A program made the position numbers and the translations under genes. Under the pieces are notes generated by a model. It was not told the origin of the DNA and did no database searches. It saw only the letters and a program-made list of their open reading frames with translations. 64,000 bases of DNA from Neisseria sp. (lineage in GTDB: Bacteria; Pseudomonadota; Gammaproteobacteria; Burkholderiales; Neisseriaceae): positions 1 to 64,000 of the forward strand of contig NZ_JAUMZU010000006.1 of assembly GCF_030527965.1 (NCBI RefSeq). Direction: 5' to 3'. Shown here one piece after another: positions 1 through 64,000 of this stretch. How positions within the stretch are numbered: the first letter of the stretch is position 1; each line of letters opens with the position of its first letter.

Positions 1-431
1 AGCAACAGAACCAGCCGCAATACGCGCAAACCGCCCCTGCATTGGGTCTTTCTGATATGCCTGAAAAGGCACGGCAGCTTTGCCGAGAGTGTAAGGCGCA
101 TTTGGTTGATTTCTATAAAAAACATGATATCGCTTATAACGAAGCCGATGCGGATAAAACGGCGGCAGCAATCGGTGTTGCCGCTTATCGGGAACGCGTT
201 CCTCATGTGCAATCGCTCCATATCAGGGAAGACGGTCTGCTTTCCGTAGGGCATTTAACACCTCAAGGTGTTTTGAGCTATGCTTCTTTAGATTCCGCCC
301 AAGCGGCTGCAACGCCCATAGAAGAAAGTGTTGCTCAGTCGCGGCAGGCAGAGCAGGAATTGGCACAGAAGGCGCAGCAACGTGAAATGGCGCTGGCCGC
401 ATCACAATCGCACGGGAGAAGTATTTCTTAG
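1..431 (+). CDS. 3' end of a gene with a C-terminal domain resembling the X-T4SS effector signal (XVIPCD); 5' partial
   Basis: The reading frame is open from the first bases of the window, so the start lies upstream; about 142 codons are visible. The segment opens Gln-rich, then has a helical stretch (ARQLCRECKAHLVDF), an ADKTAAAIGVAAYRER helix, a strand-like DGLLSVGH, and then ATPIEESVAQ, ending in a Gln/Ala-rich tail. This order (an Ala-rich NLAAAL-like helix, a DG..LFAV-like strand, a TPVEQS-like motif and a Gln-rich tail) is what I know of the XVIPCD domain, which targets bacterial-killing toxins to the X-type type IV secretion system. The match is from memory of the family pattern, not a search. 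The toxin domain and any immunity gene would lie upstream, outside the window. An unrelated hypothetical protein remains possible. Confidence 0.5.
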   Translation, partial: QQNQPQYAQTAPALGLSDMPEKARQLCRECKAHLVDFYKKHDIAYNEADADKTAAAIGVAAYRERVPHVQSLHIREDGLLSVGHLTPQGVLSYASLDSAQAAATPIEESVAQSRQAEQELAQKAQQREMALAASQSHGRSIS

Positions 432-450
432 ATTGATGGAAAGCGTTGAA

Positions 451-484
451 AAAGCCTGTCTGAATATTTTCAGACAGGCTTTTT
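451..484. terminator. DUS inverted-repeat terminator
   Basis: Two AGCCTGTCTGAA copies face each other with a 4-base loop (arms 451-464 and 469-482) and T residues follow. It lies between the convergent genes ending at 431 and 500 and can serve both. Confidence 0.85.
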
Positions 485-499
485 GCTATTTGTAGCACG

Positions 500-1375
500 T
501 TACAGCCCAATCAATGAGCTGATTTGCGGCCAGTAAAACAAACATGCGATGGCGCATACGGCTACGACAATGCCCGCTGCGTTGATGGCGCTGATTTTTT
601 CTTTAAAGGCTACGGCACCGGTTAGGGTGCCTAATACAATCACGCCGATATTCATGCCGGCGTAAACCAGCGTCGGGCTGTCTTTCATGATCTGATGCGC
701 ACGAACATAGGTAAAAATATTGGCGAAATTGAGGCAGCCGAGTATCAAGCCGCCGAGAATGCCGGCCGCCGACCACTTGGTGCCTTTGGCAAACAGATAG
801 CCGAACATCAGAATGCCGGCTAAACAAAACGCCACCAGCAGGTTGCCGGAAAACGCCGTGCCGCTTTTGGCGACTTCTTTAAACAGAATATCGATGACGC
901 CGTAGCCCGCCCACACGCCGAGCGGCAAGCCGGCATTGCCTAATAGATTGCCGGATTTTTTGCCGCCGTCGGATTTCCACAGCAGGCAGAACAGGGCGGT
1001 AAATGCCAGTGCAATGCCGATGATGCGGTTTTGTGTCAGTTCTTCGTGGAAAATCAGGAACGCGGCGGTAATCGGCAGAAACAGTGAAAGCCGTTGCGCG
1101 GCATCGGATTTAACGATGCCGGCACGCTCCACCGAGCGCCCCATGATGAGGAATACCGAGGGCAGCAATACGCCTAAGGCAGCAAACAGCCACCAGGTCG
1201 GCAGAAAATGGCGCCATTGTGTTAGATCGGGTTGCAGGAAAATCATGCACAAGGCAATGGCAACCAGATAATTGACGGCTATTGCTTGAGCGATATCGAT
1301 TTTTTTTGACCGTGCCATTTTGAGTAAAACGGATACGGCAACGCTGCAAAGGATGCTGCTGATAAGAAAGATCAT
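500..1375 (-). CDS. EamA/DMT-family transporter
   Basis: The 291-residue product is almost entirely hydrophobic. It fits two repeats of about five transmembrane helices, the architecture of EamA (drug/metabolite transporter) proteins. Family features include the N-terminal MIFLISSILCSVAVSVLLK helix and a second half ending in a lysine-bearing cap (VAFKEKIS) before the last helix. The substrate cannot be read from sequence; relatives export amino acids, metabolites or drugs across the inner membrane. The ATG at 1375 is used because no clearer start with a Shine-Dalgarno sequence is visible. It appears monocistronic, with a DUS terminator downstream. Confidence 0.8.
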   Translation of the reverse strand: MIFLISSILCSVAVSVLLKMARSKKIDIAQAIAVNYLVAIALCMIFLQPDLTQWRHFLPTWWLFAALGVLLPSVFLIMGRSVERAGIVKSDAAQRLSLFLPITAAFLIFHEELTQNRIIGIALAFTALFCLLWKSDGGKKSGNLLGNAGLPLGVWAGYGVIDILFKEVAKSGTAFSGNLLVAFCLAGILMFGYLFAKGTKWSAAGILGGLILGCLNFANIFTYVRAHQIMKDSPTLVYAGMNIGVIVLGTLTGAVAFKEKISAINAAGIVVAVCAIACLFYWPQISSLIGL

Positions 1376-1540
1376 AATATTTTGATTTTTTGATGAATAA
1401 TATTAAACGCGTCGCCTTCTCGTGCAATATCTGTTTGGGAAACGGCGTTTGGGATGTGTATGGTCAAGCAGTATTTCAAAAGTATGAATTAAGCAAAGGC
1501 CGAGCCGATTTTGCTTATTCTATCACTCCAAGCATGTAAA

Positions 1541-1569
1541 CCGGCTTTCTCTTTATCAGGGAAAGCCGG
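1541..1569 (-). terminator. Hairpin downstream of the DUF4870 gene
   Basis: A perfect 9-bp stem (CCGGCTTTC at 1541-1549 with its complement at 1561-1569) and an 11-base loop lie just after the stop of the minus-strand gene ending at 1590. It is one of the few terminator-like hairpins here not built from DUS. The T-run is short. Confidence 0.55.
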
Positions 1570-1589
1570 GCAAAAGCGGGTTATGAAAT

Positions 1590-2015
1590 TCAGAACCAGC
1601 CTTCTGTGGGCACAGGCTTTTTCTCGTTGAATTTGATAAAGCCAACCACGATGCGATAGATAGACCAGATGTAGGCTGCCGCGAGGATGAGCCAGCCGAT
1701 GAGGATAAATATGGTAATTGTGCCGATAATAGAACCGATAAGGGCAACCCAGAAGGTTTTAATCAAATATTGCAAATGGCTGTGATAGAAGGTGCCTGCA
1801 AAGTCGTCGCGTTTCGTGTAGGCGATAATCACGCCGACCAAACCGGTTACACCTATAAAAACCGATAAGGCATACAGTATATAAACGGCCAAGGTGTAGT
1901 TATACGCATTATCCGGCTCAACGACGGTTTGGGCACCGCCGGTTTCGTGTACTGCGTTTTGCTCCGGAAGTGCATCTGGTTCGTTCTCATGATTCGGTTG
2001 ATTGATGTTTTCCAT
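1590..2015 (-). CDS. DUF4870-family membrane protein
   Basis: The 141-residue protein has a charged N-terminal 40 residues (Asn/Glu/Pro-rich, cytoplasmic-looking). Three hydrophobic segments follow: about 43-66 (YILYALSVFIGVTGLVGVI), 86-110 and 111-130. The pattern YTKRDD..GTFYHSHLQY..KTFW is typical of DUF4870 (COG3671) small membrane proteins, whose function is unknown. A good Shine-Dalgarno AAGGAG lies 9 bases before the ATG at 2015. It stands alone, with a hairpin after it. Confidence 0.75.
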   Translation of the reverse strand: MENINQPNHENEPDALPEQNAVHETGGAQTVVEPDNAYNYTLAVYILYALSVFIGVTGLVGVIIAYTKRDDFAGTFYHSHLQYLIKTFWVALIGSIIGTITIFILIGWLILAAAYIWSIYRIVVGFIKFNEKKPVPTEGWF

Positions 2016-2058
2016 TATGAGTCTCCTTTAATGACTGCTGACAATGAATCGGGTTGAA

Positions 2059-2544
2059 TCAATCATCGGTTGCAACGCGGACGGTGGCAGGTTTGAGGCT
2101 CTTCAAAGCATCGGGCGCAACCACCACCAGAAAGCCGCGTTTGCCGCCGTTGATATAGATTTCCGGCAAATCCCAGATGCTTTCTTCCACATAAACCGGA
2201 AGGGCGGTTTTGGTGCCGAAAGGGCTGGTGCCGCCAACTAAAAAGCCCGTCCACTTGTTGGCTTGCTTCGGATCGGCAGGTTCGATGTGTTTCATGCCGA
2301 GCAGGCGCGCCAGATTGCGGGTGGAGATGTGTTTGTCGCCATGCATCAATACAATCAGCCCTTGCTTGGCTTCGTTTTGCAATACGATGGTTTTGATTAC
2401 CGCATGTTCGGCTACGCCGAGGCAGGCAGCCGAATGAGCGGTTCCTCCATGTTCGACATAATCGTAGAGCTTAGGTTCAAAAGTGATTTTGTGCTCGCGC
2501 AGAAATCGGATGGCGGGCGTAACGGGATAATCTGTTTTGGCCAT
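2059..2544 (-). CDS. ybaK: Cys-tRNA(Pro)/Cys-tRNA(Cys) deacylase YbaK
   Basis: YbaK-type trans-editing enzymes hydrolyse cysteine mischarged onto tRNA(Pro) and act in the cytoplasm. The 161-residue product starting MAKTDYPVTPAIRFLREH has the family N-terminus (TPAIRFL), a conserved central part (GHGD-like MHGDKHIST, then the catalytic-site lysine region KTIVLQNEAKQ), and the glycine-rich VGGTSPFGTKTALPVYVE, which is characteristic of YbaK. A longer in-frame start at 2577 would add 11 residues; that ATG sits inside a 14-bp palindrome. Neither start has a strong Shine-Dalgarno sequence. The shorter form matches the usual YbaK length. Confidence 0.9.
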   Translation of the reverse strand: MAKTDYPVTPAIRFLREHKITFEPKLYDYVEHGGTAHSAACLGVAEHAVIKTIVLQNEAKQGLIVLMHGDKHISTRNLARLLGMKHIEPADPKQANKWTGFLVGGTSPFGTKTALPVYVEESIWDLPEIYINGGKRGFLVVVAPDALKSLKPATVRVATDD

Positions 2545-2575
2545 GGTTGTCTGATTGCTGAAATATTTTCTAGGC

Positions 2576-2589
2576 ATATGTTAACATAT
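2576..2589. promoter_or_regulatory. 14-bp perfect palindrome between ybaK and ridA
   Basis: ATATGTTAACATAT is a perfect palindrome in the roughly 80-bp gap between the divergent ybaK and ridA genes. It is in the right place for a dimeric repressor operator. It also covers the upstream alternative ATG of ybaK. No regulator can be named. Confidence 0.35.
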
Positions 2590-2623
2590 CCATCCGTTTA
2601 AAACCTGCTCTTGGAGAATGAAG

Positions 2624-2980
2624 ATGACCGTTAAATATTTTGGCCAAACCGCGCGCCTGTCAGAAGCAACCGTAGCCAACGGTTTCGTGTTTTTAGCGGG
2701 CATGGTGCCCGAAAATACCGATGCCGGCGTTACCGAGCAAACCCGAAACGTGCTCGCGCAAATCGACCATTGGCTGGCTCAATGCGGTTCGGATAAAAAT
2801 CATATTCTGGAAGCAACCATTTTTCTGCCGGATTTGGCTGATTATGATGCGATGAACGTGGCTTGGGATGCGTGGGTGAATCCTGAGCGTGCGCCTGCTC
2901 GTGCGTGTGTGCAGGCTAATTTGGCCAAGCCCGAATGGAAAGTGGAAATCAAGGTTTCGGCCGTTCAGATTCAAAGCTGA
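2624..2980 (+). CDS. RidA/YjgF-family enamine/imine deaminase
   Basis: RidA proteins hydrolyse reactive enamine/imine intermediates from PLP enzymes such as threonine dehydratase. The 118-residue protein has the family features: an N-terminal strand, FVFLAGMVPE (normally ..sGqi), the V.EQTRNVLAQI helix, ATIFLPDLADYDAMN, and the catalytic RAPARACVQ segment with the conserved arginine (A.R.cv). I chose the ATG at 2624 over the one at 2618 because the GGAG at 2613-2616 is only one base from 2618 but seven from 2624. It is divergent from ybaK. Confidence 0.88.
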   Translation: MTVKYFGQTARLSEATVANGFVFLAGMVPENTDAGVTEQTRNVLAQIDHWLAQCGSDKNHILEATIFLPDLADYDAMNVAWDAWVNPERAPARACVQANLAKPEWKVEIKVSAVQIQS

Positions 2981-2999
2981 AACAGTGTCTGACATAAAT

Positions 3000-3032
3000 A
3001 ATGCCTGTCTGAAAGCTTTCAGACAGGCATTT
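3000..3032. terminator. DUS inverted-repeat terminator
   Basis: A 16-bp perfect stem (3000-3015 and 3016-3031) carries a complete TGCCTGTCTGAA in each arm. The unusual zero-base gap means the pairing must open a few bases at the tip. It sits between the convergent ridA and chaA-like genes. Confidence 0.85.
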
Positions 3033-3053
3033 CTGTTATTAAACAATTTGCCG

Positions 3054-4133
3054 TTACGGGATGATAACGGTAAAGATGTAAGCCGCAAGGTTGACCAGCA
3101 AAACAATGCCGTAAAGCATATTGGTGCGGCCTTGGTTGAGTGAAATCATCACGATAAACGTTGAGAGTGCCAACAGCAGCATCGATTTCAAATCCAAGCC
3201 AAGCAGTAAGTCGATGTTGTAAATCAGGCAAACGATAATCACGGCCGGTATGGTAAGACCGATACTGGCCAAAGCTGAACCCAATGCCAGATTGATGCTG
3301 GTTTGCAGGCGGTTGCGGCGGGCGGCGGTAACGGCAGCCAAGCCTTCGGGGAGCAGCACGACCGCTGCGATGATGACGCCGACCAGTGTTTCCGGTGCGC
3401 CCGCCGCGGCTACCAATCCTTCGATAACCGGAGACAACGCCTTTGCCAGTAACACCACAATGCCCAAGCAGATAATCAGAAAGGTTAAGCTGATGAGCGC
3501 CACTTTGGTTGAAGGCGGCTCGGCGTGTTGATGTTGGTCGTCGTCATCGGCGAGAAAATAATCGCGATGGCGTACCGTTTGCATCATGATAAACGAGCCG
3601 TAAAGCACCAGTGAGGCGATGGCAACAAACATCATCTGCGCGGGGTTGTAAGTCGGGCCGTCGGTACTGGAGGTGAAATTAGGCAGCACCAATGTGAGTG
3701 CCAGAATCGATATCAGCGTAACCAGAGCCGTGCTGACTGATTTTTTACCGAAAAACTGCTCGTGATGCTTCATGCCGCCAATCATCAGGCATAAGCCAAG
3801 AATGCCGTTTAGAATCAGCATGATTGCGGCAAAAACCGTATCGCGTGCCAACGAGGCTGCGTTGTCGCCGCCCGCAACCATCAGCGAAACAATCAGCGCC
3901 ACTTCGATGATCGTAATCGCCAAAGCCAGAATAATCGTACCGAAAGGCTCGCCCACTTTATGCGCCACCACTTCCGCATGGTGTACCGCGGAGAGCACGC
4001 TGCCGATCAGCAATGCACCGCCGCCGATTTCCAGCCAAACATTGCCTTTAATGCCAATAAAATAAAGCCCCCATGCCAACAGCGGTAAGGCCATCGACCA
4101 TAAGGGAAGGGGAGAGTGAGAATGTTGCGCCAT
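3054..4133 (-). CDS. chaA: Ca2+(Na+)/H+ antiporter, ChaA-like
   Basis: A 359-residue inner-membrane cation/proton antiporter of the CaCA superfamily. Two inverted repeat motifs are visible: residues 61-81 (GEPFGTIILALAI..EVALI) and 262-296 (PEGLAAVTAARRNR, then NLALGSALASIGLTIP). Each has the acidic residue expected for cation binding. A cytoplasmic acidic/histidine loop at about 195-205 (ADDDDQHQHAE) separates the halves and could sense metal. The length matches E. coli ChaA (366 aa). The N-terminus MAQHSHSPLPLW is also His-containing. It is monocistronic, convergent with ridA and divergent from pdxA. Confidence 0.87.
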   Translation of the reverse strand: MAQHSHSPLPLWSMALPLLAWGLYFIGIKGNVWLEIGGGALLIGSVLSAVHHAEVVAHKVGEPFGTIILALAITIIEVALIVSLMVAGGDNAASLARDTVFAAIMLILNGILGLCLMIGGMKHHEQFFGKKSVSTALVTLISILALTLVLPNFTSSTDGPTYNPAQMMFVAIASLVLYGSFIMMQTVRHRDYFLADDDDQHQHAEPPSTKVALISLTFLIICLGIVVLLAKALSPVIEGLVAAAGAPETLVGVIIAAVVLLPEGLAAVTAARRNRLQTSINLALGSALASIGLTIPAVIIVCLIYNIDLLLGLDLKSMLLLALSTFIVMISLNQGRTNMLYGIVLLVNLAAYIFTVIIP

Positions 4134-4228
4134 AAAGTCAGTATCCGTTTGGGTTCCGGTTTGTCAAAGGGCTATGATTATATAAAATTTCTTATAAAAA
4201 TCAATATTCTCATGAAAAAATATTCATG

Positions 4229-4265
4229 ATGCCTGTCTGAAAGGGAAGTGTTTTCAGACAGGCAT
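4229..4265. repeat. DUS inverted pair in the chaA-pdxA divergent promoter region
   Basis: ATGCCTGTCTGAAA (4229-4242) faces its complement (4252-4265) with a 9-base loop. No gene ends here, since chaA and pdxA diverge, so this pair acts as an uptake signal or in the pdxA leader rather than as a terminator. Confidence 0.75.
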
Positions 4266-4324
4266 GTTTATTTTAGTGATATATTGCTTGTTTAATCTTT
4301 TCCCGAAATCAGAAAGCCCGCATC

Positions 4325-5311
4325 ATGCAACCCGTATTAGCTGTTACTTCCGGCGAACCGGCCGGTATCGGCCCCGATATCTGCCTTGATCTTGCATCCG
4401 CCCGCCTGCCTTGCCCTGTGGTGGTTCTGGGCGACATCAATTTGTTGCAACAACGTGCTGCCGAGCTTGGGAAATCGGTTGTTCTGCGCCATTACGATCC
4501 TGCAACACCGCCCGAAAACGGTGTGCTGGATATGGTGCATATCCCTCTGAAAACCCCGTGCGAAACTGGAAAATTGAACGCGGCCAATTCGCCTTATGTG
4601 CTGGATTTACTCGATTATGCTTATGACGGCATACAAAGCGGCCACTATGCTGCTATGGTTACCGCCCCTTTGCACAAAGGCATTATCAATGATGCAGGCG
4701 GCCCGTTTTTCAGCGGGCACACTGAATATCTCGCCGATAAATCCGGCACGGAAAAAGTCGTTATGATGTTGGCGGGCGGCGGTTTGCGCGTTGCTTTGGC
4801 CACCACGCATTTGCCGTTGAAAGATGTTGCCGCCGCCATGAGCGTGCCGCTGATTCAAAGTATCGCCCGCATTCTGCATCATGATTTGCAGCAAAAATTC
4901 GGCATTACCGCGCCGCGCATTCTGGTGGCGGGGCTTAACCCCCATGCGGGAGAGGGTGGCCATTTGGGGTACGAAGAAATCGACATTATCATTCCCGCCT
5001 TGCAGATGCTGCAAAAAGAAGGCATAGACGTACGCGGCCCTTATCCTGCCGATACTCTGTTTCAGCCTTTCATGCTGGAAAACGCCGATGCCGTGCTTGC
5101 TATGTATCATGACCAAGGGTTGCCGGTCTTGAAATATGCGGGTTTCGGCAACAGCGTGAACATCACTCTGGGTTTGCCTTTTATCCGCACTTCTGTCGAC
5201 CACGGTACGGCGCTTGAGCTGGCGGGCACAGGCAAAGCCCGTTCCGGCAGCTTGCTGGCTGCGGTGCAAACCGCTTATGAAATGGCGACCAGCAAACCGA
5301 TGCATGGTTGA
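4325..5311 (+). CDS. pdxA: 4-hydroxythreonine-4-phosphate dehydrogenase PdxA
   Basis: PdxA oxidises 4-phospho-hydroxy-L-threonine with NAD(P)+ in pyridoxal-5'-phosphate synthesis and is a cytoplasmic dimer. The 328-residue length is normal. The N-terminal TSGEPAGIGPDI motif is diagnostic. The three divalent-metal histidines fit H162 (TTHLPL), H207 (NPHAGE) and H262 (YHDQG), with the same 45 and 55 residue spacing as E. coli H166/H211/H266. GHTEYLAD is at 131-138 and the C-terminal SVDHGTALELAGTGKA is intact. It is monocistronic with a DUS terminator downstream. Confidence 0.97.
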   Translation: MQPVLAVTSGEPAGIGPDICLDLASARLPCPVVVLGDINLLQQRAAELGKSVVLRHYDPATPPENGVLDMVHIPLKTPCETGKLNAANSPYVLDLLDYAYDGIQSGHYAAMVTAPLHKGIINDAGGPFFSGHTEYLADKSGTEKVVMMLAGGGLRVALATTHLPLKDVAAAMSVPLIQSIARILHHDLQQKFGITAPRILVAGLNPHAGEGGHLGYEEIDIIIPALQMLQKEGIDVRGPYPADTLFQPFMLENADAVLAMYHDQGLPVLKYAGFGNSVNITLGLPFIRTSVDHGTALELAGTGKARSGSLLAAVQTAYEMATSKPMHG

Positions 5312-5336
5312 CGAGCGGCTATGATGTTTAACAAGA

Positions 5337-5372
5337 AAATGCCTGTCTGAAAATCTTTTCAGACAGGCATTT
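5337..5372. terminator. DUS inverted-repeat terminator
   Basis: A 17-bp perfect stem (5337-5353 and 5356-5372) with a 2-base gap contains one DUS in each arm. It lies between the convergent pdxA and the Pro/Ala-rich gene. Confidence 0.85.
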
Positions 5373-5406
5373 CGTTTCAAACGATAGATTGGCTACACAG
5401 GCCGCT

Positions 5407-5808
5407 TTATTGAATAGGCGCGGGCGCCGCATCCATACCGCCGCCGTCAACCGGTGCGGCAGGCGCCGTACCGTCGATAACAGGCGCAGCAGGTGGCGCA
5501 GCAGGCGGAACCGCAGCACCGTTATCCGGCATGCCGCCGGCGGGCGGAACAGCAGAACCATTGTCCGGCATGGCGCCGTTTTGTGGCGCATTGCCTTCCG
5601 GTGCAGCCGGAATACCGGCATTTTCAGGGTGAAACTCGAATTTTACACTGTCGTCGCTTTTCGAGCTGCGAGGCATGTTGTCAGGTTGTGTTGCCTGCAG
5701 ACCGGGGATGTCGGTTGGCGCGTTTTCTGCCGCAGGCGGTTCGGCAGAAGCCACTGTGCTGCCTAAAATGGCTACTGAAGCCAAAGTCATTAATACGCTT
5801 TTTTTCAT
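5407..5808 (-). CDS. Small Pro/Ala-rich secreted protein with a short internal repeat
   Basis: The 133-residue product starts with a clear Sec signal peptide (MKKSVLMTLASVAILGSTVASA, probable cleavage after ASA at 22). The rest is low complexity, rich in Pro, Ala and Gly, with acidic residues and no cysteine. A unit close to MPDNG(S/A)AVPPA occurs twice in tandem (about residues 83-107), followed by further PPAAP units, and is visible in the DNA as repeats near 5500-5575. No enzyme motif is present. It is probably a periplasmic or surface-exposed disordered protein; function unknown. AAGGAA precedes the ATG at 5808. Confidence 0.7.
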   Translation of the reverse strand: MKKSVLMTLASVAILGSTVASAEPPAAENAPTDIPGLQATQPDNMPRSSKSDDSVKFEFHPENAGIPAAPEGNAPQNGAMPDNGSAVPPAGGMPDNGAAVPPAAPPAAPVIDGTAPAAPVDGGGMDAAPAPIQ

Positions 5809-6295
5809 AGTATTCCTTCCTATTCAAGATTTACACCTCCCGCCGCAAATTTACAGCGGGAGGCAAACCCCGATTCTCTCTGCTTGATTTCGGTTTTGTT
5901 TCGATTTGCCAATCACAAACAAAGCGGCTGCGGATTTGCGGCACGCTTTAAAACCATTTCGCATATAAAAAATAACAAACCTTCTTGAAAAATATTTTTC
6001 AGACAGGCTTTTGTTCGAGCCCGCGAGCGGATTTAAGTTTTTCAAGAATATTTAAACAATATAATTTTGCCGCAGCAAAGCGTTAGTGAGCGGCATTTCG
6101 TTTTGAGTTTTTTTACAAAACCGGCCAAATGATGATTGATTCGGAAATTATTTTAATTAGGCAACTATAAATATAATGATTGGGTAAATAAGTGATAAGA
6201 AAGGTTTTGCCGGTTTGTTGAGATTGAGTTTTATTTATCTATTTGAAATAAAAGAATAAAAATTCTATTTTTACATCTAAAAAAATAAAAACTAT
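5809..6295. other. AT-rich intergenic region upstream of the efe operon
   Basis: About 490 bp without a convincing gene. A 64-codon minus-strand frame at 5851-6045 has no start signal and encodes DUS-derived residues, so it was not called. A partial DUS (TTCAGACAGGCT) lies near 5999-6010. From 6120 onward the DNA is very AT-rich, typical of a regulated promoter region. An AATATAATGATT stretch near 6172-6183 is only weakly like a Fur box. Confidence 0.5.
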
Positions 6296-6324
6296 TTGCA
6301 TTTGTAATGGAAGAGGAACATAAT
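6296..6324 (+). promoter_or_regulatory. Candidate sigma-70 promoter of efeUOB
   Basis: TTGCAT at 6296-6301 and CATAAT at 6319-6324 are separated by exactly 17 bp, which would start transcription about 30 bases before efeU. It is based on the match only. Confidence 0.4.
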
Positions 6325-6361
6325 TCAGCATAATCTTAAAATACAGCTTAGAAATACCCCT

Positions 6362-7180
6362 ATGTTAATTGCGTTACTTATCATGCTGCGCGAAGGCATT
6401 GAAGCGGCCTTAATCGTCGGCATCGTGGCTGGATTTTTAAAGCAATCCGGTTACAGTCATCTAATGCCTAAAGTCTGGATAGGCGTGATATTGGCTTCTT
6501 TACTCTGCTTGGCAACAGGCATTGCGATTCACAAAACCACCGGCGAAATTCCCCAAAAGCAGCAGGAGTTTGTGGTCGGCCTTATCGGGTTGATTGCAGT
6601 CGGGTTGCTTACCTATATGATTCTCTGGATGCAGAAAGCATCCCGCTCTATTAAACAACAATTGCAAAGTTCGGTGCAGTCGGCACTCAACCGGGGCGGT
6701 AATCAAGGCTGGGCCTTGGTTCTCATGGCTTTTCTGGCGGTTGTTCGCGAAGGCTTGGAGAGTGTGTTTTTCCTGATTGCCGTTTTCCAGCAAAGCCCGT
6801 CGCCCAATATGCCGATTGGTGCGGTGCTCGGTCTGTTGATTGCCATAGTAATCGGTTGGCTGATTTACCAAGGCGGCGTTCGGATTAATCTAGCCAAATT
6901 TTTCCGCTGGACCGGTATTTTCCTTATTTTTGTGGCCGCCGGGCTGTTTTCCGGCGCCTTCCGCGCTCTGCATGAAGCGGGCATATGGAATATCGGGCAG
7001 ACTGTGGTTGCCGATTTCTCACATATATTGCATGAAGACAGCGTGCTCGGCGTTTTGCTAGGCGGTTTCTTCGGCTATACCGACCATCCGGTAACCAGCG
7101 ATATAGTACTTTATTTCGTTTATTTGATTCCCGTTTTATTTGTATTTTTAAAAGGCAGCAAACCGGCTGCAAAACCATAA
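6362..7180 (+). CDS. efeU: Iron permease EfeU (FTR1 family)
   Basis: EfeU is the inner-membrane channel of the EfeUOB elemental iron importer. The 272-residue protein shows seven hydrophobic segments and both REXXE iron-binding motifs: R10-E14 (REGIE) in helix 1 and R129-E133 (REGLE) in helix 4. It has no oxidase partner of the yeast Fet3 type, as usual in bacteria. The start at 6362 has no clear Shine-Dalgarno sequence, but the next in-frame Met would cut into the first REXXE helix. efeO follows after 11 bases. Confidence 0.95.
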
Positions 7181-7191
7181 TTGGAGGAAGA

Positions 7192-8382
7192 ATGAAAAAA
7201 TTGAATTTAACCGCCTTGTCCGTGTTGTTGGCCTTGGGCTTGAGCGCCTGCCAACCGCCTGAAGCAGAAAAACCTGCTGCTCCTGCCGCCGCTTCCAGTG
7301 CGTCGGGTGCATCCGGAGCATCGGCTGCTGCCGGTGCTAATGGTTCGGTAAACATCGGTGTGAGCGACACGGCTTGCGACCCGATGACTTTAACCGTGCC
7401 GAGCGGTCAAGTGGTGTTTAATATCAAAAACAACAGCAGCCGCAAGCTGGAATGGGAAATTCTTAAAGGCGTGATGGTGGTTGACGAACGCGAAAACATC
7501 GCTCCGGGCTTGGGCGATAAAATGACTGTTACCCTACTGCCCGGCGAATATGAAATGACTTGCGGCCTGCTGAACAATCCGCGCGGCAAGCTGACTGTAA
7601 CCGACAGCGGCTTCAAACAAGCGGGCGGCGAAGCCGATATGGAAAAACTGGCTAAGCCGTTGGCCGATTACAAAGCTTATGTTCAGAAAGAAGCGAATGA
7701 GTTGGTTACCAAAACCACCGCATTCGTTGCTGCTGTAAAAGCGGGCGAAATAGACAAAGCCAAAGCGATGTTCGCCGATACCCGCACCCATTACGAACGT
7801 ATCGAGCCGATTGCCGAACTTTTCAATGAGCTTGATCCTGCTATCGACTCGCGCGAAGATGACTTTAAAGCAGGGCCGAAAGACCAAGGCTTTATGGGCT
7901 TCCACCGTATTGAGCACGCTCTGTGGATTGATAAAACCACCAAAGGTTTGGAGCCTGTGGCCGACAAGCTGGAAAAAGACGTTAAATTACTCAAGCAAGA
8001 AATCGACGTTCTGACCTTCCCGCCGAGCAAAGTGGTTGGCGGCGCGGCGGCTCTGATTGAAGAAGTGGCCGGCAGCAAAATCAGCGGCGAAGAAGACCGT
8101 TACAGTCATACCGATTTGAGTGATTTCCAAGCCAACGTTGACGGCGCACAGAAAATCATCGAGCTGTTCCGCCCGATGATTGCAGAGAAAAACAAAGAGT
8201 TGCTGGATAAAACCGATGCCAACTTCAAGCAAGTCAACGATATTTTGGCAAAATATAAAAACGACAAAGGCTTTGAAACTTACGACAAACTTTCTGACGC
8301 CGACCGTAAAACCTTGCAAGCCCCGATTAATGCTTTGGCTGAAGATTTGGCCAAATTGCGCGGCATTCTTGGTTTGAACTAA
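7192..8382 (+). CDS. efeO: Iron uptake protein EfeO, lipoprotein with cupredoxin and imelysin (M75) domains
   Basis: EfeO is the periplasmic iron-binding partner of EfeU. The 396 residues comprise a lipoprotein signal with lipobox LSAC (Cys20), a low-complexity Ala/Ser linker (about 27-50), a cupredoxin-like domain (about 50-137, with Cys62 and Cys124), and a C-terminal imelysin domain with the HxxE metal motif (H238-E241 in HRIEHALW). Many EfeO proteins are soluble with a cleavable signal; a lipid anchor is a variation worth noting. GGAGGAAG lies just before the ATG at 7192. It is co-transcribed with efeU. Confidence 0.94.
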
Positions 8383-8406
8383 TGCCTGTCTGAAAAGGCG
8401 GCAAAG

Positions 8407-8433
8407 AGCAACGCGGGTTTTACCCGCGTTGCT
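8407..8433 (+). terminator. GC-rich hairpin between efeO and efeB
   Basis: A perfect 12-bp stem (8407-8418 and 8422-8433) with a TTT loop lies 25 bases after efeO. No T-run follows, so it may be a weak terminator, an attenuator, or a 3' stabilising structure that lowers efeB relative to efeUO. A single DUS (8383-8394) lies just before it. Confidence 0.6.
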
Positions 8434-8593
8434 TAGTTTAGTAGGTGTAAATAATTAAACCGGCTGATAATTCAGCACCGGAAATGAATGAATCATGATT
8501 ACCCGTGGGTTTAATCATTGAAAATAAAAATACAAGAAATATCAGACAATCTAAACACACAGACAATAGCCTATCTGAAAACAGGAGTGTACT

Positions 8594-9856
8594 ATGTCAG
8601 ACCAAAACCAAATTCCGAGTCAAAGCAAACGCAATTTATTCAAAGCCGCTGCCGTAGCGGGTGCCGGTGTTGTTGTGGGCGGTTTGGGTGGTTTTAACCT
8701 AGGCAAAAAAGAAGAAAAAGCCGAAGTGGCCCACCACAGCAGCTTGCATTACGATTGTTATGGCACGCACCAGGCGGGCATCACCACACCGCATCAGAAT
8801 TTCGGCATTATGTGTGCCTTCGATATCACCGCCACCACCCCTTCCCAACTGATTAATTTTTTCCGCACCCTGACCGCGCGCATCGAATTTTTAACGCAAG
8901 GCGGTGAGCTGCAAGACGATGATGACAAACTGCCTCCTTCGGGCAGCGGCATTCTGGGTAAAAAAGTGCCGCCCGACGGCCTGACCGTTACCGTGTCGGT
9001 GGGCAATAGCTTGTTTGACGACCGTTTCGGATTGAGTGAAAAAAAACCGAAACATCTGAAGGAAATGGAAGGCTTTCATAATGATAAGCTGGTTGCCGAG
9101 TGGTGCGATGGCGATATAAGCATTCAGATTTGCGCCTTGAGCCCTGAAACTTGTCAAAATGCCTTGCGCGATATTTTGAAAAATACCGCCCAATTTGCCG
9201 TGATTCGTTGGAGCGTAGACGGCTTCTTGCCGAAAACCGAGCCCGGTTCGGCTGCTCGCAATTTGCTTGGCTTTCACGACGGTACCGCCAATCCCAACGT
9301 GGCAGACGCTAAAACAGCCGATGCCGTTTTATGGACAGGTGTGGCGGAAAACAGCTTGGATGAGCCGGCATGGGCTAAAAACGGCAGCTATCAGGCGGTG
9401 CGGTTGATTCGCCATTTCGTCGAGTTTTGGGATAGAACGCCTTTGCAGGAGCAACAAACCATTTTCGGGCGGGAAAAATACAGCGGCGCACCTTTGGGTA
9501 TGAAGAAAGAGCACGATACGCCGGATTACGCTAAAGACCCCGATGGAAAAATTATTCCTAAAGACAGCCATATGAGGGTGGCTGATCCGCGAACGCCCGA
9601 TTTTATGAAAAAGCACCTGCTATATCGCCGCCCTTACGATTATTCGCGCGGCTTATCCAAAGCAGGGCAGCTTGATGTGGGCTTGATTTTTATTTGCTAT
9701 CAAGCCAATCTGGACGACGGCTTTATCTTTGTGCAAAAACTGTTGGATTTTGAGCCCTTGGAGGAATACATCAGCCCGTTTGGCGGCGGTTATTTTTTCA
9801 CGCTTCCCGGTGTTAAAAAAGGCGAATTCATCGGTCAAAGTTTGATGGCCGGTTAA
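8594..9856 (+). CDS. efeB: EfeB, periplasmic DyP-type haem peroxidase
   Basis: EfeB is a Tat-exported dye-decolorising peroxidase that works with EfeUO in iron uptake and has been linked to haem iron release. The N-terminus carries a Tat-like signal, but with Lys-Arg instead of Arg-Arg (SKRNLFK, residues 11-17), then a hydrophobic stretch to about 33. The catalytic GxxDG motif is GFHDG (226-230, Asp229). The haem-ligand His is H326 in SHMRVADPR and the conserved arginines are in RRPY (345-348). The 420-residue length is normal. CAGGAG lies seven bases before the ATG. It follows efeO by 211 bp with a hairpin between. Confidence 0.93.
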   Translation: MSDQNQIPSQSKRNLFKAAAVAGAGVVVGGLGGFNLGKKEEKAEVAHHSSLHYDCYGTHQAGITTPHQNFGIMCAFDITATTPSQLINFFRTLTARIEFLTQGGELQDDDDKLPPSGSGILGKKVPPDGLTVTVSVGNSLFDDRFGLSEKKPKHLKEMEGFHNDKLVAEWCDGDISIQICALSPETCQNALRDILKNTAQFAVIRWSVDGFLPKTEPGSAARNLLGFHDGTANPNVADAKTADAVLWTGVAENSLDEPAWAKNGSYQAVRLIRHFVEFWDRTPLQEQQTIFGREKYSGAPLGMKKEHDTPDYAKDPDGKIIPKDSHMRVADPRTPDFMKKHLLYRRPYDYSRGLSKAGQLDVGLIFICYQANLDDGFIFVQKLLDFEPLEEYISPFGGGYFFTLPGVKKGEFIGQSLMAG

Positions 9857-10106
9857 TTTTCAGTTCGATATGAAAAGCAGAATAGCGCGAGTTGGCATTG
9901 TTAATGCTGATTCGCGTTGTTTTTTGAATTCCGCAAGCCGAATCGGGTGTATATGGTATTTTACGGCTGGCAGCAGATAATCAATTTTAAAAACGGAAGA
10001 TTATCCATACTACTTTAGTATTAGTAAAAGAAGCGGGTAAGCGCTGTATCGGCCTTATGCTATAACCGCGCAGCATTTGCAAAATGATAATCTGAAAGGA
10101 TGCAGC

Positions 10107-10856
10107 ATGAAATACCAAAAAATACTGACCGCATTGTTCCTTTCCGCCGCTATTCCTGCATCATTTGCGGCGGAAATCACCGTATCGGCGGCAGCCAGTT
10201 TGAGCGATGCGTTTAAAGACATTGCCGCACAATATGAAAAACAATATCCTGATGCCAAAGTTAAATTGAATACGGCTGCTTCCGGCGTATTGCTGCAGCA
10301 AGCTGCTAAGGGTGCACCGGTAGATGTTTTGGCTTTTGCCGACCAAAAAACCATGGATATGGCGGCGCAACAGGATTTGATTGTTCCGGCCAGCCATAAG
10401 AATTTTGCTTTGAATACACTGGTGGTGGTGGCGCCTATCGATAGTAAATTGTCGGTTAAAAGTTTGAAGGATTTGCAGCAGCCGGATATTAAACGCATTG
10501 CATCCGGCAATCCGGACAGCGTGCCGGCCGGTCGCTATGCGCAGAATGCTATGGAAAAAGCCGGCGTGTGGGCTCAGATTTCGCCGAAAATCGTCCGCAC
10601 TCAAAATGTGCGTCAGTCATTGGATTATGTGGCTCGCAGCGAAGTTGAGGCCGGTTTCGTTTATAATACCGACGCTAAATTGCAAAAAGATAAAGTTAAA
10701 GTTTTATGGACCGTGCCGTTAGCGCAGCCGGTTACTTATCCGATTGCGGTGGCGAAAGACAGCCGGTCTCAGGTTGAGGCGAAGCGTTTTGCCGATTATG
10801 TGTTGTCGGGTAAAGGGCAGCAGGTGTTACAACGTTACGGTTTCAGCAAGCCCTAA
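10107..10856 (+). CDS. modA: Molybdate-binding periplasmic protein ModA
   Basis: ModA captures molybdate/tungstate in the periplasm and delivers it to ModB. A 22-residue signal peptide (MKYQKILTALFLSAAIPASFA) precedes ITVSAAASLSDAFKDIA, the typical ModA N-terminus. AASGVLLQQ..KGAPVDVLAFAD, PAGRYAQNAM and DYVARSEVEAGFVYNTDA are all family motifs that form the oxyanion site. I use the ATG at 10107; an in-frame TTG 30 bases upstream lacks a ribosome site, whereas AAAGGA lies just before this ATG. modB follows after 201 bp carrying a DUS hairpin. Confidence 0.95.
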   Translation: MKYQKILTALFLSAAIPASFAAEITVSAAASLSDAFKDIAAQYEKQYPDAKVKLNTAASGVLLQQAAKGAPVDVLAFADQKTMDMAAQQDLIVPASHKNFALNTLVVVAPIDSKLSVKSLKDLQQPDIKRIASGNPDSVPAGRYAQNAMEKAGVWAQISPKIVRTQNVRQSLDYVARSEVEAGFVYNTDAKLQKDKVKVLWTVPLAQPVTYPIAVAKDSRSQVEAKRFADYVLSGKGQQVLQRYGFSKP

Positions 10857-10865
10857 CGGGTGATG

Positions 10866-10915
10866 TTTTCAGACAGGCTTTTATGTTGATTGATGAAGAG
10901 AAGCCTGTCTGAAAA
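10866..10915. terminator. Outward-facing DUS inverted pair after modA
   Basis: The arms are TTTTCAGACAGGCTT (10866-10880) and its complement (10901-10915) with a 20-base loop. The two DUS point in the opposite relative orientation to most other pairs here. It may attenuate transcription between modA and modBC. Confidence 0.65.
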
Positions 10916-11057
10916 AAGGCGGCTCTGCGCAAAAGAGGTTTTGCTTCTGTAGATTTGCCGAACTCCGTCTTGCTATGCTGATTGACTTTCTCCTTGCCTG
11001 CTGCTCCGAATCGGACATTCTCTTATTTTCTCTATGCCTGTCTGAAAATCCTTGCTA

Positions 11058-11732
11058 ATGACGGAATCTTTATTCACCATCCTCTACCTTTCTTTGAAAG
11101 TTGCCGGGCTAGCTACTTTTCTTAATGTGGTGTTAGGTACGGCGGCGGGATTCGCGTTGGCTCGTTTGAGGTTTTTCGGGCGTGATTTTCTGGATACGGT
11201 GTTAACGCTGCCGATGGTCATGCCGCCGACCGTGCTGGGCTATTATCTGCTGGTGCTGCTCGGTAGGAAAGGGCCGTTGGGCGGTTGGTTGCAGGCTCAT
11301 TTCGGCATAACGTTGATTTTTACTTGGCAAGGCGCCGTGATTGCCGCGATGGTGGTGACGTTTCCACTGGTTTTCAAACCCGCGCGTGCGGCGTTTGAAA
11401 GTGTGGATTTGCAGTTTGAGCAGGCGGCTCGTACGCTTGGGTTAAGCGCAACGGCGGTGTTTTTTCGCGTCAGCCTGCCTTTGGCTTGGCGCGGCATTCT
11501 GGCCGGCGTGCTACTGGCATTTGCGCGTGCTTTGGGCGAATTCGGTGCCACGCTGATGGTGGCCGGCAGTATTCCGAATGAGACGCAGACTTTGTCGATT
11601 GCAGTATATGAAGCGGTGCAGGCAGGCAATGATACGCTGGCCAATAGCTTGGTCTTGCTGATTTCCGCAGTGTGCGTGTTGATTTTACTGGTGGTCGGCC
11701 GTTTAGGCGGGAATCGGAACGGGAAAATGTGA
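11058..11732 (+). CDS. modB: Molybdate ABC transporter permease ModB
   Basis: ModB is the inner-membrane permease of the ModABC importer. The 224 residues contain five or more hydrophobic segments and the cytoplasmic EAA loop that docks on ModC (about residues 120-150: EQAARTLGLS...SLPLAWRGI). FARALGEFGATLMVAGSIPNETQTLSIAVY is highly characteristic. I chose the ATG at 11058; a TTG six bases upstream is in frame and no Shine-Dalgarno is evident for either. Its stop overlaps the modC ATG (ATGTGATG context), so the two are translationally coupled. Confidence 0.93.
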   Translation: MTESLFTILYLSLKVAGLATFLNVVLGTAAGFALARLRFFGRDFLDTVLTLPMVMPPTVLGYYLLVLLGRKGPLGGWLQAHFGITLIFTWQGAVIAAMVVTFPLVFKPARAAFESVDLQFEQAARTLGLSATAVFFRVSLPLAWRGILAGVLLAFARALGEFGATLMVAGSIPNETQTLSIAVYEAVQAGNDTLANSLVLLISAVCVLILLVVGRLGGNRNGKM

Positions 11733-12388
11733 TGCTGTTTGATTTTTCTTTGCAAAAACAGTTATCAGGTTTTAAGCTGGATGTGACATTGGCATCTCAG
11801 GCGCAGCGTATTGCCGTGGTGGGGCGTTCCGGTTCGGGTAAAACGCTGATGATGTCTATTCTGGCCGGTTTGCTGAGGGCGGATGCCGGGTATATCAAAA
11901 TCCGAAACCAAGTCTGGTTGGATTCGACACATTACTTGCCGGCACAAAAGCGCCGTATCGGGCTGATGTTTCAAGATTATGCGTTGTTTCCGCATTTGAC
12001 GGTGGCACAGAATATTGCCTTCGGATTAAACGGCGGGTTGCTGAATCCAAAGCAAAAACGGGCGCAAGCGCAGGTTGGCGAATGGCTGGAAAAAATGCAG
12101 CTTGTTGATGTTGCCGCCTATTATCCTGTGCAGATTTCCGGCGGGCAGAAACAGCGTACTGCTTTGGCTCGGGCGCTGGCCATTCGGCCGCAGCTTTTGC
12201 TGCTTGACGAGCCGTTTTCCGCGTTAGATACCGATTTGCGCGGCATAATGCGGCGTGAGGTGGCTGATTTGGTTCGGCAAGAAGGAGTTCCGCTTATGGT
12301 GATTACGCATGATGCGCCGGATGCGGAAGCTTTGGCCGATGAAATTTGGCGGATGGAAAACGGCATTTTGAGGCGCGACGGAGAATAA
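11732..12388 (+). CDS. modC: Molybdate ABC transporter ATPase ModC, short form without the C-terminal Mop/TOBE domain
   Basis: The ABC ATPase that powers ModB. Visible motifs are Walker A GRSGSGKT (31-38), a Q-loop in MFQDYALFPH, signature ISGGQKQR (135-142), Walker B LLLLDE (155-160) and the switch H193. The protein ends at 218 residues, whereas classical ModC is about 350 with a molybdate-binding Mop/TOBE domain at the C-terminus; that domain is absent and a terminator follows at once. The loss would remove a regulatory oxyanion site. The start at 11732 overlaps the modB stop; a longer in-frame opening upstream lies inside modB and is not used. Confidence 0.9.
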   Translation: MLFDFSLQKQLSGFKLDVTLASQAQRIAVVGRSGSGKTLMMSILAGLLRADAGYIKIRNQVWLDSTHYLPAQKRRIGLMFQDYALFPHLTVAQNIAFGLNGGLLNPKQKRAQAQVGEWLEKMQLVDVAAYYPVQISGGQKQRTALARALAIRPQLLLLDEPFSALDTDLRGIMRREVADLVRQEGVPLMVITHDAPDAEALADEIWRMENGILRRDGE

Positions 12389-12425
12389 AAATGCCTGTCT
12401 GAATAGGTTTTAGACAGGCATTTTT
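12387..12425. terminator. Imperfect DUS inverted-repeat terminator
   Basis: A TGCCTGTCTGAA arm faces a copy with one substitution (TTTTAGACAGGCA), followed by T residues. It is shared by modC and the convergent lipoprotein gene. The substitution keeps a G-T wobble, so the stem survives while one uptake signal is degraded. Confidence 0.8.
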
Positions 12426-12450
12426 GCGTTAAGCAAATGTTTTGCTTGGT

Positions 12451-12849
12451 TTACATACGGTTGCAGGAAGTGCTGACTGCGTTGCCGTAAGGATCTTTGA
12501 AGTCGAAGTGGCTTTCGCCACCTTTTTGGTGCCACTCAGCACCGGAACCGAACAGGCCGTTGCTGCCGGTATAAAGTTCGCCGGAAGCAGCGCGGGCACG
12601 TTTCAATACTGCGCGTTTGTTATCAAGCGAAAGTTCGATTTTGTCGTCGCCCAAGTTGCGCACTCGTACAGACAGGCCGTTTTCACAACTAAAGCGCTCT
12701 GCCGAACCGCCACGGTTGCCACGGTCGCCGGCATCATCCGGGCGGCTAGATTCTTGATGTTCATGTTCATGATGTGGAGGCATGTCCGGTGCGGCACAGG
12801 CGCCCAGAATCAGAAAAGCGGGGATAAGAAACAAAGTTTTGATTTTCAT
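12451..12849 (-). CDS. MliC-like lipoprotein (predicted lysozyme inhibitor)
   Basis: The 132-residue product has a lipoprotein signal (lipobox LGAC, Cys18), a His/Glu-rich linker (HHEHEHQE, about 26-33), and a domain with the MliC pattern: F.CENGLSVRV near 53, a central RAASGELY motif, EWHQKGGESHFDF, and a closing cysteine (STSC). MliC/PliC proteins inhibit host C-type lysozyme at the cell envelope via the SGxxY loop, here SGELY. The His-rich linker could bind metal. The identification rests on motif order, not on a search. Confidence 0.7.
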   Translation of the reverse strand: MKIKTLFLIPAFLILGACAAPDMPPHHEHEHQESSRPDDAGDRGNRGGSAERFSCENGLSVRVRNLGDDKIELSLDNKRAVLKRARAASGELYTGSNGLFGSGAEWHQKGGESHFDFKDPYGNAVSTSCNRM

Positions 12850-13105
12850 TTAAGTTCTCCAAAATACTTCCTCGTAGCGGGAAGAGTGGTGCTTATGCTA
12901 TTGAGGTCTGCTTAGATAAGCAAGAGGGTTTAACGGAATTTACGCCAAATAGGCTTTTATTGTTGCTTAAACGGAAGTAAAGCAGGGTGGCATATAAAGC
13001 TTTTGTGTAAAAACGGTGTTCAGACAAGCGTTTCCGTATAATGCCTGTCTGAAAACAGAATGTACGGCCGAAAACCAGTGGTGGTTTTAGGGGATGTGGG
13101 TAAAT

Positions 13106-13966
13106 ATGCGGAAAAATCAAAAAGATTGGCTTGGCTCCGGCTGGATGGTGGTTGCGGCGGCTTTGTTTACGCTGATGAATTTGTGGGTTAAGCAAGCGGG
13201 GCTGCGGTATGGTTTCGGCACGGGCGAGTTGGTTTTCTGGCGTATGCTGTTTGCTGTGGTTGCGTTAGGGGTTTGGGGCGCGATACGTAGGAAAACGTTT
13301 GCAACGCCATACATCAAGGCGCATCTGAACCGCAGCATATCCGGCACGTTGGGCATGTTTTTTATTTTTTATGCCGTTGTAAACCTGCCGTTGGCAACCG
13401 GGGTTACTTTAAGTTATACCTCTTCGATTTTTTTGGCTCTACTGTCTTTTCTGGTTTTGAAGGAAAAAATTCCGGCTTATACGCAAATGATGTTGGTGCT
13501 GGGGTTTGTGGGCGTGGTAGTGTTGCTGAACCCTTCGTTTGCAAGCGGGCAGGCGTTTGCTGCGGTGGTCGGATTGCTTGGCGGGTTATTGGCAGGATGG
13601 GCTTATTTGCAGGTGCGCGAGCTTTCTTTGTTGGGCGAACCGTCGTGGCGGGTGGTGTTTTATCTTTCGCTGACCGGCACGGTAATGGGTGCGATATGGT
13701 CTGGTTTGACGGGTTGGCATCTACCTTCGGGCGAGGCTTGGTGGCATTTGTTGGGCATCGGTGCTTCGGCTATGGGCGCTCAATTGGCGATGACGCATGC
13801 TTATAAGGTCGGCCGAAAATTTACTGTGGCAGCATTGGCTTATTTGACCGTGGTGTTTTCCACCTTGGCGGGTATTTTTCTGTTGGGCGATAAAATCGGC
13901 TGGCAAGAATGGCTGGGTATGGTTATCATTGTGTCGAGCGGCTTGTTGAGTGTATTGAAAAAATAA
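13106..13966 (+). CDS. EamA/DMT-family transporter
   Basis: The 286-residue inner-membrane protein has ten hydrophobic segments in two EamA repeats. FYAVVNLPLATGVTLSYTSSIFLALLSFLVLKEKI is the typical first-repeat end, and YLTVVFSTLAGIFLLGDKI its second-repeat counterpart. The substrate is unknown. The ATG at 13094 directly abuts the AGGGG and so is too close; I prefer the ATG at 13106. It belongs to a different subfamily from the DMT protein at 500-1375, showing little similarity outside the fold. A DUS at 13042-13053 lies upstream. Confidence 0.8.
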   Translation: MRKNQKDWLGSGWMVVAAALFTLMNLWVKQAGLRYGFGTGELVFWRMLFAVVALGVWGAIRRKTFATPYIKAHLNRSISGTLGMFFIFYAVVNLPLATGVTLSYTSSIFLALLSFLVLKEKIPAYTQMMLVLGFVGVVVLLNPSFASGQAFAAVVGLLGGLLAGWAYLQVRELSLLGEPSWRVVFYLSLTGTVMGAIWSGLTGWHLPSGEAWWHLLGIGASAMGAQLAMTHAYKVGRKFTVAALAYLTVVFSTLAGIFLLGDKIGWQEWLGMVIIVSSGLLSVLKK

Positions 13967-14141
13967 GTTGTTTTGGGCAAAGCGATATTTCTTGCTTAAG
14001 ATTAAAGAAAACCGGCTTGATAGGCATTGAAAAATATTCATAAAATCAAATTATGTATATCTGCTAATTCAATGTTTTTCATTGGAATTTTAATTTTCAG
14101 ACAGGCATTCTGGTTTTATCACGATAAACAAGGAGAATATG

Positions 14142-14492
14142 ATGATTTCAATCCATGAGCAAGATTACGGCTTGGATATTGCGCTTTTCAATGAGTTTAC
14201 TTTGGAAGACTTTCGGAATTTTGAAGAGGCGGCGCTGGATATTGCGCAACGTGTGCACCGCCCTGATTTACTGTTGGATTTATCAATGCTGAAAGATTTT
14301 ACGATTGATATGGCAGTGGAGCAGCTCAAATTTCTGCGCGGGCATGAGAATGAATTCGGGCGTATCGCCATTGTGGTGGACGATGTATGGATTAAACTGG
14401 GTGCGCATATTTCTAGCCTGCTAACCCGGCAACATCCGAAATATTTTGATGATGTTGCTTCGGCGCAAGCCTGGTTGAACGCGCGCGTTTGA
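14142..14492 (+). CDS. SpoIIAA-like (STAS-fold) protein
   Basis: The 116-residue soluble protein resembles the SpoIIAA-like family (PF11964): a short N-terminal strand, an LEDFRNFEEAALDIAQ helix, LLLDLSMLKDFTIDMAVEQLKF, a strand plus helix RIAIVVDDVWIKLGAHISSLL, and a C-terminal F...ASAQAWL helix. Members are small cytoplasmic proteins of unknown role with a STAS-like fold. AGGAGA lies 5 bases from the ATG at 14142 and only 2 from the ATG at 14139. It is monocistronic, between DUS copies. Confidence 0.72.
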   Translation: MISIHEQDYGLDIALFNEFTLEDFRNFEEAALDIAQRVHRPDLLLDLSMLKDFTIDMAVEQLKFLRGHENEFGRIAIVVDDVWIKLGAHISSLLTRQHPKYFDDVASAQAWLNARV

Positions 14493-14505
14493 TAATTGGC
14501 ACATA

Positions 14506-14550
14506 AACCATGCCTGCCTGAAACTGTTCAGACAGGCATGGTTGTTTTTT
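14506..14550. terminator. DUS inverted-repeat terminator with a variant left arm
   Basis: The left arm holds TGCCTGCCTGAA (one change from the canonical DUS) and the right arm a perfect copy, giving a 17-bp stem with one G-T-type mismatch, followed by TTTTTT. It serves the SpoIIAA-like gene and the convergent small gene. Confidence 0.85.
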
Positions 14551-14579
14551 AGGCTGTTGCGAGATATTTGATAAAGCTT

Positions 14580-14828
14580 TTAATTGCTTCTGTGCTTTTG
14601 AATCTCAATGGCGCGGCCAACGCTGACGCCATAACCGTAAGTAGGATTTTTCTCTGTGCTGGGCAGGCGTTGGTTTATCTCGACTTGGGTCAGATAGTCG
14701 GCCAGGTTTTCCCGATCTTCCATACTGAGCGTGCTCAGAGCACCGGCATGTTTTTGAATGTCTTCTTTACAGTGAAGAACAATCTCTTTCGGATTGGTTT
14801 TCGTGAATAAAGCAAATAATTTACGCAT
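14580..14828 (-). CDS. Small hypothetical protein
   Basis: An 82-residue, charged, soluble-looking protein with no signal peptide or membrane segment. A helical, acidic middle (LSMEDRENLADYLTQVEINQRL) is the main feature. I do not recognise the family. The reading frame has Neisseria-like codon use, ends just before a shared terminator and begins after an AT-rich promoter-like region, which supports a real gene. No partner gene is evident. Confidence 0.5.
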   Translation of the reverse strand: MRKLFALFTKTNPKEIVLHCKEDIQKHAGALSTLSMEDRENLADYLTQVEINQRLPSTEKNPTYGYGVSVGRAIEIQKHRSN

Positions 14829-15154
14829 TTTGTTTTCCGTATTTTTATTGGTTTGGTTAAGTTTATAGTGGATAAGCAGAGAATATTTATTCGTTTTAAA
14901 TAAAAAGAGCTTTCCTAAATGTTTTTTAGTTATAAAGTAAGTTATAAAGATTATATAGATAATCGGTATTAAAAATCAACCAAACGGTGTTTTTGCTGTG
15001 ATTGGTGTTGCAAAATGTTACGGCGTGCACATTTATGGATTGCGTTAACAAGGGAATGAAACAGAAAGAAAAGCGCTTACAATGACGTTGCCAAAAGATG
15101 TGGCCGGTGGCTGCGAAATAAGAGAACCTTTTATTTAAAACATGTAAAACCGAC
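14829..15154. other. AT-rich intergenic region between the small gene and leuS
   Basis: About 325 bp with no gene seen. Its left half holds the probable promoter of the minus-strand small gene (TTTATA and TTAAAT-like elements near 14860-14905). I see no RNA gene, repeat or operator that I can name. Confidence 0.4.
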
Positions 15155-15188
15155 TAAAGCCTGTCTGAAATTTTTCAGACAGGCTTTA
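15155..15188. terminator. DUS inverted-repeat terminator of leuS
   Basis: A 16-bp perfect stem (15155-15170 and 15173-15188) with AGCCTGTCTGAA in each arm and a 2-base gap lies 27 bases after the leuS stop. Confidence 0.85.
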
Positions 15189-15214
15189 TTACAGAGGTTT
15201 ATGGTTAAACGCGA

Positions 15215-18105
<2,891 letters not shown>

Positions 18106-18148
18106 CTAACCATATGCTTTGCGCTTGAAAAGCAGCGTATATGGTTAG
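18106..18148 (+). promoter_or_regulatory. Stem-loop in the pnp leader
   Basis: A perfect 10-bp stem (CTAACCATAT at 18106-18115 with its complement at 18139-18148) is extended by an inner GCTTT/AAAGC stem (18116-18120 and 18129-18133). It ends 36 bases before the pnp start. In E. coli, RNase III cuts a pnp leader hairpin and PNPase then represses its own mRNA; this hairpin is placed to do the same. A terminator role is unlikely because no T-run follows. Confidence 0.55.
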
Positions 18149-18184
18149 TGTTTTAGCGGCTGCGGCGTTTTATAAGGAAAAACG

Positions 18185-20311
18185 ATGTTTAACAAACATG
18201 TAAAATCTTTCCAATACGGTAATCAGACCGTTACCTTGGAAACCGGTGAAGTTGCCCGTCAAGCGGCGGCCGCAGTAAAAGTATCGATGGGCGATACCGT
18301 GGTGTTGGTTGCGGTTACCGCCAACAAAGAAGTGAAAGCAGGCCAAGACTTTTTCCCGCTGACCGTTGATTATCTCGAGCGCACTTACGCCGCAGGTAAA
18401 ATTCCCGGCGGCTTCTTCAAGCGCGAAGGCAAACAGAGCGAAAAAGAAATTCTGACCAGCCGTTTGATAGACCGCCCCATCCGGCCTTTGTTCCCCGAAG
18501 GTTTCTATCATGACATCCAGATTGTTGCGATGGTGGTGTCGTTGGATCCGGAAATCGATTCCGATATTCCAGCCATGATCGGTGCGTCGGCTGCCTTGGT
18601 ATTGAGCGGCGTGCCGTTTGCCGGGCCGATTGGTGCGGCGCGTGTGGGTTATGCCGACGGTCAATATCTGTTGAACCCGACCAAAACCCAGCTTGAAACT
18701 TCACTGATGGATTTGGTGGTGGCCGGCACGTCGAAAGCCGTGTTGATGGTGGAATCCGAAGCACAGGTTTTGCCGGAAGACGTAATGTTGGGCGCGGTTG
18801 TGTACGGTCATGAGCAAATGCAGGCCGTTATTACTGCGATTAACGAGTTTGCCGATGAAGTGAATCCAGAAATGTGGGATTGGCAGGCGCCGGCGGCCGA
18901 TACCGAATTGGTGGCGAAAATCCGCGGCATTGCCGGAGGCACCATCGGCGAAGCGTTCAAAATCCGTCAGAAACAAGCGCGTACGGCCAAATTGGACGAA
19001 GCGTGGAGCGCCGTAAAAGAAGCCTTGATTACCGAAGAAACCGACACTTTGGCCGCCAACCAGATCAAAGGTATTTTCAAACAACTGGAAGCAGACGTGG
19101 TGCGCAGCCAGATTCTGGACGGGCAGCCCCGTATCGACGGCCGCGATACCCGCACCGTACGCCCCATCAATATTCAGACAGGCGTATTGCCACGCACCCA
19201 CGGTTCGGCGCTGTTTACCCGCGGCGAAACTCAAGCGCTGGCAGTGGCAACACTGGGTACTTCGCGTGACGAGCAGATTATCGACGCGCTTTCCGGCGAA
19301 TATACCGACCGCTTTATGCTGCACTACAATTTCCCGCCGTATTCCACCGGCGAAGTCGGCCGCATGGGTGCGCCCAAGCGCCGCGAAATCGGGCACGGCC
19401 GTTTGGCTAAACGCGCATTAATCGCCGTATTGCCCAAGCCGGAAGACTTCAGCTACACCATGCGCGTGGTTTCCGAGATTACCGAATCTAACGGTTCTTC
19501 TTCTATGGCTTCCGTTTGCGGCGGCTGCCTGAGCCTGCTTTCGGCCGGCGTGCCTTTGAAAGCACACGTTGCCGGTATTGCGATGGGCTTGATTCTGGAA
19601 GGCAATAAATTTGCCGTGCTGACCGATATTCTGGGTGATGAAGACCATCTGGGCGATATGGACTTTAAAGTAGCCGGTACCACAGACGGCGTTACCGCGC
19701 TGCAAATGGACATCAAAATCCAAGGCATCACTAAAGAAATCATGCAAATTGCGCTGGCTCAGGCCAAAGAAGCGCGTATGCATATTCTGGCGCAAATGAA
19801 AGAAGCGGTGGAAGGCCCGCAGGAGCTGTCGCAACACGCGCCGCGCCTGTTTACGATGAAAATCAATCCCGATAAAATCCGCGACATTATCGGCAAAGGC
19901 GGCGAAACTATTCGCGCCATTACTGCCGAAACCGGCACTGAAATCAATATCGAAGACGACGGAACCGTAACCATCGCCGCCGTTGACGGTGAAGCGGGCG
20001 AAGCAGCCAAACGCCGCATCGAAGAGATTACCGCCGAAGTGGAAGTGGGTAAAGTGTACGGCGGTACCGTTTTGAAAATCTTGGAAAACAATGTCGGCGC
20101 CATCGTATCGGTTATGCCCGGTAAAGACGGTTTGGTACACATCAGCCAGATTGCCCACGAGCGCGTGAATAACGTGACGGATTACTTGAAAGTGGGTCAG
20201 CAAGTTAATGTGAAAGCATTGGAAGTTGATGATCGCGGCCGGGTTCGCCTCTCAATCAAAGCCCTGCTGGAAGCGCCTCCCCGCGGCGAGCCGAGCGAGC
20301 CGAAAAACTAA
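18185..20311 (+). CDS. pnp: Polyribonucleotide nucleotidyltransferase (PNPase)
   Basis: The 3'-5' phosphorolytic exoribonuclease, a trimer that can join the RNA degradosome. The 708 residues include two RNase PH domains (N-terminal [21 protein letters not shown]; second core with [20 protein letters not shown]), a KH domain from about 558 ([16 protein letters not shown]) and an S1 domain from about 622 ([18 protein letters not shown]...[10 protein letters not shown]). All are intact. AAGGAA precedes the ATG at 18185. Unlike E. coli, rpsO is not directly upstream. It is likely autoregulated through the leader hairpin. Confidence 0.98.
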
Positions 20312-20356
20312 TATCTGCCGCCATGATGGTCGTTCGGCTTCGATATAACCGAGTCT

Positions 20357-20389
20357 GTTACCTTCAACATGTAGAATGCTGAAGGTAAC
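20357..20389 (+). terminator. Hairpin downstream of pnp
   Basis: A perfect 10-bp stem (GTTACCTTCA at 20357-20366 with its complement at 20380-20389) and a 13-base loop, 45 bases after the pnp stop. It is not built from DUS and has no T-run, so 3'-end protection or partial termination is likelier than full termination. Confidence 0.5.
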
Positions 20390-20453
20390 AATATAAAGGG
20401 TTAATCCGAACGGCTACGGCTGGTTGATAAGCGCAATATTTGGGATTTAACTG

Positions 20454-20492
20454 AAAATGCCTGTCTGAAATGTTTCAGACAGGCATTTTTTT
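20454..20492. terminator. DUS inverted-repeat terminator
   Basis: A 17-bp perfect stem (20454-20470 and 20473-20489) and a T-run lie between convergent pnp and the MFS gene. The T-run reaches the stop codon of the MFS gene. Confidence 0.85.
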
Positions 20493-21798
20493 ATTTTGCT
20501 TTGAGATAAGACTTTAAATCGCGCCAGATACCGGGCTCGAGTTTGCACAGGTAATACAAGATGCCGAGATTGCCGAGCGCAACCAGAAAATAGAGCAGGT
20601 TGATGCTATCGAAAAGCGCCAGTAAAACGGCGCTGGCAACGGCGGCTATGACCATAAACAGCCCGTTTAGGATATTGTTTGCAGCAATGGCGTGGGCGCG
20701 GAAATCGTCGCTGCTGGCGGTTTGCAGCCAAGTATACAGCGGAACGGAGAAAAAGCCGCCGAAAAAGCCGATGGCAGTCATGCAGCCCATAATGGGGAAA
20801 GAATTGTTTTGCGCGAGGAAATGGAAGATGCCGTTGAATTCGGTGTGGTGCGTGCCGTGGGTAAGCCAAACCAGAATCAGGCCGAATAGCGTCAAGCCGA
20901 GTGTTCCAAGCGCCACAAGGCCGAGATGCAGCCGCTCATGGCTGATGCGGGCGCACAATACGGAGCCGGCCGCAATACCGATGGAGAAAAGCGTGAGCAT
21001 CAGGTTGAAAACGTTGTCGTTGCCGCCCAAATGAATTTGCGTAAAGGTCGGCAGTTGCGTTGTGTAAACGGCGCCGATCAACCAGAACCATGAGATGCCG
21101 ATGATGGCGGTGTAGAGTTCACGCTGGGCGAAAGTGGTTTTGATCAGGTTTTTGGTGCTGCGGGCGATATTGGGGTCGATGCGGGCGGCGGGCTGTTTGG
21201 CCGGCACCGGCGGCATGAATGCGCTGGTTAAGGCGCCGGATACGGCAACCAGAATAATCAAAAACGAAACCACATAATGGTTGGTGCCTGCTACCAGCGT
21301 GCCAAGAATCTGGCCGAATAAAATGGCCAGGAAGGTGCCCGATTCGACCAAGCTGTTGCCCATAATCAGCTCTTTGTCGTTCAGATAGTCGGGCAATATG
21401 GCGTATTTGAGCGGGCCGAACAGGGTGGAGTGGGTGCCCATCAGAAACAGGCAGAAAAAAAGCAGAGGGGCGGATTGGATGAGAAAGCCGTAGGCGGCGC
21501 CAAGCATAATCGCGATTTCGAGTATTTTAATGATTTGGGCCAGCCGGGCTTTGTCGTATTTCGTGCTCAGCTCTCCTGAGAGGGAGGAAAACAGAAAGTA
21601 AGGCAGGATAAACAATAAGGCGCCGAGGTTTAGCATCTGGCTTGACGGGAGCCAATCGTTATGGCCCAAACCGTAGAAACTGATGGAAACAAATAAGGCG
21701 GTTTTAAATAAGTTGTCGTTGAAAGCACCGAAAAATTGCGTGCCGAACAAGGGCGCGAAGCGGCGCCCGGTGGCAAAATTAAGATGGTCTTTGATCAT
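20491..21798 (-). CDS. MFS transporter, LplT-like (putative lysophospholipid transporter)
   Basis: The 435-residue protein has about 12 transmembrane segments. Its N-terminus (FGTQFFGAFNDNLFKTALF) is the hallmark of the LplT branch of the MFS, which flips lysophospholipids inward for re-acylation. LSGELSTKYDKAR after helix 2 replaces the usual G-X3-D-R loop, and THSTLFGPLKYAILPDYL is also typical. No acyltransferase (Aas) domain is fused, and no aas gene is in the window. Its start overlaps ccoS by 20 bases, suggesting coupled translation. An alternative reading is a general MFS exporter. Confidence 0.75.
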   Translation of the reverse strand: MIKDHLNFATGRRFAPLFGTQFFGAFNDNLFKTALFVSISFYGLGHNDWLPSSQMLNLGALLFILPYFLFSSLSGELSTKYDKARLAQIIKILEIAIMLGAAYGFLIQSAPLLFFCLFLMGTHSTLFGPLKYAILPDYLNDKELIMGNSLVESGTFLAILFGQILGTLVAGTNHYVVSFLIILVAVSGALTSAFMPPVPAKQPAARIDPNIARSTKNLIKTTFAQRELYTAIIGISWFWLIGAVYTTQLPTFTQIHLGGNDNVFNLMLTLFSIGIAAGSVLCARISHERLHLGLVALGTLGLTLFGLILVWLTHGTHHTEFNGIFHFLAQNNSFPIMGCMTAIGFFGGFFSVPLYTWLQTASSDDFRAHAIAANNILNGLFMVIAAVASAVLLALFDSINLLYFLVALGNLGILYYLCKLEPGIWRDLKSYLKAK

Positions 21799-22003
21799 GT
21801 TGTTTTTCTTTTGAGTCTGTTGCGGTGGGCGCCTGTTTGGCGGATTCGTTGTCGGGATGGTAGGCGTCGTCGTCCATGATGATGCGGTGGGCGGGGCCTT
21901 CTAGGTCGTCGAACTGCCCGTTTTTGCCCGACCACCAGAAGAAATAGCCGATTAAAAATGCCAGCATAATACTGAGCGGTATGAGAATATAGAGGCTTTC
22001 CAT
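21779..22003 (-). CDS. ccoS: cbb3-type cytochrome oxidase assembly protein CcoS
   Basis: A 74-residue single-pass membrane protein. The N-terminal helix (ESLYILIPLSIMLAFLIGYFFWW) followed by SGKNGQFDDLEGPAHRI is the diagnostic CcoS pattern, with the conserved QFDDL/GPA.RIL stretch. CcoS is needed for cofactor insertion into the cbb3 oxidase. The ccoNOP and ccoGHI genes are not in this window. It lies between a small unknown gene (2 bases upstream) and the LplT-like gene (20-base overlap). Confidence 0.92.
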   Translation of the reverse strand: MESLYILIPLSIMLAFLIGYFFWWSGKNGQFDDLEGPAHRIIMDDDAYHPDNESAKQAPTATDSKEKQHDQRPS

Positions 22004-22005
22004 AA

Positions 22006-22323
22006 TTACATTGTTCCTGTCATGTCGCCTAATATCAGGGTTTGGCTGCCGACGGTTAGAAATTCGTTGCGAAGGCCGCCGACTCTTTCTGAATCGTGAT
22101 ACAGGCTGATGCGGTCTTTTTCTGTTTTCCAGTAGAAGGTTTGTGCTAAATCTTCAAACGGGCGAAGTGTTTTGAAGGCGGTTTGGTCTTGCGGCGGGGT
22201 TTCGCTTTGCAGCTTGATGATGAAGCGCCCGCTTTGAGGTTGGTTTGCTCCTTCTTCGTCGGGCAGCATAATCAGGAAACCCAAGTGTTCGCCTTGTTGG
22301 TTGTGAATGCTGAAATAGTGCAT
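22006..22323 (-). CDS. Small hypothetical protein upstream of ccoS
   Basis: A 105-residue soluble, beta-rich-looking protein (FSIHNQQGEHLGFLIM.., GRFIIKLQSE.., TLRPFEDLAQTFYW..) with no signal peptide. I do not recognise the family. I chose the ATG at 22323; a longer in-frame start at 22392 would read through a DUS and encode DUS-like residues (FRQASVYF), so it is unlikely. It ends 2 bases before ccoS and so belongs to the same operon. Confidence 0.6.
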   Translation of the reverse strand: MHYFSIHNQQGEHLGFLIMLPDEEGANQPQSGRFIIKLQSETPPQDQTAFKTLRPFEDLAQTFYWKTEKDRISLYHDSERVGGLRNEFLTVGSQTLILGDMTGTM

Positions 22324-22538
22324 AAAATAAACAGATGCCTGTCTGAAAGCGATTGAAAACGAGAATGTAAACCTGTTTGTGCGAAGCTGCAAGGAGCGCT
22401 CAACATGAGCCGGCTGATAAGAGGCTTTGCGCTGATATGGAGCTGGTAAAAATTCTTATGTAAAATGTTTCTGTTCATTATCTCTTTTGTTATTAATTTG
22501 CTTGCATTCCGCTCGGAATCTGACAATGAAGGAAGACT

Positions 22539-23498
22539 ATGTATTTTGTTCCGCTATCCAACCGCAGCGGTATGCTGCAAGTGTCTGACATTCATCAAAT
22601 CTATTGGGAAGAATCCGGCAATCCTAAAGGCATACCGGTGATTTTTCTGCACGGCGGGCCCGGCGCGGGTGCATCGCCGTTGTGCCGCGGGTTTTTCGAC
22701 CCGACGGCTTACCGCATTATCATCATCGACCAGCGCGGCAGCGGCCGTTCGCAGCCGTTTGCCGAAACGCGGGAAAACACCACTTGGGATTTGGTGGCCG
22801 ATTTGGAAAAAGTGCGTAACATGCTCGGTATATCGAAATGGCTGGTATTCGGCGGCTCTTGGGGCAGCACTTTGGCGCTGGCTTATGCCGAAACCCATCC
22901 TGAATGCGTGCTCGGCTTGATTTTGCGTGGCGTTTTTCTCTGCCGTCAAAGCGAGATTGACTGGATAAACGAAGCGGGCGGCGTAAGTCGGATTTATCCT
23001 GCCCAGTGGCAAGATTATATCGCGCCGGTGGCGCCCGAGCGGCGCAACCGCTTGGTGCAGGCTTATCATGATTTGCTATTCAGCGAAGATCGCTCAGTTG
23101 CTTTGCGTGCGGCAAAAGCATGGGCCGATTGGGAAAGCTGGCTGATTCAGTTTGAACCTGAGCCGGTCGATGAGGATGCCGAGCATTCGCTGGCCATTGC
23201 TCGCATCGAAAACCATTATTTCACCCACCTCGGCTGGTTGGAAGGCGAACGCGCCATTTTGCGCAATATAGCGAGAATCCGCCATTTGCCGGCTATTATT
23301 GTACAAGGCCGCTATGACTTGTGTACGCCTATGCACAGTGCTTGGGCATTGCATCAAGCCTATCCCGAAGCCGATTTGCGTATTATCCAAGCCGGTCATT
23401 CTTCGTTTGACAAGCCGCTTGCAGCGGCGCTTGTGCAGGCGGCCGATGAATTTGCCGCCCGTTTGCAATATCGCGAAGGGCTGGATTATACGGATTGA
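22539..23498 (+). CDS. pip: Proline iminopeptidase
   Basis: Removes N-terminal proline from peptides in the cytoplasm. The 319-residue alpha/beta hydrolase of peptidase family S33 has the oxyanion-hole segment HGGPGAGAS (about 39-47), the QRGSGRS motif, the nucleophile elbow GGSWGSTLA (Ser about 110), an Asp in GRYDLCTP and a His in QAGHSS. Length and motif order match Neisseria Pip. GAAGGAAG lies before the ATG at 22539. A long noncoding stretch separates it from trpS. Confidence 0.96.
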   Translation: MYFVPLSNRSGMLQVSDIHQIYWEESGNPKGIPVIFLHGGPGAGASPLCRGFFDPTAYRIIIIDQRGSGRSQPFAETRENTTWDLVADLEKVRNMLGISKWLVFGGSWGSTLALAYAETHPECVLGLILRGVFLCRQSEIDWINEAGGVSRIYPAQWQDYIAPVAPERRNRLVQAYHDLLFSEDRSVALRAAKAWADWESWLIQFEPEPVDEDAEHSLAIARIENHYFTHLGWLEGERAILRNIARIRHLPAIIVQGRYDLCTPMHSAWALHQAYPEADLRIIQAGHSSFDKPLAAALVQAADEFAARLQYREGLDYTD

Positions 23499-23570
23499 AA
23501 CTTTGCCATCGAGCTGCCCGAAAACCGGCGGATTCTGATAAGATGCCGCATATTTGAAACCATCTGATTA

Positions 23571-23608
23571 TTCAGACAGGCATTGGGCTTATGCCATGCC
23601 TGTCTGAA
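23571..23608. repeat. Outward-facing DUS inverted pair between pip and trpS
   Basis: TTCAGACAGGCAT (23571-23583) and its complement ATGCCTGTCTGAA (23596-23608) surround 12 bases. The pair can fold as a hairpin after pip and lies in the trpS leader. Confidence 0.75.
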
Positions 23609-23635
23609 AAACATTCTCGAGAAAGAAACCGAATC

Positions 23636-24646
23636 ATGACCAAAAAACGCGTGCTGACGGGCGTTACCACCACCGGCATTCCTCATCTGGGCAATTATGT
23701 CGGCGCCATCAGGCCGGCCATTCGCGCCAGTCAAAGCGAAAACACCGAATCCTTTTTATTTCTGGCTGATTATCACGGCATCATTAAATGCCATGATCCC
23801 GAAATTATTCATCAATCCACCCAAGCGGTTGCCGCCACTTGGCTGGCCTGCGGCCTTGATCCGGAGCGCACAACCTTTTACCGGCAGAGCGATATTCCTG
23901 AAATTCTCGAATTAAACTGGATTCTTACCTGCATTACCGCTAAAGGTTTGATGAATCGGGCGCATGCCTATAAAGCCGCCGTGCAGGACAATCTTGAAAA
24001 AGGGCAGGAAGATCAAGACCACCAAATCGAAATGGGCCTGTATAGCTATCCGATTCTGATGAGCGCCGATATTCTGATGTTTAAAGCAAACGACGTACCG
24101 GTCGGTCGGGATCAAATCCAACACGTTGAAATGGCGCGCGATATTGCCGGTCGTTTCAACCATCGTTTCAAAGAATTGTTTGTGTTGCCCGAAGCCAAAA
24201 TCGATGAAAACGTGGAAACGTTGGTCGGGCTGGACGGCCGCAAGATGAGCAAAAGCTATGGCAATACCATTCCCTTGTTTGAAAACGAGAAAAAGCTGCA
24301 AAAGGCAGTGAACAAAATCATTACCAATCTAAAAGAGCCGGGCGAGCCGAAAATGCCCGACGAAAGCCCGTTGTTTGAAATTTACAAAGCATTTGCCACG
24401 CCACAGGAAACCGCCGAATTTACCCGCATGCTGGCCGAAGGCTTGGCTTGGGGCGAGGCGAAGAAACAGTTGGCGGCCAAGCTTAATGAAGAATTGGCGC
24501 CTAAACGCGAGCGTTATCACGAGCTGACCGCTCATCCCGAGCGAATCGAAGACATTTTGCAGGCAGGTGCCGCGCGTGCGCGTCGCGAAGCCCGTGTCTT
24601 GCTGGATCAGGTGCGTGATGCGGTGGGGATTCGTGCGCTGAAGTAA
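23636..24646 (+). CDS. trpS: Tryptophanyl-tRNA synthetase
   Basis: A class Ic synthetase that charges tRNA(Trp). The 336-residue length is typical. The HIGH-like motif is HLGN (17-20) in [14 protein letters not shown], and KMSKS is at about 201-205 (RKMSKSYGN). GSxxP-type MNRAHAYK and [19 protein letters not shown] match TrpRS. An upstream in-frame ATG at 23591 would translate a DUS (MPCLSEK), so I use 23636, preceded by GAAAG. It is terminated by a DUS hairpin. Confidence 0.97.
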
Positions 24647-24679
24647 GCATGTGAATCGGTTGCCGATTCATATTGCTAA

Positions 24680-24725
24680 AATGCCTGTCTGAAAACCGAA
24701 TTTCATTTTCAGACAGGCATTAAGT
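24680..24725 (+). terminator. DUS inverted-repeat terminator of trpS
   Basis: A 16-bp perfect stem (24680-24695 and 24706-24721) with a 10-base loop lies 33 bases after trpS and before mpl on the same strand, so mpl needs its own promoter. Confidence 0.82.
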
Positions 24726-24776
24726 TTGTCCGCTATAATACAACCCTTTCCATAGTCAAGCAGCAAAGCACAACCC

Positions 24777-26153
24777 ATGAAACACATTCACATCATCGGC
24801 ATCGGCGGCACTTTTATGGGCGGTCTGGCCGCCATTGCCAAAGAAGCCGGCTTCCATGTTACCGGCTGCGACGCCAAAATGTATCCACCCATGAGCACGC
24901 AACTTGAGGCGCTGGGCATCGGCGTGCACGAAGGGTTTGATGCGGCGCAGCTTGATCAGTTTCCCGCCGATGCCTATGTTATCGGCAATGTGGCGAAACG
25001 CGGAATGGCGGTGGTGGAGGCGATTTTAAATCGCGGCCTGCCTTATCTTTCCGGCCCGCAATGGCTGGCGGAAAACGTGTTGCAAGGTCGGTGGGTGCTC
25101 GGTGTGGCGGGTACGCACGGCAAAACCACCACCGCATCCATGCTGGCATGGGTGCTGGAGTACGCAGGGCTGGCGCCCGGCTTTTTGATTGGCGGCGTGC
25201 CGCAGAATTTCAGCGTCTCCGCCCGCCTGCCGCAGGCGCCGCGTCAGGAACCGCAGGGGCTGTCGCCGTTTTTCGTGATTGAAGCGGATGAATACGATAC
25301 CGCATTTTTTGACAAACGTTCCAAATTCGTTCATTACCGCCCGCGCACTGCGGTATTAAACAATCTTGAATTCGACCATGCGGATATTTTCCCGGATTTG
25401 GCCGCCATTCAAACCCAGTTTCACCATTTGGTGCGCACCGTGCCGTCGGAAGGTCTGATTGTGTGCAACGGCACGGAGCAAAGTCTGCAGGATACGCTGG
25501 ATAAAGGCTGCTGGACGCCAGTGGCGTTTTTCGGCAGCAACGAAGGCTGGCAAGTGGGCGAGGTAAGTGCCAACGGTGCGTTTGACGTATTGTCAAACGG
25601 CGAAAAAGCAGGGCATGTGGCGTGGGACATCATTGGCGAGCACAATCGGATGAATGCACTGGCGGTAATTGCTGCCGCCCGTCATGCCGGTGTGGATGTG
25701 GCCACGGCTTGTGCCGCGTTAAGTGAATTCAAAAGTGTGAAACGCCGCATGGAAATCAAAGGCGAAGCCAACGGCATTACGGTATACGATGATTTTGCCC
25801 ACCACCCCACCGCGATTGCCACGACGGTAGCCGGCCTGCGTCAGAGAGTGGGTAACGCGCGCATTCTGGCGGTGTTGGAGCCGCGTTCCAATACGATGAA
25901 GCTCGGTACAATGAAGGCGGCTCTGCCGGCCAGTTTGCATGAAGCGGATGTGGTTTTTTGCTATGCCGGCGGCGTAGATTGGGATGTGGCCGAAGCATTG
26001 GCGCCTTTGGGCGATAAATTGCACGTTGGCAAAGACTTTGATGCTTTTGTTGCCGAAATTGTCGCGCAGGCGCGCAGCGGTGATCATATTTTGGTGATGA
26101 GTAACGGTGGTTTCGGCGGCATCCATGACAAGCTGTTGGCCAAGTTGAAATAA
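24777..26153 (+). CDS. mpl: UDP-N-acetylmuramate:L-alanyl-gamma-D-glutamyl-meso-diaminopimelate ligase Mpl
   Basis: Mpl attaches recycled murein tripeptide to UDP-MurNAc, feeding peptidoglycan recycling. The 458 residues form a Mur ligase: N-terminal domain with HIIGIGGTFMGGLA, ATP P-loop GTHGKTT (112-118), central EADEYDTAFFDKRSKFVHY (typical of Mpl rather than MurC) and C-terminal DDFAHHPTAI. The C-terminus NGGFGGIHDKLL is the Mpl signature. It is monocistronic, with the next gene convergent. Confidence 0.97.
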   Translation: MKHIHIIGIGGTFMGGLAAIAKEAGFHVTGCDAKMYPPMSTQLEALGIGVHEGFDAAQLDQFPADAYVIGNVAKRGMAVVEAILNRGLPYLSGPQWLAENVLQGRWVLGVAGTHGKTTTASMLAWVLEYAGLAPGFLIGGVPQNFSVSARLPQAPRQEPQGLSPFFVIEADEYDTAFFDKRSKFVHYRPRTAVLNNLEFDHADIFPDLAAIQTQFHHLVRTVPSEGLIVCNGTEQSLQDTLDKGCWTPVAFFGSNEGWQVGEVSANGAFDVLSNGEKAGHVAWDIIGEHNRMNALAVIAAARHAGVDVATACAALSEFKSVKRRMEIKGEANGITVYDDFAHHPTAIATTVAGLRQRVGNARILAVLEPRSNTMKLGTMKAALPASLHEADVVFCYAGGVDWDVAEALAPLGDKLHVGKDFDAFVAEIVAQARSGDHILVMSNGGFGGIHDKLLAKLK

Positions 26154-26257
26154 ACGGCGCCGAATATTTTTTGTCTTGCAGCCTAGAAAGCTTATTCTGC
26201 CGTTTGTATGAGAGGAAAAGACAAAGGCCGTTATCAACCGCAGTGAGTTTTAAGTCA

Positions 26258-26297
26258 AAACAAAGCCTGTCTGAACATTTTCAGACAGGCTTTGTTT
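26258..26297. terminator. DUS inverted-repeat terminator
   Basis: An 18-bp perfect stem (26258-26275 and 26280-26297) with a 4-base loop is the longest DUS-based stem seen here. It separates convergent mpl and the ketosynthase gene of the aryl-polyene-like locus. Confidence 0.87.
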
Positions 26298-26330
26298 ATG
26301 ATGTTGCCGAGCAGTGCTGTTTGACCGGCT

Positions 26331-27560
26331 TTATTCTTGCCAGCGTTTAAACACCAATGAGGTGTTGACACCGCCGAAAGCAAAATTGTTGTTGACCACG
26401 TAATCGGTATGGATTTCGCGGGCTTCGCCGCGGATGTAGTCCACTTGGCCGCAGCGCGGATCAATATTGTCGAGATTAAGGGTAGGGGCAAACCAGCCGC
26501 TGTTCATCATCTCGATGGAAAACCAAGATTCCAGCGCGCCGCATGCGCCGAGCGTGTGGCCGAAATAGCTTTTCTGCGAGCTCATCGGAATGTGGCCGAA
26601 CATGGCTTCGGTGGCCAGTGTTTCTGCGATGTCGCCTTTTTCGGTGGCCGTGCCGTGGCCGTTGACGTAGCCGACTTGCTGCGGAGTAATGCCGGCATCT
26701 TTCAGCGCCATTTCCATGCACCGATGCATCGTGTCTTTTTGCGGCTGGGTTACATGGCTGCCGTCGCTGTTGGCACCGTAACCGACGATTTCGGCGTAGA
26801 TTTTCGCGCCGCGTGCCTTGGCGCATTCCAACTCTTCCAAGACCAGAATGCCGGCGCCTTCGCCGATAACCAAGCCGTCGCGATCGCTGTCATAAGGGCG
26901 GGGAGTCAGCTCAGGTTCGTTGTTGCGGCGGCTGGCGGCATACAGCGAATCGAAAACGTATACTTCAGACAGGCAGAATTCTTCGGCGCCGCCGCCCAGC
27001 ATCATGTCGATTAAGCCGTGTTTGATGGCTTCGTAGGCATAGCCTATGCCTTGGCTGCCGGAAGAGCAGGCGCTGGAGGTGGGAATGATGCGGCCGGTTA
27101 GCCCGAAGAAAATGCCGATATTGGCCGGCACGGTATGCGGCATCATGCGCACATAGGTGTTGGCATTGAAATTGCGCGAATTGCCGTGCAGCAATAAATC
27201 GCCCATCACGCCGACATCAGGCGTGCTGCCCACCGACGAGCCGGCAGAAACGCCCATGCGCCCGTCTTTAATCCGTTCGTCGCCTAGCAAACCGGCATCA
27301 GAGAGTGCTCGTTCGGCGGCATCAACGGCCATTCGCGTGCCGCGCCCCATGCCGCGTAGTTGTTTGCGCGTCCAATGCTCTGGCGGCTGGTAGCCGTCAA
27401 TCGGTGCGCCCAGCCGGCTTTCCAGCTCGGGGCATTGTACTGGCCAATTCATCTTCTGAACGGCATTTTTGCCGCGCATGAAGCCTGCTTTGATGCTGTT
27501 CCAGTCGCATCCGAAGGCGGTGATGCCGCCGATTCCTGTTATCACAACCCGTCTCAACAC
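26331..27560 (-). CDS. Beta-ketoacyl-ACP synthase of an aryl-polyene-like locus (ApeR-like)
   Basis: A 409-residue KAS I/II-type condensing enzyme with the full Cys-His-His triad: C165 (SSACSSGS), H302 (GHGTATEKGD) and H335 (SYFGHTLGACGALE). It would elongate an ACP-bound chain. The context (ketoreductase and dehydratase upstream in the same operon, paired ACPs on the other strand) points to a dedicated polyene pathway and not to housekeeping FabF. In the order known for aryl polyene clusters it corresponds to apeR. It overlaps the reductase gene by 7 bases. A DUS (near 26964) lies inside the gene, encoding CLSE. Confidence 0.88.
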   Translation of the reverse strand: MLRRVVITGIGGITAFGCDWNSIKAGFMRGKNAVQKMNWPVQCPELESRLGAPIDGYQPPEHWTRKQLRGMGRGTRMAVDAAERALSDAGLLGDERIKDGRMGVSAGSSVGSTPDVGVMGDLLLHGNSRNFNANTYVRMMPHTVPANIGIFFGLTGRIIPTSSACSSGSQGIGYAYEAIKHGLIDMMLGGGAEEFCLSEVYVFDSLYAASRRNNEPELTPRPYDSDRDGLVIGEGAGILVLEELECAKARGAKIYAEIVGYGANSDGSHVTQPQKDTMHRCMEMALKDAGITPQQVGYVNGHGTATEKGDIAETLATEAMFGHIPMSSQKSYFGHTLGACGALESWFSIEMMNSGWFAPTLNLDNIDPRCGQVDYIRGEAREIHTDYVVNNNFAFGGVNTSLVFKRWQE

Positions 27561-28282
27561 AAACCTCCGTTTACTGAAATCACTTGCCGTGTAATGTATG
27601 CCGCTTTTTCATCCATCAAAAACCTGACTGCATGCGCCACTTCTTCCGGCGAACCCATGCGGGCGGCGGGAATGGCTTTTAAAATTTCTTCCACCGGTAC
27701 GTTTTCATCTACGATTTCGGTCTCAATCAGCCCCGGCGCCACGCAGTTGACGGTGATTTTCCGTTTGGCCAGCTCAACCGCCAATGCTTTGGCCGCGCCG
27801 ATAATGCCGGCTTTCGATGCGCTGTAATTGACTTGGCCTCGGTTGCCCGTTAGGCCGGAAACCGAAGCCATGCAAACGATACGGCCTGCTTTGCGGCGCC
27901 GTATCATCGGCATAATCAGTGGATGCAATACGTTGTAAAAACCATCGAGATTGGTGCGCAGCACCTGATCCCAATCTTCGTCTTCAAATGCGGGAAAGGC
28001 GTTGTCGCGCGTTAGGCCGGCATTAAGCACGACGCCGTAATAGGCGCCGTTTTGATTGATGTCGGTGGTAATGATTTCGCGGCAGGCGGCGCGGTCGGAT
28101 ACGTCAAACTGCAATACGCGGGCATTTCGGCCTGTTTCGCGGATGGTTTCGGCAACGGCTTCGGCCTCATCCCGTCTGCTGCGGCAGTGAACGACGATAT
28201 CGTAACCGTCTGCCGCCAGTGCCAGCGCGATGGCTTTGCCGATGCCGCGGTTGGAACCGGTGATTAGAATGGTTTCGCTCAT
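27554..28282 (-). CDS. 3-ketoacyl-ACP reductase (FabG-like, ApeQ-like)
   Basis: A 242-residue short-chain dehydrogenase. The NADP-binding GSNRGIG is at 9-15, the NAG motif at about 87-89, and the catalytic triad is S140, Y153 and K157 (NYSASK). The C-terminus GQVISVNGGLC is typical of FabG. In this operon it reduces the beta-keto group of the growing chain. The order dehydratase-reductase-ketosynthase matches apeP-apeQ-apeR. Its stop overlaps the ketosynthase start. Confidence 0.9.
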   Translation of the reverse strand: MSETILITGSNRGIGKAIALALAADGYDIVVHCRSRRDEAEAVAETIRETGRNARVLQFDVSDRAACREIITTDINQNGAYYGVVLNAGLTRDNAFPAFEDEDWDQVLRTNLDGFYNVLHPLIMPMIRRRKAGRIVCMASVSGLTGNRGQVNYSASKAGIIGAAKALAVELAKRKITVNCVAPGLIETEIVDENVPVEEILKAIPAARMGSPEEVAHAVRFLMDEKAAYITRQVISVNGGLC

Positions 28283-28318
28283 GTGTTTTCCTCAAAATGG
28301 TTTTTGCTCTGGCTTCAA

Positions 28319-28356
28319 TGCCTGTCTGAAAGGCGGAAGGGTTTTTCAGACGGGCA
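28319..28356. repeat. DUS inverted pair overlapping the end of the dehydratase gene
   Basis: A TGCCTGTCTGAA copy (28319-28330) faces a one-change copy (TTCAGACGGGCA). The second copy lies inside the last codons of the dehydratase and encodes its final residues (AMPV). It is a possible attenuator between the first and second genes of the minus-strand half-operon. Confidence 0.65.
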
Positions 28357-28837
28357 TGGCTTCTTTATGCGGGCTGTATACGTTTAATGCCGCTTGAAGC
28401 AGCAGGCCGTCCGGCGGTAAAGCGTTTTTTTCCGGTTCCGGCGCGTCGGTCCAGCGTAGCGAGCAGTCGAATACGCCGAAACCGGAAGAATCGATGACCG
28501 ATTCTTTCACTTCAATCAGAAGTGAAGTGTGTACGGGTATACGGTCGGCAAACAGATTGAGTTTGCGCGTGCCGAGCAGGAAGCCGAGTTGTATCGGTTT
28601 GCCGGCGTTGAAAGCGAGGCAGCCAGTCAGCGCGCCTATGCCTTGCGCTACGATTTCCATGCCCGCCATGCACGGCAGATAACCGTCTTTCAGCAGAATG
28701 TGTTGTTCGTCTACTTTGGCGGTGGCAACCAAATGGTGGGCGCTGTATTCGGTAACGCAATCGAGTAAAACCATGCGGCCGCTATGCGGCAGCAGCGGGG
28801 CGATGGCAGTAATGGGGCAGGTGAGCGGTGTGTTCAT
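28346..28837 (-). CDS. 3-hydroxyacyl-ACP dehydratase, hotdog fold (ApeP-like)
   Basis: A 163-residue FabZ-like hotdog protein: LLPHSGRMVLLDCV (about 14-27; compare FLPHRPPFLLVD in FabZ), a central C-x-A-G-M-E-I-VAQGIGALTG helix (about 57-72) holding the active-site Glu, and GFLLGTRKLNLFAD. It would dehydrate beta-hydroxyacyl-ACP to the enoyl form; with no enoyl reductase nearby, double bonds would accumulate into a polyene. It is first in the minus-strand half-operon, diverging from the plus half across about 110 bp. Confidence 0.82.
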   Translation of the reverse strand: MNTPLTCPITAIAPLLPHSGRMVLLDCVTEYSAHHLVATAKVDEQHILLKDGYLPCMAGMEIVAQGIGALTGCLAFNAGKPIQLGFLLGTRKLNLFADRIPVHTSLLIEVKESVIDSSGFGVFDCSLRWTDAPEPEKNALPPDGLLLQAALNVYSPHKEAMPV

Positions 28838-28949
28838 TCAATTTCCGATTTAGACAGGCAACGGGTTAAGCGCCAATTATATTGCATTGCTGTTTTTTGT
28901 TAATCCCTTGAGTTAAAATACAGCTCATTATGATTTGCCGAAAGCCTTT

Positions 28950-29696
28950 ATGACTTCTCCCGTATCTTGCCGTTTTTCTTTTGATATCGCTGCATGGCAG
29001 GCCTCTTCCAGCCGTATGGGCGATGCGGACGCATGGCGGCAATGGGCTGCAGACGATTCGGTTTTGGCGCATTTGCCCGATTATAAACCCGAACTTACTT
29101 TTTTGCCTGCCATGCAGCGGCGGCGTTTGAGCAGAGCGGCGCGTTTGATGTGCGATGCGGCGTGGCCGTTGGCTGAACAATATCCCGGAAGCCCTTTGGT
29201 TTTCGCTTCGCACGACGGCGAGTTAAACCGCAGTTTCGAATTGTGGTTGGAGCTGATGAAAACAGATACCGTTTCGCCGACGTCGTTCGGCTTGTCGGTG
29301 CACAATGCCCAAGCCGGGCAGTGGTCGATGCTGCGCAAAGATATGAACGAGCACACGGCATTGGCGGTGGGCTGCGACGGCTTGGAAACGGCGCTGGCCG
29401 AGGCTTACGCATTATTATTCGAAGGCGCGGAGCATGTTTTGCTGGTGTTGGCGGATGATCCGTTGCTGGAAGAATATGCGGTGGTTGCCGAGCGTGCGCC
29501 GATGCCTTATGCGCTGGCCATGGTTATCCGTGCGGGTGAACAATATACTTTGTCGTTGCATGACATGGCCCAGGATAAAACCGAAAAAGCGCCGTATTGG
29601 GGCGCTTTGGAATGGATACGTTTCATGCTTTCAGACAGGCATGAACACCGTAGGGATTACGGCAATCGTTATTGGCTGTGGCGTAAAAATAGATGA
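28950..29696 (+). CDS. Beta-ketoacyl synthase-like N-terminal-domain protein (ApeC-like)
   Basis: A 248-residue protein resembling the stand-alone beta-ketoacyl synthase-like N-terminal domain family (PF13723) found in aryl polyene and related clusters: LSRAARLMCDAAWPL, VFASHDGELNRSFELWLELM, SPTSFGLSVHNAQAGQWS and LLVLADDPLLEEY. It has no catalytic Cys, so it is probably a chain-length or partner subunit. I chose the ATG at 28950; TTG at 28935 is an alternative. A DUS (29630-29641) near the end encodes SDRH. Its stop overlaps the next start (ATGA). Confidence 0.78.
   Translation: MTSPVSCRFSFDIAAWQASSSRMGDADAWRQWAADDSVLAHLPDYKPELTFLPAMQRRRLSRAARLMCDAAWPLAEQYPGSPLVFASHDGELNRSFELWLELMKTDTVSPTSFGLSVHNAQAGQWSMLRKDMNEHTALAVGCDGLETALAEAYALLFEGAEHVLLVLADDPLLEEYAVVAERAPMPYALAMVIRAGEQYTLSLHDMAQDKTEKAPYWGALEWIRFMLSDRHEHRRDYGNRYWLWRKNR
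29630..29641 (-). repeat. DUS inside the ApeC-like gene
   Basis: A full TGCCTGTCTGAA on the minus strand, read in the gene as Ser-Asp-Arg-His. In-gene DUS show that this locus has been shaped for uptake in this lineage. Confidence 0.8.
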
Positions 29697-30451
29697 AAAA
29701 TAGTCATTATTACCGTCGTTTTTTTGCTACGCTTTTCGGTTTTATATTATTCGGCGTGGCAGGCGTGTTGTTTAAAATCGCCTTGTTGCCCTATACCCTG
29801 AAAAGCACAAAAAACGACATTCCGCGCCAGATAGCGGCCCGAAAATTAATCGGGCGCGTGTGGAAATGGTTTGTCGGCTATCTGGTATGGTCGGGCGTGT
29901 TGAGCATAAGGTTCAACGGCTTGGAAAAACTCGGCCGACCAGGGCAATTGGTGCTGGCGAATCACCCTTCCTTGCTGGATGTGGTGATTATGATTGCCTA
30001 TGAGCCCAGAATGAATTGCCTTGTAAAACATGACTTGCTTAAAAATCCGACCATGAAAAGCCAGATTCTGGCCACAGGCTATATTCCGAACGACGAATCG
30101 ATGGAAATGGTAGAAGAGCTGGAAGCGGTGTTTAAAAGCGGCCAGAGTTTGCTGATTTTCCCCGAAGGCACACGCACCGGTTGGGATGGCCAGATAAAAT
30201 TGCATAGAGGCGCTGTCTCTGTCGGGTTGCGTAGTGCAGACATTATTACCCCCGTTTGTATCAAAATGAGCCCGCCTAATTTTAAAAAAGGCCAGCCTTG
30301 GTATAAAATTCCCCCCCGTACCATCCACTACGAAATTACCGTCGGCGAAGATATCGACCCGCAAGATTGGCTGGCCGAAAAGCCGTTACCCATTGCTGCC
30401 CGGCGGTTGAATGCTTATTTGCAAGATTATTTCATGCGAGAAACCCTATGA
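29693..30451 (+). CDS. 1-acyl-glycerol-3-phosphate acyltransferase-like protein (LPLAT, ApeD-like)
   Basis: A 252-residue membrane-associated acyltransferase with an N-terminal hydrophobic segment (about 10-33). The HX4D catalytic motif is NHPSLLD (H91, D96) and the acceptor-binding motif is FPEGTRT (156-162). In aryl polyene loci a LPLAT-family enzyme is thought to move the polyene to a lipid-type acceptor; that role is inferred from context. It is coupled to both neighbours by ATGA overlaps (29693-29696 and 30448-30451). Confidence 0.87.
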   Translation: MKNSHYYRRFFATLFGFILFGVAGVLFKIALLPYTLKSTKNDIPRQIAARKLIGRVWKWFVGYLVWSGVLSIRFNGLEKLGRPGQLVLANHPSLLDVVIMIAYEPRMNCLVKHDLLKNPTMKSQILATGYIPNDESMEMVEELEAVFKSGQSLLIFPEGTRTGWDGQIKLHRGAVSVGLRSADIITPVCIKMSPPNFKKGQPWYKIPPRTIHYEITVGEDIDPQDWLAEKPLPIAARRLNAYLQDYFMRETL

Positions 30452-30705
30452 CATTAGAAACACAAATCAAACAAATGATTATCGATAGCTTAGGCTTGGA
30501 AGACATCACTGCCGACGATATCGATACCGATGCCCCACTGTTCGGCGACGAAGGCTTAGGCCTGGATTCAGTAGATGCGCTGGAGCTGGGTTTGGCCGTG
30601 CAAAAAACGTTTGGCTTTCAGCTCGACGGCGAAAAAGACAACCTGCGCGAGCATTTTGCCAGTGTGAAAACCTTGGCCGACTTTATCCGCAGCCGCCAAG
30701 CTTAA
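30448..30705 (+). CDS. Acyl carrier protein (ApeE-like)
   Basis: An 85-residue ACP. The phosphopantetheine attachment serine is S41 in GLGLDSVDALELG. It is strongly acidic, as expected, with the typical helix pattern. It starts within the stop of the LPLAT gene. A longer frame opening at 30367 would overlap that gene and is not used. Two ACPs side by side are characteristic of aryl polyene loci and distinct from the single housekeeping acpP. Confidence 0.93.
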   Translation: MTLETQIKQMIIDSLGLEDITADDIDTDAPLFGDEGLGLDSVDALELGLAVQKTFGFQLDGEKDNLREHFASVKTLADFIRSRQA

Positions 30706-30717
30706 AAGGAGCCTGTG

Positions 30718-30963
30718 ATGACCGAACAAGAAATCCGTAAAATCCTGACCGATGCGTTAGTCAATTTATTTGAAATCGAACCCGAACGCATTAAGCCCGA
30801 CAACAATCTTTACGAAGATCTGGAAATCGACAGCATCGATGCCATCGATTTAATCGACCACATTAAACGCGAAACCGGCCGCAAACTGAAAGCGGAAGAT
30901 TTTCGCAACGTGCGCACGGTAGACGATGTGGTGCAAGCCGTATTGAATATCAAGCCGGAATAA
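30718..30963 (+). CDS. Acyl carrier protein (ApeF-like)
   Basis: An 81-residue second ACP with S39 in LEIDSIDAIDL as the 4'-phosphopantetheine site. It differs clearly from the first ACP (S41), so the two probably carry different chains or partners. AAGGAG at 30706-30711 is 6 bases from the ATG at 30718 (a GTG three bases before is a less likely start). Confidence 0.93.
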   Translation: MTEQEIRKILTDALVNLFEIEPERIKPDNNLYEDLEIDSIDAIDLIDHIKRETGRKLKAEDFRNVRTVDDVVQAVLNIKPE

Positions 30964-31077
30964 ATTCGGTTTGTGTTCTAGCGGCATAGTGGCAAAGCGG
31001 GCGTGGAAGCCCGCTGTTTTGCTATGTTGGAGCGGCAATCAAACAGATTTTCAGACAGGCTTTATTTAGATTTCATT

Positions 31078-31620
31078 ATGTTAAAACACATCGGCTCCAT
31101 TCTGCTGACCTTGCTGAGCATCGCTTATCCCTTGGTATGGTATTACGGCCGTAACGACGGCGCTTTTTTCTGGCTGGCGGCCGCTATGTGCGGCTTATGG
31201 CTGATTCGTGCGGCCATTCAGAAACCTCGCTCGCAGAAGGCTGTTTCGCTGCTGTTGGCGGCTTTTTTTGCCGTTGTGCTTCTTTTTAAGCGGCCCGATT
31301 CAATGTATTGGTATCCGGTTGCGGTTAATGTGCTGATGCTTGCCGTATTCGGCGCCAGTCTGTTTGCCGAGCAAACCGTTATCGAACGCCTCGCGCGCTT
31401 GCAGCATCCCGACTTGTCGCCGGCAGGCGTACGCCATACCCGCCGCGTTACCCAAATCTGGTGCGTTTTTTTTGTTTTCAATGCCGCTATGGCAGCAGGG
31501 CTGTTTTTAAGTGGCAAACACGATTGGTGGGCGCTTTATACCGGCGTGGTTTCCTATGTTTTGATGGGCGTGCTGTTTGCGGGAGAGTGGCTTTATCGGA
31601 AGATGGTGTTGAAGGTTTGA
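31078..31620 (+). CDS. COG4648-type membrane protein (ApeG-like)
   Basis: A 180-residue protein with five or six hydrophobic segments (LLTLLSIAYPLVWY, FFWLAAAMCGLWLI, AVSLLLAAFFAVVLLF, WYPVAVNVLMLAVFGASLF, IWCVFFVFNAAMAAGLFL, WWALYTGVVSYVLMGVLFAGEWLYR). It contains the Q-x-W-C-x-F-F-x-x-N motif (TQIWCVFFVFN) seen in the small membrane protein between the ACPs and the ligase of aryl polyene clusters. Its exact role is unknown. A DUS (near 31050-31061) lies just upstream; I use the ATG at 31078. Confidence 0.78.
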   Translation: MLKHIGSILLTLLSIAYPLVWYYGRNDGAFFWLAAAMCGLWLIRAAIQKPRSQKAVSLLLAAFFAVVLLFKRPDSMYWYPVAVNVLMLAVFGASLFAEQTVIERLARLQHPDLSPAGVRHTRRVTQIWCVFFVFNAAMAAGLFLSGKHDWWALYTGVVSYVLMGVLFAGEWLYRKMVLKV

Positions 31621-31624
31621 ATGG

Positions 31625-32416
31625 TTGTTAGCTTACCAAGTCGATTTAAAAAAAATTAAGGGGAATAAGTTGGAATTTATCACTGGTGTTTTGAAAGGCA
31701 TGTTCTTTTTCTGGGATCGGAAAAGCCTGAAAAAGAACTTCTTGGGTGAATTTGATCTCGCGGAAGAAGAGTTGGTTAAAATTCAGAATTTTCTTGATCA
31801 GATAGTTTTTGATGATCGGTTAAGCCATGAAGAACCAGATCAAAATAAGCAATATCAGCGTGCTCTGAAAAGACAAATCGAGCAGAAAAAAACGCCTTAT
31901 TTAAAAGAATTATCTGTTGAAGAATTGGATTTTCTGCTTGCACGGCAGATTGATATCGACGGCATAATGGATGTTATTTTTGCTAAAAGCAGCTCTGCCC
32001 AAGGATTGGCAGCCATTCTATGGAATGCCGAAGAGAAAAGGTATGAGCAGCGGCGTTATCCTGTCGCAAATCCCCAAAATACAGGCCAAAAAATATTCAG
32101 AAAACTCGGCTTTGAGGCTCATCAGAAAGTAGGATTTGCCATATTGTTCATCATCTCATTCATAATATGGTTTTTTTATATTTGGGCGTGTGGGGTAAGC
32201 TATGAATTAGGTGGCGTAACAATATTTCCTATTGTGGTGTTTTTAGTTGTTATTTCTTTGGCGCCTGTTTGTGTTTGTTTACCGGATGGCATTCATGATG
32301 CCGGTGTGAGGCTTCAGCAAGAAAAATATCAGGCTATTTTTCGAAGCATAGAAAATAATGGTTCCGCAACCAATATAGATAATATAAACAATAATTATGA
32401 TGAATCATCTCACTGA
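31625..32416 (+). CDS. AT-rich hypothetical membrane protein inserted in the aryl-polyene operon
   Basis: An unrecognised product of up to 263 residues. The first 170 are charged and helical (RKSLKKNFLGEFDLAEEEL, SVEELDFLLARQIDIDGIMDVIF); two hydrophobic segments follow (about 172-195 and 199-220), then an Asn-rich tail. The frame opens with TTG at 31625. A TTG at 31670 preceded by AAGGGG is a better start (248 residues). The DNA is clearly more AT-rich than its neighbours, yet its end overlaps the next gene by 17-20 bases, so it is cotranscribed. I know of no counterpart in standard aryl polyene loci. Codon use suggests a separate origin. Confidence 0.65.
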   Translation: MLAYQVDLKKIKGNKLEFITGVLKGMFFFWDRKSLKKNFLGEFDLAEEELVKIQNFLDQIVFDDRLSHEEPDQNKQYQRALKRQIEQKKTPYLKELSVEELDFLLARQIDIDGIMDVIFAKSSSAQGLAAILWNAEEKRYEQRRYPVANPQNTGQKIFRKLGFEAHQKVGFAILFIISFIIWFFYIWACGVSYELGGVTIFPIVVFLVVISLAPVCVCLPDGIHDAGVRLQQEKYQAIFRSIENNGSATNIDNINNNYDESSH

Positions 32417-34100
32417 AGTCTTATCCGACTCTCTTTCACAAACCGATCTGATTGCGACTCATCCCGATTGGCCGCGCGCGGATTTTAACCGTGCGGTTTT
32501 TCATGTGTCAGCCTGCTTGAGCAAACAACAAGCGCAGACGGTTGCTCTGTGGTTTGAAGATGCGGCTTTGTTTGCTTGCGCGGTGTTGGCTGCGTGGCAT
32601 GCGGGGGCGCGGGTTTTGCTGCCGCCTAATCTGGCGCGGGAGAATGTGGATTGGGGCGATACGGCGGATGCTTGGTTAACTGATGTGCCGGATGAGAAAG
32701 CGTTTGCAGCAATTTCAGACAGGCATCGTGTTTTGGATATTGGCGCTTTGCTGGAAAGTCTGCCTTCTGCAATGGAATCGGCTGGCGATTGGCGGATTCC
32801 GGCGCAGGCGGAAGCCTGTCTGAAAACGTCGGGTTCCAGCGGTGAGGCGCAGGTGGTGGTGAAAACAGCGGGGCAGATGCAGGCCGAAGCGCTGGCGTTG
32901 GCGGCGGCGCTGCCGTTTGGGCAGGATGCGCTCACGGTGGTGGGCAGCGTTAGCCCGCAGCATATGTATGGTTTTACATTTCGTTTTGCGCTGACGTTGA
33001 CGATGGGCTGGACAATCTACCGCTCGCAAAACGCGTATCCCGAAACGTTGTTGGCGGCTGCGGCCGCATATCCGAAATCGGTGTGGATTGCCAGCCCGGC
33101 TTTGTTGAGCCGATTGGGCGAAGCGCGCAACTGGCACTCGGTTGGCGGCAAGGTGGCGGGCATTGTTTCGGCGGGCGGTGTGTTGCCTGAGAGCACCGCT
33201 GATTTGCTGGAGAAGTATGCGGTGAGGCCGTTTGAGGTTTACGGCAGCACGGAAACCGGTGTGATTGCGTCGCGTTGTTTTGAGCGTGAGTGGCGGCCTT
33301 TTGAGGTGGTCGAAATCGGGCAGGATGATGAGGGTGCATTGTGGGCGCAATCGCCTTGGACGGAGGGCCGTTTTCAAACGGCCGATATGGTTTTGCGGCA
33401 GGGAAACGGCTTTTCATTGCTCGGCCGGAAAGACCGCGTGATTAAATTTGAGGATAAACGGGTGTCGCTAAATCAAATCGAGCAGGATCTGCTTACGCAC
33501 GAATGGGTTGCCGATGCTTATTGCGGCCAACATCCGCAGCACAGGCGCATTGCCGTGTGGGCGGCCTTGAGCGAAGCAGGTATCGCCGCTTTGCAGGAAA
33601 AAGGTCGTGCGGAAGTGGTGGCCGCGCTGAAGCAGCATTTGGCGGCAACACAGGATACGGTTGCTTTGCCGCGTTATTGGCGTTTCACGGATATGCTGCC
33701 GCGTAACGCGCAATCGAAAATCACCGCTGCTGATTTTCAACACGCTTTTGTCGAAGCGTTAACCGAGCCGGTATGGCGGCAATGCCTGTCTGAAAACCCA
33801 GAAATTCATCGTTTTGAGAGCCGTGTTCCTTTGGATTTGGTGTATTTCGGCGGGCATTTTGCCAATTTTCCGCTGGTGCCGGGTGTGGTCGAGCTGCAAT
33901 GGGTAAGCGATTTAGCCGCCCGTTTCGATTGGGGAAGGCGCAGCATCGTTCGGGTGGAAAATTTGAAATATCAACAGTTTATGCGCCCGAATGATCAAGT
34001 GTTTGCCGAGTTGAAATACGATGCTGAAAAGGAAAAGCTGACGTTTAAGCTGCTGGGAACGGAAGCTGTGTTTGCTTCAGGCCGGATGGTGTTCGGTTGA
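32397..34100 (+). CDS. Acyl-CoA/ACP synthetase fused to a hotdog dehydratase domain (ApeH-ApeI fusion)
   Basis: 567 residues. Residues 1 to about 450 form an adenylating enzyme (ANL family): P-loop TSGSSG (144-149), YGSTETG (about 282-288) and LGRKDRVIKFEDKRVSL. Residues about 470-567 form a hotdog domain (FGGHFANFPLVPGVVELQWV, then LKYQQFMRPNDQVF) of the FabA/FabZ-like dehydratase type with the GHF...PVxPG motif. In aryl polyene loci these two functions are usually two genes, apeH and apeI, in this same order. It would activate the starter acid and help dehydrate. It contains three DUS (32714-32725, 32813-32824, 33783-33794). Confidence 0.87.
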   Translation: MMNHLTEVLSDSLSQTDLIATHPDWPRADFNRAVFHVSACLSKQQAQTVALWFEDAALFACAVLAAWHAGARVLLPPNLARENVDWGDTADAWLTDVPDEKAFAAISDRHRVLDIGALLESLPSAMESAGDWRIPAQAEACLKTSGSSGEAQVVVKTAGQMQAEALALAAALPFGQDALTVVGSVSPQHMYGFTFRFALTLTMGWTIYRSQNAYPETLLAAAAAYPKSVWIASPALLSRLGEARNWHSVGGKVAGIVSAGGVLPESTADLLEKYAVRPFEVYGSTETGVIASRCFEREWRPFEVVEIGQDDEGALWAQSPWTEGRFQTADMVLRQGNGFSLLGRKDRVIKFEDKRVSLNQIEQDLLTHEWVADAYCGQHPQHRRIAVWAALSEAGIAALQEKGRAEVVAALKQHLAATQDTVALPRYWRFTDMLPRNAQSKITAADFQHAFVEALTEPVWRQCLSENPEIHRFESRVPLDLVYFGGHFANFPLVPGVVELQWVSDLAARFDWGRRSIVRVENLKYQQFMRPNDQVFAELKYDAEKEKLTFKLLGTEAVFASGRMVFG

Positions 34101-34143
34101 TTTGCAGCACTTTGAAAAATAAATAGCGTTGGATGAAGCATTA

Positions 34144-34183
34144 AAAATGCCTGTCTGAAAAATCGGTTTCAGACAGGCATTTT
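34144..34183. terminator. DUS inverted-repeat terminator at the end of the aryl-polyene half-operon
   Basis: A 17-bp perfect stem (34144-34160 and 34167-34183) follows the last gene, so no further aryl-polyene gene is read downstream. Confidence 0.86.
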
Positions 34184-34195
34184 GCTATCGGCGGC

Positions 34196-35536
34196 TTATA
34201 TCAAGATGGGAGCAATAATGAAGCCCAAGATAACCGCGAAGGTAATGGAGAGCAGACCGGGAATAAAAAAACCGTGGTTGAAAACGAATTTGCCGATTCG
34301 CGTGCTGCCGGTATCGTCCATTTGCACGGCGCCAAGCAAGGTCGGGTAGGTGGGCAATACGAATAAGGCCGATACCGCGGCAAAACTGGCAACCAGAATA
34401 TAAACGTCTTTGGTGTTTTCCGGAGTGATACCCAAGGCCAGTATCACCGCAGGCATCAGCGCCTTGGCGGTGGCGGCTTGAGAATAAAGCAGCATGCTGG
34501 CGAAAAAGAGCGCTACGGCCAGCAGCCAAGGATAGGAAGATACCAGATTGGCAGCCGTGGCCTGAATGGCCTCGATGTGTGTTGAAACGAAAGTATCGCC
34601 CAGCCATGCAACACCTAAAACGCATACGCAGGCAGACATGCCGGATTTGAATGTCGGCATATCCAGAATCTTGTCGGTTTTCAGCTTGCAGGTCATCACG
34701 ATAATGGCGGCGATGGCCATCATAAAGCTGATAATGGCACCGTCGCGCGGTAATACCGGTTTTTCAACCAAACCGGCTGCCGGCGAAATGGCGCAGGCAT
34801 ACAGGACGACCAATAAAACCCCGACGGCAAAAATCTGCACCGAACGTTTGGCTGTGGCGGGCAAGGCTTCCTGAGATTCTTCGGTTTGCGGCGGAGCAAC
34901 CAAACCGGCAGCCAGGCGCTCTTGATAAATCGGGTCTTTGGATAAATCGAGCTTGCCGAATAAATTAACCAAAAGTGAGGCCAGCATGCAGGCAGCGTAA
35001 GTGCTGGAGAGCCAAATCAGCAGCAATTTGGGATAGCTGACGCCAAGCGGTTCGAGCAGGCCGCTCATAAATACAACGGCCGCGCTGACGGGCGAGGCGG
35101 TAATGGCAATTTGAGAAGACACAACGGCAAGGCTCAGCGGGGCAGAAGGCTTGATATTTTCGCCTTTGGCCACTTCGACGATAACCGGCATCATGGAAAA
35201 TGCGGTGTGCCCGGTGCCGGCAAGAATGGTTAGGAAATAGGTGACGGTGGGTGCGAGGAAATTAATATTTTTAGGATTTTTGCGCAATATTCTTTCCGCA
35301 ATGCGAACCATATAATCCAAACCGCCGGCCAGTTGCATGGCGGCAATGGCCGAAATAACCGACATGATGATGAGAATAACGTCAAACGGAATTTTTCCCG
35401 GGGTAATTTGCAAACCCAAAGCCAGCACGGCCACGCCCAATCCGCCGGTAAAACCGATGGCGATGCCCCCCAAACGTACGCCCAAAAAAATGGCGCCTAA
35501 AAGCACGATGAGCTGTAAAATCAAATGAATATCCAT
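34196..35536 (-). CDS. dcuB: Anaerobic C4-dicarboxylate transporter (DcuA/DcuB family)
   Basis: Exchanges fumarate, malate or aspartate for succinate across the inner membrane. The 446-residue length equals E. coli DcuB (DcuA is 433). It has about 12 hydrophobic segments. Family motifs include RLGGIAIGFTGGLGV, the conserved TGHTAFSMMPVIVEVAK and SSQIAITASPVSAAVVF, and the C-terminal YPTLLGAVQMDDTGSTRIGKF. The DcuA/DcuB choice is based on length only. It is monocistronic, between DUS terminators on both sides. Confidence 0.9.
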   Translation of the reverse strand: MDIHLILQLIVLLGAIFLGVRLGGIAIGFTGGLGVAVLALGLQITPGKIPFDVILIIMSVISAIAAMQLAGGLDYMVRIAERILRKNPKNINFLAPTVTYFLTILAGTGHTAFSMMPVIVEVAKGENIKPSAPLSLAVVSSQIAITASPVSAAVVFMSGLLEPLGVSYPKLLLIWLSSTYAACMLASLLVNLFGKLDLSKDPIYQERLAAGLVAPPQTEESQEALPATAKRSVQIFAVGVLLVVLYACAISPAAGLVEKPVLPRDGAIISFMMAIAAIIVMTCKLKTDKILDMPTFKSGMSACVCVLGVAWLGDTFVSTHIEAIQATAANLVSSYPWLLAVALFFASMLLYSQAATAKALMPAVILALGITPENTKDVYILVASFAAVSALFVLPTYPTLLGAVQMDDTGSTRIGKFVFNHGFFIPGLLSITFAVILGFIIAPILI

Positions 35537-35609
35537 AATCTGCCTTGAAAAGGTTATTTAATAATATTTAATATCATATCACATAGTTATACAGAATACT
35601 GTGCAATAA

Positions 35610-35640
35610 AATGCCTGTCTGATGATTTCAGACAGGCATT
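35610..35640. terminator. DUS inverted-repeat terminator
   Basis: A 13-bp stem (35610-35622 and 35628-35640) after the sulfate-binding gene and before dcu, both on the minus strand; the left DUS lacks its last two A bases. Confidence 0.75.
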
Positions 35641-35669
35641 ATTACAATCAAACGCTTCGCAAGCCCGGA

Positions 35670-36713
35670 TTATTTGGAATGAGTGGTGAGTTGGTCGAAG
35701 ACACCGCCGTCGGCAAAATATTTTTTCATAATCTCATCCCACGGGCCGAATACATCGGTGGGGCGGAAGGTTTCCACCGGCGGGAAAACTTTTTCGTTGG
35801 CTGCCAGCACTTCCGCATTGGCCGGGCGCAGATACAGTTTGGCGCCCAATTCTTGCGCCGGTTTGCTCCATAAATCGTTCAGATATTCGGTGGCGGCTTC
35901 TGTGGTGCCTTTTTTGTTGGTAACGCTGCTTACCACCGCCACCGGGCTTTCCATCAATACCGAGTATTGCGGATATACGATTTCAAACTCTCCTGCACCG
36001 AATTGTTTGGCTGCCAGATTGGCTTCGTTTTCAAAGGTAACCAGCACGTCGCCGATGTTTCGTTGAACGAAAGTTGTGGTTGCCGCTCGGCCGCCGTTTT
36101 CAAAAACAGGAACGTTTTGCAAAAGTTTATCCATATATTCGCGTGCTTTGGCATCATTGTTGGCATTGGCTTTGAGAGCGTAGCCGTATGCGGCGAGGAA
36201 GGTGTAACGGCCGTTACCGGTGGTTTTCGGATTGGCGATAACCACTTTCAGATTGTCACGTGCCAAATCGGCCCAATCTTTGATGTGTTGCGGATTGCCT
36301 TTGCGTACCAGAAAAACCGTGATGCTGGTAAAAGGCACCGAGCTGTTGGGGAATTTCTGCTGCCAATCGGCAGAGACCAGCCCTTTTTTGACCAGTAGAT
36401 TGATGTCGGAACTTTGGTTCATGGTAACCACATCCGCTTGCAAGCCGTTGGCTACCGCCAGAGCCTGCTTGCTCGAGCCACCGTGAGATTGCTGCACGTT
36501 GATGGTGGTACCGGCGTGTTTGTCTTGATAGGCCTTAACGAAAATCGGGTTGTAATCTTTATAAAAATCACGCGATACATCATAGGAAACGTTGAATAGT
36601 GTCAGATGATCGCCGCCAGACAAACCAGACGAAGCCGCTTGGTTTTCGGTTTTGGGCGAACAAGCCGCCAAAGTGGAAGCAGTAAGCAAAACAAGCAGAG
36701 ATTTCAGATACAT
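35670..36713 (-). CDS. sbp: Sulfate/thiosulfate-binding lipoprotein
   Basis: A periplasmic solute-binding protein of the CysP/Sbp family. The 347 residues start with a lipoprotein signal, lipobox LAAC (Cys18), unlike the soluble E. coli homologues. NVSYDVSRDFYKDYN, QSHGGSSKQALAVANGLQADVV, NPKTTGNGRYTFLAAYGYAL and TFENEANLA are the sulfate-site segments. No cysTWA permease/ATPase genes are adjacent, so it must work with a transporter encoded elsewhere. Confidence 0.93.
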   Translation of the reverse strand: MYLKSLLVLLTASTLAACSPKTENQAASSGLSGGDHLTLFNVSYDVSRDFYKDYNPIFVKAYQDKHAGTTINVQQSHGGSSKQALAVANGLQADVVTMNQSSDINLLVKKGLVSADWQQKFPNSSVPFTSITVFLVRKGNPQHIKDWADLARDNLKVVIANPKTTGNGRYTFLAAYGYALKANANNDAKAREYMDKLLQNVPVFENGGRAATTTFVQRNIGDVLVTFENEANLAAKQFGAGEFEIVYPQYSVLMESPVAVVSSVTNKKGTTEAATEYLNDLWSKPAQELGAKLYLRPANAEVLAANEKVFPPVETFRPTDVFGPWDEIMKKYFADGGVFDQLTTHSK

Positions 36714-36907
36714 GATCGTATTCCTTAAAGAAATTTTGCTTATTGTAAAGAAATGGTAAGTTGAAAGGAAAGAACGAATGATTGTTTACTAATATCCGCC
36801 GGTTATAAGTTGTTTATGCCTGAAGCGCCGCAAGCGGCTTTGGTGCCCGTTAAGACAAGCATCTAAAAAAATGCTATGCTTTAACCTTTTACATTGCTCC
36901 CGATAAT

Positions 36908-38491
36908 ATGAAAAAGCTAATTGCCATCGGTGCTTCGGGCCTGGTTATCGCGCTTGCCGCCGTGTTCGGCGGTGCCCCTTATTTGCTTGGAAAGAAAGCC
37001 GAACAGGCGTTGGACGAGCAGCAGCAGATGCTTGCCAAGGCCAGCTTTCTGACTGTTGAATCCCATCAATACGAACGCGGTTGGTTTGGCGCCACAGAAA
37101 CCACTGTGGTGCGGCTTAATCCGGCCTTGTTGAAAAATGCGCAGCAATATCTGCCGGATAATCTGAAAACGATTCTGAACGAGCCGGTGACTATTGTGAA
37201 CCATGTCAAACACGGCCCGTTTGCCGATGGCTTCACGCCGGTAAGCGCCAAAGTGGAAACCGAGTTTAAATATCATCCGGAAACGGAAAAGGCGCTGAAA
37301 CGTTTCTTCGGCGACCAGCGCCCGCTGACGCTGACCAATGTGATTCGTTTGGATGGCTCGGGCCAGCTGCAGGCCAGCGTTCCGGCATTCGATTATGAAG
37401 AGCTTTCCGGCATCAAACTGAATTGGAAAGGCTTGAGCGGCACCACGGAATACAGCTCCGGCTGGTCTGATTACCGCCACAGCTATCATGCGCCCGCCTT
37501 ATTGGCCAAACTGGCCGACAAGGGCGATATCGGGTTGGAAAATTTGCAAATCGATACGCAAACTCAAGATGGCAAAAGCCAGCTTTCGTTGGGCAGCAGC
37601 AGCTTTAAAATCGACAAATTCGCCATCGAATGGAAAGAGGGCGTTGATTATCATGTTAAGCTGAATGAGTTAATCAATCTGGTTACTGATTTGCAGATAG
37701 GCGCATTTATCAATCCGACCGGCCAGATTGCACCTTCTAAAATTGCGGTTGATAAATTGCAGTTTGATACCAAAATGCAGGAAAACGGCGGTTGGATTAA
37801 TAGCGAAGGTCGGTTCCGTTTTGCCAATTTGGCTTACGGCGAAGAGAAATACGGGCCGCTTGATATTGATGTGGCCGCGGAGCATTTGGATGCCAAGAGC
37901 CTGCTGGTACTGAAGAATAAAATGGCCGAGGCTACTTCGAAGGAAATGAGCGGCCAGCAAGTTCAGGATATGCTGATTCAGGCGGCGAAAACCGATGCGG
38001 TGGGCCTGTTTACCAATAATCCGGTGATTAAAGTGCGCACGTTTGACTTGCAGATGCCGCAAGGCAAGGTGCAATCGAGCGGTGAATTGAGCTTTAGCGG
38101 ATTGGTTGCGGCCGACTTAAACGATTTTAACTCGCTGGTTAAGAAAACCCGCGCTGATTTTAAAATTCAGGTGCCGCAAAAATTGTTGGAAAACTTGGCA
38201 ATCCACCAAGCGCGCAATGTGTTCAGTGTTAACCCGGAGGATGCCGCCGAGGGGAAAGCCAGCTTGGATGATATCAATGAAACGCTGCGCCTGATGGTGG
38301 AAAACACCATTATTTCGATGAATCGGGAAGGTTATATTAAGGTAAACAACGGCGATATCAGCACACAGGCGGCTTTAAAAGACGGCCATCTTCTGCTCAA
38401 TGGCAAACAGCTGCAAAGCGAACCGGATGACATGGATTTGGAAGGCATCGGCGATGCCGCCGCTTCCGAAGCGTCTGCTCCTAAGCCGTAA
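36908..38491 (+). CDS. YdgA/DUF945-family protein
   Basis: A 527-residue envelope protein with a single N-terminal hydrophobic segment (about 5-27; KKLIAIGASGLVIALAAVFGGAPYLLG) and a long periplasmic part. YERGWFGATETTVVRL is the family's diagnostic motif near residue 57. The rest matches the DUF945 layout (repeated G-D/GPFADG segments and an N-terminal lipid-transfer-like region). The function is unknown in Neisseria; the E. coli homologue is a non-essential inner-membrane protein. The C-terminus is Ala/Ser/Glu-rich. It is monocistronic, with no partner evident. Confidence 0.82.
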   Translation: MKKLIAIGASGLVIALAAVFGGAPYLLGKKAEQALDEQQQMLAKASFLTVESHQYERGWFGATETTVVRLNPALLKNAQQYLPDNLKTILNEPVTIVNHVKHGPFADGFTPVSAKVETEFKYHPETEKALKRFFGDQRPLTLTNVIRLDGSGQLQASVPAFDYEELSGIKLNWKGLSGTTEYSSGWSDYRHSYHAPALLAKLADKGDIGLENLQIDTQTQDGKSQLSLGSSSFKIDKFAIEWKEGVDYHVKLNELINLVTDLQIGAFINPTGQIAPSKIAVDKLQFDTKMQENGGWINSEGRFRFANLAYGEEKYGPLDIDVAAEHLDAKSLLVLKNKMAEATSKEMSGQQVQDMLIQAAKTDAVGLFTNNPVIKVRTFDLQMPQGKVQSSGELSFSGLVAADLNDFNSLVKKTRADFKIQVPQKLLENLAIHQARNVFSVNPEDAAEGKASLDDINETLRLMVENTIISMNREGYIKVNNGDISTQAALKDGHLLLNGKQLQSEPDDMDLEGIGDAAASEASAPKP

Positions 38492-38518
38492 CTTCTGATT
38501 AACCGATTTACCATTAAG

Positions 38519-38551
38519 AAAGCCTGTCTGAAAATTTTCAGACAGGCTTTT
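38519..38551. terminator. DUS inverted-repeat terminator
   Basis: A perfect 16-bp stem (AAAGCCTGTCTGAAAA and its complement) with almost no loop, between the convergent YdgA-like gene and glgP. Confidence 0.84.
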
Positions 38552-38574
38552 TCATTATCAGGCCGAAGATTTGC

Positions 38575-41037
38575 CTACGGCATATCCAGCGATTCTACAT
38601 GCCAGATTTTTTCCGCATATTCCATGACCGTGCGGTCGGATGAGAAATAACCCATGTTGACGATGTTTTCGATCACGCTGGTTGTCCAAGCTTCCTGATC
38701 GCGGTATTTTTCGTCGACTCGGTTTTGCGTATCGACATAGCTGCGGAAATCGGCAAAGGCTTGGTAATGGTCGTGGTATTCCATCGATTGCAGCAATTGG
38801 CGGTAACGGCTGGTGTCGTTAACCGAGAATTTGCCGCTGCTGATCTGGTCGACCACTTGGCGGAGGTCGGCATCTTTCTGGTAATACTCGAACGGCTGGT
38901 AGCCGTTGCGGCGCAAGGCTTCTACCTGCTCGACGGTATTGCCGAAAATGAAGATGTTGTCGTTGCCGACGTGTTCGAGGATTTCCACGTTGGCGCCGTC
39001 AAGCGTGCCCAGGGTAAGCGCGCCGTTCAGGGCAAACTTCATATTGCTGGTGCCAGAGGCTTCGGTGCCGGCCAATGAAATCTGCTCGGAAATGTCGGCC
39101 GCCGGAATAATCAGCTCGGCCAAGCTGACGCTGTAGTTGGGGATGAAAACAACTTTCAGGCGGCCTTTGATGCGCTCGTCGTTGTTGACCACATTGGCCA
39201 CGTCGTTAATCAGATGGATGGTTTCTTTGGCCGCAACATAGGAAGAGGCCGCTTTACCCGCCAGAATGAACACGCGCGGCACCCAATCTTTTTCCGGCTG
39301 TTCCAGTATCCGGTTGTAGCGCGCCACGATTTGCAGCAAGTTCATAATCTGGCGTTTGTATTCGTGTATCCGTTTGATTTGCACGTCGAACAAGGCGTTC
39401 GGATCGACATCGATTTCAAGGTTTTTGCGGATGTAGTCGGCCAGTTTGGTTTTGTTGGCGAGCTTGATGTCGCGCAATGCCTGTCTGAATTCGGGGTTGG
39501 CGGCTTCGGATTTGAGCGTTTCGATTTGAGCCAAATCTTTGCGCCAGCCCGTGCCGATGTAGCGGTCGAACAGAGCGGCCAGGTGCGGGTTGGCAACGCC
39601 AATCCAGCGGCGCGGGGTGATGCCGTTGGTTACGTTGCAGAAGCGGTCGGGGTAGATTTTGGCAAAGTCGGCGAAAATGGAATTGACCATCAGTTCGGAG
39701 TGAATGGCGGCGACACCGTTGACTTTGTGCGAACCGACCACGCACAGCCACGCCATGCGCACTTTGCGGCCGTTTTCTTCATCAATCAGAGAGACGCGGC
39801 GGATGAAGTTGTTATCGGTGGAAACATAGGTTTTGACGTATTCGAGGAAGTTTTCGTTAATTTGGAAAATGATTTGCAGATGGCGTGGCAGCACTTTGCT
39901 CATCATATCCACCGGCCACGTTTCCAAGGCTTCGCTCATCAAGGTGTGGTTGGTATAGGAGAAAATGCGGGTAACGGTATCCCATGCTCTTTTCCACGTG
40001 TAGTCTTCTTCGTCGATTAAGATGCGCATCAGCTCGGGAATCGCCAGCGTCGGGTGGGTGTCGTTTAAGTGGATGGCCACTTTTTCCGCCAGATTGTCGA
40101 GGCTGCCGTGCACATATTTGTGGCGGTAGATGATGTCTTGCAACGAGGCGGAAACCAGAAAATATTCCTGAATCAGGCGCAGTTCGCGGCCGCGCTCGGT
40201 GGAATCGTTGGGATAGAGCACGCGGGAAACGGTTTCGGAGACCGAGCGTTTTTCGATGGCGCCCGAATAATCGCCGCGGTTGAAGTTGTCGAGGTCGAAT
40301 ATATCTCCGGCGTGCGCGCTCCACAGGCGCAGGGTACCGGCCGCATCGGTATCGTAGCCGGGGATGATGTAGTCATAGGCCAATGCGGTGATGGTGTCGG
40401 TGTTGGCCCATACGCATTTGCTGCCTTCAAAATGGATATGGCCGCCGATGTGCACGGCATAGCGTTTCGACGGGCGGATGATTTCCCACGGCGCGCCTTT
40501 TTCCAGCCACGCATCGGGGCGCTCAACTTGCATGCCGTCTTTGATTTTCTGGCGGAACATGCCGTATTCGTAGCGAATACCGTAGCCCATGCCGGGCAGA
40601 GCCAAGGTGGCGATGGAATCCATAAAGCAGGCGGCCAAGCGGCCTAAGCCGCCGTTGCCCAAACCGGGGTCGACTTCTTTTTCGATGATGTCTTCCAGAT
40701 TGTGCCCCAGCTCGGTAACGGCCTGTTTGACGATATCGTATACGCCTTCGGAAAGAATGGCGTTGGATAGGGTTCGCCCGATGAGAAATTCCATCGATAG
40801 ATAATAAACACGGCGCGCTTTGTCGCTGCGTTCTTTGCGGGCGGTGAAAATCCAGCCTTCGGTAACCAAATCGCGCACGGCGAGCAAAACGGCGTTGAGC
40901 CAATCGCGGTCGGTTGCTTCCTGCGGGTCGCGCCCGATTAGGAAAATCAGTTTGTAAACAATGATTTTTTTGAAGGATTTAACCGATACTTGCGGTTTGT
41001 CGTATAAAAATTCGGTGGCGAAATCTTGAGAGGTCAT
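38575..41037 (-). CDS. glgP: Glycogen phosphorylase GlgP
   Basis: Releases glucose-1-phosphate from glycogen ends. The 820-residue length matches bacterial GlgP (about 815). The N-terminal [13 protein letters not shown] motif, [21 protein letters not shown]-like [15 protein letters not shown], and the PLP-lysine region [27 protein letters not shown] are all present, so it is a catalytically complete phosphorylase. It is the last gene of the glg run (malQ-glgB-X-C-A-P). A DUS inside (near 39480) encodes FRQAL. The start is ATG at 41037. Confidence 0.97.
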
Positions 41038-41149
41038 CTGCTTTGCTCCCTAAGTTTTATTAAGAAATAATGAGTTTCCGTATAATATCTATTATACATA
41101 AATGCGGCATATATTGCTTGATAACAAGGTGTTATCGTAAGAAAGCCGA

Positions 41150-41182
41150 AATGCCGGTCTGTTATGTTCAGACAGGCATTTG
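41150..41182. terminator. Degenerate DUS hairpin between glgA and glgP
   Basis: AATGCCGGTCTG faces TTCAGACAGGCATT, with one copy eroded. It could allow partial termination between glgA and glgP. Confidence 0.5.
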
Positions 41183-41209
41183 CCTAATCCGAACGGGCGT
41201 CGGCTCGGT

Positions 41210-42643
41210 TTAAAACAAGCTCTGGTAGAGCCCATCGTAGCGCTCCGCTGAAACGTCCCAACTGAAATCTTGCCGCATGGCGTTGGCGCGAACTTGCGCC
41301 CAATCGCTCGGTTTTCGCCAGAGGGCGAAGGCTTCGTCGATTGCCCAACGCAGGCCGGATACGTCGGCATCTTGAAAGACAAAGCCGGTGGCGGTGTGGT
41401 TTTTGATGTGTTCCGCATCGGCGTGCACCACGGTATCGGCAAGGCCGCCAGTGTGGCGTACCAGAGGAAGCGTGCCGTATTTCAGGCCGTAGAGCTGGGT
41501 AAGGCCGCAAGGCTCGAAACGGCTGGGCACGAGGATGACGTCGCCGCCGGCAATAATCAGATGAGATAGGGCTTCGCTATAGCCGATTTTAACGCCGATG
41601 TGCTGCGGGTATTGTGTGGCAAGATGGCTGAGCCAAGTTTCGAAATGCGGCGCGCCGGAGCCGAGAATAACGAGCTGCCCGCCTTTTTCTACGATATGGG
41701 CGGCATTTTCCAGCAGCAAATCGACGCCTTTTTGTTCGGTCAGCCGCGTTACCATGATAAAGAGCGGCGCGTCGGGGTTGGCCGGTAGGTTGAATGCATT
41801 TTGCAGGGCGGTTTTGTTTATCTGCTTGCCTTTTACGGCATCGATTTGGTAATTGGCCGGAATGTCGGCGTCGCTAGCCGGATTCCAGATGGCATCGTCG
41901 ACGCCGTTCAGAATGCCGGAGAGCCTGCCTTGATGCTGCAAGGTTTGCAGCAGGCCTTGCAGGCCGTAGGCATATTCGGGTGTGGTGATTTCGCGGGCGT
42001 AGGTCGGGCTGACGGCGGTGACCGCGTCGGCATAGTAAAGGCCGGCTTTCAGATAGGAAAGTTGCCCGTGCAATTCCAGCCCTTCGGTAGAGAACATGGC
42101 GGGCGGCAGATCGATTTCCGCCAGATGGTGTGCGGAAAAGAGGCCGGGATAGGCGAGGTTGTGTATGGTGAATACGGATTTGGCGGGTCGGCCTTTGGCG
42201 GCGAGGTAGGCGGGTGCCAAACCGGCATGCCAGTCGTGGGCATGTACGATTTCGGCTCTCCACCAGCCGTCAAGGCCGACGGCCAATTCCGCCCCTGCCC
42301 AACCCAGCAGGGCGAAGCGTTTGTAGTTGTCGGCATAATCTTGATAGGCCGCGTTGTGGTAAGGGTTGCCTTCGCGTGCGAACAGGTGCGGTGCGTCAAT
42401 CAGATAGATGCCTAAGCCTTTGAAGTTGCCGTAACGCAGTATGACGTGGCCGGCGAAATTGTCGAATTCGGCCACAATATCGGTATACGGGATTGCCGTG
42501 CTGATGGCGGGATAAGCGGGCAATACGACGCGAACGTCGATGCCCGCACGCTGCTGCGCGAAGGGCAGGGCGCCCATCACATCGGCCAGTCCGCCGGTTT
42601 TGAGCAGAGGATAAAGCTCGGAGCAAACGTGTAAAACTTTCAT
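41210..42643 (-). CDS. glgA: Glycogen synthase GlgA
   Basis: Transfers glucose from ADP-glucose to glycogen. The 477-residue GT5 protein has the N-terminal [13 protein letters not shown] (the ADP-glucose-binding KxGGL) near residue 16. In the C-terminal half, [33 protein letters not shown] carries the conserved E-x7-E loop. Normal length. It is co-oriented with glgC upstream and glgP downstream, separated by short gaps carrying DUS hairpins that may tune their levels separately. Confidence 0.97.
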
Positions 42644-42679
42644 GCAAAATGCTTTCTTTTATATGAGGTTGCGGCATCA

Positions 42680-42721
42680 ATGCCTGTCTGAAAACAGAGT
42701 GAACGGGTTTCAGACAGGCAT
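42680..42721. terminator. DUS inverted pair between glgC and glgA
   Basis: ATGCCTGTCTGAAAAC (42680-42695) faces GTTTCAGACAGGCAT (42707-42721) with an 11-base loop, just after the glgC stop. Probably a partial terminator inside the run. Confidence 0.72.
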
Positions 42722-42761
42722 GGTACGTTTGCCGTTCTGTTTGGGGTAAAAATGGGTGTGC

Positions 42762-44072
42762 TTAATCTAAATGCGTTTCCGATGCCGGTTCGTCGCCGTT
42801 CAGTTTTTTGAGCATTCCCGCCGTTACCAAGACCACGCCGCCGGGGCTGAGGCGGAAGCGTTTGCGGTCGAGCTTCAAGTCTACGCCTATTTGCATGCCG
42901 TCGGGAATAATCGACTGGCGGTCGATGATGCAGCGGCGCAAAACGCAGTTTTTGCCGATTTCCACCTGCGGCAGGATGACGCTGTGGTCGATAACGGTGC
43001 CTTCGTCGACGTGGATGCAGTCGAATAATACCGAATGGCTGATGGAGGCGTCTGTAATCACGCAACCGCCGGCCACCAGCGAATTGTCGAGCGCTTGGGC
43101 GTTGTGCAGTTTTTTGTAGAAAAACTTGGAAGGGTAGGTTTGGCTGGGGTTGCCGCGTATCGGCCACGAGCGGTCGTAAATATCCAGCGCCGGATTTTCG
43201 GAAACCAAGTCGATGTTGGATTGCCAGTAACTGTCGAGCGTGCCTACGTCGCGCCAGTAAATCACGCCTTCGCTGTTGCGGCCGGTGCAGGAGCGTTCGA
43301 ACGGATGGGCATACAGCACGCCGTCGTGCAACGCGCGCGGAATGATGTCTTTGCCGAAATCGTTGGATGTGTTGGGCGCGCCGATTTCTTCGTTCAGCAC
43401 TTTGTAAAGGTAATTGGCATCAAAAACGTAAATGCCCATCGAGGCGAGCGACGAGTTCGGTTTGCCGATCATGGCGGGCGGGTCGGCCGGTTTTTCGACG
43501 AAAGATTTCACTTTCAGATTTTCGTTTACCGCCATCACGCCGAATTCGTGCGCTTTTTCCCGTTCGACTTCGATGCTGCCGACGGTGCAAAGCGCCCCGC
43601 TGGAAACATGGTCGAGCAACATCTGGCCATAGTCCATTTTATAAATATGGTCGCCTGCCAGAATCAGAATGTATTTGGGGCGGTAGTGTTCGCGGATGAT
43701 GGCCATGTTTTGATACACGGAATCGGCCGTGCCGCGATACCAAGTGTTGTCGTCGATTTGCTGGCGTGCCGGCAGCATGTCGACGAACTCGCCGCGCTCG
43801 GCCGGCAGAAAAGACCAGCCGGTTTGCAAGTGGCGCAGCAGCGAATGGGCGGCGTATTGGGTAATCACGCCGATGCGCAACAGGTTGGAGTTGATGCAGT
43901 TGGACAGGGCGAAGTCGATGATGCGCCGATTGCCGCCGAAGTAGAGCGCCGGCTTGGCACGGCGGTCGGTTAGCTCGTAAAGGCGCGAACCGCGCCCGCC
44001 CGCCAGTATCAATACCAGCGTTTCTTTGGCCAGATCATGCTTGTTGGGCAGTTTGGGTAAATTTCCGTTCAT
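42762..44072 (-). CDS. glgC: Glucose-1-phosphate adenylyltransferase GlgC
   Basis: Makes ADP-glucose, the committed step of glycogen synthesis. The 436 residues contain the nucleotidyltransferase signature AGGRGSRLYELTDRRAKPALYFGG, IDFALSNC, the catalytic SSGALCTVGSIEVER region and a C-terminal beta-helix (left-handed hexapeptide repeats) for allosteric control. In E. coli it is activated by fructose-1,6-bisphosphate; the Lys in the N-terminal loop appears retained but cannot be confirmed here. It lies between glgX and glgA. Confidence 0.97.
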   Translation of the reverse strand: MNGNLPKLPNKHDLAKETLVLILAGGRGSRLYELTDRRAKPALYFGGNRRIIDFALSNCINSNLLRIGVITQYAAHSLLRHLQTGWSFLPAERGEFVDMLPARQQIDDNTWYRGTADSVYQNMAIIREHYRPKYILILAGDHIYKMDYGQMLLDHVSSGALCTVGSIEVEREKAHEFGVMAVNENLKVKSFVEKPADPPAMIGKPNSSLASMGIYVFDANYLYKVLNEEIGAPNTSNDFGKDIIPRALHDGVLYAHPFERSCTGRNSEGVIYWRDVGTLDSYWQSNIDLVSENPALDIYDRSWPIRGNPSQTYPSKFFYKKLHNAQALDNSLVAGGCVITDASISHSVLFDCIHVDEGTVIDHSVILPQVEIGKNCVLRRCIIDRQSIIPDGMQIGVDLKLDRKRFRLSPGGVVLVTAGMLKKLNGDEPASETHLD

Positions 44073-44212
44073 GAAGCAGCTCCTTTGTAGAATGTAGAAA
44101 TAACAACGGGTAGGCGTGTGCTGATGTTGTTTTTGCGGCTTTGGTTGGCCGTCTGGGTGTGCTTTTTTTATGTTTTATGAGGGAAATACGGTTTTCTTAG
44201 TTGTTCGGTTTT

Positions 44213-46195
44213 TTAATTCTCCTTGTGCTTGATGTGTTCTAACAGGTGGAAATCAACGCCGTTGACGGTCAAATGCCTGTCTGAAAGCAGTGCGTCGTCG
44301 GCGCCGAAGCGGGTTTGCCATTGGCCTTCGGGCAGTTGGAAAGTTTGGGCTTCGGCTTTGTCATTGACGAGCAGTAGCCAGCGGCCGTCAAGCAAAACCT
44401 GCATGGCTCGGCTTTGGCGGTTGTGCCAACCGGCTTCGTTGAGCGCGATTCCGTCAGCCGAGAGCCATTGCACATTATCGGCATGCCACCATTGATCGTT
44501 GGTCAGGCTGGCAATCTGCCGACGCAGGGCGATGAGTCGGCAAGTTGCCTGAAGCAGGGCGGTATCGGCTTGCGCCCATTTAAGCCATGCGGTTTCGTTG
44601 TCTTGGCAGTAGGCGTTGTTGTTGCCGTATTGGCTGTTGCTGAATTCGTCGCCTGCCAGCAGCATGGGTGTGCCGTTGGAGAGCAACAGGCTGGCGAGCA
44701 AAGCGAGGAGGCTGGCGAAGCGGGCGGCTTGGATTTCGGGGGAAAGGTTGGCCATGCCTTCGGTGCCGTGGTTGTAGCTGTGGTTTTCATTGCGGCCGTC
44801 GCGGTTGTGTTCGCCGTTGGCTTCGTTGTGTTTTTGGTTGTAGGCGGCCAGATCGTGCAGGGTAAAGCCGTCGTGGGCGGTGATGAAATTGATGCTGTTG
44901 TGCGGCCGTTTGCCTTCGTGTTGGTAGAAGTCGGAAGAGCCGGCCAGGCGTTCGGCAAAGGCGCCGATTTCTCCGCTTTTCCATAGCCAGAAGCGGCACA
45001 TGTCGTCGCGGAAGTGGTCGTTCCATTCGGCAAACGCGGGCGGAAAGCGGCCGACTTGGTAGCCGCCCGGGCCGATATCCCAAGGCTCGGCAATGAATTT
45101 GCAGTGTTGCAGGGCCGGTTCGGCGGCGATGTCGGCAAAAAGCTGTGCTTGCGGATTAAATTCGGGTGTTTCGCGGCCAAGCACTGTGCCTAAGTCGAAA
45201 CGGAAGCCGTCGATATGGCAGCTTGAGGCCCAGTAGGCAAGGCAGTCGACCACCCAGCGTCGGCCGGCGGCGCTGGCGAGGTTGAGCATATTGCCGCAGC
45301 CCGTCCAATTCAAGTATGTGCCGTTTTCCTGCCAGTAATAGGTGGCATCGTCGATGCCGCGCTGGCTGTAGGTGGGAAGGTGGCGCTCCAGCTCTGCCGT
45401 GTGGTTGAACACCATATCCAGAATCACTTCGATTCCGGCGGCATGCAGGGCTTTTACCGCTTGTTTGAATTCGGCTAGCGGCGTGAGCCCGAGTTGGTTG
45501 GAAGCGTATGCGGGTTCGACGGCAAACATGGCCAGCGGGTTGTAGCCCCAATAGTTGTGAAGGCCGCGTGCTTGCAGGGCGGGCTCGTCGAGATGGTAGC
45601 AGACGGGCAGCAGCTCGACGGCGGTAATGCCGAGATTTTTCAGATAGGCAATAACGGTCGGGTGGGCAAGTGCGGCGTAGCTGCCGCGCAGGTTTTCGGG
45701 CAGATCGGGGTGCAATCGGCTGAAACCTTTGACGTGCATTTCGTAAATGATGGTGTCGGCCCATGCTGTTTGCAGCAGTTGGTCGTCGCCCCAATCGAAG
45801 GTTTCGTCGGTTACCACTGCTTTGGGCGCCAGATGGGCATTGTTGCGCGAATCGTAGATGGAAAACCAAGCCGTTTGATCTTCGCTGCGGCAATCGGGCT
45901 TGCCTTCTACGGTTTTGGCATAGGGGTCGAGCATCAGTTTTTGCGGGTTGAACATGGCGCCTGCACCGTGTACGCGGTAGCCGTAGCGGGTGCCTGCGCG
46001 GATGCCGTTGAGCCATATATGCCAGATGCCTTCGGTGTGGTGCGGTACGGCAATGCGCGTTTCGCCGCCGTGCTCGTCAAACAGGCAGAGCTCGACTGCT
46101 TCGGCATGTTCGGAAAACAGGGCGAAGTTGGTGCCGTTGTCGGTTAGAGTGGCGCCGAGCGGCAGCGGCGTTCCGGGGCGGGTTTCTAGCTTCAT
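44213..46195 (-). CDS. glgX: Glycogen debranching enzyme GlgX
   Basis: A GH13 debranching enzyme that hydrolyses alpha-1,6 branches of phosphorylase-limited glycogen. The 660 residues include a CBM48-like N-terminus (GTPLPLGATLTDNGTNFALFSEHA), DMVFNHTAE (region I), GFRFDLGTVLG (nucleophile Asp), FIAEPWDIG (acid Glu) and FITAHDGFTLHDL (region IV). A DUS near 44274-44285 encodes SDRH at the C-terminus. Between glgB and glgX a stretch of three DUS replaces a normal spacer. Confidence 0.96.
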   Translation of the reverse strand: MKLETRPGTPLPLGATLTDNGTNFALFSEHAEAVELCLFDEHGGETRIAVPHHTEGIWHIWLNGIRAGTRYGYRVHGAGAMFNPQKLMLDPYAKTVEGKPDCRSEDQTAWFSIYDSRNNAHLAPKAVVTDETFDWGDDQLLQTAWADTIIYEMHVKGFSRLHPDLPENLRGSYAALAHPTVIAYLKNLGITAVELLPVCYHLDEPALQARGLHNYWGYNPLAMFAVEPAYASNQLGLTPLAEFKQAVKALHAAGIEVILDMVFNHTAELERHLPTYSQRGIDDATYYWQENGTYLNWTGCGNMLNLASAAGRRWVVDCLAYWASSCHIDGFRFDLGTVLGRETPEFNPQAQLFADIAAEPALQHCKFIAEPWDIGPGGYQVGRFPPAFAEWNDHFRDDMCRFWLWKSGEIGAFAERLAGSSDFYQHEGKRPHNSINFITAHDGFTLHDLAAYNQKHNEANGEHNRDGRNENHSYNHGTEGMANLSPEIQAARFASLLALLASLLLSNGTPMLLAGDEFSNSQYGNNNAYCQDNETAWLKWAQADTALLQATCRLIALRRQIASLTNDQWWHADNVQWLSADGIALNEAGWHNRQSRAMQVLLDGRWLLLVNDKAEAQTFQLPEGQWQTRFGADDALLSDRHLTVNGVDFHLLEHIKHKEN

Positions 46196-46206
46196 AGCGT
46201 TATCTT

Positions 46207-46285
46207 TTCAGACAGGCATTAGTGTTTTCGGCGGCGGTGTTTTTCAGACAGGCATTGTTTGGGTGGCTTAATGCCTGTCTGAAAA
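46207..46285. repeat. Cluster of three DUS between glgX and glgB
   Basis: Within about 80 bp there are two copies in one orientation (46209-46220 and 46244-46255) and one in the other (46273-46284). The last two form an inverted pair with a 17-base loop, a terminator candidate after glgB. This is the densest DUS cluster seen in the window. Confidence 0.75.
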
Positions 46286-46294
46286 ACCATCGAA

Positions 46295-48487
46295 TCAGCC
46301 TTGCCATTTCAAATAAACGGTTGCCAAGGGCGGTATGGTTACGTCGATCGATTGGGCTTTGCCGTGCGAGGGAACGGATTCGCTGTGAATGCTGCCGGCG
46401 TTGCCTGTGTTGCTGCCGTTGTAGAAAGCGGAATCGGTGTTCAAAATTTCGGCGTAACAGCCTGCACGGTTGACGCCGATGCGGTAGTGTTCGCGCGCAA
46501 CGGGGGTGAAATTGCTGATTACGAGAACGCTGCCGCCCTCGGCGCTGCGCCGCTCAAAGGCAAATACGGAGTTTTCGCAATCATCTGCCACCAGCCATTC
46601 GAAGCCTTCCGGCCGCGTGTCGAGCTCGTATAGGGCGGGCTCGGCTTGGTATGTACGGTTGAGGTCTTTCACCAGATTCTGTATGCCGCTGTGCCAGAGC
46701 CCGCCGTGCTGCGTTTCCAGTAAAAACCAATCAAGGCTTTCCTGATAATTCCATTCGCGGCCTTGGGCGAATTCGTTGCCCATAAACAGCAGCTTTTTGC
46801 CGGGGAAGCCCCACATATAGCCGTAATAGGCGCGCAGATTGGCAAACTTCTGCCAAGCATCGCCGGGCATTTTGGCAATGAGAGAACCTTTGCCGTGCAC
46901 CACTTCGTCGTGTGAGAGCGGCAAAACGAAGTTTTCGCTGTATTGATACATCATGGCAAAAGTCATTTTGTTGTGTTCGTAGCGGCGGTAAATCGGGTCT
47001 TTCTGCATGTAGGCGAGCGTGTCGTTCATCCAGCCCATATTCCATTTGTAATGAAAACCCAGCCCGCCGTTTTCCGGAGGTAGGGTAACGCCGGCAAAAG
47101 CGGTTGATTCTTCGGCGATGGAAACGGCGCCCTGCATTTCGGTACCGATGATGTAGTTGGTGTGTTTGAGAAATTCGATCGCTTCGAGATTTTCGCGGCC
47201 GCCGTATTGGTTGGGAACCCACTGGCCTTCGCCGCGGCTGTAGTCGCGGTAAAGCATGGAGGCCACGGCATCGACCCGCAGGCCGTCGACGCCGTAGCGT
47301 TCGAGCCAGTAAAGTGCGTTGCCGGAAAGATAGTTTTTCACTTCGTTGCGGCCGTAGTTGTAAATCAGCGTGTTCCAGTCTTGGTGGTAGCCTTCGCGTG
47401 GGTCGGCGTGCTCGTAAAGATGGGTGCCGTCAAACATGGCGAGGCCGTGCGAGTCGGCGGGGAAATGGCCGGGCACCCAGTCGAGCAGAATGTTGATGCC
47501 CGCTGCGTGGGCGGTTTCGACGAAGTGACGGAAGCCTTCGGGAGGGCCGAAACGGCTGGTCGGTGCATACAGCCCGAGCGGTTGGTAACCCCATGAGCCG
47601 TCATAGGGAAATTCGGTAATCGGCAGCAATTCGATATGGGTAAAGCCCATGTCTTTCACATAAGGAACCAATTCCGCGGCGATTTGCCGGTAATCCAGCC
47701 AGAAATTGTTTTCGGTGTTGCGCCGCCACGAACCTAAGTGGACTTCATAAATGGAAACCGGCCGGTCGGCTTGGTTGGCGCGGGCACGCTGCGCCGTCAT
47801 CGGCATTTTTTCCGGCAGCTGGCTGATTTGAGAGGCGGTTTCGGGGCGAAGCTGTGCAGCGAAGGCGAACGGATCGGCTTTCAGATGCAGGTTGCCGTTG
47901 CTGTCGAGCAGCTCGAATTTGTAAAGCTGGCCGTTTTGCGCATCGGGCACAAACAATTCCCACAAGCCATCTTTCGAGTGAAAGCGCATCGGATGGCGGC
48001 GGCCGTCCCAATGGTTGAATTCGCCCACAACGGAAACGCGTTGCGCGTTCGGCGCCCAGAGTCGGAAGTTCACGCCTTTTACGCCGTCACATTCGGCGGC
48101 GTGCGCACCCAGTTGCTCGTAAGGCCTTAAATGGGCGCCCTCGGCCAGCAGCCAGTGATCCCATTCGCCGATCATGCTGGGGAAGCGGTAAGGGTCTTCC
48201 AGCTGTTGCGGCCAGCCTTCTTTCCATTGCACTTCAAGCCGGTGGGCAAACGGATTTTTCAGCCGCGGTAAAACCGATGCGAAAAATCCGCGCGAATCGG
48301 CACGTGCCAATTCGGCAACTTTGCGGCCGGTTTTTGTGTTGTATGCGAATACTTGTTCTGCATCGGGCATCAAGACGCGTAATTCCAAACCGTTTTCGGT
48401 GCGGTGCATGCCCAAAACGGAAAAGGGATCGGTGTGCCGGCCTTCGAAAAGGCGGTCGATGTCAGCTTGAGGGACTAAAGATTTCAT
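46295..48487 (-). CDS. glgB: 1,4-alpha-glucan branching enzyme GlgB
   Basis: Adds alpha-1,6 branches to glycogen. The 730 residues have the usual E. coli-type layout: an N-terminal domain (about 1-110), CBM48 (about 115-215; [21 protein letters not shown]), and a GH13 barrel with [25 protein letters not shown] (nucleophile Asp) and [15 protein letters not shown], plus a C-terminal beta domain. It is complete. It follows malQ after 128 bp with a DUS hairpin. Confidence 0.97.
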
Positions 48488-48526
48488 GTTTGTTTCTGCC
48501 TTTGTTTCTCTTTTGAGGTTGGTTAG

Positions 48527-48568
48527 GCCTGTCTGAAAAAGAGCGGGTGGCTTTTTCAGACAGGCTTT
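48527..48568. terminator. DUS inverted pair between malQ and glgB
   Basis: A 15-bp stem (48527-48541 and 48551-48565) with a 9-base loop and T residues lies 48 bases after the malQ stop. It may separate or attenuate malQ from glgB transcription. Confidence 0.75.
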
Positions 48569-48615
48569 TTATTTATTGTTAGTGTTTTCGCTGTGCATGC
48601 CGGATGCGGAAAATA

Positions 48616-50742
48616 TTATGCTGCGGCGCCGTTGTTTTGACGCGTTTGCCCGACTTCTTTCAGTGTTTTCAAAATATGCTCGTCGTCAAACAAGGTTTCC
48701 AGCGGCACGGGCATTTTGCGGCGCCAGTTGGGGTATTCGACGGAAGTGCCGGGCAGGTTGAACGGTTGTTCCATATCCAGCAGGTTTTCCAGTTGCACGC
48801 CGACGAGCTTGCTTCGGCATGCCGCCAGATAACGGTGGATGGCGCGGTTTAAACCGTCGTGCATGGCCATGCTGAGTGCGTCGCCTTCATACTCGGGCGG
48901 CAGGAAACCGTCTCGGTGCAGGACATCGAGCAGGGCTTGTTTTTCGTGCAGGCGCCGGTCGTAGAGCGGTTTCAGGCGGTTGTGATCCAAGATGCCCAAG
49001 TCGGCGAAAAGCCGCAGATCGTTGCAATGCCAATAACTTTTCAACGAGGGCAAATCGTGGGTGCCGATGGTGGCGAAGGCTTCCGGCGGGAAATCCTGCG
49101 GCGGGGGAAAGCGGTTGCCAGCGCAGGCAAAATAAAGCACGCAATAAGATAAAATGCGGTATTGGTTGAGTTTGCTGCGCACTTCATTGGGCACGGTGCC
49201 CAAATCTTCGCCGATAACGAGGCAGCGGTTGCGGTGGCTTTCAACCGTTAGCGCTGCCATCATGGCGTCAAACGGGTAATACACGTAAAGGCCGTCTGAA
49301 GAATGTTGGTTTTGCGGAATCAGCCACAGGCGGAACAAGCCCATCACATGGTCGATGCGGATAACGCCGAAATACTGCATGTTGGCGCGCAATATCTCGA
49401 TAAACGGGCGCAGACCGCGCTTGACCAAGCGATGTGGGTGCCACGGCGGCAGGTTCCAGTTTTGGCCGACCGGCCCCAGCGGATCGGGCGGGGCGCCTAT
49501 GGATTCTGCGGTGCAGTAGAGTGCGCGGTCGCCCCATACGTCGGCGCTGCCGCGGGAGCTGCTGACTGCCAGATCGCCGTAAAGCCCGAGCTTCATGCCG
49601 GTTTTGCCGCACAGTGTGCGGATGTCTGCAAGTTGTTGGGCCGCCAGCCATTGCAACCAAGCGTAAAAACGCACCGGCCGGGCATGTTGTTCGAGAAGCT
49701 GTTGACGTTGCCTGTCTGAAAGCGTTTGCCATTCTTGGCGCCAGCCCAGCCAGCCTATGCGCGTTTCCGGCTCGTTGTCGCTTGAATGGGCTTGTGCGTC
49801 GAGTGCGTCAAACAAAGCATGGTTGAGCAAGGCATTGCCGTGTTGTTTTAAAAACGCTTCGAATTCGGCGCGCCGTTGTGTTGTTTTGCGGGCGCGGCTG
49901 GTTTCGAAAAAGGCGAAGGTCTTTTCCAATGCGGCCAGTTTCAAGCGGCATACGGCGGCGTAGTCGACCCATTCCGTTTGGCGCAGGGCGGAAACTTCTT
50001 GCTGCGTTTCACTGTTTTGCCACCAGTTTTGCACTGCTTTGCTGCTGAACTCAGGTATCGCTTCAATATCGAGATAGATGAAATTCAGCCAGCGGCGTGA
50101 AGACGCGCTGTAAGGGCTTGCCCATTCGGGCACAGCGGGATAAAGCGCGTGCAGCGGATTGAGCCCGATAAAATCGGCGCCAGCATGCGTGGCTTGTTCA
50201 ACGAGGCAGCGCAAATCGCCGAAATCGCCGATGCCCCAGTTACGCGCGGAACGCAGGCTGTAAAGCTGTATGTTGAGCCCCCATGCTTGATGGGTTTGCA
50301 GGGCATCGGGGCGATAGGCGGCGGTGGGGGAAACAATCAGGAACAGGTGGTAAGTTTGTGAGGAGGCGGTTAAGGTGAGCGTGTAATAGCCGTAGGGAAG
50401 CGGGTCGAGCGCTAGGGTTGGCGCGGCGCTGTGGCCTTGTGCCAGCATACGGCCGTTTTCGTCGGCGAGTGCGTAATCGAGGGGCGAGTTTGGCGGAAGC
50501 GAGGTTTTGTCTGTGCGGCAGAGGATATTTTGGCCTTCATAAGCAACCAGTATGTCGTCGAATTCGGCTTCGGCATGAGCATCTGGGAGAGAATGCCTGT
50601 CTGAAACGGTTGTTTGAAACAGGCGCACAAAATATTCCACCGATTCGGGTTTGGCCTGAATCAGATTGCCATCGATGTCATAATGAGATAAAGCAATGCC
50701 AAGTGCGGCAGCTTCCTGTTTCAGCGCTTCGGAAAGGTCCAT
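48616..50742 (-). CDS. malQ: 4-alpha-glucanotransferase MalQ (amylomaltase)
   Basis: A GH77 enzyme that transfers maltodextrin segments and makes glucose and longer chains for GlgP. The 708 residues show N-terminal extension domains, FGDLRCLVEQATHAGADFIGLNPLHALYP, GDLAVSSSRGSADVWGD (acceptor region), RIDHVMGLFRLW (nucleophile Asp), VIGEDLGTVP (acid Glu) and FATIGTHDLPSLKSY, all GH77 motifs. The foreign-dialect DUS at 49289-49300 is inside this gene, as are two native-type DUS at its 5' end and middle. It is first of the glg run. Confidence 0.95.
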   Translation of the reverse strand: MDLSEALKQEAAALGIALSHYDIDGNLIQAKPESVEYFVRLFQTTVSDRHSLPDAHAEAEFDDILVAYEGQNILCRTDKTSLPPNSPLDYALADENGRMLAQGHSAAPTLALDPLPYGYYTLTLTASSQTYHLFLIVSPTAAYRPDALQTHQAWGLNIQLYSLRSARNWGIGDFGDLRCLVEQATHAGADFIGLNPLHALYPAVPEWASPYSASSRRWLNFIYLDIEAIPEFSSKAVQNWWQNSETQQEVSALRQTEWVDYAAVCRLKLAALEKTFAFFETSRARKTTQRRAEFEAFLKQHGNALLNHALFDALDAQAHSSDNEPETRIGWLGWRQEWQTLSDRQRQQLLEQHARPVRFYAWLQWLAAQQLADIRTLCGKTGMKLGLYGDLAVSSSRGSADVWGDRALYCTAESIGAPPDPLGPVGQNWNLPPWHPHRLVKRGLRPFIEILRANMQYFGVIRIDHVMGLFRLWLIPQNQHSSDGLYVYYPFDAMMAALTVESHRNRCLVIGEDLGTVPNEVRSKLNQYRILSYCVLYFACAGNRFPPPQDFPPEAFATIGTHDLPSLKSYWHCNDLRLFADLGILDHNRLKPLYDRRLHEKQALLDVLHRDGFLPPEYEGDALSMAMHDGLNRAIHRYLAACRSKLVGVQLENLLDMEQPFNLPGTSVEYPNWRRKMPVPLETLFDDEHILKTLKEVGQTRQNNGAAA
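49289..49300 (+). repeat. AG-DUS (foreign-dialect uptake sequence) inside malQ
   Basis: AGGCCGTCTGAA exactly matches the DUS dialect of N. meningitidis, N. gonorrhoeae and relatives, not the TGCCTGTCTGAA used everywhere else in the window. Read in the gene it falls in SSDGLYVYY. Confidence 0.7.
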
Positions 50743-50933
50743 TTTAGGCGCTCCGTGGGGAATCGGGTTGCTTGGGAAAGGTAGCTGGCTTTATAAATCA
50801 ATAATTTATACTATACAGTATTCAATGACGGAAAGATACAGAGAGCAGATTTTATTTGAGATGAAACATATTTTTCAGACAGGCTTCGGAGGTTATGCTT
50901 GTCTGAAAACATTTTTTATCTGCGTTTTAATAC

Positions 50934-50969
50934 AAGGGCTGCCTCCGGTTGAGACCGAAGGCAGCCCTT
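50934..50969. terminator. Strong hairpin between malQ and the sugar operon
   Basis: A perfect 11-bp stem (50934-50944 and 50959-50969) extended by four inner pairs around a TGAG tetraloop. It lies directly after the PfkB-kinase stop, so the porter-kinase pair ends here and malQ needs another promoter. Neither side has a clear T-run. It is not DUS-based; two DUS-like copies lie 30-65 bp away. Confidence 0.65.
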
Positions 50970-50989
50970 ATGATTCTACTGCTAAGAGG

Positions 50990-51871
50990 CTATGCCAAGC
51001 CCATAAAGCGTTCGATTTCCTCAAGTGAAATATCGGGCGTGGCGCCGTGGTGGGCGGCAACGAGAGCGCCTAGTGCGCAAGCGAAGGCTAGGGCGGCTTG
51101 CGGTTCGGTTTGGGTAAGCAGCTTGTAGGTCAGCCCGGCGAGGAAACTGTCGCCCGAACCGACGGTATCGGCTACTTTCACGCGATAACCGGCATGATGG
51201 TAAAACTTGCCGTCTTCATAATACACGGCGCCGTGCCCGCCCAAGGTAACGCAAATCTGGCGGCTGTCGGTCAAATCCGATAGGAATCGGATGTTTTGCT
51301 CTATCGAATGTAGCTTGGAGCCGTAAATTTCAGACAAATCATATAATTCGTCGTCATTGAGCTTGAGCAGGTCGGCCTGTTTCATCATTTCCAACAGGCG
51401 GTCGGGCTCGTAGTGCGGCGGGCGCAGGTTTACGTCGAAAATGCGGAAGCGCGCCTGTTTAACCAGCTCTTCAAGCGTTTGGCGGGAAACCGCATCACGC
51501 GTGCTCAGGCTGCCGTAAATGAAGGCATCGGATTCGGCCACCCGTTGGAGCGCGGCACTTTCCACTTCAATTTTATCCCATGCGCAAGGGTAAACAATGT
51601 CGTAAGAGGCAACACCGTAGGCGTCCAGCGAAACTTTAACCAAGCTGGTGGCTTGCCGCGCATCAGTTTGCAGCAAAGACGTATCGACGTTTTTGCTTTT
51701 TATCTGGCGCAATAATTCTTCGCCGTCGGCATCGTTGCCCTTGCGGCTGATGATGGCCGTGTCGGCGCCGAGCGCCTGCAGCCGCACCAATACGTTGAGC
51801 GGCGCGCCGCCCAATACTTTTCCGTCGGGCAAATCATCCCATAATACTTCGCCGAAACTGGTGATTTTCAT
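50990..51871 (-). CDS. PfkB-family sugar kinase (probable fructokinase)
   Basis: A 293-residue ribokinase/PfkB kinase. N-terminal FGEVLWDDLPDGKVLGGAPLNVLVRL is the typical sugar-binding start (fructokinase-like GGAP..N). C-terminal DTVGSGDSFLAGLTY carries the catalytic Asp, though the usual GAGD is GSGD here. It phosphorylates the sugar brought in by the adjacent porter, most likely fructose or another free hexose, but the substrate is inferred only from family. Its start overlaps the porter stop (ATGA), so the two are coupled. Confidence 0.85.
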   Translation of the reverse strand: MKITSFGEVLWDDLPDGKVLGGAPLNVLVRLQALGADTAIISRKGNDADGEELLRQIKSKNVDTSLLQTDARQATSLVKVSLDAYGVASYDIVYPCAWDKIEVESAALQRVAESDAFIYGSLSTRDAVSRQTLEELVKQARFRIFDVNLRPPHYEPDRLLEMMKQADLLKLNDDELYDLSEIYGSKLHSIEQNIRFLSDLTDSRQICVTLGGHGAVYYEDGKFYHHAGYRVKVADTVGSGDSFLAGLTYKLLTQTEPQAALAFACALGALVAAHHGATPDISLEEIERFMGLA

Positions 51872-53199
51872 GATGCGTCTTCCTTAATGAGCGATTGAGA
51901 CAATTCTTCCAGCGGCACGCCTTTGGTTTCCGGCATCATAAACATCACGAATAAAAGTTGCAGCACCATCATGAAGGTAAAGCAAACGAATACCCAAGAG
52001 GCGCCGATGCTGTCAAACAAGAAGGGAATGGCAGCGGGAATGGCGGCCGCGAGCACCCAGTGGGTGGAGCTGCCGAGCGATTGGCCTTGCGCGCGCAGAT
52101 GGCTGGGGAAAATTTCCGAAATGAATACCCAAATCACCGTGCCTTGACCTATGGCGTGGGCGGCGATAAACAAGAAGAAAAACAGCGGTACGGCCATGCC
52201 TTTCCACTCGAGGAAAAACGCCAGCGATACCAAACCCAATGAAACGATATAGCCGAAAGAGCCGATATACATCAATTGGCGGCGGCCGAACTTGTCAATC
52301 AAAGACAAACCGACGAAAGTGAAAATCAGGTTAACGACACCGATGCCCACGCTGCTCAACATCGCTGCATTTTGTTCCAAGCCGGCGATGGCAAAAATAC
52401 GGGGCGCGTAATAAAGAAACGCATTGATGCCGGAAACTTGGTTGAAAAAGGCAATCAGAAAGGCCAGTAGCACCGGCAGACGGTATTTTTTCAGCCACAG
52501 GCTTTCTTTTTTATGTTGGTTGTCGGCTTGGGCGGCGGCGGTCAGCTCGGTGAGGTCTGCTTCAGGGTTGACCTGTTGCAACACAGCGCGGGCTTCTTCA
52601 TAGCGGCCTTTCATCATCAGCCAGCGCGGCGACATCGGAATGGTAAACACCATCAGGGTATAGATGGCGGCGGGCACCACTTGGATGCCGAGCATCCAGC
52701 GCCAAGTGTTTTCACCCAAATCCAGATTGGAAAACAGGAAGTTGGAAAGATAAGCCATCAGAATGCCGAAAACGATGTTGAATTGATACATCGCCACCAA
52801 GCGGCCGCGTTTTTCCGGCGGTGCAATTTCGGAAACGTAAGCCGGCGCAGCGATGGTAGAGGCGCCGACACCCAGCCCGCCGACAAAACGGAAGATGGCA
52901 AACAACCACGGGTCGGAAACCAAGGCCGAGCCGAGTGCGCCGATAACATATAAAACACCGATAACAATCAGAGTTTTTTTCCGGCCGATGGCATCGGTGG
53001 GAATGCTGCCAAATAGGGCGCCGAGCACCGTTCCCCATAGCGCCGACGACATCACGACTACGCCGTGAAACAGGCTGGAGCTGTGCCATAATTGTTGCAA
53101 GGATTGGTCGGCACCCGAAATCACAACGGTATCGAAGCCAAACAGAAAGCCTGCCAGCGCGACCGTAATCGACCATAAAAGAAGTTTGGATTGGTTCAT
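51868..53199 (-). CDS. MFS sugar porter (hexose/proton symporter)
   Basis: A 443-residue protein with 12 hydrophobic segments and the sugar-porter signatures: LFGFDTVVISGA near helix 1, GRKKTLIVIGVL after helix 2, RFVGGLGVGAS, NQVSGINAFLYYAPRIF, RRQLMYIGSFG, and PETKGVPLEEL at the end. It imports a hexose or pentose by proton symport across the inner membrane. The ATG at 53199 has a strong AAGGAA site; an in-frame opening to 53316 lacks one. Translation couples to the kinase downstream. Confidence 0.9.
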   Translation of the reverse strand: MNQSKLLLWSITVALAGFLFGFDTVVISGADQSLQQLWHSSSLFHGVVVMSSALWGTVLGALFGSIPTDAIGRKKTLIVIGVLYVIGALGSALVSDPWLFAIFRFVGGLGVGASTIAAPAYVSEIAPPEKRGRLVAMYQFNIVFGILMAYLSNFLFSNLDLGENTWRWMLGIQVVPAAIYTLMVFTIPMSPRWLMMKGRYEEARAVLQQVNPEADLTELTAAAQADNQHKKESLWLKKYRLPVLLAFLIAFFNQVSGINAFLYYAPRIFAIAGLEQNAAMLSSVGIGVVNLIFTFVGLSLIDKFGRRQLMYIGSFGYIVSLGLVSLAFFLEWKGMAVPLFFFLFIAAHAIGQGTVIWVFISEIFPSHLRAQGQSLGSSTHWVLAAAIPAAIPFLFDSIGASWVFVCFTFMMVLQLLFVMFMMPETKGVPLEELSQSLIKEDAS

Positions 53200-53585
53200 A
53201 ACATTTTCCTTGGAAAAATGGAAACGAGGTAAATCTTTAAATTTCAAATAAAGATACGGGCAAACCGCTATAGCGGGTTTGCCGGAGTGTGTCGGTGTGC
53301 GAATGCGGTCGGCCACGTTGGCGGCTGTTTATTATGTGAATGCCTTAGGCTAAAACCAGATTGGTGGTATTGGTGGGGCGATATCGGGAATCATCCCGAA
53401 GTATTGGAGGGCGGAGAAACCATAAAGTTTCTTTAAGCGTAAAGATTAATTGCGATTGGGGAAGTATTGTTTTGATTAGGTAAAGCTTTTTCAGGCAGGC
53501 ATTGGGTCGCTATGGCGAAGGGGCGGCGTGATGAAATCGACTGATGGTGCTGAAAAATAAGACGGCTGAGTTGGGCGCATCAAAC
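53200..53585. other. Promoter region of the sugar operon with a leader hairpin
   Basis: About 385 bp with no gene. A near-perfect hairpin at about 53258-53282 (GGCAAACCGC against GCGGGTTTGCC, one bulged G) lies in the minus-strand leader of the porter and could attenuate it. The stretch near 53380-53520 has AT-rich segments suitable for the promoter. No catabolite operator is recognisable. Confidence 0.45.
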
Positions 53586-53621
53586 AAAAAGCCTGTCTGA
53601 AAATGTTCAGACAGGCTTTTT
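53586..53621. terminator. DUS inverted-repeat terminator of folA
   Basis: AAAAAGCCTGTCTGAA faces TTCAGACAGGCTTTTT (53586-53621). The DUS ends touch the folA stop codon at 53623. Confidence 0.85.
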
Positions 53622-53622
53622 A

Positions 53623-54117
53623 TCATACGCTGCCGCTTCGGCGGTAATGAACGAAGTCGTAACGGATACCCTGCGCGCTTTCATGCTTTTGCCGCTCGCT
53701 TTCCTGCCAGATGTCGGTGTTTATCGCGGGGAAAAAGGCATCGCCGTTGACGCTGAGGCCGACTTCGGTAATCCGTAAGTCAGTGGCGAAGGGCATGGCT
53801 TCGGTGTAAATCTGTGCGCCGCCGATAATCGCGATTTCCGCTGCATCGCCGCATAAAGCGAGCGCTTCCGCCAAGCTGCCCGTGATTTCAGCGCCGTCGG
53901 CGGCATAATCGGCTTGCCGTGTAATCACGATGTTTCGCCGGCCGGGCAGGGGTTTTTTGGGCAGAGATTCCCAAGTTTTCCGCCCCATAACAATCGGTTT
54001 GCCGCTGGTGTAGCTTTTGAAAAATGCGAAATCTTCGGGAATATGCCAAGGCATGGTATTACGGATGCCGATGCAGCCGTTTTCGGCCACGGCGGCGATG
54101 AGGGTAATCTGTTGCAT
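53623..54117 (-). CDS. folA: Dihydrofolate reductase
   Basis: Reduces dihydrofolate to tetrahydrofolate and is the trimethoprim target. The 164 residues include the N-terminal LIAAVAENGCIGIRNTMPWHIPEDFAFFK (active-site loop and Met20-like loop), VMGRKTWESLPKKPLPGR, and AEIAIIGGAQIYTEA (NADPH site), all intact. The acidic residue is E27 or D-type in IPEDF. A longer opening to 54210 would translate a DUS, so I use the ATG at 54117. Divergent from rep. Confidence 0.95.
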   Translation of the reverse strand: MQQITLIAAVAENGCIGIRNTMPWHIPEDFAFFKSYTSGKPIVMGRKTWESLPKKPLPGRRNIVITRQADYAADGAEITGSLAEALALCGDAAEIAIIGGAQIYTEAMPFATDLRITEVGLSVNGDAFFPAINTDIWQESERQKHESAQGIRYDFVHYRRSGSV

Positions 54118-54164
54118 GAGGGCTTCTCGAAAGGGAAAGTAAAAAGACGGCCGTATTGTAACCC

Positions 54165-54203
54165 ATGCCTGTCTGAAAAAGCTTTTTTGGTTTTTCAGAC
54201 AGA
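54165..54203. repeat. Imperfect DUS inverted pair in the folA-rep divergent region
   Basis: ATGCCTGTCTGAAAAA faces TTTTTCAGACAGACT; the right copy has a change near its end. It is in the promoter region, not at a gene end. Confidence 0.65.
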
Positions 54204-54258
54204 CTGCCAAGGCTTTTCCGTTATAATCCGGCTGTTATTTCCATCCATCGTTTTTCTC

Positions 54259-56271
54259 ATGAAACTCAATCCCCAACAGCTGCAGGCGGTTCAATACCTT
54301 GGCGGCCCTTTATTGGTTTTGGCCGGCGCAGGCAGCGGTAAAACCGGTGTGATTACGCAAAAAATCAAACATTTGATTGTAAACGTCGGCTATGCGCCGC
54401 ATACGGTGGCGGCGATTACGTTTACCAATAAAGCGGCCAAGGAAATGCAGGAGCGGGTGGGAAAAATGCTGGCGAAAACGCAAACGCGCGGGCTGACTAT
54501 CTGCACTTTCCACTCTCTCGGCATGCGCATCTTGCGCGAAGATGCGGTGCATGCGGGTTATAAAAAAAACTTTTCCATTCTCGACGGCACCGACAGCGCC
54601 AAAATCATCAACGAGCTCTTGGGCAGCACCGGCAAGGAAGCGGTGTTTAAAGCGCAGCATCAGATTTCTTTGTGGAAAAACGATTTGAAAACGCCGGAAA
54701 CCGTCTTGCAACATGCCGATAATGACTGGGACAGGCAAATGGCCGCCGTTTATGCCAGCTATCAAGACACGTTGATCCATTATCAAGCGGTGGATTTCGA
54801 CGACTTAATCCGCCTACCCGCCGTTTTGTTGCAAGAAAACAGCGAAATACGCCACAAATGGCAGCGGCGCCTGCGCTATCTGCTGGTCGACGAATGCCAA
54901 GACACCAACGCCTGCCAATACACCTTGATGAAATTGCTTACCGGCGCCGAAGGCATGTTTACCGCCGTGGGCGACGACGACCAATCCATCTATGCCTGGC
55001 GCGGCGCGAATATGGAAAACCTGCGCCGGATGCAGGCGGATTACCCGCAGATGAAAGTGATCAAGCTGGAGCAGAATTACCGCTCGACCGCGCGGATTCT
55101 GAAAGTGGCCAACAAAGTGATTGAAAACAATCCTAAATTGTTTAAAAAAACCTTGTGGTCGCAATTCGGAATGGGGGAGCATGTCAAAGTTGTGGCTTGC
55201 CAGCATGAGCAGCATGAAGCCGAATGGGTGGTCAGCCAGATTGTGAAACAAAAGCTGGTGGGCGGCGAAAAAACCCGTTACGCCGATTTTGCCGTGCTTT
55301 ACCGCGGCAATCATCAGGCGCGCCTGTTTGAAGAGGCTTTGCGCAGTTCGCGCGTGCCATACCAGCTTTCCGGCGGACAGAGTTTTTTCGATAAGGCGGA
55401 GATTAAAGACGTGCTCGCCTATATCCGCCTGCTGGCCAACCCGAATGACGATCCGGCCTTCCTGCGCGCGATTACCACGCCCAAGCGCGGCATCGGCGAC
55501 GTTACACTCGGCAAACTCAACACCTATGCGCGAGAGCACGGTTGCAGCCTGTATGAAGCAGCGCTAAGCCCCGAAGCCCAATCCGCCTTGGGCACGGCCA
55601 ATCGCGAGCACGTGCAGCAATTCATGCTGCTGATGGAAAACTATCGAGCGCGGGCCGAGGCCGACGAAGCGGGCGAGTTGGTCAACAATCTGCTGGCCGA
55701 TATCGCTTACGAAGCCCATCTGCTCAACAGCGAAGAAGGGAAAACCGGCGAAATCAAGTGGCGCAACGTCGGCGATCTGGTGGCTTGGCTGGCGAAAAAA
55801 GGCGAACAAGACGGTAAAAACATCATTGAAATCGCGCAAACCATTGCTTTGATGACGCTGCTGGAAGGCAAAAACGAAGAAGAGGTCGATGCGGTAAAAC
55901 TTTCCACTCTGCATGCCTCGAAAGGCTTGGAATATCCGTATGTGTTTTTGGTCGGTTGCGAAGAAGGTTTGCTGCCGCATGCCGATAGTATCGAAGAGAG
56001 CAATGTCGAGGAAGAGCGGCGGCTGATGTATGTGGGCATTACGCGCGCCAAACGGCAGCTTACGTTAACCCATTGCGTTAAACGCAAGCGTCAGGGCGCT
56101 TGGCAGTTTCCCGAGCCGAGCCGCTTTATCGAGGAAATGCCGCAGGAAGATTTGAAGATTCTCGGGCGTAAAGGCGGCGAGCCGATAGTCAGCAAAGAAG
56201 AGGGTAAACAATATTTTGCGACTTGGCATACAATATTGGATGCCGCCGCCAAGTCGCAAAATAAAGGCTGA
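54259..56271 (+). CDS. rep: ATP-dependent DNA helicase Rep
   Basis: An SF1A 3'-5' helicase that clears protein roadblocks ahead of the replication fork. The 670-residue length is that of Rep (673 in E. coli), shorter than UvrD. Motif I GAGSGKT (23-29), DECQD (about 212), GDDDQSIYAWRGA, QNYRS, LSTLHASKGLEY and ITRAKRQL are all present. An in-frame opening back to 53914 covers folA's start region and is not part of the gene; the ATG at 54259 gives the canonical MKLNPQQLQAV start. Confidence 0.96.
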   Translation: MKLNPQQLQAVQYLGGPLLVLAGAGSGKTGVITQKIKHLIVNVGYAPHTVAAITFTNKAAKEMQERVGKMLAKTQTRGLTICTFHSLGMRILREDAVHAGYKKNFSILDGTDSAKIINELLGSTGKEAVFKAQHQISLWKNDLKTPETVLQHADNDWDRQMAAVYASYQDTLIHYQAVDFDDLIRLPAVLLQENSEIRHKWQRRLRYLLVDECQDTNACQYTLMKLLTGAEGMFTAVGDDDQSIYAWRGANMENLRRMQADYPQMKVIKLEQNYRSTARILKVANKVIENNPKLFKKTLWSQFGMGEHVKVVACQHEQHEAEWVVSQIVKQKLVGGEKTRYADFAVLYRGNHQARLFEEALRSSRVPYQLSGGQSFFDKAEIKDVLAYIRLLANPNDDPAFLRAITTPKRGIGDVTLGKLNTYAREHGCSLYEAALSPEAQSALGTANREHVQQFMLLMENYRARAEADEAGELVNNLLADIAYEAHLLNSEEGKTGEIKWRNVGDLVAWLAKKGEQDGKNIIEIAQTIALMTLLEGKNEEEVDAVKLSTLHASKGLEYPYVFLVGCEEGLLPHADSIEESNVEEERRLMYVGITRAKRQLTLTHCVKRKRQGAWQFPEPSRFIEEMPQEDLKILGRKGGEPIVSKEEGKQYFATWHTILDAAAKSQNKG

Positions 56272-56287
56272 TATTGCCGATAAACCT

Positions 56288-56326
56288 AATAATGCCTGTC
56301 TGAATGCTTTTCAGACAGGCATTATT
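56288..56326 (+). terminator. DUS inverted-repeat terminator of rep
   Basis: A perfect 17-bp stem (56288-56304 and 56310-56326) 16 bases after rep. Confidence 0.85.
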
Positions 56327-56448
56327 GATTGCGGCTGAACGTATTTACTTGGCAAACCGAATGTTAGGCCGCGTTTTCTTTCGTGTTTTCAGTAGAAAGC
56401 TATCAAACGGATTGCGATACGCGCTAAAATAAACAGTTTTCAAAATTT

Positions 56449-56460
56449 TCAGACAGGCAT
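56449..56460 (-). repeat. DUS immediately upstream of uvrA, overlapping its ribosome-binding position
   Basis: TTCAGACAGGCA lies with its AGG about 8 bases before the uvrA ATG at 56465, so the uptake sequence itself supplies the only Shine-Dalgarno-like bases. Confidence 0.65.
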
Positions 56461-56464
56461 CAAA

Positions 56465-59296
56465 ATGAGTGAATATAACGATAACGACACCATCCGCATT
56501 CGCGGCGCACGCACCCACAATCTGAAAAACATCGATCTTGATATTCCCCGCCACAAGCTGGTGGTGGTAACCGGCTTGTCGGGCAGCGGTAAATCTTCGC
56601 TGGCGTTTGACACCTTATATGCCGAAGGGCAGCGGCGTTATGTGGAAAGCCTTTCCGCCTATGCGCGCCAGTTTTTGCAGATGATGGATAAGCCCGATGT
56701 CGATTTAATCGAAGGCCTGTCGCCCGCTATTTCCATCGAGCAGAAATCCACCAGCCACAACCCGCGCTCCACCGTCGGCACGGTTACCGAAATTCACGAT
56801 TATCTGCGTCTGTTATACGCCCGCGTCGGCACACCATATTGCCCCGAGCACGATTTGCCTTTGTCCAGCCAAACCGTATCGCAGATGGTTGATCATGTAT
56901 TAAGCCTGCCTGAAGATTCTCGCGTGATGATTCTGGCGCCGGCCGTGCGCGAGCGTAAAGGCGAGTTCGTTGATTTTTTTGCCGACTTGCAAGTGCAAGG
57001 CTTCGCACGGGTGCGGGTTGACGGCGAAGTCTATCAGCTCGACGAAGTGCCAAAGCTGGAAAAAAACATCAAACACAATATCGACGTGGTGATTGACCGC
57101 GTTAAAGTCAAAGCCGATATGAAACAGCGCTTGGCCGAGAGTTTTGAAACCGCCCTGCGCCATGGCGGCGAGCGTGCGTTGGCTTTGGAAATGGATAACG
57201 GCAAAGAGCATTGGTTTTCCGCCAAATTCGCCTGCCCCGTATGCTCATACAGCCTGCCCGAACTCGAACCGCGCCTGTTTTCGTTTAACAACCCGATGGG
57301 TTCCTGCCCCACTTGCGACGGCTTGGGCAGCATGAATTTTTTCGACCCCGAGCGCGTGGTTATGCACCCAGAATTATCCTTGGCCGCCGGTGCCATCAAA
57401 GGCTGGGATAAGCGCAACCAATTCTATTTTCAAATGATTCAATCGCTGGCCGACCATTACGGCTTCGATGTCAACACCCCGTTTGAAAGCCTGCCTGAAA
57501 AAGTGCAAAAAATCGTTTTGCACGGTTCGGGTAAAGAAGTGATTGATTTCCGCTACCTTTCCGAACGCGGCACCTCATTCAACCGCAGCCACGCTTTTGA
57601 AGGCATTATCCCCAATCTGGAGCGCCGCTATCGCGAAACCGATTCCGCCACCGTGCGTGAAGAATTGGCGCAATACCAAAGCCACCGCGCCTGCCCGTCA
57701 TGCGGCGGCGCGCGGTTGCGCAAAGAAGCGCGCTATGTGTATATCGGCAAACAGCCGTTGCACCAGATTTCCGCCATTCCGCTCAAACAAGCGCTTGAGT
57801 TTTTTGAAAAATTGGAATTAGACGGCAATAAAAAACAAATCGCCGAAAAAATCCTTAAAGAAATTACCGAGCGGCTGGGCTTTCTGATTAATGTCGGCTT
57901 GGATTATCTCAACCTCGCCCGCAGCGCCGAAACCTTATCGGGCGGCGAAGCGCAGCGCATCCGCCTCGCCAGCCAAATCGGCTCGGGGCTAACCGGCGTT
58001 ATGTATGTGCTCGACGAGCCTTCCATCGGCCTTCACCAGCGCGACAACGACCGCTTGCTCGCCACGCTCAAACGCCTGCGCGATTTAGGCAACAGCGTGA
58101 TTGTGGTCGAGCACGACGAAGATGCCATCCGCGAAGCCGATTTTGTCGTCGATATGGGGCCGGGCGCCGGCGAGCACGGCGGCAACGTGATTATTGCCGG
58201 CAGCCCGAAAACAGTGGCCGCCTGCAAAGAATCGGTTACCGGCCAATATCTGAGCGGCAGCAAAGCCATTGCCGTGCCGAAAGAGCGCACGCCCGTCGAC
58301 CCCGAAAGAATGCTGGTGCTGAGCGGCGCACGCGGCAACAATCTGAAAAACGTTACCCTAAAACTGCCGCTCGGCCTGATTACCTGCATTACCGGCGTTT
58401 CAGGCAGCGGCAAATCCACCTTAATCAACGACACGCTGGCCAAAATCACCGCGCGCGAGCTGAACCGTGCCCATGAAGAGCCGGCACCCTACGACGATAT
58501 TCAAGGCCTCGAACATCTCGACAAAGTCATCAACGTCGACCAATCGCCGATCGGCCGCACGCCGCGTTCCAACCCCGCCACCTATACCGGCCTGTTTACG
58601 CCCATCCGCGAACTGTTTGCCGGCGTGCCGCTTTCGCGTGAGCGCGGCTATAACGTCGGCCGTTTCTCGTTTAACGTTAAAGGCGGCCGCTGCGAAGCCT
58701 GCCAAGGCGACGGCGTGATTAAAGTGGAAATGCACTTCCTGCCCGATGTATACGTACCCTGCGAAGTCTGCCACGGCAAGCGCTACAACCGCGAAACCTT
58801 GGAAGTGCAATACAAAGGCAAAAACATTAGCCAAGTGTTGGATATGACCGTAGAAGAAGCGCGCGAATTCTTCGATGCCGTGCCGACCATCTCGCGCAAA
58901 CTGCAAACCCTGATGGATGTCGGCCTCGGTTACATTCGCCTCGGCCAATCTGCTACCACCCTTTCCGGCGGCGAAGCCCAACGCGTCAAACTCGCCTTGG
59001 AGCTTTCCAAACGCGACACCGGCCGAACCCTCTATATCCTAGACGAACCCACCACCGGCTTGCATTTTGCCGACATTGCTCTGTTATTAGAGGTAATAGG
59101 CCGTCTGAAAGGCAAAGGCAACTCGATTGTGATTATCGAACATAATCTGGACGTCATTAAAACCGCCGATTGGATTGTTGATTTAGGGCCGGAAGGCGGC
59201 GATGGCGGCGGCAGAATTATTGCTGAAGGTTCGCCGGAGGAAGTGAGCATGGTAAAAGAGAGTCATACTGGAAGATATTTGAAGATTGGTTTATAG
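56465..59296 (+). CDS. uvrA: Excinuclease ABC subunit UvrA
   Basis: The damage-recognition ATPase of nucleotide excision repair. The 943 residues hold two ABC modules: Walker A GLSGSGKS (37-44) and GVSGSGKS (about 644-651), with signatures [12 protein letters not shown] and [12 protein letters not shown]. Zinc-binding pairs CPVC...CPTC, CPSC and CEAC...CEVC are intact. The last roughly 200 bp have more AT-rich codons than the rest and carry a foreign-dialect DUS (59098-59109). No own terminator follows; the next gene begins 46 bp later. Confidence 0.97.
59098..59109 (+). repeat. AG-DUS (foreign-dialect uptake sequence) near the 3' end of uvrA
   Basis: AGGCCGTCTGAA is a perfect match to the meningococcal/gonococcal dialect, read in uvrA as Gly-Arg-Leu-Lys. 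It lies about 235 bp before the AT-rich ATPase gene. Confidence 0.75.
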
Positions 59297-59342
59297 TTTT
59301 TCACTATATATAAATATACTGTATAAGTAATAGGATGATAAT

Positions 59343-60782
59343 ATGAAACAAATAAATTTGAGTGCACGCAATCTTTGGGGTAACGAAGCTGCTGATGATG
59401 AAAGACCTGAAATATTAAATTCATATTTTGTGAGGCAACATAAAGATGATTGGGATGATTTTTTTAATTTAGATGATGTTCGCTACTCAATAGCAAGAGC
59501 TCGCAAAGGAATGGGAAAATCTGCACTTCTTGCAGAGTGTGCTTACCGTAATAAAGATAATGATAAATATCTTGTAATAAATATAAAAGGTTCTGATTTA
59601 ATTGCACATAAAAGGTTTCTAAATGATGAGAAAAAGAGTGTTATTGAATATGTTTTTGATTGGAAACAAAGAATTTGTGCTGTAATTAACTCTAATTTAG
59701 CCAATATTATTGGAATTGCAAAAAATGATGATGAAATGACTATTGTTGAGAATGCTGAGATGTATGGGTTTAAATCTAAATCACTTCTTAGTGCTTTATT
59801 TGATAGATTAAAGCTTAAAATAGCTGGAAATGAAGTTGGAAGAACAAGAACCGAGATTCATAATCATGAGGAAATCCTATCACGTGTAACTCTCCCTAAA
59901 AAAATATTATTGTTAATAGATGATATCGATGCAACTTTTAAAAATTCTCCTCAAGAATGCTTAAATTTATCTACATTTTTCTCAGCATGTAGGGAAATTG
60001 CAGCAAGCTTTGACGATATCATTATTCGAACTATAGTACGTACTGATGTATGGGCATGCATTCGCGCAACTGATGAATCTTTGGATAAGGTTGAGCAATA
60101 TATATTTGACTTGAATTGGAGTAAAAATGAATTTAGATCATTCCTTGCAGAAAGAATTTTTTCATATTGCAAACGTGAGAAGTTTTCGATTGATATAAGT
60201 AACAAGGAAGACTTATTGCCATTAGTCTTTGCAAAAAAGTTTCCTTGGGGTAAAAGTAAGGCTGAGTCATATCGGGTTATCCACATTTATGCTGGAGGAA
60301 GACCTAGATGGGCTGCGCAATTATGTAAATTGGCAGGAAAGGAAACTGAGAAAACAAAAACTTCATCAGTAATAACATTTGGTTCAATTAAACAAGTATT
60401 GTTTGAATACGGTCAAGCACGATTAGCTGATATCCCAAGGGAACATGCACACCAATGCCCGAATATCCAAGATATTATAAATGCCTTCTCAAAACAAAGG
60501 ATAAGATATACTACTCAAGAGCTACTTAATTTTATAGAAAATAAAATATTTTCACACATGCAGATCGATATTGATGGGCATAAAATAGATGAGCCACTGA
60601 AACTAGCTCGTTATCTCTTTAGAATAGGGTTTATTATGGGTGTTGACAAAAAACATGAAGAAAACCCAGAATATTATCAATATGAAGATAAGCCTAGCTT
60701 ATTAACAAACGAAGCTAATTTGGATGATGGGATGACTTGGATGGTTCATTATGCTTATCAAGCTGTATTATCTCTTAAATAA
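59343..60782 (+). CDS. Stand-alone P-loop ATPase resembling the Sll1717 family; candidate defence gene
   Basis: The 479-residue soluble protein has a Walker A ARKGMGKS (53-60) and Walker B ILLLIDDID (about 189-197), then RTIVRTDVWACI (sensor/arginine-type region) and an aromatic-rich helical C-terminal part with no recognised effector. The spacing of a short N-terminal region, a K-G-x-G-K-S loop after a strand of the form RYSIARARKG and a long insert before Walker B resembles what I recall of Sll1717-family P-loop ATPases. The DNA is markedly AT-rich against its neighbours, has no DUS, and sits directly between uvrA and its expected terminator. No partner nuclease is adjacent. Function unknown. 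Confidence 0.7.
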   Translation: MKQINLSARNLWGNEAADDERPEILNSYFVRQHKDDWDDFFNLDDVRYSIARARKGMGKSALLAECAYRNKDNDKYLVINIKGSDLIAHKRFLNDEKKSVIEYVFDWKQRICAVINSNLANIIGIAKNDDEMTIVENAEMYGFKSKSLLSALFDRLKLKIAGNEVGRTRTEIHNHEEILSRVTLPKKILLLIDDIDATFKNSPQECLNLSTFFSACREIAASFDDIIIRTIVRTDVWACIRATDESLDKVEQYIFDLNWSKNEFRSFLAERIFSYCKREKFSIDISNKEDLLPLVFAKKFPWGKSKAESYRVIHIYAGGRPRWAAQLCKLAGKETEKTKTSSVITFGSIKQVLFEYGQARLADIPREHAHQCPNIQDIINAFSKQRIRYTTQELLNFIENKIFSHMQIDIDGHKIDEPLKLARYLFRIGFIMGVDKKHEENPEYYQYEDKPSLLTNEANLDDGMTWMVHYAYQAVLSLK

Positions 60783-60829
60783 TTTTATTTAATGGGGCTA
60801 AATTTTATAATTGTTTTTGAAAATAAATG

Positions 60830-60862
60830 AATGCCTGTCTGAAAATTTGTCAGACAGGCATT
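60830..60862. terminator. DUS inverted-repeat terminator
   Basis: AATGCCTGTCTGA (60830-60842) faces its complement (60850-60862). It serves pabBC on the minus strand and the ATPase on the plus; it probably was the uvrA terminator before the ATPase arrived. Confidence 0.82.
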
Positions 60863-60864
60863 GT

Positions 60865-62661
60865 TTATTTCAACGATACCTCAAACACCCCACGCAAAGC
60901 GTTGCTTAACAATATTTTCTCTGCACGCAAAAGGTCTGCTTTGGTCAGGCGGCTTTCAATAATTGGGAAGCCACCGAGATGGAGCTCGGGATGGTGGATA
61001 ACTTGCCGGCGCATGATGCCGTCTAAGATGTCGAGATCGGTTGTCGGGGTGCGGTAGGCGCCGTCGAGCAGCAGGTAGACATTGCTGCGGCCGCCTTCCA
61101 GCAGCCAGCCGCTTTGGTTGAAAAATAGGCAGTCGAAGGCGCCGGCTGCGGCGGCATCCTGCCAGCCTCGGTCGAAAACGGCGCGCTGGCTGGTTTTGAA
61201 ACGGCGCAGGAAGTCGGTATCAGGCAGGCGGGTTTCGGCGAGGGTAACGTATTGGGGTGCTGATAAATTGGTTAGCGGAGCGGCTTCGTGTTGTAAACTG
61301 CCATCGGGGTGCAGGCTGATTTTCAGGCGGTGGGGCTGCTTGGGCAGGGCGGCGATGGCGGCTTGGATGGTCTGCTGTATATGCGTTGCGTTATAGGGGA
61401 TATTCAAGATGCGCGCGTTTTGGCTTAGGCGGCTGAGGTGATCGGCTAACAGCGGCGCTTGCCCGTTTTCGACGCGCAGGGTTTCGATCAGACCGAATTC
61501 GGGCGGTAGGCGGCTGACGAAACGGCTTTTCCATTGGCACTCGTCGTATTCGCTTTGGCTGTCGCTATCCCAAACAATGCCGGAGCCGACGCCGTAAACG
61601 GCATGGTAATGTTTTGCGCTTCGGTTTGAAGGGGTCAGTTGCAGCGTGCGGATCACCACATTCAGCGTGCCGTGAAAGCCGAGGCCGCTGGCGCAGGGTG
61701 CGAGATGGCCGATGCTGCCGGTATAGAGGCCGCGCGGTTCGGTTTCAAGCTGGTTAATCAGCTGCATGCTCATTCGTTTGGGCGCGCCTGTGATGGAGCC
61801 GCAGGGAAAGGTGGCGCGGAAAATATCGGCGGCGCTGGTTTGCGGGCAGGTTTGTGCGTGAACGGCGCTGGTCATTTGCCAGACGGTGCCGAAACGGGAA
61901 ACCTTGAATGGTTCGGGCACGCGCACGCTGCCGGTGCGGGCGATTTTGCCTAAGTCGTTGCGCAGTAAATCAACAATCATGGTATTTTCTGCGCGGTTTT
62001 TGGGGTCGGCCTGCAAGGCGAGGGCGCGTTGTTCGTCTTGGCCGTCGTTTAAGACGGGAGCGGTGCCTTTCATGGGTTCGGTTTGGATTTCGCCGTTTTC
62101 AGCGATTTTTAAAAAGCATTCGGGCGAGAAGCAAAGCGTCCATATCGGTTGGCGCTGCGGGTCGGGCAGGCAGGAAAGGGCAGCGTAAGGCACGGGCTGG
62201 CGCAGCCTTTGATAGAGTTTGATCGGGTTGCCGTAGGCTTGGGCATGAAGGCGGGTGGTGTAGTTGATTTGGTAGGTGTCGCCGCGCTCGATGGCGGCTT
62301 TAATAAGTGAGATGGCTTGGGTGTAGGCTGTTTTGCTGGTATGGTTTTGCAGGTCGGCAAGCCCGGCCGGGGCTTCGTCGCTGTGTTCCGCCAGCCATTT
62401 TTGTACATCGGAAAGCGGGTGTTTTTCGGAAAACCAATGCAAGGCCAAGTGGCCGTTGGTGTGGGCCGGTAAATGTTGCAGCGGCAGGCCGAATTCGTAA
62501 TCCGCAAAGAGAACGACATGCAGATTTTCCGACCAGCCTTTTTTCAGACAGGCATCTAATGAATCAAGTGCTTCGGGGCGAAGAAATTCGCTGCGGATAT
62601 GGTTTTGAAATAAAACGGCGCGGTTGGCAAGCGCATCGTCAAGCAAGGCGAAATAGGGCAT
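60865..62661 (-). CDS. pabBC: Fused aminodeoxychorismate synthase component I / 4-amino-4-deoxychorismate lyase
   Basis: 598 residues: an N-terminal chorismate-binding PabB part (to about 375; TYQINYTTRLHA, EPMKGTAP, VDLLRNDLGKIA, GSITGAPKRMSMQLI) and a C-terminal PabC PLP lyase (from about 390; FGLIETLRVENG, RFKTSQR with the PLP lysine, EGGRSNVYLL). Together they make p-aminobenzoate for folate. The usual P-I-K-G-T is P-M-K-G-T here. PabA is encoded elsewhere. The fusion is known in several bacteria. A DUS in the N-terminal part encodes DACLKKG. Confidence 0.92.
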   Translation of the reverse strand: MPYFALLDDALANRAVLFQNHIRSEFLRPEALDSLDACLKKGWSENLHVVLFADYEFGLPLQHLPAHTNGHLALHWFSEKHPLSDVQKWLAEHSDEAPAGLADLQNHTSKTAYTQAISLIKAAIERGDTYQINYTTRLHAQAYGNPIKLYQRLRQPVPYAALSCLPDPQRQPIWTLCFSPECFLKIAENGEIQTEPMKGTAPVLNDGQDEQRALALQADPKNRAENTMIVDLLRNDLGKIARTGSVRVPEPFKVSRFGTVWQMTSAVHAQTCPQTSAADIFRATFPCGSITGAPKRMSMQLINQLETEPRGLYTGSIGHLAPCASGLGFHGTLNVVIRTLQLTPSNRSAKHYHAVYGVGSGIVWDSDSQSEYDECQWKSRFVSRLPPEFGLIETLRVENGQAPLLADHLSRLSQNARILNIPYNATHIQQTIQAAIAALPKQPHRLKISLHPDGSLQHEAAPLTNLSAPQYVTLAETRLPDTDFLRRFKTSQRAVFDRGWQDAAAAGAFDCLFFNQSGWLLEGGRSNVYLLLDGAYRTPTTDLDILDGIMRRQVIHHPELHLGGFPIIESRLTKADLLRAEKILLSNALRGVFEVSLK

Positions 62662-62681
62662 ATCTAATCATAATGAAAGAT

Positions 62682-62700
62682 ACTCGGGCGGGGCCCGAGT
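62682..62700. other. GC-rich hairpin upstream of pabBC
   Basis: ACTCGGGC (62682-62689) pairs with GCCCGAGT (62693-62700) around a GGG loop, between pabBC and rpoD. It may take part in stopping transcription from rpoD, since both genes run leftward and a DUS-linked terminator lies just upstream. Confidence 0.45.
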
Positions 62701-62717
62701 ATGATGGCATTTCGATA

Positions 62718-62747
62718 AAAAAGCGCAAATTGGGGTTTGCGCTTTTT
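62718..62747 (-). terminator. Rho-independent terminator of rpoD
   Basis: A perfect 12-bp stem (62718-62729 and 62736-62747) with A/T-rich ends around GCGC, followed on the minus strand by the A/T-rich tail. A DUS (62746-62757) adjoins. It lies directly after the rpoD stop. Confidence 0.8.
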
Positions 62748-62757
62748 CAGACAGGCA

Positions 62758-64000
62758 TTATTGTTTGCCGTCTTCGCTATCCAAGAAGCTTTTCAGGCGG
62801 TCGCTGCGGGTTGGGTGGCGCAGCTTACGCAAGGCTTTGGCTTCGATTTGGCGAATGCGTTCGCGAGTTACGTCGAACTGTTTGCCAACTTCTTCCAGCG
62901 TGTGGTCGGTGTTCATGTCGATACCGAAACGCATGCGCAGCACTTTGGCTTCGCGCGGGGTCAGGCTTTCGAGCACGTCTTTGGTCACTTCGCGCAGGCC
63001 GGAATACATGGCGGCATCGGCGGGGGCAACATTGTTGATGTCTTCGATGAAATCGCCCAAGTGCGAATCGTCGTCGTCGCCGATGGGGGTTTCCATGGAA
63101 ATCGGCTCTTTGGCGATTTTCATGATTTTGCGGATTTTGTCTTCCGGCATTTCCATCAATTCGGCCAGTTTGGCGGAATCGGGTTCTTCGCCGTTATCTT
63201 GCAGGTATTGGCGCGAAATCCGGTTCATTTTGTTGATGGTTTCGATCATGTGCACCGGAATGCGGATGGTGCGCGCTTGGTCGGCAATCGAGCGGGTAAT
63301 CGCTTGGCGTATCCACCATGTGGCGTAGGTGGAGAATTTGTAGCCGCGGCGATATTCGAATTTATCCACCGCTTTCATCAGGCCGATATTGCCTTCTTGA
63401 ATCAAATCGAGGAATTGCAAGCCGCGGTTGGTGTATTTTTTGGCAATCGAAATCACCAAGCGCAGGTTGGCTTGAATCATTTCCTGCTTGGCTGCGGCGG
63501 TTTCTTTTTCGCTGACAACCATGTTTTTGTTGATTTCTTTCAATTCGTCAATCGAAATGCGGGCTTGTTTTTCCAGAAAGGCCATTTCGGTTTGTTTTTC
63601 CAGAATGGCGTGTTGGAAACGGCCGAGGGCATCGCTCCATACGCGATTTTTGCCGATTTCGGAGGCCACCCATTCTAGATTGGTGGCATTGGGCAAGAAG
63701 GCGGAAATGAAATAGTCGCGATCCATGTGTACGCGATCTAGGCAGATGTCGCGGATTTCGCGCTCCAGTTTGCGAATTTTGTCGACGTTATTGCGCAGGT
63801 TGCTGCTGAGGTTTTCGATTTGACGGGTGGCGAAGCGCACTTCCAGCAATTTGTTGGCGATGGCGTCGCGGTGCTCCAGATATTTTTCATGCTTGCTGTT
63901 GTATTTGTCCAGCGCGGCAATCATTTTTTCGTAGCTCTCGTTGATGCCGCTGAAATGGTCGAGCACTTTCTGCTTGAGCTCTTCCAGATTGGTGTTTTCC
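62758..64000 (-). CDS. rpoD: RNA polymerase sigma-70 factor RpoD, 3' part (5' end beyond the window)
   Basis: The primary sigma factor. About 414 residues of the C-terminal part are visible: a non-conserved region, region 2 ([65 protein letters not shown]), region 3 ([19 protein letters not shown]) and region 4 ([54 protein letters not shown]), all standard. The frame continues without a stop to the window edge. A GTG at 63966 is not the start. Confidence 0.97.

Follow-up and report, generated by a model that had tools for sequence, protein, structure and literature searches.

The uvrA locus

The window analyzed here is a 64,000-nucleotide (nt) stretch of Neisseria DNA with a GC content of 51.5%. 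On its plus strand, at positions 56465 to 59296, lies uvrA, which encodes excinuclease subunit A (Pfam UvrA_DNA-bind, E = 4.9e-42; UvrA_inter, E = 9.9e-40). Inside the uvrA codons for I-G-R-L-K, on the same strand at 59098 to 59109, is the 12-mer AGGCCGTCTGAA, the AG-type DUS word. After the stop codon comes a gap of 46 bp (59297 to 59342, plus strand), in which AGGATG stands ahead of the next ATG; we found no terminator-like match, no plus-strand promoter-like match, and no DUS in this gap.

The gene that follows (59343 to 60782, plus strand) encodes a P-loop ATPase of 479 amino acids (aa). It matches the NCBIfam Sll1717 family (NF047389) over its full length, with a score of 216.6 bits against a curated cut-off of 75; the description of the family names no function, and the host protein is encoded by a single-gene cargo. 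The Walker A region (K-G-M-G-K-S, 59499 to 59525, plus strand) has K55, G56, G58, K59, and S60 invariant, and the Walker B region (D-D-I-D, 59901 to 59930, plus strand) has D193, D194, and D196 invariant, in each case among 40 sequences. The composition of the gene is foreign: its GC3 is 0.21 versus 0.65 in uvrA, which bears out the strong AT richness described in the original prediction. Also as described there, the gene lies between uvrA and a terminator, the latter being a terminator-like inverted pair of DUS in the host's own dialect at 60830 to 60862. Beyond this pair is a convergent gene (60865 to 62661, minus strand) that is presumably pabB-like, a name given on inspection of the protein sequence and not by a family call.

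The DUS word in uvrA is shared by the genus

The original prediction had read AGGCCGTCTGAA as a foreign-dialect DUS and as a sign of import. The word is indeed where it was said to be, and the host dialect is a different one: TGCCTGTCTGAA occurs in 1322 copies versus 23 of AGGCCGTCTGAA, 5 of ATGCCGTCTGAA, and 2 of AGGTCGTCTGAA. The same codons, however, hold AGGCCGTCTGAA across the genus; it is exact in 27 of 44 Neisseria genomes and no more than 2 bases off in another 16, the sole uvrA without the 12-mer being that of G032 (genomes are given by our own labels). Relatives with the wad dialect are no exception: G026, G029, and G040 have the exact word, and G006 departs from it by one base. This comparison rules out the foreign dialect as evidence of import, and it carries a warning: a DUS in an old dialect within a conserved gene does not count as evidence of import. 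On sequence comparison, the word in uvrA is an old, genus-shared AG-type DUS that the wad-dialect lineage retained after its dialect changed. It may promote DNA uptake. The host's word TGCCTGTCTGAA is the wadDUS described for N. wadsworthii, an AT-DUS with an inserted T (PMC3630211); unlike that word, the copy in the host's uvrA is AG type and is kept where the wad word would alter the protein.

Nor does the 3' end of uvrA, which is present in 44 of 46 Neisseria genomes, carry a host-specific sign of import. Its final codons are AT-rich, as had been noted, but not unusually so: GC3 in the last window is 0.46 in the host and 0.48 on average in the others, so the AT-rich tail is genus-wide. Identity in the window starting at 58997 is 0.863 for the host, the mean of sampled all-pairs comparisons being 0.885. 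In the last window it falls to 0.745 for the host, and a similar fall, to 0.771, is seen between other species. Thus, neither sliding-window identity nor GC3 shows a host-specific step at 59000 to 59100, where a breakpoint had been proposed. Over the 135 uvrA columns that start at the DUS, the closest genome is G008 (0.926, a value from few sites in a conserved stretch); over the body of the gene, the closest are G041 and G012 (0.862).

Two readings of the uvrA end other than ours have to be weighed. That the 12-mer is a protein-coding coincidence and no DUS is unlikely. The I-G-R-L-K residues are conserved in most Neisseria, and the codons could persist by shared descent alone, but the codon choice speaks against it: the Ile column has the rare ATA codon in 36 of 43 genomes (6 of 43 in the next Ile column), whereas in the rest of uvrA 1.8% of Ile residues are encoded by ATA, and the Arg column has CGT in all genomes versus 11.9% elsewhere in the gene. 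In addition, the muc word AGGTCGTCTGAA takes its place at this site in four genomes of the muc dialect (G007, G019, G024, and G027), and in other Neisseriaceae genera Q, H, K, or E replaces the Neisseria G in 28 of 30 loci. The other reading, that of the original prediction, is that the uvrA 3' end and the ATPase gene were imported as one piece from a Neisseria of another dialect; this is improbable. The foreign composition of the ATPase gene favors it, as does, weakly, the shift in nearest relative from G041 and G012 to G008 past the DUS. Against it stand the wad-dialect relatives with the DUS at the same codons, the AT-rich tail and the identity drop that are common to the genus, and the terminator behind the cargo, which is written in the native dialect. 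What survives of the proposed island is an ATPase that looks acquired and a replaceable position; relatives carry other genes there, and the refuting case set out in the original prediction, the same ATPase at this position in all close relatives, does not apply.

The slot behind uvrA across Neisseria

We compared one genome per Neisseria species, and the differences in cargo are therefore differences between species. Of 44 genomes, 38 had a GC below 0.40 in the 1 kb after uvrA and 0 in the kilobase before it; beside pabB the count was 0 of 58 flanks (29 other genomes, both sides). The slot was occupied in 38 of the 43 genomes compared, and the cargos fell into 28 clusters by blastp. Even among uvrA pairs at least 95% identical, cargo was shared in 1 of 92. 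There was no AT-rich cargo of the slot type in G017, G032, G038, and G043, and the cargo of G005 and G039 had a GC content of 44%. The first cargo ORF was codirectional with uvrA in 36 of 36 genomes, with a median gap of 34 bp and a DUS core within the gap in 1 of 36. The original prediction had also pointed to the absence of DUS from the ATPase gene; none of the four words is present, but in 1440 bp at the host's DUS density this is insignificant (P = 0.42) and was rejected as evidence. The absence is significant only across the 36 cargos, in which 0 DUS were found versus 59.9 expected, ten-base cores also numbering 0. AT-rich genes follow uvrA in some genera that have no uvrA DUS as well, and a slot thus does not require the uvrA DUS.

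Farther to the right, at distances above 3 kb, GC was below 0.40 in 20 of 295 windows of 1 kb, spread over eight genomes; the slot is not the sole such place.

Different cargo lies between the same flanks in several groups of species (G014/G025/G035/G036/G037; G009, G020, and the pair G005/G039; G026/G040; G002/G028; G019/G024). In such pairs, blastn homology on the left breaks off somewhere from 84 nt upstream to 2 nt downstream of the uvrA stop codon, and uvrA C-terminal tails vary between species. Judged from these other species, the variable tail of the host's uvrA (59213 to 59296, plus strand) would be the left edge of the exchanged segment. On the right, 22 of 34 genomes have an inverted GTCTGA pair no more than 300 bp from where the cargo ends, versus 76 of 780 random positions; the pair at 60830 would be the right edge in the host. 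The right flank changes between clades: pabB-like homologs occur in 45 of 46 Neisseria genomes and lie near uvrA, among 44 uvrA loci, only in the host. Because no other genome compared shares this right flank, we infer cassette variation between the same flanks for the host from the other species.

Defense-type Pfam families were found in the slot of 20 of 44 genomes. They were AIPR (five), OLD-type AAA_15/AAA_21 (six), GmrSD (two), Abi_alpha, NACHT/NB-ARC, TIR with nSTAND4 (two), KwaB, and a DNA methyltransferase with a second gene (two). In 11 genomes the cargo had no telling family, and G021 was outside the Pfam scan; because of these, the name "defense slot" applies on the evidence of fewer than half of the genomes.

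The ATPase and its homologs

Of 83 Neisseriaceae genomes, 6 have an Sll1717 protein that scores over the cut-off. Three of these genes lie in the uvrA slot (G000, G034, and G004), and the uvrA tree places the three genomes on different branches. A single-protein scan of genome contigs found no relative of the ATPase; a profile scan of GTDB contigs did, the best being from Desulforhopalus (45%). With its foreign composition, its patchy distribution in Neisseriaceae, and this nearest GTDB relative, the ATPase looks acquired. One homolog sits on the inovirus PfAC09, and another is carried by a Nostoc plasmid, where about 6.6 kb separate it from the gene for a DncV-like cyclase.

PADLOC-DB models gave 0 families for the ATPase at E values up to 1. 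A relative of a defense panel lay near 2 of 84 homolog loci, the panel (20 genomes) being small and insensitive; each neighbor family was seen in 3 of 83 loci at most, and there was no recurrent partner gene. Searches for solved structures gave no meaningful relative (best E, 0.017, and 0.094 in another search), and a single-sequence structure model was too poor to use (pLDDT, 32.6). Long ORFs of 768, 782, and 773 aa occur in the homolog loci L176, L177, and L178; a fused PF05014 part was below the cut-off in the two that were scanned (0.0075 and 7.2e-05), L178 being outside the scan. A ParA-like stretch in homolog locus L185 was likewise below the cut-off.

A probable exchange slot for defense genes

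The segment between the 3' end of uvrA and the inverted-DUS terminator is probably a slot in which one or two genes, often of phage defense families, are exchanged, with the host ATPase as one occupant. Homologous recombination, in most cases following natural transformation, would swap the cassettes; the left crossover would fall in uvrA and the right one in the local flank. Expression of the cargo may come at least partly from read-through out of uvrA, ending at the inverted-DUS terminator. We infer an anti-phage role for the ATPase by association; it could be a stand-alone NTP-driven switch that responds when a phage infects the cell and then harms or arrests that cell.

Insertion at the uvrA 3' end by a site-specific integrase, a transposon, or a phage satellite would account for cargo that always lies at the end of one gene and for the variable uvrA tail. 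Such an origin is very improbable, given that the stretch between uvrA and the terminator contains, in the host, no further plus-strand ORF of 60 aa, that no repeat pair brackets the cargo (repeats were sought in the host only), and that 0 of 50 proteins scanned from other genomes match a recombinase or transposase family. There is a somewhat greater, though still small, chance that the ATPase occupies the slot and is no defense gene, being instead, for example, a selfish gene, or a stress or DNA repair accessory that is coexpressed with UvrA. The neighborhoods of its homologs, which are not defense-rich by the panel used, fit such a role; the defense families so often found among the other occupants of the slot, the homolog carried by an inovirus, the one in the vicinity of a cyclase gene, and the patchy distribution argue for defense.

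"Behind uvrA" is a simple address for finding defense genes (28 blastp clusters in 38 Neisseria species), the occupants without a telling family in 11 genomes are candidate defense genes, and the slot is a clean site for testing the trade of immunity genes by transformation. More tentatively, the uvrA 3' end might be a genus-wide, one-sided docking and expression site: the DUS would serve uptake, uvrA would supply the crossover on the left as well as the transcript, and promoterless defense genes behind the uvrA tail could be swapped. Were this true, the uptake machinery, a repair gene, and an immunity locus would work as a single device for exchange; the unnamed cargos, the ATPase included, would then be new single-gene defense systems.

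Comparison with known systems

The best reading is that the uvrA slot behaves like the minimal mobile elements of Neisseria, probably a defense gene slot served by homologous recombination. Such elements were reportedly described by Saunders and Snyder in 2002 and by Snyder et al. in 2007. In the papers found, uvrA figures solely as a DNA repair gene whose expression changes; the slot may already appear among the minimal mobile elements listed in 2007. As described in PMC3082526 and PMC4269198, minimal mobile elements are differing whole-gene cassettes that lie between conserved genes and are incorporated by homologous recombination, most cassettes encoding restriction-modification systems (PMC4269198). 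The uvrA slot likewise has different, unrelated whole-gene cassettes between the same flanks in groups of species, and it has no recombinase of its own by the host's ORFs and repeats and the proteins scanned elsewhere. It differs in that only one flank is conserved, uvrA being fixed genus-wide and the right flank varying by clade, that its first cargo gene is always codirectional with uvrA, and that its cargo spans many families beyond restriction-modification. The core defense hotspots cDHS1 and cDHS2 of Pseudomonas aeruginosa are flanked by core genes (PMC10250203) and mostly filled with diverse defense genes and genes of unknown function. The uvrA slot resembles them in being mostly occupied (38/43) and in holding diverse known defense families; unlike them, it has one or two genes, spans a genus, and probably receives its cargo by transformation rather than by a mobile element.

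The slot behind uvrA in the window

In the window, uvrA (56465-59296, + strand) is followed after a 46-bp gap by an ORF encoding a 479-amino-acid P-loop ATPase (59343-60782, +). Behind this ORF, an inverted pair of TGCCTGTCTGAA words (60830-60862) scores as a terminator. The original prediction had placed a strongly AT-rich gene between uvrA and its terminator, and both points were borne out; GC3 is 0.21 in the ATPase gene versus 0.65 in uvrA. TGCCTGTCTGAA matches the wadDUS dialect of the DNA uptake sequence (DUS) reported for N. wadsworthii (PMC3630211). It occurs 1322 times in the host genome (G000), versus 23 copies of AGGCCGTCTGAA, 5 of ATGCCGTCTGAA, and 2 of AGGTCGTCTGAA. Four of the 45 other Neisseria genomes (G006, G026, G029, and G040) have ∼1900 to 2100 copies of TGCCTGTCTGAA. 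A second AGGCCGTCTGAA word in the window, at 49289-49300, is among those that remain across this wad-dialect genome. The window also has an AT-rich region with only small ORFs (13967-15214); it adjoins a gene (15215-17845, −) that we take to be leuS-like from reading its protein, without a family call. The leuS/dam interval has been described as a variable site in Neisseria (PMC4269198).

The DUS word in uvrA is old in Neisseria

AGGCCGTCTGAA within uvrA had been read as a foreign-dialect DUS that signals import. However, it is exact at the same codons in 27 of 44 Neisseria uvrA genes and one or two bases off in 16 more, leaving G032 as the only one without it. The exact word is found in wad-dialect genomes (G000, G026, G029, and G040; G006, also wad dialect, carries CGGCCGTCTGAA) as well as in genomes of the AT dialect (G009, G015, and G039); four muc-dialect genomes (G007, G019, G024, and G027) hold the muc word AGGTCGTCTGAA at this position. 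Of 43 aligned genomes, 36 use ATA for its Ile residue; the runner-up among 53 Ile columns reaches 6 of 43, and ATA makes up 1.8% of Ile codons outside the DUS column. The raw counts are 37/44 at this column versus 39/2216 elsewhere; since these genes have a common ancestry, a Fisher value on the counts exaggerates their independence. All genomes use CGT for the Arg codon (11.9% elsewhere). In other Neisseriaceae genera, Q, H, K, or E replaces the Neisseria G residue at 28 of 30 loci; the remaining two (G048 and G049, group g3) have a DUS, in muc and AG form. From this genus-wide presence, the codon bias, and the difference from other genera, we conclude by sequence comparison that the word is old in Neisseria, not foreign, and probably retained as a DUS. 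The AG-type word is a leftover in wad-dialect species, because the wad word would alter the protein.

The exceptional G032 has Q at this residue, no AGGCCGTCTGAA genome-wide (the assembly is 85% complete), and a permease, not cargo, behind uvrA; an inverted GCCGTCTGCA pair just after uvrA (locus L046) is perhaps another DUS dialect. Another intragenic DUS-like word, GTGCCGTCTGAA, lies at about base 1797 of the aligned uvrA in 27 of 43 Neisseria genes; the host lacks it.

The uvrA 3′ end was also proposed to be imported, with a breakpoint near 59000-59100, but sliding-window identity between the host uvrA and those of other genomes has no step there. AT-rich codons are indeed present in the host tail (GC3, 0.46), but they do not mark import, since the last uvrA window is more divergent and AT-rich genus-wide (mean GC3 of the others, 0.48). 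Over the 135 columns beginning with the DUS, which hold few sites, the host is closest to G008 (0.926), and over the uvrA body to G041/G012 (0.862), a hint that its tail may be mosaic. In G007 (L044) uvrA has an early stop, 154 bp ahead of the cargo ORF, and in G042 (L047) uvrA is split into separate pieces.

AT-rich, DUS-free cargo behind uvrA across the genus

Most other Neisseria species have AT-rich, same-strand genes behind uvrA, but not the host's gene. The first 1000 bp 3′ of uvrA are <40% GC in 38 of 44 genomes; this is true of 0/44 regions upstream of uvrA, 0/58 pabB flanks (29 other genomes), and 20/295 1-kb windows >3 kb further right (spread over eight genomes). Cargo, called as AT-rich ORFs of ≥90 amino acids behind uvrA, was found in 36 genomes, at least one ORF in each. 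The first ORF is codirectional with uvrA in all 36, the median gap is 34 bp, and 1 of the 36 gaps contains a DUS core.

In 58.3 kb of cargo there are no DUSs versus 59.9 expected from per-genome density. Ten-base cores are likewise absent from cargo (right flanks, 1.41 per kb); nine in six genomes, counted over a wider span, fall outside the called ORFs. The host ATPase gene has no DUS, as predicted, but for this single gene the absence is not significant (chance of zero, 0.42). An inverted GTCTGA pair lies ≤300 bp behind the cargo in 22 of 34 genomes versus 76 of 780 random positions. At three wad-dialect loci (L082, L084, and L088, in G026, G006, and G040) an AT-dialect inverted pair lies 70-109 bp behind the cargo and is near-identical to the pair in AG-dialect G002, G028, and G041. 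At these loci the slot's right edge bears a genuine cross-dialect mark, one that the window lacks.

Outside Neisseria, GC after uvrA is also <40% at 15 of 29 loci with ≥1 kb readable, some in genomes apparently AT-rich throughout. Ten proteins behind uvrA in these genera gave one defence-like match over the cutoff (DndB-like, G049); a G066 protein has pentapeptide repeats and a SLATT match below the cutoff.

Different cargos between common flanks, and their probable exchange

Several groups of genomes have both flanks in common but hold different cargos. These groups are G014/G025/G035/G036/G037; G009, G020, and the pair G005/G039 (which has one cargo); G026/G040; G002/G028; and G019/G024. On the left, homology ends in the interval from 84 nt upstream to 2 nt downstream of the uvrA stop; it returns at or directly behind the cargo, at ∼80 to 95% identity. 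Among genome pairs with uvrA ≥95% identical, 1 of 92 has cargo in common. The 38 occupied slots in the 43 genomes compared fall into 28 cargo clusters (blastp, 1e-5), some of which profile families would join (blastp, for example, left the three Sll1717 copies unlinked). Mapped on a quick 43-row uvrA tree, cargo labels require at least 35 changes over 28 states; the floor of 27 results from counting each unassigned cargo as its own state. By the original prediction, the same ATPase at this position in all close relatives, with uniform divergence along uvrA, would have spoken against import; other species hold different genes there.

The host's right flank was found in no other genome, and of 44 uvrA loci only that of the host has the pabB-like gene (60865-62661, −) nearby; therefore, exchange at the host's own slot is what we infer. 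Transformation and homologous recombination may carry the cassettes, and read-through from uvrA could express them.

Many cargos encode defence-type families

Pfam scans of 50 of the 58 listed slot proteins assigned cargo in 20 of 44 genomes to defence-type families: AIPR (G001, G009, G011, G040 [partial], and G044), OLD-type AAA_15/AAA_21 (G002, G007, G015, G027, G037, and G045), GmrSD (G008, and G023 with a HEPN protein), Abi_alpha (G010), NACHT/NB-ARC (G012), TIR plus nSTAND4 (G024 and G026), KwaB (G030), and a DNA methyltransferase accompanied by another, unnamed gene (G014 and G020). Such families are established as defence type. Suggestive only are Fic (G018), RelA/SpoT (G019), a helicase (G006), an FRG fragment (G016), HATPase (G036), and the Sll1717 copies (G000, G004, and G034). 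No telling family was found in G003, G005, G013, G022, G025, G028, G029, G035, G041, and G042. G039, outside the scans, is counted with these by likeness to G005; G021, also outside them, is placed in no group. G017, G032, G038, and G043 have no cargo of this AT-rich kind. For 49 slot proteins, the matches listed include HEC-01A, AriA, AbiU, Old, PtuA, GajA, and mad3 (PADLOC) and MADS3, KwaA, and others (NCBIfam); these tallies are pooled, without resolving the matching member protein, and point in the same direction as Pfam. The cargo may thus function in defence.

The ATPase belongs to the Sll1717 family

The window ATPase matches NF047389 (Sll1717 family) with 216.6 bits (cutoff, 75); Pfam gave only weak NACHT and AAA_16 hints, and PADLOC gave no match. 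Across 40 sequences, the residues K55-G56-x-G58-K59-S60, D193-D194-x-D196, R233, and R320-P321-R322 show no variation. The structure model was unusable (pLDDT, 32.6). Sll1717 exceeds the cutoff in 6 of 83 Neisseriaceae genomes: G000, G034, and G004 (stop interrupted) have it in the slot, and G010, G043, and G023 (broken) have it elsewhere. The genomes with slot copies branch separately in the uvrA tree, and the copies of the window and G034 are 23% identical. At class level, 13 of 370 genomes, counting the host, have the family.

A profile scan of genome contigs found 114 relatives, of which 80 were kept (best, Desulforhopalus, 45%); four were found on viral contigs, four on plasmids, and one on a phage. 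The last (37%) is ORF1 of inovirus PfAC09; integrase and toxin-antitoxin genes lie towards the opposite end of the linear record of this phage. A copy on a Nostoc plasmid has a DncV-like cyclase gene ∼6.6 kb away; the neighbors of an Acinetobacter plasmid copy are housekeeping genes. A defence panel matched near homologues at 2 of 84 loci. No neighbor family recurs at more than 3 of 83 loci; therefore, judged by gene neighborhoods, the ATPase seems to act alone. We propose a STAND/AAA-type switch, driven by NTP, that would detect infection and halt the cell. Longer homologues with extra N-terminal parts occur at L176, L177, L178, and L185; the three scanned gave weak matches below the cutoff. 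Two of these three, class-level homologues of 768 and 782 amino acids, resemble a nucleoside deoxyribosyltransferase in the N-terminal part, and L185 has a ParA-like match.

Relation to known variable sites

Slots of this kind are already known, as minimal mobile elements (described in PMC4269198 and PMC3082526) and core defence hotspots (described in PMC10250203). We found no paper naming uvrA as such a site in a search without the principal compilation of minimal mobile elements (Snyder et al. 2007). The uvrA slot differs in its one-sided anchor, its strict codirection, and its breadth across the whole genus.
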